Of a stretch of DNA of 45,547 bases, positions 1 through 45,547 are shown piece after piece; position 1 is the first letter of the stretch; every line of letters starts with the position of its first letter. The notes under the pieces are model-generated. The model was not told where the DNA came from. It made no database searches and saw nothing but the letters and a program-made list of their open reading frames with translations. The translations under genes were made by a program, and so were the position numbers. This stretch comes from Rhodothermales bacterium (GTDB lineage Bacteria > Bacteroidota > Rhodothermia > Rhodothermales > JABDKH01). Location of the stretch: NCBI GenBank assembly GCA_013002345.1, contig JABDKH010000305.1, forward strand, positions 1 to 45,547, in the 5' to 3' direction.

Positions 1-24
1 AAGACAGAAGTAACCTCGGCCTGA
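1..24 (+). CDS. Probable 3' end of rplD (ribosomal protein L4), partial
   Basis: Gene order in S10 operons places rplD directly before rplW, so the first bases should be its end. Frame 1 stops with TGA at 22-24 and frame 2 with TAA at 11-13. Too few codons are visible to choose between them, so the exact end is uncertain. The identity rests on synteny alone. Confidence 0.3.
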   Translation, partial: KTEVTSA

Positions 25-52
25 GACAAGAACAGATTCCACAAAGGAAACG

Positions 53-352
53 ATGAAGAAGGAAGTGCTCATACGGCCCCTGGTGACGGAGAAGATGACG
101 TCACTCATGGAGAGCGGCCACTACGCATTTGTCGTGCGAGGGGACGCAAACAAGATTGAGATCCGGGATGCTCTTCAGGAGCGTTATCCGGCCGTAAAGA
201 TTAAGGAAGTCAGGACGATGGTGGTGCGCGGAAAGCGGCGTCGTCAGCACACGCGCCGAGGCGTCGTGGAGGGCCGTGTGGCCTCGTATAAGAAGGCTAT
301 CGTTACGCTCCTTCCGGACAGCGAGCAGATAGACTTCTTCGAGGAAGTTTAG
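53..352 (+). CDS. rplW: 50S ribosomal protein L23
   Basis: L23 binds 23S rRNA domain III at the rim of the peptide exit tunnel, where trigger factor and SRP dock. The 99-residue protein has the family length and starts with the typical MKKEVLIRPLVTEKM block. A later basic stretch (about residues 60-75, RGKRRRQHTRRG) fits the rRNA-contacting loop. The purine-rich AAAGGAA about 5 bases upstream supports the ATG. It is the first complete gene of the cluster and is followed 28 bases later by rplB. Confidence 0.97.
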   Translation: MKKEVLIRPLVTEKMTSLMESGHYAFVVRGDANKIEIRDALQERYPAVKIKEVRTMVVRGKRRRQHTRRGVVEGRVASYKKAIVTLLPDSEQIDFFEEV

Positions 353-380
353 ATAGACAGCGAATCGAACTGCTAGAGAG

Positions 381-1208
381 ATGCCAATCAAGAAATTAAA
401 GCCGAATACGCCGGGTCAGCGGCACCGATCAGTTTCGGGTTTCGAAACGATCACGAAGAGCTCGCCGGAGAAGAGCCTTCTCGGACCCGTCAAGCGGAAG
501 GGCGGTCGGAATAATACCGGCCGCATCATGGTTCGGCATCAGGGTGGTGGGCACAAGCGTCGCTATCGTCACATCGATTTCAAGCGCGACAAGCGGGGGA
601 TTCCAGCTCGGGTCGCAGGCATCGAATATGATCCGAATCGCTCGGCACGCATCGCTCTGCTTGTATATGCGGACGGAGAGAAACGGTACGTAATCGCACC
701 GACCGAGATGGTAGTGGGACAGACAGTCATGAACGGCGCCGGCTCTCCGCCGGAACCGGGCAACTGCCTCCCGCTGTCCGAAATCCCCGTGGGTTCGCTG
801 GTGCACGCTATCGAGATGAAGCCGGGCAAAGGGGCTCAGCTCGCCAGGTCGGCCGGTACCTACGCTCAGCTTACGGCCCGAGAGGGAAAGCACGCTATCC
901 TCCGCCTGCCGTCTGGAGAAACCCGCATGGTCCCCGTGAACTGCTCGGCTACAATCGGCACGACGAGCAATCCGGACCACATGAACATCGATCTCGGAAA
1001 GGCAGGACGAAAGAGGTGGCTCGGGGTTCGACCAAAGACCCGTGGCGTGGCGATGAACCCGGTAGACCATCCCATGGGTGGTGGAGAAGGGAAAGCGTCC
1101 GGTGGACACCCGACATCGCCCACTGGAGTCCCGGCCAAGGGTTACAAGACGCGTAAGAAGCGGAAGCAATCCAACAAGTACATCATTCGCCGAAGAGGCA
1201 AGAAGTAA
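381..1208 (+). CDS. rplB: 50S ribosomal protein L2
   Basis: L2 is needed for subunit association and peptidyl-transferase centre assembly. The 275-residue length is normal. The N-terminal [20 protein letters not shown]-type block and the C-terminal hallmark around residues 225-245 ([17 protein letters not shown], with the conserved His) are both intact. The C-terminus is strongly basic, ending in RRRGKK. It lies between rplW and rpsS as expected. A 246-codon antisense frame over this gene is a shadow. Confidence 0.98.
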
Positions 1209-1245
1209 TACGTTCGGCTCGACGCCGACAACAAGGATTTACGAT

Positions 1246-1512
1246 ATGGCACGGTCGCTCAAAAAAGGCCCCTTCGTTTACTACAAGCTGCAGAACAAGG
1301 TAGACGAGCTTAATCAGACAGGTAAGAAGAAGGTCATCAAGACATGGAGCCGAGCATCCATGATCACACCTGATTTCGTGGGGCACACGTTCGCCGTGCA
1401 CAATGGCAAGCAGTTCATTCCTGTCTACGTGACGGAGAATATGGTCGGCCATCGACTGGGTGAGTTTTCGCCGACGCGGTCCTTCCGGGGACATGCCGGA
1501 CAAAAGCGATAA
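1246..1512 (+). CDS. rpsS: 30S ribosomal protein S19
   Basis: S19 forms a complex with S13 in the 30S head, near the A site. The frame stays open upstream to 1078, inside rplB, but the family start [11 protein letters not shown] lies at the ATG at 1246, giving the usual 88 residues. The C-terminal signature [18 protein letters not shown] is complete. A 5-bp inverted repeat (TCGGC/GCCGA, 1214-1228) lies in the 37-base gap after rplB. Confidence 0.97.
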
Positions 1513-1549
1513 CGGGCACGGTCGAATCAGCCTAGTAAGGAGCATAGTC

Positions 1550-1915
1550 ATGGAAGCAAGAGCGGTCAGAAAACATATTCGCAGTTCGCCACGCAAGATG
1601 CGCCCGGTGGTGAATGTCGTGCGTGGCAAGCCCGTGCCGGAAGCTTTAAGCATTCTCAATTTTTTGCCCCAGAAGGTTACCAGCACGGTCAAGACAACCA
1701 TCCTGTCGGCCGTTCACAACTTAATGGATCTGAATCCAGACGAGCGCTTTGATGAAACCGCACTCGTCATCAGCGAGATTCGCGTTGATGCGGGTCCGAC
1801 CTTCAAGCGCTACCGTCCACAACCGCGTGGCCGCGCGCACCGCATACTCAAACGCACGAGCCATCTTACCGTCGTTGTTTCGACGGAGAATGAGAGCTCT
1901 GACGAAGAAGAATAG
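1550..1915 (+). CDS. rplV: 50S ribosomal protein L22
   Basis: L22 contacts all 23S domains and its beta-hairpin lines the exit tunnel. I chose the ATG at 1550 because it gives the family N-terminus (MEARAVRKHIRSSPRKMR) with a good ribosome-binding site, TAAGGAG at 1536-1542. An in-frame GTG further upstream would overlap rpsS. The hairpin region RYRPQPRGRAHRI is present near residues 86-100. The 121-residue protein ends in an unusually acidic tail (ENESSDEEE). Confidence 0.96.
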   Translation: MEARAVRKHIRSSPRKMRPVVNVVRGKPVPEALSILNFLPQKVTSTVKTTILSAVHNLMDLNPDERFDETALVISEIRVDAGPTFKRYRPQPRGRAHRILKRTSHLTVVVSTENESSDEEE

Positions 1916-1962
1916 ATGTCCGCAGTCTCCGCTCAAATCTCTAGCACTAACTGAACAATACA

Positions 1963-2700
1963 TTGGGACAGAAAACACATCCCATCGGATTTCGACTCGG
2001 CATCATTCGTGGCTGGGATTCGAACTGGTACGCTGAGAAAGACTTCGCCGGAAAGCTGGTTGAGGATCGGGAAATCCGCGACTATTTGTCAGCCCGACTC
2101 CGTCGTGCCGGACTCAGTCGAGTGGTCGTCGAGAGGACACCGAAGCGTGTAATCCTGACGCTCCACACAAGTCGCCCCGGAGTCGTGATCGGGCGAGGCG
2201 GGACCGAGGTTGAGAAACTGCGCGAGGAGATCAAGAAGCTTACGAACAAGGATATCCAGATCAACATCAACGAGATCAAGAGGCCGGAGCTCGATGCCAG
2301 CCTCGTGGCGCAGAATATCGCTCAGCAGCTTGAGGGCCGGGTTTCGTTCAGGCGTGCGATGAAGCAGTCACTGACGGCGGCCATGCGCATGGGAGCTGAA
2401 GGGATTCGTGTTAAAGTTTCGGGCCGACTTGGAGGCGCAGAAATGGGCCGCACCGAGCAGTACCTGGAGGGCCGTGTGCCATTGCATACGGTTCGGGCCG
2501 ACATCGACTATGCGGCAGCGACTGCCTTTACGATTTACGGAACGACGGGTGTCAAGGTCTGGATCTATCGAGGAGAAATCCTCGGCAAGCCCGATCTCAG
2601 CCCCAACGTTCAGGCCCAGCGTCAGCAGATGCAGCAGATGCAGCCCGAGCGGACGGCCCGCGGAAGAAGGCGACGCGAAAAGACCGGACGGAACCAGTAG
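1963..2700 (+). CDS. rpsC: 30S ribosomal protein S3 (TTG start)
   Basis: S3 lies at the mRNA entry channel and contributes to helicase activity. The family N-terminus ([12 protein letters not shown]) is preceded by TTG at 1963 and no in-frame ATG fits, so translation most likely starts at TTG. No clear Shine-Dalgarno is visible. The KH-domain loop reads GRGG (about residues 77-80), a variant of GXXG. The last 30 residues form a Gln/Arg-rich tail (QMQQMQ, then RGRRRREK). A 12-base palindrome, TAGATCGATCTA (2704-2715), follows the stop codon. Confidence 0.96.
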
Positions 2701-2731
2701 AGATAGATCGATCTAGACGGAGAGTAGAATC

Positions 2732-3157
2732 ATGTTGATGCCCAAGCGTACGAAGTACCGGAAGATGATGAAGGGCCGCATCAAAGGTGTGGCTGGCCGA
2801 GGTACGCAAGTGTCTTTCGGGGATTTCGGCATCAAAGCGCTGGAACCGGGGCGCATCACGAGTCGCCAGATTGAGGCCGCTCGAATTGCAATGACCCGGC
2901 GCATGAAACGTACGGGAAAGGTGTGGATTCGGATCTTCCCTGACAAACCCATCACGAAGAAGCCTGCTGAAGTAAGAATGGGTAAGGGAAAGGGATCTCC
3001 TGAATTCTGGGTAGCCGTAGTGAAGCCCGGCACAGTCCTCTTTGAAGTGGGCGGTGGAATTCCTTACGACCTCGCCGTCGAGGCCATGCGCCTGGCGCGT
3101 CACAAGCTTCCGATTCAGACGACGGTCGTCAAACGACCAGACTACACCGAATCGTAA
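2732..3157 (+). CDS. rplP: 50S ribosomal protein L16
   Basis: L16 helps position A-site tRNA. The N-terminus [16 protein letters not shown] and the motif [17 protein letters not shown] (about residues 46-62) are family hallmarks, and 141 residues is normal. The start could be the ATG at 2732 or the one at 2738. The first is preferred because GGAGAG lies about 8 bases upstream (2719-2724) and L16 proteins often begin with ML. Confidence 0.97.
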
Positions 3158-3179
3158 GCCCCGACAGATACGTAATAAG

Positions 3180-3377
3180 ATGAAAGCAAAAGAAATAAGC
3201 GAGCTGAGTCTCGACGAGATTGCGGAGCGCGTTCGGGAGGAGACCGACCAACTGCGCCAGCTGCATTTTCAGCACGCAATCGCCGAGTTGCCGAACCCGA
3301 TGATCATTCGCGAAAAGCGGCGACTCATAGCGCGACTCAAGACAATTTTGAAACAGAAAGAAACGGCAACGACCTAG
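3180..3377 (+). CDS. rpmC: 50S ribosomal protein L29
   Basis: L29 sits next to L23 at the tunnel exit. The open frame begins inside rplP at 3042, but the L29 N-terminus MKAKEISELSLDEI is at the ATG at 3180, giving 65 residues, the usual length. The two-helix pattern with LRQLHFQHAIAELPNP is typical. The downstream 60-base gap contains a perfect 8-bp inverted repeat listed separately. Confidence 0.95.
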   Translation: MKAKEISELSLDEIAERVREETDQLRQLHFQHAIAELPNPMIIREKRRLIARLKTILKQKETATT

Positions 3378-3395
3378 ATACGAGGCAATTGGTAG

Positions 3396-3424
3396 TTGGT
3401 GAGGAACGGTATACGGCTCACCAA
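3396..3424 (+). other. Intercistronic stem-loop between rpmC and rpsQ
   Basis: TTGGTGAG (3396-3403) is exactly complementary to CTCACCAA (3417-3424), with a 13-base loop. No T-run follows, so it is unlikely to be a terminator. It could be an RNA-processing or stability element, or affect rpsQ translation. Confidence 0.55.
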
Positions 3425-3437
3425 GCCAGCGAGATAG

Positions 3438-3701
3438 ATGGAACAGACAGCAAGAAACGCAAGGAAGGAGCGAGTCGGAGTGGTGATCAGCAGCAAGATG
3501 GACAAGACCATTTCGGTCGCCATCCGCCGGCAGATCAAACACCCGATCTACGGGAAGTTCATTAAGAAGACTACGCGGCTCATGGCTCACGATGAGACCA
3601 ACGACGCGCAGGAAGGTGACACCGTTCGCATTATGGAAACGAAGCCACTGAGCCGTAACAAGCGCTGGCGCCTCGTTGAAGTCGTCGAGCGAGCCAAGTA
3701 A
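3438..3701 (+). CDS. rpsQ: 30S ribosomal protein S17
   Basis: S17 is a primary 16S rRNA binder with an OB fold. The 87-residue sequence has the family signature [18 protein letters not shown] (about residues 12-29) and the late MAHDE...[13 protein letters not shown] block. It follows the rpmC-rpsQ hairpin by 13 bases and precedes rplN by 45. Confidence 0.97.
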
Positions 3702-3704
3702 CAA

Positions 3705-3725
3705 ACCGGCCGTACGAATGCCGGT
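3705..3725 (+). other. Intercistronic stem-loop between rpsQ and rplN
   Basis: ACCGGC (3705-3710) pairs perfectly with GCCGGT (3720-3725) around a 9-base loop. No T-run follows. It is short enough to arise by chance in a single gap and gains weight only from the similar elements in neighbouring gaps. Confidence 0.4.
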
Positions 3726-3746
3726 CTACCAGACAAGTTTCGAGTC

Positions 3747-4115
3747 ATGATACAGCAGGAGACAAGGCTCAAAGTGGCGGACAACAGCGGGGCGAAGGAA
3801 GTCCTCTGTATCCGTGTGTTGGGCGGAAGCGGCCGACGGTATGCGCGCATTGGCGACACGATTGTGGTGTCGGTCAAGAGCGCGATTCCGGGAGGCGGTG
3901 TGAAGAAGGGAGAAGTGTCGCGCGCCGTTGTCGTCCGCACGAGAAAAGAGTTTCGCAGAAGCGATGGATCCTATATCCGTTTCGATGAGAATGCGGCCGT
4001 TCTGTTGAACCCACAGGGCGAGCCACGCGGAACTCGAATCTTTGGACCCGTCGCACGTGAACTCCGTGAGCGACAGTACATGCGAATTGTGTCGCTTGCA
4101 CCAGAGGTCCTTTAG
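3747..4115 (+). CDS. rplN: 50S ribosomal protein L14
   Basis: L14 forms part of the subunit interface and the binding site of the silencing factor RsfS. The 122-residue protein begins with the near-invariant [19 protein letters not shown] and contains [15 protein letters not shown] and the C-terminal [10 protein letters not shown] block. Length and sequence are ordinary. Confidence 0.98.
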
Positions 4116-4159
4116 CGACTATTGCCGGTTGCCAGCGGGTGACCAGGAAGGAAGAGATT

Positions 4160-4516
4160 ATGCCGAGAACGATGAACCAGCAGAAGAAACTTCACGTGCG
4201 CAAAGGCGACTCCGTGCGAGTCATTGCGGGTAACGAGAAGGGGAAGGAAGGCAAAGTGCTGCGTGTTTTCCGTCAGAAGGAGCGAGTAATCGTGGAGGGT
4301 GTCAACATGCGCGTAAAGCACATGAAACCCAACGCGACCTACCCGCAGGGCGGACGCGTGGAGCGCGAGATGCCGATTAACCTCTCGAACGTAATGCCCC
4401 TCGACTCAGCGGGTGTGCCGACGCGAATTGGTCGGAAGCAGATAGCGGATCCGGATACCGGTGGCACCCGGTGGATTCGGTATGCCAAAACGACCGGTGA
4501 AGAACTCGATCACTAG
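4160..4516 (+). CDS. rplX: 50S ribosomal protein L24
   Basis: L24 initiates 50S assembly. The KOW motif lies at about residues 15-35 (GDSVRVIAGNEKGKEGKV). An upstream in-frame GTG at 4139 exists, but the ATG at 4160 has the strong site AGGAAGGAAGAG just before it and gives a normal 118-residue protein; a further ATG at 4172 is possible. The C-terminal half contains the usual second block (NLSNVMPLD). Confidence 0.95.
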   Translation: MPRTMNQQKKLHVRKGDSVRVIAGNEKGKEGKVLRVFRQKERVIVEGVNMRVKHMKPNATYPQGGRVEREMPINLSNVMPLDSAGVPTRIGRKQIADPDTGGTRWIRYAKTTGEELDH

Positions 4517-4549
4517 AAGGCGATTCTGAAAGCCAGTATGTGTTGACCG

Positions 4550-5134
4550 ATGGAGATAGATAACTACAAGCCCAACCTCAAGACCTTCTACCACGACGAG
4601 GTCGTCCCGGCGCTGACAAAGCAGTTCGGATACTCGAACGTCATGCAGGTCCCGCGTCTCGTCAAAGTAATCGTCAACAAGGGTGTCGGGTTGGCGGTGG
4701 CCAACAAGAAGGCCCTCGATGACGCCGTGTCGGAGATCCGGCAGGTAACCGGCCAGCATCCGGCAGTGACGAGGGCACGCAAAAGCGTCTCGAACTTCAA
4801 ACTGCGGCAGGGCATGCCAATCGGTGCGCACGCAACGCTACGAGGCGATGTGATGTGGGAATTCGTCGATCGGCTGATCGCACTGGCTCTTCCCCGAGTG
4901 CGCGACTTTCGGGGAGTTCCCGACAAGAGCTTCGATGGGCGCGGCAACTACACGCTCGGGATCAAGGAGCAGATCATTTTTCCGGAAATCAACATCGACA
5001 AGATCGATCGCATCAGTGGATTCGATGTGACGTTCGTCACAACGGCTGAGACCGATGAGGAGGGACATGCACTTCTCAAGGCGCTCGGGATGCCGTTTGT
5101 TCGGCGCAGCGAAGAGGTAGTCGAGACCGCCTAG
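4550..5134 (+). CDS. rplE: 50S ribosomal protein L5
   Basis: L5 belongs to the 5S RNP and contacts P-site tRNA. At 194 residues it is slightly longer than the roughly 180 of model species, mainly at the N-terminus. Hallmarks are [15 protein letters not shown], the [20 protein letters not shown] region, and [19 protein letters not shown] with [15 protein letters not shown] near the end. It is followed by rpsN after 22 bases. Confidence 0.97.
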
Positions 5135-5156
5135 GTCCCCAAAACAACCACTTTAT

Positions 5157-5426
5157 ATGGCAAAGAAGAGTTCAATAGCACGAGAAGCCAAACGTCGCCG
5201 CCTGGTAACGAAATACGCTGCCCGACGAAGGGCACTGAAAGATGCCGGCGAGTGGGTGCTTCTTCAGAAACTACCGCGTGACTCGAGCGCGGTGCGGCTT
5301 CGTAATCGGTGTTCGTTCACCGGACGGTCGCGTGGTTATATCCGGAAATTCGGCGTATCGAGGATCGTCTTTCGAGAGATGGCCCTTGAAGGGAAGATTC
5401 CCGGAGTCCGGAAATCGAGTTGGTAA
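5157..5426 (+). CDS. rpsN: 30S ribosomal protein S14 (long, zinc-free form)
   Basis: The 89-residue length and the absence of paired CxxC motifs mark this as the long zinc-independent S14. The C-terminal block [18 protein letters not shown]...[11 protein letters not shown] matches the family closely, and only one Cys is present. S14 binds the 3' major domain of 16S rRNA in the head. The following 56-base gap contains an imperfect stem (5428-5453) and a small AGTA/TACT stem (5456-5467). Confidence 0.97.
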
Positions 5427-5482
5427 GGCAAACGCGGCGCCATGATGCGTTGCGACAGTATTGATACTTGAACTGAGAGCAA

Positions 5483-5884
5483 ATGAGTACGACGACAGAT
5501 CCAGTGGCAGACTACCTGACGCGGGTTAGAAATGCGCTTGCGGCTGGACACATGCACCTCGATGTGCCGGCGTCGAAATTGAAGCGGGCAATCACCGAGA
5601 TACTGGTTGATAAAGGATACGTGCGCCGCTTCGTAAACGTCGACGACGGCAAGCAGGGACTGATCCGCATCTACCTGAAATATGGTCGCGGTGGAGAACC
5701 TGCTATCAAGAGTCTGCGCCGCGTGTCTAGCCCCGGCCTGCGCAAGTACGTCAATGCGAGAGAGTTGCCCCGCGTTCGAAACGGACTGGGCATCGCGATC
5801 GTGTCGACGTCGAGCGGTGTTATGACGGACAAGGAGGCTCGACGAGTCAACGTTGGCGGCGAGGTCCTCGCCTTTGTGTATTAG
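5483..5884 (+). CDS. rpsH: 30S ribosomal protein S8
   Basis: S8 binds helix 21 of 16S rRNA and, in E. coli, represses the spc operon by binding its mRNA. The 133-residue protein shows the N-terminal DPVADYLTRVRNA block, the central YGRGGEPAIKSLRRVS region and the C-terminal IVSTSSGVMTDKEAR signature that holds the rRNA-binding loop. No S8-like mRNA target is obvious upstream of rplE, though I cannot fold the RNA here. Confidence 0.97.
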   Translation: MSTTTDPVADYLTRVRNALAAGHMHLDVPASKLKRAITEILVDKGYVRRFVNVDDGKQGLIRIYLKYGRGGEPAIKSLRRVSSPGLRKYVNARELPRVRNGLGIAIVSTSSGVMTDKEARRVNVGGEVLAFVY

Positions 5885-5930
5885 ACGGCGGACTTCAGGA
5901 AGCGCTACAGTTAGAGAAGGGTATTAGACG

Positions 5931-6485
5931 ATGTCACGTGTTGGGAATCTTCCGATCGCAATTGCGGATAAGGTCACGGTGGATATCGGTGCGAATAATT
6001 TCGTGACCGTAAAGGGACCTCGCGGTGAGCTGTCATTGCAAGTTGATCCGGATATCCGGTTGTCGATGGAGAATGACGAATTACTTGTCAGCAGGCCTAC
6101 GGAGCAGAAGCGGCACAAGTCAATGCACGGACTTTACCGTTCGCTCATCGACAACATGGTTGTCGGTGTAACGGTAGGGTATCGCCGCGAGCTGGAAGTG
6201 ATCGGTGTTGGGTATCGTGCCACGGTATCGGGCGAGGTCCTGGAACTGGCTCTCGGCTACTCGCATCCGATCTTCTTCGTGCCTCCCGAAGGAGTCTCGA
6301 TAGATGTCGACGCGAAGCGCGGGAAGAATTCGATCATCGTCGTGGAAGGTATCGACAAGCAGATGGTTGGCCAGGTGGCCGCCAAGATTCGTTCATTGCG
6401 TCCACCGGAGCCCTACAAGGGCAAAGGCGTGAGATACGTGGGCGAGTATGTCCGAAGGAAGGCTGGCAAGACGGCAGCCAGATAG
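5931..6485 (+). CDS. rplF: 50S ribosomal protein L6
   Basis: L6 lies near the sarcin-ricin loop and the L7/L12 stalk base. It has 184 residues, with the N-terminal MSRVGNLPIAI and the second-domain signature RSLRPPEPYKGKGVRY near residues 152-167. It is preceded by an AGAAGG-type purine run and followed by a 42-base gap containing a 6-bp inverted repeat. Confidence 0.98.
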   Translation: MSRVGNLPIAIADKVTVDIGANNFVTVKGPRGELSLQVDPDIRLSMENDELLVSRPTEQKRHKSMHGLYRSLIDNMVVGVTVGYRRELEVIGVGYRATVSGEVLELALGYSHPIFFVPPEGVSIDVDAKRGKNSIIVVEGIDKQMVGQVAAKIRSLRPPEPYKGKGVRYVGEYVRRKAGKTAAR

Positions 6486-6498
6486 TCAGTGAATAACC

Positions 6499-6516
6499 GA
6501 CGCCGTTTGTGGCGTC
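6499..6516 (+). other. Intercistronic stem-loop between rplF and rplR
   Basis: GACGCC (6499-6504) and GGCGTC (6511-6516) are perfectly complementary around a GTTTGT loop. The element ends 11 bases before the rplR start and only 4 bases before its AGGA, so it could limit ribosome access. It has no T-run. Confidence 0.4.
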
Positions 6517-6527
6517 TGATAGGAATC

Positions 6528-6884
6528 ATGGCAGTAAAGAATCGCAAGGCTGAACGAAGGGCGCGTGTCAAGAAAGGAATCCGTCGGCGGATTTCGGGCA
6601 CGGCAGAGCGTCCAAGACTCTCCGTGTTCAGGTCGAGTCGCCATATCTATGCACAATTGATCGACGACATCAACGGACGGACACTTGCTGCGGCAAGCAC
6701 CCATGATGATGAAGTCGAGGGAAAGAGCCCGGTCGAGCGGGCGGCGGCCGTTGGGAAGCTGCTCGTGCAGCGAGCCTCAGAGGCTGGACTGTCGGCGGCT
6801 GTGTTCGATCGCAACGGGTACAAGTATCATGGTCGCGTGCGTGCACTTGCCGACGGTGCACGGGAAGGCGGTCTTAAGTTTTAG
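6528..6884 (+). CDS. rplR: 50S ribosomal protein L18
   Basis: L18 binds 5S rRNA with L5 and L25. The frame opens at a GTG at 6489, but the family start [20 protein letters not shown] is at the ATG at 6528 with AGGA just upstream (6521-6524), giving 118 residues. The motif [16 protein letters not shown] (about residues 26-41) and the C-terminal [20 protein letters not shown] are characteristic. Confidence 0.96.
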
Positions 6885-6918
6885 CACGGCATAACAAAGC
6901 CAAAGAAGAGCAACAAGC

Positions 6919-7443
6919 ATGGCGAAGGGAAGAGGTAGACAAACGCGGGAACGCAAGGAGCCGTCCGATCACATCGAGCGACTCGTTTCTGTGAAACGAG
7001 TGGCGAAGGTCGTTAAGGGCGGTCGACGTTTCTCGTTCAACGCCGTTGTTGTGGTCGGCGATGGTAAGGGCTCCGTTGCAGCCGGACTCGGCAAGGCTAA
7101 CGAAGTCGCGGACGCTATCTCCAAAGGAACCGAAGACGCGAAGAAGAAGATGTTTCCGGTTCCCAGGACAAAAGGCACCATCCCGCACCCGGTCGTTGGT
7201 CGCAAGGACTCGGGTCGTGTTCTCCTCAAGCCGGCTGCGCCCGGTACCGGCGTAATCGCCGGCGGCGGTGTTCGGGCCGTGCTCGAGTGCGCGGGTTACA
7301 CGGACATCCTGTCGAAGTCGCTTGGTTCGAGCAACCCGCATAACCAGGTCAAGGCTACGATCGATGCACTGAAGCAGCTGGAAGATCCGCTCGAGGTCGC
7401 TAAACGTCGCGGAATACCGCTGCGGAAGGTATTCGAAGGTTGA
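6919..7443 (+). CDS. rpsE: 30S ribosomal protein S5
   Basis: S5 acts in decoding fidelity and mRNA unwinding at the entry channel. The 174-residue protein shows the double-stranded-RNA-binding-like N-domain signature ([20 protein letters not shown], about residues 30-49) and the C-terminal [21 protein letters not shown] region. A compact GGGG-GAA-CCCC stem (7445-7459) lies just after the stop codon. Confidence 0.97.
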
Positions 7444-7481
7444 GTTGGGGGAACCCCGATCAGGTTTAACAGAATAGATAG

Positions 7482-8024
7482 ATGGCTATTAAGCTGAAAA
7501 TTACTCAGGTACGTAGCGCGATCCGCCAGACGGGACGTCAGAAGCGCACGCTCGAGGCGTTGGGCCTTCGTCGTATGCATCAGACCGTTTTGCATAACGA
7601 CACGCCGCAGATTCGCGGAATGGTCAGGCGCGTTTCACACCTCGTCAAGCTTGAGATGGATTCAGACACGCCGACGCCGGCCAGGAAGAAGGTCGCGGGC
7701 GCGGCTGCATCTGAAAAGGCGGCTGTAGTTTCGAGCTCCCCTGAGAAGGCAGGTACGGACAGCGCCGGTGAGAAGCCAGCAGCGGAGAAGGTACCCGCGA
7801 AGAAAACGGCAACCAGGAAGGCAGCTACGAAAAAGACGGCTGCGAAGAAGCCTGCAGCCAAGAAGCCTGCAGCCAAGAAGACTGCCAGAAAGAAAACGGC
7901 CACGAAAAAGGCTGCGACGAAGAAGACTGCGGCAAAGAAGACTGCGGCAAAGAAGACCTCAGCTAAGAAACCGGCCGCGAAGAAGGCTGCATCAAAGAAG
8001 ACCTCCGGGGACAAAGAGGACTAG
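7482..8024 (+). CDS. rpmD: 50S ribosomal protein L30 with long histone-H1-like tail
   Basis: Residues 1-60 are a normal bacterial L30 (KITQVRSAIRQ, then LGLRRMHQTVLHNDTPQIRGMV); family members usually stop there. This protein continues to 180 residues. Residues 61-105 are an Ala/Ser/Glu linker. Residues 106-175 are about 14 tandem pentapeptides of the type [ATS]KK[ATP]A, and the protein ends SGDKED. The tail resembles histone H1 or bacterial Hc1/HupB-type lysine tails that bind nucleic acid. Its DNA contains tandem 15-base repeats. The frame is uninterrupted from the L30 core, and the gene sits in its normal place between rpsE and rplO. The tail's role is unknown; rRNA, mRNA or DNA binding is inference. 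An antisense Phe/Ala-rich frame here is an artefact. Confidence 0.93.
   Translation: MAIKLKITQVRSAIRQTGRQKRTLEALGLRRMHQTVLHNDTPQIRGMVRRVSHLVKLEMDSDTPTPARKKVAGAAASEKAAVVSSSPEKAGTDSAGEKPAAEKVPAKKTATRKAATKKTAAKKPAAKKPAAKKTARKKTATKKAATKKTAAKKTAAKKTSAKKPAAKKAASKKTSGDKED
7797..8006 (+). repeat. 15-base tandem repeats coding Lys-rich pentapeptides of L30
   Basis: Degenerate 15-base units encode the KK-rich pentapeptides. Two adjacent exact copies occur at 7845-7859 and 7860-7874 (AAGAAGCCTGCAGCC) and two at 7920-7934 and 7935-7949 (AAGAAGACTGCGGCA). Such arrays can change copy number by slippage without breaking the frame. Confidence 0.85.
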
Positions 8025-8058
8025 CTCAAAGTCTTACCGCAAACAGACCACGCGAGTT

Positions 8059-8072
8059 CGCCTCTAGAGGCG
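8059..8072 (+). other. 14-base perfect palindrome between rpmD and rplO
   Basis: CGCCTCTAGAGGCG is a perfect palindrome located 23 bases before the rplO start. As RNA it could form a 5-bp stem with a CUAG loop. Its function is unknown and it has no T-run. Confidence 0.4.
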
Positions 8073-8094
8073 GGCGCATTAGCAAGGATACACG

Positions 8095-8571
8095 ATGGAT
8101 CTCAGTAATCTCAAGCACGCCAAGGGCGCGACGAAGAACCGGAAGAGAATCGCGCGCGGCGTCGGATCGGGCTACGGCGGTCACAGCTCGACGAAAGGAA
8201 ACAAAGGCCAGAAGAGCCGCGCGGGCGCCAAGTCGCGGGCGTGGTTCGAAGGGGGGCAGATGCCACTCCAGCGCAGGGTTCCGAAGTTCGGGTTCACGAA
8301 CCGCAATCGTAAGGAATACAGCGCCGTCAATGTGTCCCGCCTTGAACAACTGGTGACGGATGGTCGGTTGGCGCCAGGCGCAGAAGTAACCCCCGCGGTG
8401 CTTGCCAGTCTCGGTGTTGTCGGCAAGAAAGATCTGATCAAGATCCTTGGAGGCGGCGAGCTCAAAACCAAGCTCGTGGTTTCCTCCCACGGATTCAGTG
8501 CGTCGGGTCGAAAGAAGATTGAGGACGCCGGCGGATCGGCGATAGTAGTTGAGCTGTCGGTTGCATCATAG
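8095..8571 (+). CDS. rplO: 50S ribosomal protein L15
   Basis: L15 is a late-assembly protein of the large subunit. It has 158 residues. The Gly/Lys-rich N-terminal extension carries GVGSGYGGHSSTKGNKGQKSR (about residues 21-41), and the C-terminal globular part holds KTKLVVSSHGFSASGRKKIE. AAGGA lies about 6 bases upstream of the ATG. It is followed 16 bases later by secY, the usual arrangement. Confidence 0.97.
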   Translation: MDLSNLKHAKGATKNRKRIARGVGSGYGGHSSTKGNKGQKSRAGAKSRAWFEGGQMPLQRRVPKFGFTNRNRKEYSAVNVSRLEQLVTDGRLAPGAEVTPAVLASLGVVGKKDLIKILGGGELKTKLVVSSHGFSASGRKKIEDAGGSAIVVELSVAS

Positions 8572-8587
8572 CGGACGTTAGGAGCAC

Positions 8588-9904
8588 ATGGCGAGATTTA
8601 CCGAAAGCCTTCGCAACATCTGGAAGATCGAAGATCTTCGCAGTCGTATTACATATACGCTGGGCATCCTGCTGGTCTATCGACTCGGCGCGTATGTCAC
8701 GCTCCCTGGCGTTAATGCATCGGAGTTGGCAGCGATCAACCAGACCCGCGACCCGAATGATATTTTCGGGTTTATTGACCTGTTCGTTGGCGGAGCCTTC
8801 AGCGCAGCCGGGATCTTCGCGCTCGGTATCATGCCCTATATCACGGCCTCGATCATCATCCAGCTGATGGGTGCGGTTGTGCCGTATTTCCAGAAGCTGC
8901 AGCGAGAGGGTGAAGACGGCCGGCGGAAGATCACGCAGCTCACGCGCTACGGTACCGTGGGTATCACAGCCGTTCAGTCGGTCGGTTTTGCAATCAACCT
9001 GCAGTACGGGATTACGGGGCAGGCGATTGCTATCGCTCCTACCTTCTTTATGATCTCGACGGTGATTGTTTTGACCGCGGGTACGATGTTTGTCATGTGG
9101 TTAGGCGAGCGCATCACCGAAAACGGAGTCGGAAACGGGATCTCGCTGATTATCATGATCTCCATCGTATCTCATTTCCCGAGTGCCCTGGTCAACGAGT
9201 TCCAGCTCAAGGACAACCTCTTCATCTTCCTTCTTGAGGTCGCGATATTCGCGGTCGTCACGGCGGGGGTCGTGCTGATCACGCAGGGAATGCGTCGCAT
9301 CCCGGTGCAGTACGCAAAGCGCGTGGTGGGTCGGAAGGTTTACGGAGGTACCACGCAGTATCTACCGCTTCGAGTGAATGCAGCCGGGGTGATGCCGATC
9401 ATCTTCGCCCAGTCGATCATGTTCGTGCCGGCTACCATCGCCACGTTCTTTCCCGAAAGTGCGTTCATGCAGCAGTTCGGTGCCTGGTTCAATGATATCT
9501 CCGGATGGGGGTATTCGTCCATCTTCTTCGTGATCTGCGTCTTCTTTACGTACTTCTACACCGCGATTGCTGTTAACCCGAAGGAGATGGCGGACACCAT
9601 GAAGCGGCAGGGCGGCTTCGTCCCCGGCATCCGACCGGGCAAGCAAACAAGCGAGTTTATCGACAATATCCTGACGCGGATTACGCTTCCGGGTGCGCTG
9701 TTCCTCGGATTCGTAGCCATCTTCCCGGCCTTTGCAATGCGCGCAGGTGTGACGACTGGATTCGCACTTTTCTTCGGAGGTACGAGCCTTCTGATTATGG
9801 TTGGTGTTGCGCTTGACACGCTCCAGCAGGTGGAGAGTCATCTGCTCATGAGACACTACGACGGATTCATGAAGAGCGGCCGCGTGCGCAGCCGTCGCTC
9901 ATAG
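8588..9904 (+). CDS. secY: Preprotein translocase subunit SecY
   Basis: SecY forms the protein-conducting channel of the inner membrane with SecE and SecG and works with SecA and YidC. It has 438 residues and about ten hydrophobic segments. Family signatures include YRLGAYVTLPGV near residues 30-42, the plug-adjacent GIMPYITASIIIQL (about 80-93) and GIRPGKQTSEFI (about 347-358) in the cytosolic loop. It starts at ATG with GGAG about 5 bases upstream. Its place inside the ribosomal operon ties translocon supply to ribosome synthesis. Confidence 0.98.
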   Translation: MARFTESLRNIWKIEDLRSRITYTLGILLVYRLGAYVTLPGVNASELAAINQTRDPNDIFGFIDLFVGGAFSAAGIFALGIMPYITASIIIQLMGAVVPYFQKLQREGEDGRRKITQLTRYGTVGITAVQSVGFAINLQYGITGQAIAIAPTFFMISTVIVLTAGTMFVMWLGERITENGVGNGISLIIMISIVSHFPSALVNEFQLKDNLFIFLLEVAIFAVVTAGVVLITQGMRRIPVQYAKRVVGRKVYGGTTQYLPLRVNAAGVMPIIFAQSIMFVPATIATFFPESAFMQQFGAWFNDISGWGYSSIFFVICVFFTYFYTAIAVNPKEMADTMKRQGGFVPGIRPGKQTSEFIDNILTRITLPGALFLGFVAIFPAFAMRAGVTTGFALFFGGTSLLIMVGVALDTLQQVESHLLMRHYDGFMKSGRVRSRRS

Positions 9905-9929
9905 ATTCGTCGGGGATGGTCATCACATC

Positions 9930-10748
9930 ATGATTCAGATCAAGAGCGAGTCGGAGATTGAAAGGATGCGGGCGAGTGCCGACCTAGTTGGTCGTGCTCT
10001 CGGGCAAGTCGCGGCTCATATCGCGCCGGGCGTGACGACCGCTGAGTTGGATCGGATTGCCGAAGAGTTTATCGCTCGTCACGGAGCAGTGCCGGCGTTC
10101 AAAGGCTACCGCGTGGGAAAGCAGGTCTTCCCGAGTACGCTATGCATTTCAGTTAACGATGCAGTAGTGCATGGAATTCCCGGTACGCGTCGCCTTGAGG
10201 AGGGAGACGTGGTTTCCATCGATTGCGGAGTACTTCTTGACGGCTATTATGGAGACAGCGCGTTTACGTTCGCCGTGGGACAGATCGACAGCACAGCCCG
10301 TGAGCTGTGTAAGACGACCTATCACGCTCTCGAAGCGGGGCTGGCACAGTCCGTGGCGGGGAATCGTGTGGGCGACATCTCGCACGCGGTCCAGGACTAT
10401 TGTGAGCGTCGAGGCTACGGCGTTGTGCGCGATCTTGTGGGTCATGGAATCGGTCGTGAGTTGCACGAAGATCCTCAGGTCCCTAACGTCGGCCGCCGTG
10501 GATCAGGCCGAAAGTTGAAGGAAGGTCTGGTGCTCTGCATCGAACCGATGATCAACGTGGGGGGCGCGGACGTGGCGACCGGGGACGACGGGTGGACGGT
10601 CAGAACAGCCGATGGCAAACCGTCGGCGCATTACGAACATATGGTGGTCGTCCGAAGGGGAAAGCCCGAAGTGCTGACCACGTTTCGCTATATCGAGGAG
10701 GTACTTACGCCTCCCTACAGTCTACAACAAGAGTTACAGCATGGCTAA
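9930..10748 (+). CDS. map: Methionine aminopeptidase, type I
   Basis: This enzyme removes the initiator Met from nascent proteins after deformylation. The five metal ligands of the pita-bread fold can be placed: Asp in SIDCGV, Asp in [10 protein letters not shown], His in [11 protein letters not shown], Glu in CIEPMIN and Glu in YEHMVVV. The substrate His is in VHGIPG. The 272-residue length is slightly above E. coli's 264. The end overlaps the infA start by 8 bases, which suggests translational coupling. Peptide deformylase, acting one step earlier, lies at 18048-18617. Confidence 0.97.
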
Positions 10749-10959
10749 GCAAAAGCCGATTGAGCAAGACGGAGAGGTGATTGATGCGCTTCCGAACGCG
10801 CAATTCCGGGTTCGCCTGGAGAACGGTCACGAAATCCTGGGTCTACTGTCCGGCAAGATGAGGATGTATTTCATCAAAATTCTGCCGGGGGACAGGGTAA
10901 AAGTCGAACTATCACCCTATGATTTGACGAAAGGCCGAATTGTATATCGGTACAAGTAG
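10741..10959 (+). CDS. infA: Translation initiation factor IF-1
   Basis: IF-1 occupies the 30S A site during initiation. The 72-residue S1-like OB-fold protein has the expected [19 protein letters not shown]...SGKMRM segment and the closing [14 protein letters not shown]. The ATG lies inside the last codons of map (8-base overlap). This map-infA-rpmJ-rpsM order is usual for Bacteroidota and Firmicutes. Confidence 0.98.
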
Positions 10960-10965
10960 TGCGGC

Positions 10966-10987
10966 GGCAGAACCTTTCGGGTCTGCC
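10966..10987 (+). other. Stem-loop 1 between infA and rpmJ
   Basis: GGCAGAACC (10966-10974) and GGGTCTGCC (10979-10987) form a 9-position stem with one A/G mismatch and a TTTC loop, 6 bases after the infA stop. No T-run follows directly, so full termination is unlikely; attenuation or RNA processing is possible. Confidence 0.5.
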
Positions 10988-11019
10988 CGTGTAGTACATA
11001 AGCTATTCGATTTTTCGAT

Positions 11020-11035
11020 ACCGGCGATTGCCGGT
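11020..11035 (+). other. Stem-loop 2 between infA and rpmJ
   Basis: ACCGGC (11020-11025) and GCCGGT (11030-11035) pair perfectly around a GATT tetraloop, 14 bases before the rpmJ start. A smaller TCGA/TCGA pair around a T-run (about 11007-11017) lies immediately before it. The position could affect rpmJ translation. Confidence 0.45.
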
Positions 11036-11049
11036 CAGCATCAGGTGCT

Positions 11050-11166
11050 ATGAAAGTCAGAGCCAGTGTTAAGAAGCGCAGTGCCGACGACAAGATCATC
11101 CGTCGCAAGGGCCGCGTGTATATCATCAACAAGAAGAGCCCGAAGCACAAGCAGCGTCAGGGCTAG
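11050..11166 (+). CDS. rpmJ: 50S ribosomal protein L36 (zinc-free form)
   Basis: A 38-residue frame starting at the ATG at 11050 reads [15 protein letters not shown]...[12 protein letters not shown], the standard L36 framework. The three Cys ligands of the zinc-binding form are replaced, so this is a C-minus, zinc-independent version. L36 stabilises 23S rRNA near helices 89 and 97. It sits between infA and rpsM, as in related genomes, after a 90-base spacer with two hairpins. Confidence 0.95.
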
Positions 11167-11196
11167 ACGGTTATCCGGACGAAAACCTAGAACGAG

Positions 11197-11577
11197 ATGG
11201 CACGAATTGCGGGAGTAGATCTCCCAACGCAGAAAAGGGGAACGGTAGCGCTGACATCGATTTTCGGCATCGGCAACTCACGGGCGAAGGAAATCCTTGA
11301 GCGCGCGGATATGGATCCGAATGCCCATCCCGAGTCATGGACCGAAGATCAGACGAAGAAGATTCGGCGTCTGATTGAGGACGAGTTTCTTGTTGAAGGG
11401 CAACTTCGCACGGATGTTCAGATGAACATCAAGCGACTGATGGATATTGGCTGCTATCGTGGCGTTCGGCATCGGCGCGGTTTGCCGGTCAGAGGCCAGC
11501 GTACGCAAACAAATGCTCGCACCCGCAAGGGGCGCAAGCGCACTGTGGCCGGCAAAAAGCAGGCTCCACGTAAGTAA
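11197..11577 (+). CDS. rpsM: 30S ribosomal protein S13
   Basis: S13 contacts the P-site tRNA and forms bridges to L5 and 23S rRNA. The 126-residue protein starts with [15 protein letters not shown], has the helix-hairpin-helix [13 protein letters not shown] near residues 23-35, and ends in the basic tail [15 protein letters not shown]. It opens the alpha-operon part of the cluster (rpsM-rpsK-rpsD-rpoA-rplQ). Confidence 0.98.
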
Positions 11578-11602
11578 TTCGACTACGGAATATTAGCCCG
11601 AT

Positions 11603-12004
11603 ATGGCGACAAGACAGAAAGGACCCGGCCGAGGCGCCAAGAAGAAGAAGGTCATAGTTGAGTCTAATGGCCAGGCGCACGTCAAAGCCACGTTTAACAA
11701 CGTGATGGTGACGCTGACCGATCAATACGGCAATACGATTTCCTGGGCAAGCTCGGGGAAAATGGGCTTCAAGGGAAGCAGGAAGAACACACCTTACGCT
11801 GCGCAGGTGGCCGCTTCGGCTGCCGCGAAAGAGGCGTACGACCTCGGACTTCGCAGGGTAGATGTGTTTGTCAAGGGACCCGGCTCCGGGCGTGAGTCGG
11901 CCATCCGTGCACTGTCATCGAATGGTCTCGAGATTGCGACCATTCGTGACGTTACGCCCATACCACATAACGGCTGCCGGCCTCCGAAGCGACGTCGCGT
12001 GTAA
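11603..12004 (+). CDS. rpsK: 30S ribosomal protein S11
   Basis: S11 lies on the 30S platform by the mRNA exit. The 133-residue protein contains the N-terminal Lys-rich stretch [11 protein letters not shown], the core [20 protein letters not shown] and the C-terminal [18 protein letters not shown]. It is followed by a 110-base gap, one of the longest in the superoperon, which carries two strong hairpins before rpsD. Confidence 0.98.
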
Positions 12005-12046
12005 GCGTTAACTCGCAAGCGCGCGCTGCTCGGTGTAACTACCGGC

Positions 12047-12101
12047 TATGGTTGTCCTGGTGACAACCATACGTTTGTCCATCAAGACACTCTGACAAAC
12101 G
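12047..12101 (+). promoter_or_regulatory. Two tandem hairpins in the rpsD (S4) leader, candidate S4 autoregulatory site
   Basis: Hairpin A is a perfect 10-bp stem: TATGGTTGTC (12047-12056) with GACAACCATA (12062-12071), loop CTGGT. Hairpin B follows at once: CGTTTGTC (12072-12079) with GACAAACG (12094-12101), a perfect 8-bp stem with a 14-base loop. The last base of hairpin B is the first base of the ribosome-binding site GAGGTG (12101-12106). The arms share the cores TTGTC and GACAA, so swapped pairings are possible. S4 is a known autogenous regulator: it binds the rpsM leader in E. coli and the rpsD leader in B. subtilis. Applying that here is inference from position and structure. Confidence 0.6.
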
Positions 12102-12114
12102 AGGTGAAAGAATA

Positions 12115-12717
12115 ATGGCCCGATACAGAGGCCCAAAGCAGAAAATAGCCCGACGGTTTCGTGAGCCGATTTTCGGCCCGAGCAAGTCGCTGGAGCGTAA
12201 ACCATACGCGCCCGGGCAGCATGGCCGCTCGCGCCGATCCAAGGAGAGCGAGTACGCCGTACAGCTGAAGGAAAAACAGAAGGCGAAGCAGACCTATGGT
12301 TTGCTCGAACGTCAGTTCAGAAACCTGTTTGAAAAAGCCGCGAGAAAGAAGGGCGTCACAGGCGAGAATCTCTTGAGATTCCTTGAGTCGCGACTTGACA
12401 ACACCGTCTTTCGACTTGGAATAGGCGTGACCCGCCGGCAGGCGCGCCAGTTCGTAACGCACCGCCACATCATGGTGAACGGAGACGTAGTCAACGTCCC
12501 GTCATTCCAGGTTCGTCCCGGCGATGTAGTCTCGGTGCGGCCCCGAAGCCGAAGCGTCGATCCCATCCGCGAATCGCTGCGCCGTAGCCGGCGCCAGTTT
12601 CCGTGGCTGGAAATGGATCGGAAGCAAATGCAGGGCAAGTTTCTGGATTACCCGAACCGGGAAGATATCCCGGAGAATATCCGCGAACAGCTCATCGTTG
12701 AGTTGTACTCCAAGTAG
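12115..12717 (+). CDS. rpsD: 30S ribosomal protein S4 (zinc-free form)
   Basis: S4 nucleates 30S assembly and can repress its own mRNA. The 200-residue protein begins [15 protein letters not shown] and lacks the N-terminal Cys cluster of zinc-binding S4. The S4 RNA-binding domain starts near residue 91 ([22 protein letters not shown]). GAGGTG at 12101-12106, overlapping a hairpin, fixes the start at 12115. It precedes rpoA by 62 bases. Confidence 0.97.
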
Positions 12718-12779
12718 TGTGACGTCGGCGCCCCGGCGTTGAACGTCTCCACACTCCTAACCGGCATTGGACGATCGAT

Positions 12780-13757
12780 ATGAGTAGTTATGCAATACAG
12801 ATGCCAGACGGCGTCGAGGTCGAAGAGCTTTCTGATCAGTTTGGTCGCTTCGTGATTCAACCCCTCGAAAGGGGCTATGGAGTTACGATCGGCAACGCGC
12901 TGAGACGCGTCCTGCTGTCGTCTCTCGACGGCGTAGCGATAACAGGGATCAAGATCGATGGTGTGCAGCACGAGTTCTCCACGATCGACAACGTCTCGGA
13001 AGACGTGGCTGACATCATTCTTAACCTCAAAGGTGTTCGGTTCAAGGCGAACGAGGCGAATGACGGTCAGATTCACCTGACGCTGAACGGCCCCGGCGCG
13101 TGGACCGCAGCAGATATCGGAGCAGCAACCAGTGAGTTCGAGATCCTGAATCCCGAACATCACATCGCTACTCTCGACAAGAAGGCGAAGATCTCGGTAG
13201 AGCTTCGCATCGAGCGCGGACGCGGCTACGTCCCGTCAACGGAGAACAAACAGGCCGACGATCCGATCGGTGTGATAGCGATTGATGCCATCTTTACACC
13301 CATCACGAATGTAAAATATTCGGTCCTTCAGACGCGCGTAGGAGAGCGCATCGACTACGAACGACTGTCGCTTGAAGCCGAGACTGACGGGTCAATTACG
13401 CCGGAAGACGCACTGGCCTCCGCGGCGTCGATCCTTCGTGATCACATCAACCTGTTCATCAAGATGGACAGCGAGCCTCAGCCTACGGAAGAGGAGAAGG
13501 AAGTCGACGCAGAGGTCCAACGCCTTCGCGAGCTTCTCGGCCAGTCTGTGGACGAACTCGACCTGTCGGTTCGAGCTCATAACTGCTTGAAGGCGGCCAA
13601 CATCAAGTCAATTGGTGACCTCGTCCGCAGAGAGGAGTCCGAGATGCTCAAGTTCCGAAACTTCGGTCGCAAGTCGCTGCAGGAGTTGGTGCAGGTGCTG
13701 GAAGAGCGCGGCCTGGCCTTCGGAATGGAAGTTGAAAAATATCTGGAAGAGGTTTAG
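12780..13757 (+). CDS. rpoA: DNA-directed RNA polymerase subunit alpha
   Basis: The alpha dimer scaffolds RNA polymerase assembly, and its C-terminal domain contacts UP elements and activators. The N-terminal domain (residues 1 to about 235) holds GYGVTIGNALRRVLLSS and the later TDGSITPEDALASAA segment. A charged linker leads to the C-terminal domain (about 250-320), with the helix-hairpin-helix elements VRAHNCLKAANIKSIGDLV and FGRKSLQEL. The 325-residue length is normal. A 7-bp inverted repeat overlaps the stop codon. Confidence 0.98.
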   Translation: MSSYAIQMPDGVEVEELSDQFGRFVIQPLERGYGVTIGNALRRVLLSSLDGVAITGIKIDGVQHEFSTIDNVSEDVADIILNLKGVRFKANEANDGQIHLTLNGPGAWTAADIGAATSEFEILNPEHHIATLDKKAKISVELRIERGRGYVPSTENKQADDPIGVIAIDAIFTPITNVKYSVLQTRVGERIDYERLSLEAETDGSITPEDALASAASILRDHINLFIKMDSEPQPTEEEKEVDAEVQRLRELLGQSVDELDLSVRAHNCLKAANIKSIGDLVRREESEMLKFRNFGRKSLQELVQVLEERGLAFGMEVEKYLEEV

Positions 13758-13769
13758 GAGAGCCTCTTC
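13746..13769 (+). other. Stem-loop spanning the rpoA stop codon
   Basis: GAAGAGG (13746-13752) pairs perfectly with CCTCTTC (13763-13769), with the rpoA TAG in the 10-base loop. The element lies 46 bases before rplQ. It lacks a T-run. Its role is unknown; RNA stability or coupling between rpoA and rplQ are options. Confidence 0.45.
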
Positions 13770-13815
13770 GCGGCAGACGGCTCGAGTCGAACCGGACAGC
13801 CAGGATTGAAATATC

Positions 13816-14523
13816 ATGAGACATCAGACCAAAAGACATCGGATTGGCCGCGGTAGCTCGCACAGACGTGCCACCCTCAAGGCCCTGTCCACCGCGCTGA
13901 TAGAGCACAAGCGTATCGTGACTACGCAGGCCAAGGCGAAGGCTCTGAGAGTCTACGTTGAACCCCTGATCACACGCGCGCGCGATGACAACAGCCATAA
14001 CCGGCGGCAGGTCTTCAGACACCTACAAGACAAGCGGGCGGTAACAGAATTGTTCGATGAGATCGCCGAAAAGGTTGGTGATCGCAAAGGCGGCTACACG
14101 CGTATTGTAAAACTGGGCCAACGACACGGCGATGCAGCCTCCATGGCCGTCATCGAACTGGTTGACTACAACGACGTCCGGCCGGAAGGCTCACGCGGCA
14201 CCAAGAAGGCGACGAGGCGGGGCCGGGGTCGACGTTCGGGAGCGGCAACAGCCGCCGTTGCAGCGACAGCGCCCGAGGCCGTCGACGATGCGGTGGATTC
14301 AGCAGACACAGTAGCTGCCGAAGCAGTCGATGCATCCGACGCCACGGGATCGGGGGACGTGGAAGCTCAAACAGATGTCGCTACGGCTGACGAGACTGAC
14401 GAGGCTGAAGCATCGACAACCGACACGGTTGACGATGTTGAGGCTGCCGCCGAGGAGGATGCATCGCCCGAGAGCGATTCCGATGAGTCGGCTGAAGAGG
14501 GCGACGACGAATCCAAAAAGTAG
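13816..14523 (+). CDS. rplQ: 50S ribosomal protein L17 with long Ala/Asp/Glu-rich tail
   Basis: Residues 1-118 are standard L17 (MRHQTKRHRIGRGSSHRRATLK, then the ARDDNSHNRRQVFRHL region). The protein continues to 235 residues, about twice the minimal family length. Residues 128-141 are strongly basic (KKATRRGRGRRSG). From about 142 to the end the sequence is Ala/Val/Asp/Glu/Ser-rich and almost lacks hydrophobic core positions, so it is probably disordered and very acidic. C-terminal extensions of L17 are known in Bacteroidota; this one is on the long side. L17 lies near the tunnel exit, so the tail is probably surface-exposed (inference). It is the last gene of the superoperon. Confidence 0.95.
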   Translation: MRHQTKRHRIGRGSSHRRATLKALSTALIEHKRIVTTQAKAKALRVYVEPLITRARDDNSHNRRQVFRHLQDKRAVTELFDEIAEKVGDRKGGYTRIVKLGQRHGDAASMAVIELVDYNDVRPEGSRGTKKATRRGRGRRSGAATAAVAATAPEAVDDAVDSADTVAAEAVDASDATGSGDVEAQTDVATADETDEAEASTTDTVDDVEAAAEEDASPESDSDESAEEGDDESKK

Positions 14524-14549
14524 TTCGGGTCACTTGACCTGGAAGATCA

Positions 14550-14582
14550 GGGCGTCCCGTATTGTGCGGGGCGCCCTTTTTT
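14550..14582 (+). terminator. Intrinsic terminator of the ribosomal superoperon
   Basis: GGGCGTCCCG (14550-14559) and CGGGGCGCCC (14567-14576) form a 10-bp stem containing one T-G wobble with a 7-base loop, followed directly by six Ts (14577-14582). It lies 26 bases after the rplQ stop and is the clearest rho-independent terminator in the window. Confidence 0.92.
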
Positions 14583-14673
14583 GATTATCAGGCTCTGAAC
14601 CGCTGACTGTCCACCTGAGGAACAGTCACCTGCGAGGCGATTCTAACAGAGACCCCAACTCGTTCGACCGTCT

Positions 14674-16932
14674 ATGCTTCGATCCGCCACTATACTGCAG
14701 GGAGAGGAACTGAACGTCGAGCCGCATTTTCGCGAGCGACTCAATCAGTTAATCGAGGTCTGCCAGAAGACACTCCCGTCAGTCGACGAAGAGCGACTCC
14801 GCAGGGCGTTCCGCATTAGCTACTGGGCTCATCGAAACGATCGCCGCCACTCGGGTGAGATGTACATCGCCCATCCGCTCGAGGTGGCCCACATCATGGC
14901 CCGGGAAATGGCGATCGATGACGTAAGTGTCGTCGCGGCCCTGCTTCATGACGTGGTCGAAGACACGGAAATCTCTCTCGAGTTCGTCCGTGACGAGTTC
15001 GGGCCCACTATAGCGAACATCATCGACGGCCTCACGAAGATGAGCGGTGTGTTCTCGAGTCGTGCCCTCGGCCAGGCAGAAAACGTTCGCAAACTGATGC
15101 TCTCGATGGCCACGGATATCCGTGTGATCCTCGTCAAGTTTGCGGATCGCTTGCATAATATGCAGACCATCGGTGCCGTCACTCGCCACAAACAGATCAA
15201 GACAGCGACAGAAACACTCGAGCTCTACGCCCCGCTCGCACACCGCTTCGGTCTGTTCGCCATCAAGAATCAGCTCGAAGATCTGGCTCTGCAGACCATA
15301 CATCCGGAGGAGTATGCAGCGATTGTCGGGCGGCTTGAAGACTCGAGCGACGAGCGAGAGCGCTACGTCAATTCGTTTATCGCGCCGCTCAAGGAACGCC
15401 TTGCAGAGAACGGATTTGAGTTTGAAATCTACGGACGGCCCAAGAACATCTGTTCGATCTATCGCAAGATGAACAGGCAGAACAAGCCGCTGGATGAGAT
15501 CTACGACTTGTTCGCCATTCGGATCGTTCTTCAGACAGGTGGACGGGAAGGCAAAGAGGACTGCTGGCGTGTCTATTCGATTGTGACCGACCTGTACAAA
15601 CCTCTTCCGGAGCGATTTCGGGACTTCATCTCGACGCCGAAGTCAAATGGCTATCAGAGCCTGCACACTACGCTGCTGGGCCCCGGTGGGAAGCGTGTTG
15701 AGGTGCAAATTCGTACGCAGGAGATGCACGATATCGCCGAGCGCGGACTCGCTGCACACTGGAAGTACAAGGAAGAAGTCACTCGCTCGGACAGTCAGAT
15801 GGAGCGATTTCTTTCGTGGGTGCGCGAACTGCTGGAAAATCCGCGATCCGATCAAGCGACAGAATTCGTGGAGGAGTTCCGACTGAATCTCTACGATCAG
15901 GAGATCTACGTCTTCACGCCCAAGGGAGAGCTGAAGACCGTACCGACGAACGCGACACCGGTCGACTTCGCCTTCCAGGTACATACTGAAGTTGGGTTCC
16001 ATTGCATCGGCGCGAAGGTCAACGGCAAGATGGTGCCGCTGTCACATCGACTCAAGAGCGGCGACCAGGTAGAGATCATCACGTCCAAGAAACAGACGCC
16101 CAATCCGGACTGGATGAAGTTCGTCGTGACGCACAAGGCGCGAAGTCGCATCCGGCACTGGATCAACGAAAAGCGGCGCAAGGCGACGGAGGTAGGCCGG
16201 GAAATCTGGAGCAAAAAGGCGCGTCGTGCCAACATTGAAATCAGCGAAAGTGACCTGCAGCAGTTCACGGCGCGTCTCAAGTTTCCGAATCCGCAGCAGA
16301 TGTTCTTCGAGCTCGGGTCCGGTCTGTTCGACGTCGGTGACCTGATCACGCTAATCAAAAAGGGGGAGTCGGCCGTCCCGGGAGTTTCCGAGCCTCAGCG
16401 GGACACGGAGTCGCTGCGACTTCAGTATGAGAGTTTCCTTGATTCAGCGAAGGCGGCGACGAGACCCGCACTGATGATCGACGGAGAATTGCACACGGAT
16501 ATCGTTACGAAATACGCCTCGTGCTGCAATCCCATCCCCGGTGACGAAGTCTTCGGATATCTCAGCCGGGCTGGTAGTATCCGCATCCACCGGGTGAACT
16601 GCAAGAACTCTCCGGACCTGCTCATCAACCACCCGGAGCGCGTCGTTCCCGTAGAATGGAGCCGGCAGAAAGACGTTCATTTCATCACAGCTCTGCGAAT
16701 AGTCGGTGAGGATCGCGTCGGCATCGTCAGTGACATCACGACCGTCATTTCCAAAAACCTCAGTACCAACATCCGGTCGATCACGGTCGACTCTGAGGAT
16801 GGCGTGTTCGAGGGTACGATCGTAATGTATGTGAGCGATCTGGCCCATCTCTCCAGATTGATCAAGCGGATTAAACGAATCGATGGAATCCATGGTGTTT
16901 ATCGGTTCGAAGAAGGTGAAGATGCGGCGTAG
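14674..16932 (+). CDS. RelA/SpoT-family (p)ppGpp synthetase/hydrolase
   Basis: This is a full-length 752-residue RSH protein of the stringent response. The hydrolase HD domain is intact (AHRNDRRHSGEMY near 52-64 with H53; LLHDVVEDT near 90-98; FADRLHNMQT near 155-164). The synthetase domain is also intact (YGRPKNICSIYRKM; YDLFAIRIV with the catalytic Asp; STPKSNGYQSLHT; VEVQIRTQEMHDIAE with the catalytic Glu). TGS begins near 407 (EIYVFTPKGELK), then a helical/zinc-finger-like region with CCNPIPGD, then a C-terminal ACT domain (ALRIVGEDRVGIVSDIT). Both active sites look functional, so a bifunctional Rel/SpoT role is expected. It has its own transcription unit after the rplQ terminator. Confidence 0.96.
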   Translation: MLRSATILQGEELNVEPHFRERLNQLIEVCQKTLPSVDEERLRRAFRISYWAHRNDRRHSGEMYIAHPLEVAHIMAREMAIDDVSVVAALLHDVVEDTEISLEFVRDEFGPTIANIIDGLTKMSGVFSSRALGQAENVRKLMLSMATDIRVILVKFADRLHNMQTIGAVTRHKQIKTATETLELYAPLAHRFGLFAIKNQLEDLALQTIHPEEYAAIVGRLEDSSDERERYVNSFIAPLKERLAENGFEFEIYGRPKNICSIYRKMNRQNKPLDEIYDLFAIRIVLQTGGREGKEDCWRVYSIVTDLYKPLPERFRDFISTPKSNGYQSLHTTLLGPGGKRVEVQIRTQEMHDIAERGLAAHWKYKEEVTRSDSQMERFLSWVRELLENPRSDQATEFVEEFRLNLYDQEIYVFTPKGELKTVPTNATPVDFAFQVHTEVGFHCIGAKVNGKMVPLSHRLKSGDQVEIITSKKQTPNPDWMKFVVTHKARSRIRHWINEKRRKATEVGREIWSKKARRANIEISESDLQQFTARLKFPNPQQMFFELGSGLFDVGDLITLIKKGESAVPGVSEPQRDTESLRLQYESFLDSAKAATRPALMIDGELHTDIVTKYASCCNPIPGDEVFGYLSRAGSIRIHRVNCKNSPDLLINHPERVVPVEWSRQKDVHFITALRIVGEDRVGIVSDITTVISKNLSTNIRSITVDSEDGVFEGTIVMYVSDLAHLSRLIKRIKRIDGIHGVYRFEEGEDAA

Positions 16933-17088
16933 TCTGCGTCCACTGGCGAAGATCACGCATCGGGCCCTGGAATCTCGTTTGGATAAAGATCCGGTGTTTT
17001 TACCTTAAGGGTCCCTTCTGGAAACACTATCGAAGCTCCCAGGGCATTTCGTCGAGAGCACACATCACAATGGTTGAGGAATGAACTC

Positions 17089-17487
17089 ATGGCATCCAAG
17101 CCCACGACCCTGACGAAGAAAGACCTTGCCCGTCGTGTTTCGATGCTCATGGGCGAACCGATCTACAAGAGTGAGCCGTGGGTCGGTGCCGTCGTAAAGG
17201 CACTTGGCCAGATGATGGAAGAAGCAGATCCGGAGGTTCGAATCGAACTCCGGGACTTCGGGGTCTTCGAAGTCAAGAAGACGAAGGCCAAGCCAAAGGC
17301 GCGAAATCCGAAGACCAACGAGACCGTGTTTATTCCGAGCCGGCGCAAGACACATTTCAAGCCGAGCAAGAAGCTCAAGGAAATTCTACAGAAGCCCCTG
17401 GCGGAGCTGAACTATTCCGTCCCCGAGGGTAGCGCGGATTTTTCCCAGAACGGCCAGCATGTGCCGAGTCGGAACGTTGATTCGTAA
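17089..17487 (+). CDS. HU/IHF-family DNA-binding protein
   Basis: A nucleoid-type DNA-bending protein of 132 residues. The N-terminal helical part includes LTKKDLARRVSMLMG, and the DNA-binding beta-arm region ARNPKTNETVFIPSRRKTHF lies at about residues 66-85, with the following FKPSKKLKE helix. The RNP of the arm tip is conserved. The frame opens at a TTG at 17074, but GAGGA at 17076-17080 points to the ATG at 17089. The C-terminal 30 residues extend beyond the HU core with no recognisable motif. HU and IHF subunits cannot be told apart here. Confidence 0.92.
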   Translation: MASKPTTLTKKDLARRVSMLMGEPIYKSEPWVGAVVKALGQMMEEADPEVRIELRDFGVFEVKKTKAKPKARNPKTNETVFIPSRRKTHFKPSKKLKEILQKPLAELNYSVPEGSADFSQNGQHVPSRNVDS

Positions 17488-17565
17488 CTCTGCGGCCTCT
17501 CTACGTGGGTCCGTGAGTCTTTCTGTTAGGAACGCGTATCCATTGTCCGCCGTTCTGACGTGGTG

Positions 17566-18018
17566 ATGGCCACTTCTGCAGACATAGGGTTGCCCCGGCG
17601 CTGGGTCGGGGTCGATTATGGCAAAAAGCGCGTTGGTATTGCCGTGGCTGATCCACTTCGCATGTTTGCGCAGCCGCTCGGCACCTACTCTCAAGCCGAA
17701 GCGCTGGAGCGGCTCAGGGAGATCGACGAGGCGGATGGTCTGGACCTGGTGGTCATCGGATGGCCTCTGATGCCGGACGGCGAGGAAGGGCTTGCGACGG
17801 AGCTCGTAGCGGGCTACATCAAGCGGATTTCAAAGGCGCTTCCTAATTCCATGATCGTGAAGTGGGATGAACGGTACACGTCGGCCGTTGCTGCCGAGAA
17901 GATCCGTGAAGCCGGACCGAATCGAAAATGGAGACGTAACAAAGGGCGAGTTGATTCGGCAGCCGCAGCCCTCATCCTGCAGGAGTACCTCGATGATCCC
18001 GCGGCCCATCCGGCCTGA
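17566..18018 (+). CDS. ruvX: RuvX/YqgF-family RNase H-fold nuclease (pre-16S rRNA processing)
   Basis: YqgF matures the 5' end of 16S rRNA in E. coli. The four expected blocks are present: VGVDYGKKRVGIAVADP near the N-terminus with the first catalytic Asp, VVIGWPLMPDGEEG, WDERYTSAVA with the Glu, and the closing RVDSAAAALILQEYL with the last Asp. The start is GTG GTG ATG at 17560-17568; the ATG at 17566 gives 150 residues, close to family length. It is followed 29 bases later by def, so the pair may be cotranscribed. Confidence 0.93.
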   Translation: MATSADIGLPRRWVGVDYGKKRVGIAVADPLRMFAQPLGTYSQAEALERLREIDEADGLDLVVIGWPLMPDGEEGLATELVAGYIKRISKALPNSMIVKWDERYTSAVAAEKIREAGPNRKWRRNKGRVDSAAAALILQEYLDDPAAHPA

Positions 18019-18047
18019 ATCTCACACATACCCGACTACCGTTAGAG

Positions 18048-18617
18048 ATGATACTGCCTGTCTACGTTTATGGAGCCCCGATCTTGCGACGGAAGACCGA
18101 CGTCGTTGTGACAGATACCGCTGAGCTCCAGAAACTCATAGACGACATGATTCAGACCATGCATGGCGCCGACGGCATCGGCCTCGCCGCACCGCAGGTC
18201 GGGAGAAGCGAGATGGTGTTCGTGGTCGACGTCTCGCCCCTCGCAGACGAGCTGGCGGCGGAGGGAATCATCGTGCCCGACCAACCGATGGCGCTGATTA
18301 ATCCGGAGATCCTCTACGAGTCACCGGAGACCGACGAGTTCGAAGAAGGGTGCCTGAGCATACCGGACATTCGCGAAATGGTAGCCCGTACCGTGTCTAT
18401 TCGCGTACGGTACGTCGATCGGAATCTCGAGCAGAAAGAGATCGAGGCATCCGGGCTCTTTGCGCGCGTCATCCTTCACGAATACGACCATCTCCACGGT
18501 ATTCTGTTCACGGATCGTATCAGTTCGTTCCGGAAGCGCCTGCTTCGGCGGCGATTGAGGGAGATGGCCGCCGGCAATGTGGACGCTGACTACCCACTTG
18601 CCGTCGCCACGGCCTGA
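18048..18617 (+). CDS. def: Peptide deformylase
   Basis: Removes the N-formyl group from nascent proteins, using a metal ion (usually Fe2+). All three motifs are intact: GIGLAAPQ (about residues 44-51), EEGCLSIP (about 102-109) with the ligand Cys, and HEYDHLHG (about 144-151) with the two His ligands and catalytic Glu. The length is 189 residues. It acts just before methionine aminopeptidase (9930-10748). A GGCCTG/CAGGCC repeat over its stop codon lacks a T-run. Confidence 0.97.
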   Translation: MILPVYVYGAPILRRKTDVVVTDTAELQKLIDDMIQTMHGADGIGLAAPQVGRSEMVFVVDVSPLADELAAEGIIVPDQPMALINPEILYESPETDEFEEGCLSIPDIREMVARTVSIRVRYVDRNLEQKEIEASGLFARVILHEYDHLHGILFTDRISSFRKRLLRRRLREMAAGNVDADYPLAVATA

Positions 18618-18700
18618 AACATACAGGCCCCGGGCCGATTCAAAAACGCATAGTCTATAGAGACGGCCATTCTTTCGGGTCAGCAAATGCAGACAACGTC

Positions 18701-19054
18701 GTGAAATCCCGGTGCCCGCTCTTCCTGGTTATTCTGGTCGCGGCCGGTAGTATTGTCGGTCCCGCGGCCCATCGCGTCCAGCACAGCCTGGATTACGCGG
18801 CGGCATCGCGCGCTGCCTCCATCACGAGCCATGTCCATGCCGACTTCTCGGTACTGAGCTACCCGCTTCCATCAGAGAAGTACGATGAGGTCGTCTGCGT
18901 ACTCTGCCAGGTCGTAGATAGTCAGATTCTCCTTGTACCTATCACGTGGTGCACGGCTGACCCCGGGGATCATGTGCCCCTCACCAAAGCCTGGGCGGCT
19001 TCGGCCGATCCGGTTACGAGGCCGCGTGGCCGCGCTCCCCCGTACCACGCCTGA
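18701..19054 (+). CDS. Small exported His/Cys protein, possibly DUF2946-like
   Basis: This 117-residue frame starts at GTG and has a hydrophobic N-terminal segment (residues 5-22) that could be a signal peptide or anchor. After it come AHRVQH (H24, H28), SHVHADF (H44, H46), a CVLC pair (C66, C69) and an ending RGRAPPYHA. His pairs plus CxxC and an RAPP-type end recall small DUF2946-like proteins often found near copper or zinc transporters; I recognise the resemblance but cannot confirm the family. It is 102 bases upstream of the outer-membrane barrel and the metal-binding protein genes, so a role in metal handling is plausible. A tiny dyad ATAGTCTAT (18650-18658) lies upstream. Confidence 0.6.
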   Translation: MKSRCPLFLVILVAAGSIVGPAAHRVQHSLDYAAASRAASITSHVHADFSVLSYPLPSEKYDEVVCVLCQVVDSQILLVPITWCTADPGDHVPLTKAWAASADPVTRPRGRAPPYHA

Positions 19055-19156
19055 CCCCGGTCTCTCATCTCTCGTCCCGGGTCCTCTTCGGGACAAGATC
19101 CGTCCAACCACCGTACGCCACGAGTCGCATACGGCATTCCAGACATAGTCGCGGCT

Positions 19157-20305
19157 ATGAATAATCTCAGGCGCCGGACAGGTTCGATTCTCGTCAGCTT
19201 CGTTGTTACAAGCACGTCGATCTTCGCCCAGGGTGTGGACTCGACGGCAACGGACTCGCTGCTCATACGAGATCTCGAGCGCGAACTGGCCAACACCGTC
19301 ATATCGCCAGCACCCACATCAGGAGCCCGCCCGCCGCGCAACCTGATGAATCCCGAGATCAGCGTGATCGGTGATTTCCGAGCCGGCTATTCCTCTACGG
19401 GCCCCCGCAACGTCGATGCGGAGATGCACGAAGTGGAAACGGCTCTTCGATCGGCAGTCGATCCCTATGCCCGTGCCGATGTGTTCGTCGCTATTCACGG
19501 CGAGGACGGCGAGTTCGAATTCGAACTCGAGGAGGCGTATCTGACTTCCCTGTCGCTGCCGTTTCAGCTTCAGCTGAAGGCTGGAAAATTTCGGAGCGGT
19601 TTCGGGAAGATCAACCGACTTCATCCGCACGTGCTGCCATACGTTGACCTGCCATTTGCATACAGAAATTTCTTTGGCTCGGACGGTCTGAACGATCAAG
19701 GCCTGTCACTGAGCTGGCTCGTTCCAAACCCGTGGTTCTTTCAGGACTTGACGATCGAAGTGACGCGCGGTCCGGGCGAAAACGAGAGTTTCATGGGCCA
19801 TGAGTCGAACCGGTTGTTATACGTCAGTCGTCTCAAGAATTTCTGGGAATTGAATCCGAACGCTACGGTGGAACTGGGACTGAGTGGTGCGGTGGGTCCG
19901 AACGAATTCGGCAGGACCACGCTGCTTGGAGGGCTTGATGTCACATATATCTGGAAACCGTTGCAGTTCAACGTATACCGGTCGCTGACCCTTCAGGCTG
20001 AGGGTGTCTTCAGCCGCCAGGATTCGCCAACCAGAGTCGTTCGCACCTGGGGCGGCTATGCACTCGCGCAATATCGATTTGCACGACGGTGGCTAACAAC
20101 GATGCGCGTGGATGTCTCAGATACACCGGCCGATCCGGACTGGAACGAACGGGGATTTTCAGTGACGGCAGGTTGGCTGCTCACCGAGTTCCAAAAGATC
20201 GAGATCGGCCTGCAGACACGTGAGGCGAACGAGATGGATAGCAGCGTTCAGGCCGTAGTGAGAGCCGTCTTCGCCATCGGCTCGCATGGAGCACACGAAT
20301 ACTAG
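19157..20305 (+). CDS. Outer-membrane beta-barrel (porin-like), linked to metal uptake
   Basis: A 382-residue protein with a signal peptide ending near residue 25 (STSIFAQG). It is followed by alternating hydrophobic/polar strands with many aromatic residues, typical of an outer-membrane barrel. The mature start NPEISVIGDFRAGYSS and the segment KAGKFRSGFGKINRLHPH are reminiscent of porin-type proteins encoded beside zinc/manganese binding proteins. It has no TonB plug or CarboxypepD_reg domain. The stop is 10-13 bases before the binding-protein start, so the two are very likely cotranscribed. Metal passage across the outer membrane is inferred from context. Confidence 0.75.
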   Translation: MNNLRRRTGSILVSFVVTSTSIFAQGVDSTATDSLLIRDLERELANTVISPAPTSGARPPRNLMNPEISVIGDFRAGYSSTGPRNVDAEMHEVETALRSAVDPYARADVFVAIHGEDGEFEFELEEAYLTSLSLPFQLQLKAGKFRSGFGKINRLHPHVLPYVDLPFAYRNFFGSDGLNDQGLSLSWLVPNPWFFQDLTIEVTRGPGENESFMGHESNRLLYVSRLKNFWELNPNATVELGLSGAVGPNEFGRTTLLGGLDVTYIWKPLQFNVYRSLTLQAEGVFSRQDSPTRVVRTWGGYALAQYRFARRWLTTMRVDVSDTPADPDWNERGFSVTAGWLLTEFQKIEIGLQTREANEMDSSVQAVVRAVFAIGSHGAHEY

Positions 20306-20318
20306 AATTGAGGGCATG

Positions 20319-21284
20319 ATGAACAAGACAACCATTCGAACGCGTGTGTTGCAGGCAGTCGTTGCAGTCGTAGCAGTCGTCGCGGCGGCCCCGGGATTCG
20401 TGCAGGCCCAGGGTAGGTTGCGCGTAGTCACCACGCTGCCGGACCTCCGGAGTATTGCCGAGATGATCGGTGGCGACAGGGTGGATGCGTTCGCAATCGC
20501 CACCGGCTTCCAGAATCCCCATTTCGTTGATCCCAAGCCCAGTTACATTCGTCGCCTTGCATCGGCTGACATGTTTATTACGGTGGGGCTCGACCTTGAG
20601 TCGGGTTGGGTTCAACCGCTCATCAACTCGGCTCGTAACAGGAGGATTCTTGTAGGCGGCGAAGGCTACGTTGACGCGTCTGTCGGAGTGCCGCTACTCC
20701 AGCAGCCGGCGAGCGCGAGCAGGGAGCAGGGCGATATTCATATCTACGGAAACCCGCACTACTGGCTGGATCCGGTACGCGGAAAGGTCATCGCCCTGAA
20801 TATCTATGAATCCCTGATTCGACTTCGCCCGTCGGACAAGGACTACTTCGCCGGCAACCTTCAGCAATTCAACGATAGCATTGACGAGTCGCTTGCGTCA
20901 TGGATGACCCTGATCGCCCCCTATGCAGGCGCGAAGATCGTGGCATATCACAACGAGTGGCCCTATTTCGAGGAGCGTTTTGGAATGAACATCGTGGACT
21001 TTCTGGAGCCAAAACCGGGCATCCCGCCGAGTCCCTCCCAGTTGGCCAAAGTCATTCACCTGATGCAATCCGAAGGGATTCGAATTATAATCACGTCGCC
21101 ATACTTCAAGAAGGATGCGGCCGAGCTTGTGGCTCGCAAAGCCGATGCGGTCGTCGTAACGCTCGCCACGTCGGTAGGCGCCACAGACGGAATAGACACG
21201 TATCTCGACCTCTTTCGATACAACGTGTCGGCGCTCGTCGCTGCCTTCGAGCAAACCGGCTACAAGCGCCAGACTTCACCCTGA
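20319..21284 (+). CDS. Periplasmic metal-binding protein of an ABC transporter (TroA/ZnuA family)
   Basis: Cluster A-I solute-binding protein for Zn2+, Mn2+ or Fe2+. It has a cleavable signal peptide (VVAVVAAAPGFVQAQG) rather than a lipobox. The four likely ligands are His in NPHFVDPKPS, His in GNPHYWLDP, His in AYHNEWPYF and an acidic residue in GATDGIDTY. There is no His-rich loop like that of E. coli ZnuA, so the metal cannot be named. GAGG at 20310-20313 supports the ATG at 20319 (321 residues); the adjacent ATG at 20316 is an alternative. It is followed 12 bases later by an ABC-3 permease, with no ATPase in this operon. Confidence 0.92.
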   Translation: MNKTTIRTRVLQAVVAVVAVVAAAPGFVQAQGRLRVVTTLPDLRSIAEMIGGDRVDAFAIATGFQNPHFVDPKPSYIRRLASADMFITVGLDLESGWVQPLINSARNRRILVGGEGYVDASVGVPLLQQPASASREQGDIHIYGNPHYWLDPVRGKVIALNIYESLIRLRPSDKDYFAGNLQQFNDSIDESLASWMTLIAPYAGAKIVAYHNEWPYFEERFGMNIVDFLEPKPGIPPSPSQLAKVIHLMQSEGIRIIITSPYFKKDAAELVARKADAVVVTLATSVGATDGIDTYLDLFRYNVSALVAAFEQTGYKRQTSP

Positions 21285-21296
21285 CCGGTACCGGAT

Positions 21297-22124
21297 ATGG
21301 ACGGGCTGCTTTTCGAAGACTTCGTAATCAATGCGCTGCTGGCGAGTTCGATCGTCGCCATTCTGCTTGCGTATCTGGGGGTGCACGTGGTTGCCCGCGG
21401 CATCGTGTTTGTTGACCTGGCCCTGGGTCAGATATCAATGCTGGGCGTTGCATTTGCGGCGTATGCAGATCTCGATCCCACCATAACCTCGATTGTGTTC
21501 ACACTTCTCGGGGCATTCGCGCTCTCGCTTGTGAAGGTCTCGGACCTGAGACTCAAACAGGAAGCGATCATCGGAATTGTGTACGCGTTCGCATCGGCCG
21601 TAACCGTGTTGCTGATCTCAAAGTCTGCACACGGCGATTCCGATATTTCGGAAGTTCTTTTCGGAAGCTTTTTTACCGTGTCCACGTCGGAGCTGTGGTG
21701 GTTGGCCGGCGTGTTCGTCACGATAGGGATAATACATGTACTGTTTCGTCACCGGTTTTTTGAACTCACGGCCAAGTTTGCCGCCGAGTCCGTCGACGAC
21801 ATCGGTTTCTTCAATATCTGGAACTTTCTCTTTTATCTGACGCTTGGTCTTGCGATCGTCCTGGCTGTTCGTATCGGCGGCGTCATTCCTGTCTTTGCGT
21901 TCATTGTTGCCCCACCCGTGACCGCAATTCTGTTGACGCGAGGAAAGCGAGGCCTTGCTTTGCTCGCGATTGCTTTCGGGGTAATTGGAAGTGTGCTGGG
22001 TATCTACTTTTCCGTCGAGTTCGATTTTCCTGCCGGGTCGTCAATTGTCGCTGCGCTTGGCGTTCTGTTCTTTCTTGCAGCGGTCCTTCGGGTTGCGACG
22101 GGACGCAGGACCAGCACCCCGTAG
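21297..22124 (+). CDS. Metal ABC transporter permease (ABC-3/ZnuB family)
   Basis: A 275-residue membrane protein with about eight hydrophobic segments. Family landmarks are LGVHVVARGIVFVDLALGQIS near residues 27-47 and the later VIPVFAFIVAPPVTAILLTR, corresponding to the conserved proline-containing helix. It should form the channel for the metal delivered by the preceding binding protein. Its ATPase partner is missing nearby: the next 229 bases hold no gene and an M1 peptidase follows. The closest ATPase is in the minus-strand system at 26772-27515. Confidence 0.92.
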   Translation: MDGLLFEDFVINALLASSIVAILLAYLGVHVVARGIVFVDLALGQISMLGVAFAAYADLDPTITSIVFTLLGAFALSLVKVSDLRLKQEAIIGIVYAFASAVTVLLISKSAHGDSDISEVLFGSFFTVSTSELWWLAGVFVTIGIIHVLFRHRFFELTAKFAAESVDDIGFFNIWNFLFYLTLGLAIVLAVRIGGVIPVFAFIVAPPVTAILLTRGKRGLALLAIAFGVIGSVLGIYFSVEFDFPAGSSIVAALGVLFFLAAVLRVATGRRTSTP

Positions 22125-22353
22125 CAGACCGGGCGGAGGAGTTTGGGATAGCTCACCATCGGGCGGGCGTTCGGCTTTGTTTGGTGGAAACAGCGCGTCT
22201 GGAAGAACCGACCTTTGCGATGTCTGTTCGAGCAGCGACCACCTTCCGCAGGTGCAACGTAAACTCTGGATCGTCGTAATATTGTCCCTTGTCGCAACCG
22301 AAGCGATCGACCTCCGGCTACTTTAGCTCCCCCCACTCACACTTTGACTCTTG

Positions 22354-24504
22354 ATGCGAATTTTCCAGTCTCGACCACGTTACTTCGTGACAGGCCTGGC
22401 CACACTATTTGTAGCCGTGGTTCTGTCTCAGCCGGCGTCAAGCCAGCACTGGCTCAATCCGGATGATGACAACCGGACCAATAGATCCACGTTTCGACAG
22501 ATCGACGAGTGGCCGGACCCGAACGAGTATCGGAACGCGGCAGGGGCGCCGGGTCCCCGCTATTGGCAGCAGCGAGTCGACTATGTAATCGAGACGTCGC
22601 TCGACACCGTCGATCACGTCGTGTCCGGTTCCGAGCGCATGACGTATCACAACAATTCGCCCGACAACCTACCGTATCTGTGGATTCAGCTCGACCAGAA
22701 TCTGCGCTCAATTGAGCACAGTCGAACCTTCAAGATCGCAGACGCACTGCCGGAATCGATGAGTCCGATGGCTCGCAGATTTCTATCGTACAAGTACAAT
22801 CCGTTTGATGGCGGCTACACGATCTCCAGAGTTCAGGTTGAGGGCGCCGGCGGGCGTATGGTGGACGCCGATTATCATATTCGCGGCACAATCATGAAGG
22901 TGAAACTGAAGTCACCGGTTGAGTCAGGCGGCTCTACCGCGATTGAGATCGACTGGTCGTTTCCCGTGCCAACCACGATGGCGCGTGGAGCGAGAGAGGA
23001 GGTGGGTGATGGATGGCTGTATGAGGTTGCGCAGTGGTTCCCGCGTGCCAATGTTTACGACGACGTCAACGGGTGGCAGACCGACCAATTTCTGGGCCGA
23101 GGGGAGTTCTATCTCAACTTCGGCAACTACGACGTGAGTATTACTGTACCGTTTGATCATATCGTAGACGCTACGGGCGTGCTTCAGAATCCGGAAGACG
23201 TGTTGACGAGTGAGCAGCGACGCAGATTGAAGAACGCGTACGAGTCCGACGAGCCGGTCTTTATCGTCCGGCCTGAGGAAGTGATGACATCGAAATCTCG
23301 ACCAGCGACTTCCGGCATGTTGACATGGCACTTCAAGGCGGAGAATGTTCGGGACTTTGCCTGGGTATCGTCGAAAGCGTATGTGTGGGATGCAGCCGGA
23401 TTCAGGTACAATGCAGATGAGGAGCCGATAGCGATCCACTCGCTGTATCCACGTGAGGCGATGCCTCTCTGGGACAAGGTGTCGACGCGAGCGGTCCTTC
23501 AGACCATGAGGACCTACGGCCGGATGTCTCTTAAGTACCCCTATCCCAAAGCCACTAACGTCCATGGGCCGGTGTTTGGGATGGAGTACCCGATGATTGC
23601 GTTTTGCGGAGCGAGGCCCTCGCCGGACGGTTCGTACACGGATGGACTGGAGCGAGCGCTGATTTCGGTGACGATCCACGAGGTTGGTCACAACTGGTTC
23701 CCGATGATCGTGGCGTCGGACGAACGCAAGTGGACCTGGATGGATGAGGGGCTCAACTCATTCCTCCAGTACTACGGCGAGCAGGACTACGCGCGCTTCT
23801 ATGCGGGCGACGCCTGGACGCAAACGGACGATGGTAGTTATCCGAGTCGCCGCGGGCCGGGCGAGAGAATCGTCGATTACATGCGTGATCCGGACCAGGT
23901 GCCGATCATGACGCAGTCCGACCTGATCCATAAGGACTTTGGAGAAAACGGGTATGCTAAACCCGCCACGGGGCTCGTCATCCTCCGGGAGCAGATCGTG
24001 GGACCGGAGATCTTCGACGAAGCGTTCCGAGAGTATTCGGAGAGATGGGCTTTCAAGCATCCACAGCCTGCGGACTTCTTTCGCAGCATTGAGGAGGGTA
24101 CCGGGGAGTACCTCGCATGGTTCTGGAGGGGGTGGTTCTACACCACTCACGCCAACGATCAGGCGATCATGTCGGTGACCGCACAGCCCGCGGATTCACT
24201 TGTGGGGAGCGTCGATTACGGCAAATCGTACTATCGCCTTCAGGTTGAAAACAAAGGAGGACTGCTAATGCCTCTCCATATCCAGGTGACCTACGACGAC
24301 GACTCGGAGGAGCTCTTTGAATTGCCGGCCGATGCGTGGCGCGCAAACGAGAAGACGTTCACGAAGGGCTTTTTCAGTGATCGAAACGTCGTGCGCGTCG
24401 AGCTTGATCCGAAGCATGCATTCGCGGATATCGATCGAGAGAATAACGTGTGGTCGGCGCCCGCGATTCGAGAAGGCGAGCAGACAAACACAACGGGATC
24501 GTGA
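22354..24504 (+). CDS. M1-family zinc metallopeptidase (aminopeptidase N-like), exported
   Basis: The 716-residue protein has a signal peptide (FVAVVLSQPASSQH) starting from the ATG at 22354; an in-frame TTG lies directly before it. The gluzincin active site is complete: HEVGHNWFP (about residues 447-455) with two His ligands and the catalytic Glu, and the downstream WMDEGLN Glu ligand 18-19 residues later. The GxMEN-like substrate motif appears as GMEYPMIAF, so the usual MEN is changed to MEY. That occurs in the large Bacteroidota group of M1 peptidases and may alter exopeptidase specificity. It overlaps the following DUF6702 gene by 4 bases. Confidence 0.93.
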   Translation: MRIFQSRPRYFVTGLATLFVAVVLSQPASSQHWLNPDDDNRTNRSTFRQIDEWPDPNEYRNAAGAPGPRYWQQRVDYVIETSLDTVDHVVSGSERMTYHNNSPDNLPYLWIQLDQNLRSIEHSRTFKIADALPESMSPMARRFLSYKYNPFDGGYTISRVQVEGAGGRMVDADYHIRGTIMKVKLKSPVESGGSTAIEIDWSFPVPTTMARGAREEVGDGWLYEVAQWFPRANVYDDVNGWQTDQFLGRGEFYLNFGNYDVSITVPFDHIVDATGVLQNPEDVLTSEQRRRLKNAYESDEPVFIVRPEEVMTSKSRPATSGMLTWHFKAENVRDFAWVSSKAYVWDAAGFRYNADEEPIAIHSLYPREAMPLWDKVSTRAVLQTMRTYGRMSLKYPYPKATNVHGPVFGMEYPMIAFCGARPSPDGSYTDGLERALISVTIHEVGHNWFPMIVASDERKWTWMDEGLNSFLQYYGEQDYARFYAGDAWTQTDDGSYPSRRGPGERIVDYMRDPDQVPIMTQSDLIHKDFGENGYAKPATGLVILREQIVGPEIFDEAFREYSERWAFKHPQPADFFRSIEEGTGEYLAWFWRGWFYTTHANDQAIMSVTAQPADSLVGSVDYGKSYYRLQVENKGGLLMPLHIQVTYDDDSEELFELPADAWRANEKTFTKGFFSDRNVVRVELDPKHAFADIDRENNVWSAPAIREGEQTNTTGS

Positions 24505-25022
24505 TAAAACGCGTACGGTCCGTCGCTCTGCTGACCGCACTGCTGTCGGTATCGTCAGCCAGTGTCACGCCGCATAAATTCCATGCCACGTACGCACGGA
24601 TGGCGGTGGAGGATGGCGTAGCGGCGTGTGAGATCCGGTTCTTCAAACACGACCTTGAAGATGCAATAACAAAGCACCACAAGCTTGCCGGTTATTCGCT
24701 ATCGCCTGAGCTCGAGCAGGATTCGCTGTTTGTTACCTACCTGAACCGGACGTTCACGGTCATGCTCAACGATACGCTGGCAACCGCATCACTGGCAGGA
24801 AGCGGAGAGGAAACCGTCGGTCATGAAGAAATGTGGTGGTACCTTGTGACGTACGATGCCGGCGAGACGATAAAGAAACTGTCCGTGACCAATCGACTTC
24901 TCTTTGAGCTTTTTGACGATCAGCGAAATATCCTCAGGCTTCAGCATTTTCCGTCCGCGAAGCGTGAGACTTTCTATTTCGTGTCCGACTCCGACCACCA
25001 TGAAGCGGCCTTTCCTTCGTAA
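24501..25022 (+). CDS. DUF6702-family exported protein
   Basis: The frame opens upstream in the M1 gene, but the GTG at 24501, overlapping the M1 stop as GTGA, gives a 173-residue protein with an N-terminal hydrophobic signal and the family-like mature start PHKFHATYARMAVED. The middle carries FFKHDLEDAI and the C-terminal part ends in SDSDHH. DUF6702 proteins commonly sit directly downstream of M1 peptidases in Bacteroidota, which matches. The molecular role is unknown; translation is probably coupled to the peptidase. Confidence 0.8.
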   Translation: MIKRVRSVALLTALLSVSSASVTPHKFHATYARMAVEDGVAACEIRFFKHDLEDAITKHHKLAGYSLSPELEQDSLFVTYLNRTFTVMLNDTLATASLAGSGEETVGHEEMWWYLVTYDAGETIKKLSVTNRLLFELFDDQRNILRLQHFPSAKRETFYFVSDSDHHEAAFPS

Positions 25023-25026
25023 GTAG

Positions 25027-25953
25027 ATGAAAAGTCAGACCCACAATGCGACTGGCACCCAGGGATCAAACACGGCGAGCAGCCGGGGGTTGAACTCGCC
25101 GGTGCTTAATTATATCTCTGCGTTGAGTGTGGCACTCCTGGTGTTCCTCGTCTCGTGCGCTCCCGCTCGCAGGGCGACGGTCGTCGACCAGGATTCGTCA
25201 GCCGGACACGAAACTCTGAACGCCGCGGTCTGGATGCAGTTGTCGGCTGAGTACGCAGGTTCCGCCCTGCAAGCGTATCGCGTCGCCACGATGCAACTGG
25301 GCGAAGCCTTGAAGGATACGTCGTGGTCGGCGCTGCCTGGCCAACACGGTGCAGGGTCGTTTCAGTCAGCTGTCATACTGGACGTCGATGAAACCGTTCT
25401 CGATAACTCGCCATTTCAGGCAAGGTTGGTTCGTGCAAATCAGACCTTTGCCCGTGATGCGTGGAACGAGTGGGTGCGGGAAGAACGCGCCCTCCCGATT
25501 CCTGGTGCGCTCGACTTCGTCCGGTCGGCTTCGGATGCAGGGGTTCGGGTCTTTTATGTCACGAATCGCTCGTCCGATCTTGAAGAGGCAACACGCAACA
25601 ATCTGATCGCTTACGGATTTCCGGTTGCTGGGGATGTCGACGTGGTGCTAACGCGCGGTGAACTTGCGGCATGGACGGGAGACAAGTCGAGTCGTCGAGA
25701 CTTCGTGGCAAAGGACCACCGTATTCTGCTGCTGGTAGGGGATGACCTCAACGACTTCGTTGTTGCGGACGGAGTGTCGAGCGAGGGTCGGTCGGCTCTG
25801 GTCGACCAGAACGCGGCATACTGGGGAAGCAGATGGATTGTCCTTCCGAATCCGGTTTATGGGTCGTGGGAGCGGACGGTCAATCAGGAAGGCGCAGCCC
25901 GCAGCCGCAGCGAACAGATCCGGGCAAAATCGGAGGCCCTCCGCACGCAGTAG
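25027..25953 (+). CDS. Acid phosphatase lipoprotein, e(P4)/class C HAD family
   Basis: A 308-residue HAD-superfamily phosphatase. A hydrophobic segment ends in the lipobox LVSC (Cys near residue 44), so it is a lipoprotein with an unusually long N-region of about 30 residues before the hydrophobic core. The class C signature ILDVDETVLDNS supplies the DxDxT nucleophile motif, YVTNRS motif II and LLLVGDDLNDF motif III/IV. The AVWMQLSAEY segment and the C-terminal LPNPVYGSWE are typical of the e(P4) group, which dephosphorylates nucleotides such as NMN in the periplasm. It converges on the minus-strand permease with only 7 bases between stop codons. Confidence 0.93.
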   Translation: MKSQTHNATGTQGSNTASSRGLNSPVLNYISALSVALLVFLVSCAPARRATVVDQDSSAGHETLNAAVWMQLSAEYAGSALQAYRVATMQLGEALKDTSWSALPGQHGAGSFQSAVILDVDETVLDNSPFQARLVRANQTFARDAWNEWVREERALPIPGALDFVRSASDAGVRVFYVTNRSSDLEEATRNNLIAYGFPVAGDVDVVLTRGELAAWTGDKSSRRDFVAKDHRILLLVGDDLNDFVVADGVSSEGRSALVDQNAAYWGSRWIVLPNPVYGSWERTVNQEGAARSRSEQIRAKSEALRTQ

Positions 25954-25960
25954 GCGTTTC

Positions 25961-26770
25961 CTACGCTTTTCCCGCGACGCCTCGAGCGACGCCCATGCCG
26001 ACCACAAAAACTGCGGCCTGGGTCAGGATTATCGTCGCGCCGCTGGGCACGTCAGCATAGAAGGAAGTCACCAGGCCGGCGACCGCGGTCAGGATGCCGA
26101 TGGCAACGGCAACGAGTGTGGTGTTCACAAATCGACGTGTGAGCAGCCGGGCGGACGCAGCAGGAAGCACCAGAAACGCGGCGACGAGGAGCACGCCGAC
26201 CACCTTGACGGTAACGACTACCGTTACCGCAAGCAGAACAGAAAGAACGTAGTCGTCTCTGGCAACATTCAACCGGTCCGACGTCGCGAGCTCGGAGTCA
26301 AATGTGGCGTACGCCCATCGCGCCCACAGCGGGTACGATATCACACAGGTCACGACGAGTCCTCCGGAAAGCCACAGGTCTGTGCGGGACACCATGAGTA
26401 TCGAGCCGAACAGGTAGGAGAAGGCATCGACCGTGTAATCATCGCGAAGGGTGATGAATATGATTCCCAGAGCCATCGCGACGGCGAAGAAAATCCCGAC
26501 AGCTGTGTCGCCCGATAGTATCGTTCGGTCGCGTACCCAGTTGATCGCGATTGCCACAGCTATCGTGAACGGGATCGCCACCCACAACGGATCTGTTTGC
26601 AGGAGGAGCCCGAGGGCAACGCCGCCGAATGCAGCGTGGGCGAGGCCGCTTCCGAGGAAACTCAGCCTCCGCTGCACGACGAACACACCAAGGTAGCTGC
26701 TGAGAGCAGCTACCAGCACGCCCGCGATAAGGGCACGCTGCATGAACGGAAGTGACAGCATCTCTGACAT
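25961..26770 (-). CDS. Metal ABC transporter permease (ABC-3/ZnuB family), second system
   Basis: The open frame extends upstream into the ATPase gene, but the ATG at 26770, 1 base after the ATPase stop, gives a 269-residue ABC-3 permease. Landmarks are YLGVFVVQRRLSFLGSGLAHAAFGG near residues 26-50 and the later VGVLLVAAFLVLPAASARLLTR. About eight transmembrane helices are expected. It is the last gene of the minus-strand operon: binding lipoprotein, ATPase, permease. A 258-codon antisense frame over it is not a gene. Confidence 0.94.
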   Translation of the reverse strand: MSEMLSLPFMQRALIAGVLVAALSSYLGVFVVQRRLSFLGSGLAHAAFGGVALGLLLQTDPLWVAIPFTIAVAIAINWVRDRTILSGDTAVGIFFAVAMALGIIFITLRDDYTVDAFSYLFGSILMVSRTDLWLSGGLVVTCVISYPLWARWAYATFDSELATSDRLNVARDDYVLSVLLAVTVVVTVKVVGVLLVAAFLVLPAASARLLTRRFVNTTLVAVAIGILTAVAGLVTSFYADVPSGATIILTQAAVFVVGMGVARGVAGKA

Positions 26771-26771
26771 G

Positions 26772-27515
26772 TCAATCGCTCCCGTAGATCGAATGGGCGT
26801 GCCCAACATGACCGAACGCTTCCCGCAGTCTGTCTTCTGACAGGGCCACGTCCGGCGGGCCATATGCGATTTGCTCACTCTTAAGGAGCAGGATGTTCGT
26901 CGCATGATGGAACGCAGCTTCCCAATCGTGTGTGACCATGATAATTGTGAGCCCCTGGGTGGAGCGGTACCCATCCAGGACCTCATAGAGGTCGGCTTCG
27001 CCTCGCACGTCCACACCTGTCGCGGGCTCGTCCAGCAGGAGAAGCCGTGGCTCGCGTACCAGGCCGCGTGCAAGGTACACGCGCTGAAGTTCACCGCCGG
27101 AGAGTGATCCAATCCGCTTGCTCGCAAGGTGATCGGCACCCACCATTCGGAGGGCCTCGAGTGCGCGGTTCCTGTCGTCGGTTCTTAGTCGCGCCGGCCA
27201 GCGACCACGGAGTCCGTTGATGACGAGATCTATCGACAACGCAGGGAAAGTCCGGTCGAAGGTCTTGATCTGCGGCACATAACCCATCATCTGCGGGTCA
27301 ACCTGACCCGGCTTCTGGTCAAACACGTGAAGCACGCCCCCGGACACTGGGCGAATACCAAGCAGCGACTTGATGAACGTCGACTTGCCCGAGCCGTTCG
27401 GTCCGAGCACGGCGACGAAATCTCCAGCCGACACGGTCATCGATACGTTTCGAAGTGCGAAGTGCTCGCCGATCTTGACGTCGACGCTCCGTGCTTCCAC
27501 TACGAGGTCGCTCAT
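26772..27515 (-). CDS. Metal ABC transporter ATP-binding protein (ZnuC family)
   Basis: The ATPase has 247 residues. Walker A is GPNGSGKST (about residues 38-46), the signature motif is LSGGELQRV, Walker B is LLLLDEP followed by ATGVD, and the switch His is in VTHDW. The start ATG overlaps the binding-protein stop by 4 bases (ATGA), indicating coupled translation. This is the only metal-type ABC ATPase in the window, so besides its own permease it may also energise the permease at 21297-22124. Confidence 0.96.
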   Translation of the reverse strand: MSDLVVEARSVDVKIGEHFALRNVSMTVSAGDFVAVLGPNGSGKSTFIKSLLGIRPVSGGVLHVFDQKPGQVDPQMMGYVPQIKTFDRTFPALSIDLVINGLRGRWPARLRTDDRNRALEALRMVGADHLASKRIGSLSGGELQRVYLARGLVREPRLLLLDEPATGVDVRGEADLYEVLDGYRSTQGLTIIMVTHDWEAAFHHATNILLLKSEQIAYGPPDVALSEDRLREAFGHVGHAHSIYGSD

Positions 27516-28396
27516 CGGATCACCTCCAGCAGTCTGGAGGCGTTGTATCCAAGTACTTCGCCGTACGTCATGCGCCCGTCCGTTCCACCCACTACATCCA
27601 GTCCGATCAATCCGATCCCCGCCGACTCTGCTACCGTTCGGGCCGCGCGTGACGGCTCACTTGTCTCCGTCAGGACGGCGAGGGCTCCAGTAGAAGATAC
27701 CGACTCAAGGATCCGTGACAACGTGCGAGGAGAGGGCTCAAGGCCGCTGGATCCCGCCTCGATGCTTGTCGTCTCCAGCGCATATCGTGTTGCGAAGTAC
27801 TCCAGGAACGCGTGTGAGACGACAAAACTGGCTCCGCGGAGAGCGGACAGGTCTCGTGCAAGCGTTGCGTTCAGGCTGTCGAGATCAGCGTGGAACGCCG
27901 TGGCATTAGCTCGGAATGCTTCGCAGTGATCGGGTTCGAGTGCGCAGAGTGTTCCGGACAGCGGATGGGCTATTGCCTGAACCGCGAGTGGATCCATCCA
28001 GAAGTGCGGATTCGGAGCCTCAGAGCCGCGGGGCAGCCAGAGCGAGTCGGGCAGAAGGCCAATCAGAGAAACCTGGGGCAAGTCCTCGAATCGGGTAATC
28101 CATTCATCGAGATTTGGAGCACCGTAAATCAGAATACGTGCATTGGATGCGGCTCTCACCACAGACGGCCGCGGCTCGAACGTGTGCGGTGACTGACCGG
28201 CCGGCAACAGGGACTGGACGTCGAATACGTCGCCGGCAATCTCCTGCACGATGTACGAGAAGACCGGCGTTGTCGCAAAGAGAACATCAGATTGCACCGG
28301 AGATTCTGCACGCTGACACCCGATGCTGCTGACAAGGATGAATACGAAGACCGGCGCTGCGGCGGTGATACGATATGATATGTGTGATCGGTACAC
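27512..28396 (-). CDS. Metal-binding lipoprotein of ABC transporter (ZnuA/TroA family), second system
   Basis: A 294-residue solute-binding protein starting at GTG. The N-terminal hydrophobic stretch ends in SSIGC, a lipobox, so it is lipid-anchored, unlike the soluble homologue at 20319-21284. Ligand candidates are His in SPHTFEPRP, His in NPHFWMDP, His in VSHAFLEYF and Asp in GGTDGRM. It is the first gene of the minus-strand operon and lies divergent from a TonB-dependent receptor across a 258-base control region. Confidence 0.92.
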   Translation of the reverse strand: MYRSHISYRITAAAPVFVFILVSSIGCQRAESPVQSDVLFATTPVFSYIVQEIAGDVFDVQSLLPAGQSPHTFEPRPSVVRAASNARILIYGAPNLDEWITRFEDLPQVSLIGLLPDSLWLPRGSEAPNPHFWMDPLAVQAIAHPLSGTLCALEPDHCEAFRANATAFHADLDSLNATLARDLSALRGASFVVSHAFLEYFATRYALETTSIEAGSSGLEPSPRTLSRILESVSSTGALAVLTETSEPSRAARTVAESAGIGLIGLDVVGGTDGRMTYGEVLGYNASRLLEVIR

Positions 28397-28590
28397 TCTC
28401 TACTTCAAATTGGGCCGCTGCGACATATTTTCGCTTTTGCAGATCGGGACTGATATCGACGCTTCGATCAGAGTTCGAGAGCTATCGTGACGAGTCGAAG
28501 CTAGCCGAGTGCCTCCTTTTCTCACAGTTTGCCCGGAAGAGTTTCAAAGAATTGTCGCGCGCACTCCCGTCCAGGCAGAGAACAAATTTG

Positions 28591-28617
28591 ATAAGGGCGC
28601 CGTCCGACAGCGCTTAT
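28591..28617. promoter_or_regulatory. Inverted repeat upstream of the TonB receptor
   Basis: ATAAGGGCGC (28591-28600) and GCGCTTAT (28610-28617) pair over 8 positions with one bulged G. The element lies 37 bases before the receptor GTG and in the region shared with the divergent metal ABC operon. It could be an operator or an mRNA leader hairpin. It does not resemble a classical Zur box (TGTTATAWTATAACA-type). The rest of 28397-28654 shows no gene I can support. Confidence 0.35.
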
Positions 28618-28654
28618 ATTCGCTGTACCCACAGGCCTGGCCCCAGGATTCATA

Positions 28655-30877
28655 GTGTCCCGACGCCCACTCTATTTCGTCTTAGCGGCTCTGAGCGTTC
28701 TCGGAGTCGGAGACACCGCGCTCGCGCAGCCCGTTCGGCAGGAAGTTGTCGGACAGGTTGTCCGAACTGCAGGCGGGGACCCGGTGAGCGGAGCGAACGT
28801 GATACTTGTCGGAACGCTGTATGGAACGGTCACGGATGAGGCCGGTGTCTTTTCTCTGGGTTTCGTTCCGGCCGGACGATATCAGCTTCGTGTCGTAATG
28901 TCAGGGTTGGCTCTTGTCGAACAGCCGCTGGACATTCCGGCCGATCTCGTGGCTCCTCTCGTCGTCTCTTTGAGGGCGGCCCGATCGCCATTGTCCGAGG
29001 AGCCGTCGAGCGTGGCAGCCGAGTTATTCCGGGCCATGGTTGCAGTCCCATCTCGAGGAGATCCATATCTCGCACAGGACGGCACGGGTGTACAGCGTGT
29101 CGCGGGCGTCGGTGTACGACGCTACAGCTCGGCGTATTCGAATCCTGTCGTTCGGGGCCTGTCGGATGGAAGGACGGAAGATCATACGATGCGACTCCCC
29201 TCGGGAATACTGACCATTCCCGGTGTCGGAAGAATCGATCTGGTGTCGGCGGCGCCGTCGCAGTTGAGAGGCTCGGTTGTGCTTGATCCGGTGTCGACGT
29301 TTCCCGCGACATCGGTCGGGTTTTCGAGGGACCGTCGGACGCCGGAAAATGAGTGGGCACTCGGCGGCAGTGCGGTAGTTGACCTGGGATATCAGACCAA
29401 TCTCAACGCTCTTCGGTCGGGCATATCTGTTGCGAGTCGTAGATCCCGCGCGCAAACACTGGCCTCAGGAAACCTTGCGTCGGGCCAGGATTTTTCGTCC
29501 GGCTCAGGTGCATCCTACGACAGTGCGTTCCGGCATGGGGGTGCTTTTGTAGGCAGTACCGTTGCTCTGTCGGGGCGCTCCGAACTATCGGCATCGGCCC
29601 GGCTGGTTCGCGTGGGCTACGCCGATCTCCCGGGCGGACACCTTGACCTGAGCTCGGCCGACTACACGGGTGGTTCATTGGGGTGGACGTCGATTCCCGA
29701 GGGCCAGCGAATACGTCGCGCGCACGTATCTGTCGGCTGGGCGCAATCCGGAGCAGCACTGTCCGATAGGAGCGCCGGCCGGGTTGCGGCCGACTGGATC
29801 TCGATGGACGCTGACGCGCGCCACTTTCAGGCACTGGCCACGGCGGACATTCAGGCTACCGGGCTCGATCAGCTTCAGGCCGGTGTCGCGATGAGTGCCA
29901 CCTCGTATGATTGGATCGGCTCGCAGGCAGATTCGAGCGCGGGCGGCTTCGTTTCGGAGGTGCCGTGGGAGTCCGAACGACTTCAACTGTCACCGTTCGT
30001 GGCAGGGCGCATCAGCCGCGGTAAGGTTGATCTCAGCTTTGCTGGGCGGGCGACGATCTTTCGCACCCGAACACGGGAGATGCGGGCGGAGCCGCTCGGA
30101 AGTTCCGTGCGTCGAATACGTCCTGCCGTTGCCGCCAATCTAAGTGTACAGGCTAATCGCCGGTGGCGTGTTTCCGGCACGATTTCGGTGCAATCGATCG
30201 AGCCGTCGGCGATGGCGCTGTCGCCTGTGGCACTGCCCGGTATCGAGGGCCTGCCGTCTGCTGCCATTACTGGACGTCTGGACCTGAGCGGAGAGCGGCT
30301 GACCTTCCTCGGTATGCGCCTCGTGCGAGAGACTGACCGCCAGTCAGTCACGCTCCGCTCGTTCGTTTTCGATTCGCGAGGCTATATCACCGCCCGAATC
30401 GACTCGACCGTCGGCGGGTTCGTGCTCGCCAACACGGATGCGAGAATCGGGGGCGTGGAGGTGGCCGTCATGCGAGAAGTGCTGCCGTTCGTTACGGCCT
30501 CCGGCACATTCGCACTGGCGTGGGGTCAGAATCGAACGCTCAAGGAGCCGCTTCCTCTGATCTTCCCGCTGAACGGCCGTCTCAACCTGGAAGCGTCCGC
30601 AGCTCGCGGGCGAATACTTCTTGAGTTGTCGAGCGAATTCGCCGCCCGACAGAATCGTGTAGCCACGTCGCTGAATGAGCCGACCAGCAACGGATACGTC
30701 GCTTTTCACGCCTGGCTCGGTCTGCCGCTGTCGAAAAAGCTAGGACTCAGAACGGGAGTCTTCAATTTGTTTGACACCTCGTACGCCCCTCACGGCCATG
30801 TGTACATTGAGGATCAGGGCGCCAGGCTCGCGGCTCCGGGACGCTCGTGGCTTGTTGCAGCACAATTCCGCTACTAG
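28655..30877 (+). CDS. TonB-dependent receptor with N-terminal CarboxypepD_reg-like domain
   Basis: A 740-residue outer-membrane receptor starting at GTG with a signal peptide (residues 1-24, ending TALAQ). Residues 28-108 form the carboxypeptidase-regulatory-like domain common in Bacteroidota receptors (VVGQVVRTAGGDPVSGANV...GTVTDEAGVF). The plug follows (YSNPVVRGLSDGRTEDH, about 160-180, then IPGVGRIDLVSAAPSQLRGS), then a beta barrel ending in the aromatic QFRY. Being divergent from a zinc/manganese-type ABC operon suggests a metal or metallophore substrate, like ZnuD; this is inference. It converges on the next gene with a 3-base gap. Confidence 0.88.
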   Translation: MSRRPLYFVLAALSVLGVGDTALAQPVRQEVVGQVVRTAGGDPVSGANVILVGTLYGTVTDEAGVFSLGFVPAGRYQLRVVMSGLALVEQPLDIPADLVAPLVVSLRAARSPLSEEPSSVAAELFRAMVAVPSRGDPYLAQDGTGVQRVAGVGVRRYSSAYSNPVVRGLSDGRTEDHTMRLPSGILTIPGVGRIDLVSAAPSQLRGSVVLDPVSTFPATSVGFSRDRRTPENEWALGGSAVVDLGYQTNLNALRSGISVASRRSRAQTLASGNLASGQDFSSGSGASYDSAFRHGGAFVGSTVALSGRSELSASARLVRVGYADLPGGHLDLSSADYTGGSLGWTSIPEGQRIRRAHVSVGWAQSGAALSDRSAGRVAADWISMDADARHFQALATADIQATGLDQLQAGVAMSATSYDWIGSQADSSAGGFVSEVPWESERLQLSPFVAGRISRGKVDLSFAGRATIFRTRTREMRAEPLGSSVRRIRPAVAANLSVQANRRWRVSGTISVQSIEPSAMALSPVALPGIEGLPSAAITGRLDLSGERLTFLGMRLVRETDRQSVTLRSFVFDSRGYITARIDSTVGGFVLANTDARIGGVEVAVMREVLPFVTASGTFALAWGQNRTLKEPLPLIFPLNGRLNLEASAARGRILLELSSEFAARQNRVATSLNEPTSNGYVAFHAWLGLPLSKKLGLRTGVFNLFDTSYAPHGHVYIEDQGARLAAPGRSWLVAAQFRY

Positions 30878-30880
30878 GGT

Positions 30881-31858
30881 TTACCCGATGGCGCGGACGA
30901 TTCGCTCTATCGTTTCCTGAAAAGGCCTGAATGTACAGGCGAGTTCATCCACGGCCTTCTTGTTGCTGTATTCGAAGGTTCGCGACGCTTGAGTTACCGC
31001 CTCTCTGGTAATCAGCGGCCTGAATCGGAACAGTCGGCCGGATGCTTCCATCACGGTGGCCAACACCATGCCCAGCGGCAGTGAGAGTTGCAGCCGAGGG
31101 GGCCGGACCCCGAAGCCTTCAGCAACCATGTCGATGATCGTTCGCCAGCTCAGATTCTCGCCCGACAGGATATAGCGTTCTCCGGTACCGCCCTCGTCCA
31201 TGGCTCGAAGATGGCCGGCCGCCACGTCGAGCACGTCGACGACACCGTTGCCGCCGGTCGGCGCAGCCGGAAGCTGACGTCTTCGAACCTGGTCCACCAA
31301 CTGGCGTGTGTTTTCACCGGGTCGACCAACTCCGAATATCATGGACGGATTGACCATCACCGCATCGAGTCCTTCCGCGATTCCCCGGAAGACTTCCAGT
31401 TCGGCTTTATGCTTGCTTACCCCGTACACGGTGTTAGCCGGAGAGTCCTGCCATTCTGAGTTCTCGTCCATCACCCCCTCCGACCAGTCCGCCCGCCCGA
31501 GTGCAGCAATGCTGGACGTGTGGACCATCCGCTTTACACCGGCATGCAGTGCGGCATCAACGACGTTGCGCGTTCCGTCGACATTGACTCGCATCATGTC
31601 GCGGGTCTCCTTCTTTCCTCCAAAACCGAGGCGGGCCGCAACATGATAGAGCACGTCAACGCCCTGCATCGCCTCATCAACGGACACGCGATCGGTTACA
31701 TCGCCGATCCGGTGATCCACCTTGTCGGCGAGTTCGCCCAGAAGATCCATCGCCGATTTCTCACGACGCAGGATACGGACGGATTCTCCCCTGTTGATAA
31801 GTTCGGAGACCACTGCCGATCCAACCAGTCCGGTGGCTCCAGTCACAAGAGTTGTCAT
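30881..31858 (-). CDS. NAD(P)-dependent extended-SDR epimerase/dehydrogenase
   Basis: The 325-residue protein has the Rossmann nucleotide motif TGATGLVG at residues 6-13, the HVAA block after strand 4 and the YGVSKHK active-site Tyr/Lys near residue 144. That marks it as an atypical/extended SDR of the dihydroflavonol-reductase/3-beta-HSD type. Hopanoid-associated HpnA and sugar-epimerase relatives share the pattern, so the substrate is unclear. The C-terminal half (LSLPLGMVLATVMEASGRLF) has a hydrophobic patch suggesting membrane association. It lies 17 bases after the biotin-carrier gene on the same strand. Confidence 0.85.
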   Translation of the reverse strand: MTTLVTGATGLVGSAVVSELINRGESVRILRREKSAMDLLGELADKVDHRIGDVTDRVSVDEAMQGVDVLYHVAARLGFGGKKETRDMMRVNVDGTRNVVDAALHAGVKRMVHTSSIAALGRADWSEGVMDENSEWQDSPANTVYGVSKHKAELEVFRGIAEGLDAVMVNPSMIFGVGRPGENTRQLVDQVRRRQLPAAPTGGNGVVDVLDVAAGHLRAMDEGGTGERYILSGENLSWRTIIDMVAEGFGVRPPRLQLSLPLGMVLATVMEASGRLFRFRPLITREAVTQASRTFEYSNKKAVDELACTFRPFQETIERIVRAIG

Positions 31859-31875
31859 GGTACCTCAGGGGGTGT

Positions 31876-32385
31876 TTACTCGAGTTCAATGAGGACGGTG
31901 TTTTTGCCCACCGCGTCGCCGGCTTCGACGTGAACCGTCTTCACGACCCCGTCGGCGACAGCTCGAATCTCGTTCTCCATCTTCATGGCTTCGAGAACCA
32001 ACAGACCCTCGCCTCGCTTGATCGTATCCCCGGGCTTAACGAGGGTACTCAACACGAGGCCCGGCATAGGCGCGCGAACGGACTTGTTCGCTCCTCCAGC
32101 GTCGTGGTCCAGACCGTATGCCTCAAGCAGCATTTCGCGTTCGCTCTTGACGACGATCTCGGTGGCCTTGCCATTGACGCTGACCCGGAATGCATTATCG
32201 CCGACGGAAATCAGGAATACGGAGTAGCTTCGACCGTTCAGGAGGATGTGATAGTGCTGCTCAGACAGGCGCTCCAGCGAATACGTAAGTAAGTCCCCGT
32301 TGACTGTCGCCTTGCCATCGTCAAGCAGCAACTCGGCCACCATTTCGCCAAGCTGTGTGCGGAATCTTTGCGAGCCAGTGTTCAT
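31876..32385 (-). CDS. Biotin carboxyl-carrier protein (biotin/lipoyl attachment domain)
   Basis: The 169-residue protein ends in a biotinyl domain (about residues 100-168) with the biotinylation motif EAMKMEN, the Lys being the attachment site. The N-terminal 95 residues resemble the region before the biotin domain in acyl-CoA carboxylase alpha chains and in stand-alone carriers of propionyl-CoA carboxylase or oxaloacetate decarboxylase-type complexes. No carboxylase or carboxyltransferase subunit is encoded in the window, so the partner is elsewhere. Confidence 0.88.
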   Translation of the reverse strand: MNTGSQRFRTQLGEMVAELLLDDGKATVNGDLLTYSLERLSEQHYHILLNGRSYSVFLISVGDNAFRVSVNGKATEIVVKSEREMLLEAYGLDHDAGGANKSVRAPMPGLVLSTLVKPGDTIKRGEGLLVLEAMKMENEIRAVADGVVKTVHVEAGDAVGKNTVLIELE

Positions 32386-32470
32386 TATGTTTGTCAGGAT
32401 AATCGTGCAGACCGATCCGTACGCCGATCTGACCCAATAATACGAACAGCGCAGTCTCGTGGAAGAACCG

Positions 32471-33085
32471 ATGCATCCGGTCGTAACTCCGGAACTCGTG
32501 TTGCGGGCCTACATCAGCGGCGCTTTCCCGATGCATATTCCGGATGAAGAGGACCAGATCTACTGGCTTTCGCCGGATCCGCGTGCAATCATCCCGTTGG
32601 AGAGGTTCCACCTGCCGAGATCCGTTCGTCGCGTTCTGCGCGATGGCCGTTTTACAACGACGACGGACCAGGAGTTCGACAGGGTCATACATGGATGCGC
32701 AGGTCGATCCGAAACGTGGATTTCGAGCGAGATGATCACGTTGTACACGGCCCTGCACGAGCAGGGCTTCGCGCACTCCATCGAGGTGTGGGAGGGCGGG
32801 GCGCTTGTCGGTGGTCTCTACGGAGTTGCGCTGCGCGGCGCCTTCTTCGGGGAGTCCATGTACAACGAAGTTCCCAATGCTTCCAAGGTGGCTCTCGTGG
32901 ATCTCGTGAGTAGATTGCGGCGGGGTAACTTTCGGCTTCTGGATACGCAGTACCTTACGCCTCACCTCGCTCTATTCGGTGCGATAGAGGTCGATCGTGT
33001 GGACTTCCTGGGGCTCCTCCAGGATGCCCTCACGGTCCAGTCCTCGTGGAGCGTCGGGCAGGGTCCAAATCCGAATAAATGGTAA
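32471..33085 (+). CDS. aat: Leucyl/phenylalanyl-tRNA--protein transferase
   Basis: Aat adds Leu or Phe to the N-termini of proteins beginning with Arg or Lys, marking them for ClpS/ClpAP (N-end rule). Family blocks are AYISGAFPMH near the N-terminus, IYWLSPDPRAIIPLE, the substrate-pocket region GGLYGVALRGAFFGESMYN and DTQYLTPHLALFGA. An in-frame GTG lies at 32459; the ATG at 32471 is preferred because GGAAG (32461-32465) precedes it, giving 204 residues. It overlaps the next gene by 7 bases and is divergent from the biotin-carrier gene. Confidence 0.94.
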   Translation: MHPVVTPELVLRAYISGAFPMHIPDEEDQIYWLSPDPRAIIPLERFHLPRSVRRVLRDGRFTTTTDQEFDRVIHGCAGRSETWISSEMITLYTALHEQGFAHSIEVWEGGALVGGLYGVALRGAFFGESMYNEVPNASKVALVDLVSRLRRGNFRLLDTQYLTPHLALFGAIEVDRVDFLGLLQDALTVQSSWSVGQGPNPNKW

Positions 33086-33975
33086 ATCAGATGAAGGGAT
33101 CGTCGATGCTGCTGGCCGGCATTCTGTCGGCCGGTCTTGTTCTCTCCGGCTGCGACAGGAGCGCCGGGAGTGAGCGAGGCAAGCCGGGTCCAGATCTGGC
33201 TGTGCCCGAACAGGCGCACCCTGCATTCGACTCGTTGATGAGTGCGGCCATGCAGGATGAATGGCATCGACTTCCGATTGGCCAGATCGTTCAGAATGTT
33301 GCACTCCGTTTTGTGGGTGCTCCATACGAGGCGGGCCTGCTCGATCAATCGCCTGTCGAGACTCTCGTGGCGTCGTTCGAAACGTTTGACTGTGTCCTGC
33401 TCGTAGAGACGGCCGTGGCTGCCGCGCGTAGCATCCGCGAGCAGGACTACACATACAGTGGCTATCTCGACAACCTCCGATCGTTGAGATACCGCTCAGG
33501 AGTCGAGGACGGGTATTGCAGCCGTCTACACTATTTCTCTGAGTGGATTCTCGATAACGAGCGCAGAGGTACGGTCCGGAACATAACGGCTGAGCTGGGG
33601 GGAGACCAGCTAGAGAAGCGATTGGATTTTATGAGTACTCATCGCGGCAGTTATCCGAGATTCGCAGAGGACGACAGCCTCTTCGCGGGCATCGTCGAAA
33701 TGGAGGCGTCCCTCGAAAATCTGAAACTGTTCTACGTTCCGCAGGGTCGTATTCGCGAGGTCTACGATCGTCTCGAGGCTGGTGACATTATCGCCACTGC
33801 AACGAGCATCAAGGGTCTGGACGTGTCTCACTCCGGTCTCGTCTACAGGGATGAGAATTCAGTGGGTTTCCTTCATGCTTCGACGTCCGGCGGCGTGATG
33901 GTTTCGCCCGATCTTCAACGGTACGTGGAGAACATCGAGATCCAGATCGGCATTGTCGTCGTCAGACCCCTTTAG
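33079..33975 (+). CDS. DUF1460 lipoprotein, predicted NlpC/P60-like amidase
   Basis: The 298-residue protein (ATG at 33079; a second ATG at 33091 is equally possible) has a signal with lipobox LSGC. The DUF1460 core is recognisable: FVGAPYEAGLLD, FDCVLLVETAVAAAR with the likely catalytic Cys, and YCSRLHYFSEWI. A VSHSGLVY His and an HAST block follow. DUF1460 proteins have a papain-like NlpC/P60 fold and characterised members are cell-wall amidases, so a periplasmic muropeptide or peptide hydrolase is likely. It overlaps aat by 7 bases and precedes pfkA by 11. Confidence 0.85.
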   Translation: MVNQMKGSSMLLAGILSAGLVLSGCDRSAGSERGKPGPDLAVPEQAHPAFDSLMSAAMQDEWHRLPIGQIVQNVALRFVGAPYEAGLLDQSPVETLVASFETFDCVLLVETAVAAARSIREQDYTYSGYLDNLRSLRYRSGVEDGYCSRLHYFSEWILDNERRGTVRNITAELGGDQLEKRLDFMSTHRGSYPRFAEDDSLFAGIVEMEASLENLKLFYVPQGRIREVYDRLEAGDIIATATSIKGLDVSHSGLVYRDENSVGFLHASTSGGVMVSPDLQRYVENIEIQIGIVVVRPL

Positions 33976-33986
33976 ACCGTGCGCAA

Positions 33987-34970
33987 ATGCAAGAGTTAAG
34001 ACGTGTCGGTGTATTTACGAGTGGTGGCGACGCCCCCGGAATGAACGCGTGCGTTCGTGCGGCGGTTCGTGCGCTCATCGAGCATGACATCGAGCCGTAC
34101 GGTATTCGTCGGGGTTACGCCGGCATGATCGACGGCGACTTTGTGGAGATGGACTCGCAATCGGTGTCAAACATCCTGCAGAAGGGGGGCACCATTCTCA
34201 AAAGTGCTCGTTCGCCTGAATTCAGGACCCCGGAGGGACGTACGGCGGCGGCCGGGCATCTGGCGGATTCAGGTATTGATGCCCTCGTGGCGATCGGAGG
34301 CGATGGGACGCTGCAAGGTGCTGCGCTGTTGAACCAGGAACACGACATTCGTGTCGTTGGCTGTCCCGGCACCATCGATAACGATCTGTTCGGTACGGAC
34401 GAGACGATCGGGTACGACACGGCACTCAACACGGCCATCGAGAATATTGACAAGATCCGGGATACTGCGGATGCACACGACCGACTCTTCCTCGTGGAAG
34501 TCATGGGACGGGATGCAGGCTTCATCGCCTTGAACGCGGCTGTCGGAGGCGGCGCCGAGATGGTTCTACTCCCGGAAACGCTGTCAGACATGGGTGAGAT
34601 ACGGAAAAAAATCCAGTCTGTAATGACGGGTCACGCGCGCTCGTCTATCGTAGTTGTCGCGGAAGGTGACGAGATGGGTGGAGCGCAGATCATTGCCGAG
34701 GAATTGCGGCGCGATCCGCTTTTCTCGCACATCGATCTCCGGGTCTGCATTCTGGGGCATACACAGAGGGGCGGTTCACCATCCGCTCGGGATCGAGTGC
34801 TGGCAAGCCGCCTTGGAGTCGAGGCGGTCCGCGCGCTGGTCGATGGCTACACCGACGTCATGGTGGGAATCGTGGATCAGGAGATCAAATTCACGCCCAT
34901 GCGTAGCGTGTGGAGTCGGAAGAAGGATATCGACTACGACCTTCTTCAACTGGCCAAGCTTCTCAGCTGA
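33987..34970 (+). CDS. pfkA: ATP-dependent 6-phosphofructokinase
   Basis: Phosphorylates fructose 6-phosphate in glycolysis. The 327-residue length fits bacterial PfkA. VGVFTSGGDAPGMNA is the N-terminal ATP-binding block. GGDGTLQGA carries the Gly that distinguishes ATP-type from PPi-type enzymes (which have Asp), and PGTIDNDL contains the catalytic Asp; PPi enzymes usually have PKTIDND. MGRDAGFIA and LGHTQRGGSP contribute to the substrate site. ATP dependence is therefore read from residues, not assumed. Confidence 0.96.
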   Translation: MQELRRVGVFTSGGDAPGMNACVRAAVRALIEHDIEPYGIRRGYAGMIDGDFVEMDSQSVSNILQKGGTILKSARSPEFRTPEGRTAAAGHLADSGIDALVAIGGDGTLQGAALLNQEHDIRVVGCPGTIDNDLFGTDETIGYDTALNTAIENIDKIRDTADAHDRLFLVEVMGRDAGFIALNAAVGGGAEMVLLPETLSDMGEIRKKIQSVMTGHARSSIVVVAEGDEMGGAQIIAEELRRDPLFSHIDLRVCILGHTQRGGSPSARDRVLASRLGVEAVRALVDGYTDVMVGIVDQEIKFTPMRSVWSRKKDIDYDLLQLAKLLS

Positions 34971-34986
34971 TCCAAACACCAATTAT

Positions 34987-35718
34987 ATGCCCAGCGCCCC
35001 GCCGATCGGCGAAGTAGCAGGAAAGAAGGAGCACGTAGGTCGGATGTTCGACAACATCGCGCCGCGCTACGATTTGCTCAACCGCGTTCTCAGCCTGGGT
35101 ATCGATCGTCTCTGGCGAAAGGAGGTCGTCCGTATACTGAAGAGGCATACGTCCCCTCTGCACCGGATCCTGGACGTAGCTACCGGCACGGCCGACCTGG
35201 CGATCGAGTCACTTTCGCTCAACCCGGAACAGGTCATCGGTGTGGATATCGCCGAAGAAATGCTCGCGGTCGGACGAACGAAGATCGACGCGGCCGGAGC
35301 GCAGAACGTCATTACGCTTCAGCCGGCGGATGCGGAGAACCTTCCGTTCGGCGACGACGAATTCGACGCCGTGACGGTGGCGTTCGGTGTGCGGAATTTT
35401 GAGAATCTGGGACTGGGTCTGTCGGAAATGTCGAGAGTCCTCAAGCCGGGCGGAAAGGTGGTGATTCTGGAATTCAGCCAGCCTCGCACGTTTCCGATCA
35501 AGCAACTGTATGCGGCGTATTCCAGATTCGTGCTGCCGCACGTGGGACGGGTCGTGTCCAAAGATGAAGGGGCGTATACCTATTTGCCCGAGTCCGTTGC
35601 CGCGTTCCCGGATGGAGAGGAAATGACGGGAATCGTCGAAAGGGCGGGATTCACAGAAGTCCGAAGTCGTCCAATGACATTCGGCATTGTCACGATCTAC
35701 CACGGGCAGGCGGTCTGA
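34987..35718 (+). CDS. menG: Demethylmenaquinone/ubiquinone C-methyltransferase (UbiE/MenG)
   Basis: SAM-dependent methyltransferase for the last step of menaquinone synthesis; in this group menaquinone is the expected quinone. The frame opens far upstream inside pfkA, but the true start is the ATG at 34987, giving 243 residues. Family signatures are VGRMFDNIAPRYDLLNRVLSLG (residues 17-38), the SAM motif ILDVATGTADLA, PFGDDEFDAVTVAFGVRNF and the C-terminal GIVTIYHG. It converges on the minus-strand anti-sigma-type kinase with 7 bases between stops. Confidence 0.95.
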   Translation: MPSAPPIGEVAGKKEHVGRMFDNIAPRYDLLNRVLSLGIDRLWRKEVVRILKRHTSPLHRILDVATGTADLAIESLSLNPEQVIGVDIAEEMLAVGRTKIDAAGAQNVITLQPADAENLPFGDDEFDAVTVAFGVRNFENLGLGLSEMSRVLKPGGKVVILEFSQPRTFPIKQLYAAYSRFVLPHVGRVVSKDEGAYTYLPESVAAFPDGEEMTGIVERAGFTEVRSRPMTFGIVTIYHGQAV

Positions 35719-35725
35719 CGCGTGA

Positions 35726-36142
35726 CTACCTGTACTTGGTCAGGCTGCACTCGTTGGACCTGCCTTTCGCGCGATACTCTACATGATCCATCAGGCGACG
35801 CATGATCTGCACGCCGAAGCCTCCGGCCTTTCCCTGCCGCGCGAAATCAAAAATGTCTGGTTCCTGGTAAGTGTTCTGGGAGAACGACTCGCCCTCATCG
35901 CGGATCCGAACGGTGAAGCGGTCTGGTCGGACGATCACATCGACATCAATATTGTGTGAGTCATCCCCTTTGTAGGCATGCTCGATGACGTTGGCACATG
36001 CCTCGTCTACGGCGATTTTGAGCTCACCGACATCCTTGGCGGCGAAGTCGGCCTCCAGTGCATGTTGCTCCACAAAACGACGCACGTCCTCCAGAAAGCG
36101 CGTCGAGCTCGGAATAGTCAACGTATGTATTGATCGAGACAC
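35726..36142 (-). CDS. RsbW-like anti-sigma factor / serine kinase (HATPase_c)
   Basis: The 138-residue GHKL ATPase of the RsbW/SpoIIAB type has the N-box AVDEACANVIEHAYKG (about residues 44-59), the G1-like IRDEGESF and the G2 box GGFGVQIMRRLMD. Such kinases bind a sigma factor or other target and phosphorylate a STAS antagonist on Ser. The STAS protein lies 14 bases upstream on the same strand and a matching phosphatase precedes that. No sigma factor is adjacent, so the final target is unknown. Confidence 0.93.
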   Translation of the reverse strand: MSRSIHTLTIPSSTRFLEDVRRFVEQHALEADFAAKDVGELKIAVDEACANVIEHAYKGDDSHNIDVDVIVRPDRFTVRIRDEGESFSQNTYQEPDIFDFARQGKAGGFGVQIMRRLMDHVEYRAKGRSNECSLTKYR

Positions 36143-36156
36143 GGGGCTGGTGTGCG

Positions 36157-36513
36157 CTAGCCGCCGTTTGACTGGAATTTGGAAATCGCGTCTTCCTCCG
36201 AATCGACGATGTCAAAGAGCATCGGGAAGCCGAGGAGGTCGAATACGTTGTACACGCGTGGTTGAAGCGCGGCGATTTTTATGTCGCCACCCTGTTCTCG
36301 CAATTCCTCTATGTACGCCATGAAGACGCCAAGGCCGGCGCTCGAGATATACTGTAGATTCTTGCCATTGACCACAATGCTATGGTTGCTTGCGTCTCGG
36401 CATTTCTGAATCGCGGCCTCCAGCTCGGACGCAGTGTGCGCATCCAGCTCTCCATTAAGCTCGAGAATCTGTATAGAGCCGTTGGTGCGGAAGCCGACAG
36501 AGAAATTGCTCAT
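36157..36513 (-). CDS. STAS-domain anti-anti-sigma factor (RsbV/SpoIIAA-like)
   Basis: The frame extends upstream to 36603, but the STAS fold starts at the ATG at 36513 (MSNFSVGFRTNGSIQILELNG), giving 118 residues. The phosphorylation loop reads YISSAGLGVF (about residues 54-63), with the usual Ser. Its dephosphorylated form should bind the RsbW-like kinase encoded 14 bases downstream; the PP2C phosphatase upstream should reactivate it. The C-terminus has an extra segment (SEEDAISKFQSNGG). Confidence 0.94.
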   Translation of the reverse strand: MSNFSVGFRTNGSIQILELNGELDAHTASELEAAIQKCRDASNHSIVVNGKNLQYISSAGLGVFMAYIEELREQGGDIKIAALQPRVYNVFDLLGFPMLFDIVDSEEDAISKFQSNGG

Positions 36514-36574
36514 GGGTATTCGATTGATTGTGTTGCCGTGGTTAGCCCGGTCCGCCAAAATTACGGAAAATGGA

Positions 36575-38809
36575 TCATGCTTCGGGAAGCTCTGTGGTCG
36601 CAAATGCAGGCGAAGAGGCGATTTTACTGACCTCGATGCCGTGCCATTTTAGAACTACCAGGGTTGTATCGTCATCATATTCAGCTTTCCCAACAAAAGA
36701 GTCGAGATCTCTGAACAACACGGAGTGAAGATCGCCGGCCTCTTCGTGTCGATTGTTGCACAGAATTGACAACAGCCGGTCGTAGCCGTACTCCGCGCCG
36801 GCAGGATTGCGGCTTTCGACGACGCCGTCCGTGTATAGAGCAAACACGTCGCCAGGCTGCAGGTTGATCACCTCTTGCGACAGTGTTTCCGAGAATAGGG
36901 CGCTTATATCCAATCCGAGCCCCATCCCGTTTGTTCTGAGAAGTCGCGCCTTCCCGTCAATGCCGATTCTGGCAGCAGGGCAGTGGCCTGCGCGGGCCAT
37001 CGTCAGGGTCTCAGCAGCCACGTCGACAACACCGTAGATCACAGAGACGAACACGTTTCGTTCGAGAGTGGCCGAAAGGGCAACGTTCGCATTCATCAGG
37101 AAGTCGACTGGCGATGTACTGATACGGCTCAGAGAACGGAAGATCCCCTGCATTTCGGCCATATAGAACGCTGCAGACGTTCCCTTGCCGGACACGTCGG
37201 CTACGATAAAGGCAAGTCTGTCGTCATCCAGCTTGAGGAAGTCGTAATAGTCTCCTCCCACTTCCTGCGCCGGGACGCTGTTGGCGGCAATTGATAGCCC
37301 GGCCATCGCGGGCAGAATTTGCGGAAGCAGCTTGCGCTGGACCTCGCGAGCAATCGCAAGTTCGCGAGACAGCCGTTCACGATCGATTCGCTCCTCGAAC
37401 AGACGCGCGTTGTCGATCGCGAGCGCAGCCTGAGCTGCAAAAACACCGATCGCGTTGACGTCATCCCGCTCAAACCCCTGACTGACCTCCTTGGTTACGA
37501 AGAGGGCGCCAAGGACCTCATCGCGAGCCAGGAGCGGCACGGCCAGGAGACTCCCGATTCCCTCTCCGGGTTTGAGCCGTACCCGGTGGTCTGCCGGTGC
37601 CTGTTCCAGCAAGACATCGGCACCTGACTCCTTCACCTCATCGAAGATCGCGTCGACATCTACCGAAGACAGAACCTGATCCGTTGTCATTCCTCCCGAA
37701 GCCACAACCATGGGAGCGAGCGACGGAGACGAACGGTCCGGAATCGCAAGCCACGATGCACTCGCGGCGCCGGCCTCCAATGGTGACATCACGATTGAGG
37801 AGTAGAGCTTGTCCGGCTCCATCACCTGGCCAACGAGATGCGTGAACGAATGCATCGCGGCCAGCTCGCCCGCCCTCTGCTGGAAATCGCTAGTGGTAGG
37901 GAGATGAAAGAAGAGCGAGAGAAGGGCCGTCGCGGTGTACAGAATTCCGAAGATGATCGATAGCGTGACGAACTGAGAAAGCGGATAGCTGTAGTGCTTG
38001 ATGAACGTGTAGCTCGACGGTATGTCCAGCGCGTCTGCCGCCACACTGTCCTCCATTATGCCGATACCGGACAGCAGCAGGATCAGGATGAAAGCCATCC
38101 CGATGCAAATGATTTTTTCGGAGAACCTGAGGAAGACAATCCACGACAGTCGAAGCGAGTTGACCACCATGAAACCGACGGCGGGTATGATGGCCAGGCG
38201 CTGCCATGCCGTCGGTTCGGACTCCGGTGATTTGCCGAAAGTCAGTGCGGACGCGAACACCATGAGGCCGAGCATCAGATACCAGTTTCGCTGACTGGAT
38301 CGAGTACGCTTGACGAGTACGAGGTCTCGAAATCGGAGAAGCAGGATGAACGAGAAGACTGCGCCGCCCAGACTGAGCACGGTCATCTTTAGAATCGTCG
38401 CCGGTACCAGGGGTCGGCCGGTTTCATACTCGAAACCGAGCGACGCTGACGCCAGGCCGGGCATGTCCGGCGGCTTCCCAAAAGTCGTGACCAGGTAGTG
38501 AACGACCAGGAAGCCCAACCCGGCAATCAGCGGTGACCAGAACACCCGGATGGATGATGTCGGTCGATCGCGAAAGCGCTCCGAGAGAAACAAGTAGACG
38601 ATCAGATAGCCGAACAGAACGACGAGCTCGTACACGAACTTCCCGACCATGCCCGCCGGTGCAGCATTCTGCAACGTCAGAACATGGTAGCCCACCCCGA
38701 GTGCGATCGCGACGGTCGCCACGGCTGCCAGCAGCCAGTCACGTGCTGGTCTGGTAGCACCAAAGAAGGGCAGGCTACCTATATGTGAGCGGCGGACGGA
38801 ACCTTCCAT
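36575..38809 (-). CDS. Membrane-bound PP2C (SpoIIE/RsbU-type) phosphatase with GAF sensor domain
   Basis: The 744-residue protein has about eight predicted transmembrane helices between residues 24 and 300. A GAF domain follows at roughly 318-470 (MHSFTHLVGQVMEPDKLY, later VPLLARDEVLGALFV), then a helical linker (SRELAIAREVQRKLLPQ) and a PP2C catalytic domain at about 500-722. Metal-site motifs are GGDYYDF, VADVSGKGTSAA, LYTDGVVE and YDDDTTLVVL. It should dephosphorylate the STAS protein encoded 61 bases downstream. The membrane part plus GAF implies sensing of an envelope or small-molecule signal. It is divergent from the repeat protein at 39061. Confidence 0.94.
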   Translation of the reverse strand: MEGSVRRSHIGSLPFFGATRPARDWLLAAVATVAIALGVGYHVLTLQNAAPAGMVGKFVYELVVLFGYLIVYLFLSERFRDRPTSSIRVFWSPLIAGLGFLVVHYLVTTFGKPPDMPGLASASLGFEYETGRPLVPATILKMTVLSLGGAVFSFILLLRFRDLVLVKRTRSSQRNWYLMLGLMVFASALTFGKSPESEPTAWQRLAIIPAVGFMVVNSLRLSWIVFLRFSEKIICIGMAFILILLLSGIGIMEDSVAADALDIPSSYTFIKHYSYPLSQFVTLSIIFGILYTATALLSLFFHLPTTSDFQQRAGELAAMHSFTHLVGQVMEPDKLYSSIVMSPLEAGAASASWLAIPDRSSPSLAPMVVASGGMTTDQVLSSVDVDAIFDEVKESGADVLLEQAPADHRVRLKPGEGIGSLLAVPLLARDEVLGALFVTKEVSQGFERDDVNAIGVFAAQAALAIDNARLFEERIDRERLSRELAIAREVQRKLLPQILPAMAGLSIAANSVPAQEVGGDYYDFLKLDDDRLAFIVADVSGKGTSAAFYMAEMQGIFRSLSRISTSPVDFLMNANVALSATLERNVFVSVIYGVVDVAAETLTMARAGHCPAARIGIDGKARLLRTNGMGLGLDISALFSETLSQEVINLQPGDVFALYTDGVVESRNPAGAEYGYDRLLSILCNNRHEEAGDLHSVLFRDLDSFVGKAEYDDDTTLVVLKWHGIEVSKIASSPAFATTELPEA

Positions 38810-39006
38810 TATCGGGGTTTTCTCTCACTGCGGCGGTGGATCCATGCAAGTATGCCGGTGCAGGCATCCAACGGCCGCGCAAACCTTAAACATAACCCTC
38901 GCGCGGTCGTCTTGCATCTGCGCGAACTCCGACCTACGCAGATTTTGAAGCCTCGTTGCGATTGTCGGCTGGAACTTCCTTCTCAGATTCCGGACCGGGA
39001 AGAGAG

Positions 39007-39014
39007 TAACTTTG
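39007..39014 (+). promoter_or_regulatory. Possible Bacteroidota-type -7 promoter element
   Basis: TAACTTTG matches the TAnnTTTG consensus used by the Bacteroidota primary sigma factor and lies 46 bases before the repeat-protein start. I see no convincing TTG at the usual -33 distance, so this is weak. The rest of the 251-base divergent region (38810-39060) holds no gene or strong repeat that I can see. Confidence 0.3.
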
Positions 39015-39060
39015 CACGCTTACGGCCGTACACGGACTACCGAATCAAATCAGGCTCACT

Positions 39061-40908
39061 ATGCGGAACAAAAAGGTAGTTCGCTTCCAGTTATTCGTCC
39101 TGGCGGCATTGACGATCGGACTGGTAGCGCGCGTCATGATAGGCCCGGGCTCTCCAGACGGACTCGTCGTGATGTCCAACTTTGACTCCTCGCCTCTCGG
39201 CGTCTCGAAGGCCGTTGCGAAACTGGAACACGCGTCCTTCAGCCTGGACAGCGCAGAGCCATTTGTTGTGGAGGCAACGGGTTCGATCGAGGAAAAGTTT
39301 GATCCGTCACGGCCCGTGCCGGCGCTGGCTGCCTATCCCTGGATCCTGGATCGATCCAGCAGGAACGTTGTGTGGAAGATGGAGCCGACCAACGTCCAGA
39401 TCGAGAAGACCACGCTTGCGCGAAGTACGGCAACCGTTACGCTTGGTCCCGGTGCATACGATGTTTACTTCACCACGTACGGAAACACACGGTCGTCGAG
39501 GAAAGCCGGCAACCTGTTCAAGTCACTCCTGGGTACGCACTGGACGGCTGACGTGACAGAATGGAGCTTTGTGCTGTCGTCGGGTTTGCAAGAGGGGAGT
39601 ACGCGCTTCGTTGCCGTGACGGAAGATGACGCGAGCTCCGTGCCTCTTGTAGAGCGAGTATTCTGGAGTACGGGTCCACTCGGCAATCAGGCGAAATCGG
39701 AACTGGTGTTCCAGGTCTCCGATGATTTGTCGCTGAGCCTTTACTCCATTGGCGAGATTTGCCGACGCAACGAATGCGACTATGGCTGGATTGAGGAAGC
39801 GTTTTCGGGAGATCGGGTGTGGGAGCTTAACGAGGCGAACTCGGACGCCGCCGGCGGAATGGCCGAGAATCGGCAATGCCGCCAGGATCTAAGTCTGGAG
39901 CCCGGACTTTACCGGGCGGTATTCAAGACGGATGGCGCCCACGCTTACGATGACTGGATCGCCAATCCGCCTTTCGATCCGTCCGGCTGGGGTTTGACTC
40001 TCTACCTGAACGATGACGCCGACGCATCCTCGATTGCCGCCTATGACCCGTGGAAAAGTGCGACGCCGATGTTGCGCATCAGCGACGTCGGTAATGATGA
40101 GCATCGACAGTTGCAGTTTGTCGTGTCCGATACGGTAGGAGTCGTGATGCACGCTGCGGGGGAACTGAGGCGCAGCGGCAACCTTTATGATTACGGCTGG
40201 CTGCGAAACGACTCCAATGATGAGAAGGTCTGGGAGATGAGTTGGGCGGCCTCGTATCCCGGTGGGGGTCATAAGGGCAATCGCGAGGAGACGGCGTTTG
40301 TCAGGCTCGTGCCCGGCACCTATTCGCTCTACTATCAGACGGACGACTCGCATGCGTTCGGGAAATGGTCAAACGGGATCCCGGATCACCCCGACAGATG
40401 GGGCGTCGCGATGTTTCCATTTGGTGGCTCCGAAAGCATTCGGGTTATTGAGTCCAAAGAGGATACCGGACCAGCCAAAATGATGGCTCCTCTTCCGCCG
40501 GTTTCACCGGGGCAGGGTCCTACCACCGGCACCGTGCTACTTGATGCCCGCAGTCTCGGCAATGAGCAGGAGGTGAAGCACGCGTTCAGCCTTGACAAGA
40601 CGACGCGCCTGCGAGTGGTGTCCGTCGGTGAGATCTCGATGAACGGTCGGTACGACTACGGCTGGCTCGAGACCACGGACGGGAATACGGTCTGGGAAAT
40701 GAACTATACGGATACGGCGCCGGCAGGTGGCGATGACAGGAACCGCAAGTTTGACGGAGTGATCGAACTCCAGCCCGGCACATACGTCGTCCGGTTCAAG
40801 ACTGACTTCTCTCATGCGTTCGGAGATTTCGGAGACGATGCCCCCACCGATCCGTCGGCGTGGGGAATCGTAGTTCGGGTCCTCGATTCGAAGCAGTCTG
40901 CCCGCTGA
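39061..40908 (+). CDS. Exported protein with four copies of an unrecognised beta-rich module
   Basis: I do not recognise this 615-residue family. One hydrophobic segment (residues 8-27) is a signal or anchor without a lipobox. The rest contains three clear copies of a module of about 105 residues (near 212-317, 348-453 and 504-609) and one degenerate copy (about 60-145). The module runs: GE[IL], DYGW[IL] (Asp at 240, 377, 532), VWE[ML] (Trp at 254, 391, 545; VWKM at 105 in copy 1), a GG and NR segment, PG[TLA]Y (Pro at 130, 281, 418, 572), a [KQ]TD...HA[FY] block, then WG[LVI]. The Trp-to-Pro spacing is exactly 27 in copies 2-4 and 25 in copy 1. A periplasmic or surface beta-sandwich array is inferred. 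prmA follows after 7 bases and the PP2C phosphatase is divergent. Confidence 0.8.
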   Translation: MRNKKVVRFQLFVLAALTIGLVARVMIGPGSPDGLVVMSNFDSSPLGVSKAVAKLEHASFSLDSAEPFVVEATGSIEEKFDPSRPVPALAAYPWILDRSSRNVVWKMEPTNVQIEKTTLARSTATVTLGPGAYDVYFTTYGNTRSSRKAGNLFKSLLGTHWTADVTEWSFVLSSGLQEGSTRFVAVTEDDASSVPLVERVFWSTGPLGNQAKSELVFQVSDDLSLSLYSIGEICRRNECDYGWIEEAFSGDRVWELNEANSDAAGGMAENRQCRQDLSLEPGLYRAVFKTDGAHAYDDWIANPPFDPSGWGLTLYLNDDADASSIAAYDPWKSATPMLRISDVGNDEHRQLQFVVSDTVGVVMHAAGELRRSGNLYDYGWLRNDSNDEKVWEMSWAASYPGGGHKGNREETAFVRLVPGTYSLYYQTDDSHAFGKWSNGIPDHPDRWGVAMFPFGGSESIRVIESKEDTGPAKMMAPLPPVSPGQGPTTGTVLLDARSLGNEQEVKHAFSLDKTTRLRVVSVGEISMNGRYDYGWLETTDGNTVWEMNYTDTAPAGGDDRNRKFDGVIELQPGTYVVRFKTDFSHAFGDFGDDAPTDPSAWGIVVRVLDSKQSAR

Positions 40909-40915
40909 CGGAGCC

Positions 40916-41761
40916 GTGACAACTATGGACACGCTGGAAGTTCTGGCACCGTTGGCACCGGAACTTCACGATGTGGTTATCGCCGTACTGTCCGACCTCG
41001 ACTATGAGGCCTTCCTCGAATCAGATGATGAGTTGAAGGCTTACGTCCCGGCCAGTCGCGATTCTCAGGCGCTACGCGATGCGACGTCGAAGGCCATTCA
41101 GAAAGTGGCGGGACCCTGTGAGCTCACCTTCAACACGATTCCGTCCAGAAACTGGAACAGCGAATGGGAACGTTCCGTGGTTCCAGTGATCGCCGGACGT
41201 TTTGTGATTCTTCCGACCTGGTCCGACACACCGGTTACAGGCAAGGTGGCCATCTGGATTGATCCGAAGATGAGTTTCGGGACCGGTCATCACGAAAGCA
41301 CGCGCCTGGCTCTCGGCTTTACGGAGGACCTCGTCCGGCCGGGCGCCCGGGTCATGGATGTCGGAACGGGTACGGGCGTCCTCGCTATTGCGGCAGCGAT
41401 TCTCGGGGCCGAGGATGTCGTTGCTTTTGACATTGATGAGTGGTCGGCCGTCAACTGCGTTGAGAACTTTGAGCGAAACGCGGTCTCAGAAAAGATTCAC
41501 TTCTTTCACGGCGATCTGGCTGCGGTCGATGGACGCGGCTTTGATCTGGTCCTCGCCAACATCAATCGAACCGCCCTGAAGAACATGCTCCCCGATCTGA
41601 CGGACAGGCTTGCAGACAGGGGCTATCTTGTGTTGTCCGGTTTGCTATTACAGGATCGAGATATGATGATTCAGGCTGGTGAGGAGTCTGGTGTGTCGCT
41701 TGTCGACGAAGCGAGCGAGGCGGAATGGTGGGCAGCGTCATTCGTCAGAACGAAGGGGTAG
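40916..41761 (+). CDS. prmA: Ribosomal protein L11 methyltransferase
   Basis: PrmA trimethylates L11. The 281-residue frame starts at GTG at 40916; an ATG at 40925 is an alternative. The family signature IDPKMSFGTGHHESTRLAL (about residues 119-137) precedes the SAM site VMDVGTGTGVLAIAAAILGA. The post-I Asp is in AFDIDEWS, and the substrate loop reads LANINRTAL, where NIL is more common than NIN. The neighbours give no functional link, although the overlap-like spacing with the next gene suggests a shared transcript. Confidence 0.93.
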   Translation: MTTMDTLEVLAPLAPELHDVVIAVLSDLDYEAFLESDDELKAYVPASRDSQALRDATSKAIQKVAGPCELTFNTIPSRNWNSEWERSVVPVIAGRFVILPTWSDTPVTGKVAIWIDPKMSFGTGHHESTRLALGFTEDLVRPGARVMDVGTGTGVLAIAAAILGAEDVVAFDIDEWSAVNCVENFERNAVSEKIHFFHGDLAAVDGRGFDLVLANINRTALKNMLPDLTDRLADRGYLVLSGLLLQDRDMMIQAGEESGVSLVDEASEAEWWAASFVRTKG

Positions 41762-41766
41762 ACCGC

Positions 41767-42720
41767 GTGTCGCAAATTTTTGGAACGATCGATGTCGGCA
41801 CGAACACGGCGCACCTGTTGCTCTTCTCTGCCACGCTGAGCGGCGGGATCGTTCCGCTTCGAACGGAGACTCGCTACGTCAGGCTTGGGCAGGGGGTAGA
41901 TGCTTCGGGGGAGGTTCATCCGGACGCTCTGGAACGCCTTCGCGTTGCGCTTTCGGATTTCGGCGCAATCGCGGCGGGCGCGGGCGTCGAACGACTCGTC
42001 ACCGTAGGCACAAGTGCTTCGAGAGATTCTGCGGATCCCGAAAGTCTGGTCAATTTCGTTCGCGAGCACACGGGAATCGATTACGAGATTATCTCGGGTG
42101 AAGATGAAGCGCTACTCACGAGCATCGGTGCGGTGAGTTGTCTGGATCTTCCGAATGACATTCGGACTGTCGTGGTCGACATCGGAGGCGGCTCGACGGA
42201 ACTGACGTATACGCACCGGAGCGACGGGGTGATGACGCTGGATGCATTATCAAGTCTGAATGTGGGGTCCGTCAGACTTACGGAGCGGTGCTTCGGGCAG
42301 TTGCCTCCGACGGCATCTCAAGTTGCGGAGGCCGAGTCAACGGTCAGAACAGCGCTGGAGGCTGCGTCGAAACCGGTCGATGGCGAGTGGATGATGGTCG
42401 GTGCGGCGGGCACGATACGAGCGCTTGCATTGATCGTGGAAGAAGCGGCTCCGGGTTCCAGGCCGAACGGACAGCCGTCGAATCTGTCGAGGAGTCTGGT
42501 CGGTGAGTGGCGTCGAAATCTGCTTACCCGCACCTTTGACGAGACACTCGCGCTCAACCCCGCCGTTCTGGCCGGACGCGCGGACGTCATTGCGGCCGGG
42601 GTCCTTGTGCTGGACGTCGTGTTCGACTATCTGGGCGCTGATCAGTGTATTGTCAGCCCGTGGGGCCTCCGGCACGGTCTTGCCATCAAGGTTGCGCGGC
42701 AGCTCGCCGGGCTTGCGTAG
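41767..42720 (+). CDS. Ppx/GppA-family exopolyphosphatase / pppGpp phosphatase
   Basis: An ASKHA-fold phosphatase of 317 residues if started at the GTG at 41767, 5 bases after the prmA stop; an ATG at 41725 would overlap prmA by 37 bases and add a poor N-terminus. The phosphate-1 motif is GTIDVGTNTAHLLLFS and the phosphate-2 motif VVDIGGGSTELTY. The short length (no C-terminal HD-like extension) fits the small Ppx/GppA type. Polyphosphate and pppGpp activities cannot be told apart from sequence. An RSH enzyme making (p)ppGpp is encoded at 14674-16932. Confidence 0.92.
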   Translation: MSQIFGTIDVGTNTAHLLLFSATLSGGIVPLRTETRYVRLGQGVDASGEVHPDALERLRVALSDFGAIAAGAGVERLVTVGTSASRDSADPESLVNFVREHTGIDYEIISGEDEALLTSIGAVSCLDLPNDIRTVVVDIGGGSTELTYTHRSDGVMTLDALSSLNVGSVRLTERCFGQLPPTASQVAEAESTVRTALEAASKPVDGEWMMVGAAGTIRALALIVEEAAPGSRPNGQPSNLSRSLVGEWRRNLLTRTFDETLALNPAVLAGRADVIAAGVLVLDVVFDYLGADQCIVSPWGLRHGLAIKVARQLAGLA

Positions 42721-42794
42721 CTGACGCGTTGGAACAAAGTCCCGTCGCAGCATTACTGCACCCACTACTGATCTGATAATAATTGCAGACCGAA

Positions 42795-43910
42795 ATGACC
42801 CCATCGCCCGAGGCTGTACTCGACGCGCTACGTACCGTCATCGACCCGTCGAACAAAAAGGATATTGTTCGTCTGAACCTGATTCGAAGACTGAGCGTCA
42901 GTGAATCAGGCATATCATTCACGGTGATGCTGAGGGATCCGATGTCGCAGTTCGCCGACAGTGTCGCGAAGCTGTGCGAGGCCGCCATCAGCAATGCCGG
43001 TATCGATTTCGGACCGATTCGTGTCGAAGTCGATAATGAGATGATCGGCCTGGGCGACGATCTTCAGGTACTGGGTGATCAGGAATCGCCTTCGCTTGGA
43101 GAGGGTATCACAAACACGATTGCTGTGGCCTCCGGAAAAGGGGGCGTCGGCAAGAGTACTGTGGCCGCCAACCTCGCTGTCTCGCTGGCCCGGCAGGGTT
43201 TTGACGTGGGTCTTGTCGATACGGATATCTACGGACCGTCCGTGCCCACGATGTTCGGCGTGAGGGACGCGAAACCAAGTGTTGATGCGAATAGAAAGAT
43301 CATACCGGTCGAACGATTCGGCGTCAAGCTGCTTTCGATGGGTTTTCTGGTCGACGAGTTGAAGGCTGTCATCTGGAGGGGCCCGATGGTATCGAGTGCC
43401 GTTCGCCAGTTTCTCGGTGACACCGCCTGGGGTGAATTGGACTACCTGGTGATGGATCTGCCTCCCGGGACGGGTGACATTCAGTTGACCATAGTGCAGA
43501 CGATACCCCTGTCGGGTGCAATCATCGTGTCGACGCCACAGGAGGTGGCCCTGGCGGACGCCCGCAAGGGAGTCGCGATGTTTGAGCAGGTCAATGTGCC
43601 GGTGATCGGAATCGTCGAGAATATGGCCTACTTCACACCGCCCGATCTTCCCGACCGGAAGTATCATCTGTTCGGGGAGGGTGGCGCGCGTCGCCTGTCT
43701 GAGGATCTGGGCGTTTCCTTCCTGGGCGAAGTGCCCATAGAGCAGGAGCTACGGGAGTCCTGCGATGCGGGTGAGCCGATCGTCATCGGAAGACCCGATT
43801 CAGCGTCTTCCAGGGCATTCAGTCAGATCGCACTCGAAGCTGTGAGGCAAGTGGAGCTTCGGAATGCGGATCTTGAGCCATCGCAGAAAGTAGAAATCCT
43901 CTATAGGTAG
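42795..43910 (+). CDS. Mrp/ApbC/NBP35-type iron-sulfur cluster carrier ATPase
   Basis: The 371-residue protein (ATG at 42795; an in-frame TTG lies 12 bases upstream) joins an N-terminal MIP18/DUF59-like domain (residues 1 to about 85) to a ParA/Mrp ATPase. The deviant Walker A reads ASGKGGVGKST (about residues 111-121), followed by VDTDIYGPSVPTMFG and the Mrp signature LDYLVMDLPPGTGDIQLT. The paired C-terminal CxxC of canonical ApbC is not obvious: the region has NMAYFTPPDLP where many homologues have a CxxC, so cluster binding may differ. A NifU-type scaffold gene follows 65 bases later. Confidence 0.92.
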   Translation: MTPSPEAVLDALRTVIDPSNKKDIVRLNLIRRLSVSESGISFTVMLRDPMSQFADSVAKLCEAAISNAGIDFGPIRVEVDNEMIGLGDDLQVLGDQESPSLGEGITNTIAVASGKGGVGKSTVAANLAVSLARQGFDVGLVDTDIYGPSVPTMFGVRDAKPSVDANRKIIPVERFGVKLLSMGFLVDELKAVIWRGPMVSSAVRQFLGDTAWGELDYLVMDLPPGTGDIQLTIVQTIPLSGAIIVSTPQEVALADARKGVAMFEQVNVPVIGIVENMAYFTPPDLPDRKYHLFGEGGARRLSEDLGVSFLGEVPIEQELRESCDAGEPIVIGRPDSASSRAFSQIALEAVRQVELRNADLEPSQKVEILYR

Positions 43911-43975
43911 AAGACGGCCCCGGTCAACCCTGCAAGCGGCCGAAGCCGAAGTTGCGCCTACATCGTCACTCCCTG

Positions 43976-44287
43976 ATGACAGACAAGAGCCAAATTTCTC
44001 CCGACTCGGACGGCAACGTGGAACCGGATCCGTCTGCGGACGAGGGTCTTCGTGCTCAGATCGAAGAAACCCTTGACGTTCTCCGGCCCTATCTGATGGC
44101 TGATGGAGGGTCTGTGCGCCTGCTGAACATCACGCCGGACATGGTGGTGGAGCTCGAGTTGCTTGGCGCCTGTGGCACGTGTCCGATGAGCACCATGACG
44201 CTCAGGGCGGGCATTGAGCAGGCCATCAAGCGGAGCGTGCCGCTGATAACCCGGGTCGAAGCCGTGAACGCTCCTGCCGTGTACTGA
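43976..44287 (+). CDS. NifU C-terminal-domain iron-sulfur scaffold protein
   Basis: The frame opens at a TTG at 43952, but the ATG at 43976 gives a 103-residue Nfu-type protein. The domain covers about residues 22-100, with the YLMADGGSVRLL block and the cluster-binding GACGTCPMSTMTLRAGIE. The CxxC is intact. Nfu proteins carry [4Fe-4S] clusters to target enzymes. Pairing with the Mrp-type ATPase just upstream forms a small Fe-S delivery module. Confidence 0.94.
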   Translation: MTDKSQISPDSDGNVEPDPSADEGLRAQIEETLDVLRPYLMADGGSVRLLNITPDMVVELELLGACGTCPMSTMTLRAGIEQAIKRSVPLITRVEAVNAPAVY

Positions 44288-44355
44288 CATCGAGACGCGC
44301 GCCCACACGTCATCGCGCGGGCACGTCGTAACGACATCTCACGAACGACGGCCGC

Positions 44356-45547
44356 CTAGTTAAATCCTGTTCCGGACAGCTCTGGACGTTCGTCCTGATT
44401 TGCCAGCTGCCAGGCCGTACCGAATATCAGCCTCGAAATGTCGGCCATCCGATCATAGAGGATCTTGTGTGCCTCGTCGCCCGGTTGGTGGTAGTCTTCG
44501 TGCGTGCCCGTAAAGAAGAAGATGAACGGGATGTTGTGCTTGCCGAAATTCCATTGATCGGAGCGCGCGTAGAATCGATTGGGATCGTCCTTCGAGTTGA
44601 AGCGCTCATTTAGATCGAGTCCGATTCCGGTGACGTCATTGACGCCGACGTTTATTTCATGCAGTTCCTTCGAGATCAGGTTCGATCCGATGATATAGAC
44701 GTATTGATCTGAATCTCCTGTGTGAGTCGGATCCGCTCGTCCGATCATATCAATATTCAGAACGGACACGATGTTCTCGAGCGCGACCGTAGGTTCGACG
44801 TCAGCGAAATAAGCTGATCCAAGAAGTCCTTTTTCTTCCCCGGTGAAGTTGACGAACAAGATTGATCGTCGCGGGCCATGTCCGTCCTCCTTTGCCCGCA
44901 TGAATGCCTCGGCGATCTCGAGGAGGGCAACGGTACCCGACCCGTCATCGTCGGCTCCATTGTTGACCGTATCGCCGTCTTTGGAGCCCGACGCGAGCCC
45001 GATATGGTCGTAATGGGATGAGATCAACACGACCTCGTTCTTGAGAACCGGATCTGATCCCTCCACAAGCGCCAGGACATTCTCGGTTCCAAGTTCGTCG
45101 CCTCCATTCGAGAGCGTGCTGCTCACGACGACATCCGGGACGGCGAACACGACCGGTGTTACGGATTCTCCGATCTGTGCCCTCAATTCCTCGATCGAAT
45201 TGCCTGACGGTTCCAGCAGATTGTCGGCAAGTTCGCTCGATATGACGAAGAACGGTGGATACTGCGTGGACGACTCGGAGGCCTTCAGTGAGAGCGAGCC
45301 CACACCATCAAGCTGTGCCAGCTGCTCCTTGGCCGCCTGCTTAACGGATTTATCCGCGGCCGGCCCGGCGTCACCCACTATGAGGATGCCCTTCGGCAAG
45401 CCTCGCTGAAACATGGCGTTGAACTTCAGGTTGGGCTGTTGAGTCCACGTAGAGGGCTTGCCATCCTCGGTCGGAAGCAGACTCGTTTCGGCGTCGGCGA
45501 GTGGCTCGTCCCGCAGAATCATAAGCCATCCGTCAGTGTAAACGAGG
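44356..45547 (-). CDS. M28-family metallopeptidase, N-terminus outside the window
   Basis: The minus-strand frame is open to the right edge, so the ATG at 45522 is internal and the protein is truncated at its N-terminus; about 396 codons are visible. A PA-like insert precedes the catalytic domain. Co-catalytic zinc ligands can be placed: His in SSHYDHIG, Asp in NNGADDDGSG, the Glu pair in TGEEKGLLGS, Asp in NIDMIGR and His in EDYHQPGD. This matches exported M28 aminopeptidases. It converges on the NifU-type gene over a 68-base gap without a clear terminator. Confidence 0.93.
   Translation of the reverse strand, partial: LVYTDGWLMILRDEPLADAETSLLPTEDGKPSTWTQQPNLKFNAMFQRGLPKGILIVGDAGPAADKSVKQAAKEQLAQLDGVGSLSLKASESSTQYPPFFVISSELADNLLEPSGNSIEELRAQIGESVTPVVFAVPDVVVSSTLSNGGDELGTENVLALVEGSDPVLKNEVVLISSHYDHIGLASGSKDGDTVNNGADDDGSGTVALLEIAEAFMRAKEDGHGPRRSILFVNFTGEEKGLLGSAYFADVEPTVALENIVSVLNIDMIGRADPTHTGDSDQYVYIIGSNLISKELHEINVGVNDVTGIGLDLNERFNSKDDPNRFYARSDQWNFGKHNIPFIFFFTGTHEDYHQPGDEAHKILYDRMADISRLIFGTAWQLANQDERPELSGTGFN

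Follow-up and report, generated by a model that had tools for sequence, protein, structure and literature searches.

What does the gene transcribed away from a membrane PP2C operon in this Rhodothermales genome encode, and does its product take part in the signalling switch that the operon specifies? The window (the whole stretch of DNA analysed, 45,547 nucleotides) contains, on the plus strand, a repeat-protein gene with the following parts.

39061..40908, plus strand: repeat-protein gene, encoding a putatively membrane-anchored four-module protein (ATG at 39061, stop ending at 40908; 615 aa; orthologues)
39073..39153, plus strand: predicted N-terminal transmembrane anchor, residues 5-31 (hydropathy; model helix 4-27; N-termini of 37 orthologues)
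39166..39582, plus strand: module 1, degenerate, lacking GE, DYGW and TDxSH; a beta-sandwich in the model (pairwise comparison, model, module profile)
39646..40020, plus strand: module 2, with GEI, DYGW, VWEL, AGG, NR, PGLY, TDGAHAY and WG (pairwise BLAST, motifs, model)
40054..40434, plus strand: module 3, with GEL, DYGW, VWEM, GGG, NR, PGTY, TDDSHAF and WG (pairwise BLAST, motifs, model)
40465..40509, plus strand: linker between modules 3 and 4, residues 469-483, probably disordered (model, pLDDT <50)
40522..40893, plus strand: module 4, used as reference in the single-module model (pLDDT 95.9; model, Foldseek)

The original prediction, made from the letters alone, described three clear modules and one degenerate copy with a shared motif set and a constant spacing, and each of these features is borne out. 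The degenerate copy is N-terminal and the three clear copies follow it. Modules 2-4 match one another in pairwise BLAST with E values of 1.6e-22 to 5e-27 and shuffle z scores of 32-38. Their motifs recur in register: GE[IL] at protein residues 231, 367 and 523, DYGW at 240, 377 and 532, VWE[LM] at 253, 390 and 544, PG[LT]Y at 281, 418 and 572, TDxxHA[FY] at 290, 427 and 581, and WG at 310, 447 and 601. The offset from the V of VWE to the P of PGxY is 28 in all three, which leaves the predicted 27 residues between them. Module 1 has weak similarity to the other modules (z 4.4-5.1). We nevertheless regard it as a genuine relative, because in homologues outside the order the module profile picks up a fourth copy, at E values down to 4e-15. 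One sub-lineage has shortened orthologues of 443-474 aa that comprise modules 1-3 and lack the C-terminal module (L074-L077, L079, L080, L082).

The repeat module is a family without a name in the libraries searched. No named domain with this motif set had been recognised at the outset, and searches of Pfam, NCBIfam and PDB sequences with single proteins and with module profiles returned nothing over threshold. Specifically, the repeat protein has no Pfam match to CUB, PPC (PF04151) or GOLD, a search of its own genome with PF00431 (CUB) found none, and a viral fold library gave nothing useful. Weak Pfam-type matches to SrfA, FAP42_B3 and AMPK1_CBM were scattered and were not accepted. DUF5013 (PF16405) was likewise set aside: it reached a best E of 2.7e-6 in a few relatives, below its cut-off (27.4 bits in L120 against a gathering cut-off of 28.5), and did not match the window protein. 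A separate survey for DUF5013 found no match in 41 genomes, and none in the controls either. The weak FAP42_B3 match and the best full-length fold matches (7sqc chains 1B and 1D) both lead to ciliary central apparatus proteins, probably by analogy.

Structure prediction and a Foldseek search, which had been suggested with the original prediction, give confident beta-sandwich modules with distant neighbours. The full-length model, built from 32 sequences, has a mean pLDDT of 85 and consists of an N-terminal helix followed by four beta-sandwiches. A single-module model from a stack of 88 modules forms a jelly-roll beta-sandwich. Its neighbours are CUB domains (MAp19, C1r/C1s, MASP-2), the GOLD domain of p24/TMED1, PPC and subtilase domains, at E values of about 1e-3 and TM scores <0.6. 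Because Foldseek lists CUB, GOLD and PPC at such scores, the predicted fold is best described as a CUB/GOLD/PPC-type jelly roll without a close relative. The original prediction had also raised a ligand or carbohydrate site; none of these closest folds is specifically a carbohydrate module.

Might the modules belong to the calcium-binding CUB domains after all, as a far-diverged prokaryotic branch in which Ca2+ mediates the binding of basic side chains, as in C1s CUB1? MAp19, C1s and MASP-2 are among the top structural matches, and CUB (PF00431; C1r/C1s/MASP) resembles the module in being a jelly roll of about 110 residues and, by alignment, in having acidic residues where one strand ends and its successor begins and a D-x-S that follows a late strand. 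In C1s CUB1, Glu45, Asp98 and Ser100 contact lysine and Asp53 lies in the calcium site (PMC4222235), a set that the E-x7-D and D-x-S patterns of the module resemble. An hhalign comparison also sets the YD and TD-S motifs of the module on those of CUB, at an overall probability of 3.5% (score 18.6 against 12.3 for a reversed control), which is not significant. Yet TM scores to CUB are 0.49-0.56, and the module lacks conserved cysteines. It also has additional AGGxxxNR and W-G-I signatures and a longer loop between the late Asp and the last strand, while bacterial CUBs of the phylum have a shorter E-to-D step. Further, GOLD (p24/TMED) and PPC fit about equally well. Both are beta-sandwiches (TMt 0.52-0.58), and PPC has a PGxY turn ahead of its late strand as the module does, but their conserved residues are different. 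The profile comparison with PPC (probability 3.3%) is not significant, nor is that with P_proprotein, with reversed alignments as controls. As neither the CUB nor the PPC comparison is significant, we place the module in neither family, and we consider it improbable that the modules are true calcium-binding CUBs.

The acidic signature itself is well conserved across the 88 modules. E37 is Glu in 80/88, D45 is invariant, and D95 and H98 are each kept in 82/88; the full E, D, D, H set is complete in 72/88. In modules 2-4 these residues are the Glu of GE, the Asp of DYGW and the Asp-x-Ser-His of TDxSH, and they sit at strand ends and in loops; in module 4 they correspond to E524, D532, D582, S584 and H585. 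Their placement along the strands looks like that in C1s CUB1: a Glu closes one strand, an Asp opens the following one, and D-x-S comes once a late strand has ended. The step from Glu to Asp is eight residues in 48/88 modules and varies between 5 and 11 across the family, for which reason we do not use it as proof of CUB membership. By analogy with calcium-binding CUBs, the signature could plausibly form a ligand site assisted by a metal. This is a guess, since TM scores stay below 0.6 and the CUB profile comparison is not significant.

The N-terminus places the protein at the membrane. In a reading of the N-termini of 37 orthologues, the PP2C-locus proteins start with basic residues followed by a hydrophobic helix, mostly ending in a basic residue, and no AxA or other signal-peptidase cleavage site is evident in them. 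Wherever the start is readable, paralogues and the homologues from elsewhere carry a normal signal peptide. When the N-terminus is left out of the tree, a single branch with 100% SH-aLRT separates the anchored PP2C-locus proteins from the secreted homologues. We therefore amend the description of the protein as exported: an extracytoplasmic part is still proposed, and 'anchored' is the better word. We propose a single-pass inner-membrane protein with extracytoplasmic modules.

Upstream of this gene, and on the opposite strand, lies the operon.

38810..39060, no strand: intergenic region that both divergent genes share, without a match to a sigma-70-type promoter
36575..38809, minus strand: membrane PP2C phosphatase with a multi-TM N-terminus, GAF and SpoIIE domain, transcribed away from the repeat gene (Pfam, hydropathy, conservation)
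36157..36603, minus strand: STAS-type anti-anti-sigma-like protein whose uncertain start probably lies inside the ORF (sequence, orthologues, operon context)
35726..36142, minus strand: RsbW-like HATPase, an anti-sigma-like kinase (sequence, orthologues, operon context)

The SpoIIE domain of the phosphatase matches PF07228 at E 8.5e-43, and by hydropathy the protein has some seven hydrophobic segments and, in its N-terminus of about 310 aa, lacks a large ectodomain. The STAS and HATPase proteins of the window are assigned by BLAST and synteny rather than by Pfam scan; the relative at L115 matches Pfam STAS. As in RsbU/RsbV/RsbW partner switching, the operon thus encodes PP2C, STAS and HATPase proteins. 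We know of no counterpart of the repeat protein in the classical Bacillus RsbU/V/W system.

Orthologues of the repeat protein occur in 82/119 related genomes, spread over almost every family of the order, with none found in the sampled genomes of family f13. Most named matches are from Rhodothermales; Calditrichota and Ignavibacteriae contribute others. The repeat and PP2C genes occur together in 78/119 genomes, the repeat gene alone in 4 and the PP2C gene alone in 7; the genomes are related, so a Fisher p for this co-occurrence is not independent. In 70 of the 78 the two are divergent neighbours, and the pairing is therefore kept across an order. Among the remaining eight, some have a gene on a short contig, and in G011 and family f3 the genes are truly apart.

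This pairing has two explanations that need no contact between the products. The first is that the genes are linked by expression alone, both being controlled from a shared intergenic region. The genes are divergent and the shared region is short, with a median gap of 304 bp between matches (range 171-885 bp in 70 genomes). A promoter and terminator scan, which does not cover Bacteroidota-type promoters, gave no promoter-like match or terminator. Since the module is fused to signalling proteins in relatives (below), which suggests a physical sensing role, we rate this explanation as very improbable.

The second is more serious. The repeat protein may be a general envelope protein whose modules bind periplasmic glycan, peptidoglycan or protein, serving structure or processing independently of the PP2C switch. 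The whole block pfkA-ubiE-PP2C-repeat-prmA-ppx-mrp-nifU is syntenic. Consequently, the pairing alone is weak evidence for a functional link, adjacency may be old, inherited gene order, and the repeat gene may travel with prmA-ppx-mrp-nifU. Its ORF ends 7 bp upstream of the prmA ORF, and in G011 it stays with prmA and not with PP2C. Either gene can also occur without the other, as in the 7 and 4 genomes above. In G033 and G075 the phosphatase is present and its gene directly adjoins prmA, the repeat gene being absent from between them; conversely, genus g8 (G008, G040, G070, G106) has the repeat protein and lacks the phosphatase. At the g8 locus L042 (G008), the PP2C gene is gone and the STAS and HATPase genes still adjoin the repeat gene. 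Where blocks are broken, the repeat gene lies beside PP2C somewhat more often (L040, L048, L050, L052, L053) than beside prmA (L038, L042). In favour of a link to the phosphatase, the pair is intact at two loci from which prmA/ppx have gone (L050, L052).

Homologues elsewhere also bear on the envelope explanation. Secreted four-module homologues outside the order mostly do not adjoin a PP2C gene, and have other neighbours, for example Omp85-like or transporter-like genes. The genome of the window has a second, secreted four-module paralogue (G000:C187, L051). At L124 and L130, secreted four-module genes are followed by an Omp85-like barrel gene; a sensor kinase gene lies on the other side of the four-module gene in L124 and further downstream in L130. 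At L119:6041-7600 (+) a beta-lactamase-like serine hydrolase carries a fused module at its C-terminus, and because of this protein the module cannot be considered confined to signalling. At L120:5916-6299 (-), a stand-alone 128-aa module ORF adjoins a serine-hydrolase-like gene. Against a general envelope role stand the restriction of the anchor to the PP2C-locus clade and the fusion of the module to SpoIIE sensors and its presence in their operons. On balance, we regard such a role as a real possibility, though one we do not favour.

These fusions came to light when 395 genomes of the phylum were searched with the profile, which gave single modules in proteins of ~1250-1330 aa. The proteins combine a Reg_prop propeller, Y_Y_Y and an output domain, with the module inside the propeller half. 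Among those with a complete C-terminus, 18/20 end in SpoIIE and 2/20 in a histidine kinase, and the acidic signature is retained in nearly all of the embedded modules. At ten loci, module-bearing sensor genes adjoin RsbW-like HATPase, STAS and PP2C genes. The order HATPase-STAS-PP2C followed by a one-module propeller-SpoIIE gene is seen in other classes of the phylum (L115, L184, L185, L187, L189-L191, L194-L196). In a control set of 30 Y_Y_Y proteins from the same genomes, the module is present in 5/7 SpoIIE types and 0/23 others (p 1.5e-4); the genomes were picked for having the module, a choice that does not account for a SpoIIE bias within them. A literature search for propeller-SpoIIE proteins found nothing.

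What Reg_prop/Y_Y_Y sensors with SpoIIE or HisKA output have in common with the window protein is membrane-linked signalling and the module, of which some of these sensors carry one copy within the propeller half. The window protein differs in that it has four modules and neither a propeller nor an output domain in the cytoplasm. A link to envelope sensing had been thought conceivable from the divergent gene order. Conserved pairing is weak support, given the synteny of the whole block; the link gains real support from the fusion of the module into SpoIIE phosphatases. Judging from these architectures, the module is probably a sensor piece of the signalling switch.

We propose that the repeat protein is the extracytoplasmic receptor part serving the partner-switch phosphatase in trans, a reading to which we give a probability of roughly 0.45. 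An anchored protein beside a PP2C phosphatase without a large ectodomain suggests that the former supplies the outside part to the latter. The repeat protein would be a single-pass inner-membrane protein, its outside part a chain of four jelly-roll modules distantly like CUB, GOLD and PPC, and would act as receptor or co-receptor ectodomain for the divergently encoded multi-TM GAF-PP2C phosphatase. Binding of a ligand outside would alter phosphatase activity inside, and PP2C activity would in turn set the phosphorylation state of the STAS protein and hence the free level of the RsbW-like kinase/anti-sigma. More speculatively, the system could be a split receptor, with the module, as a new family of extracytoplasmic sensory domains, in cis in propeller-SpoIIE proteins of some bacteria and in trans with an ectodomain-less PP2C in Rhodothermales, with Ca2+-assisted binding of a ligand; this fuller version we hold to be rather doubtful.

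To our knowledge, outside sensing by membrane partner-switch phosphatases is poorly known in Gram-negative bacteria. The module common to anchored proteins and sensor phosphatases would offer a testable sensing part and a new domain family for the databases, and it may represent a prokaryotic analogue of calcium-dependent CUB recognition.
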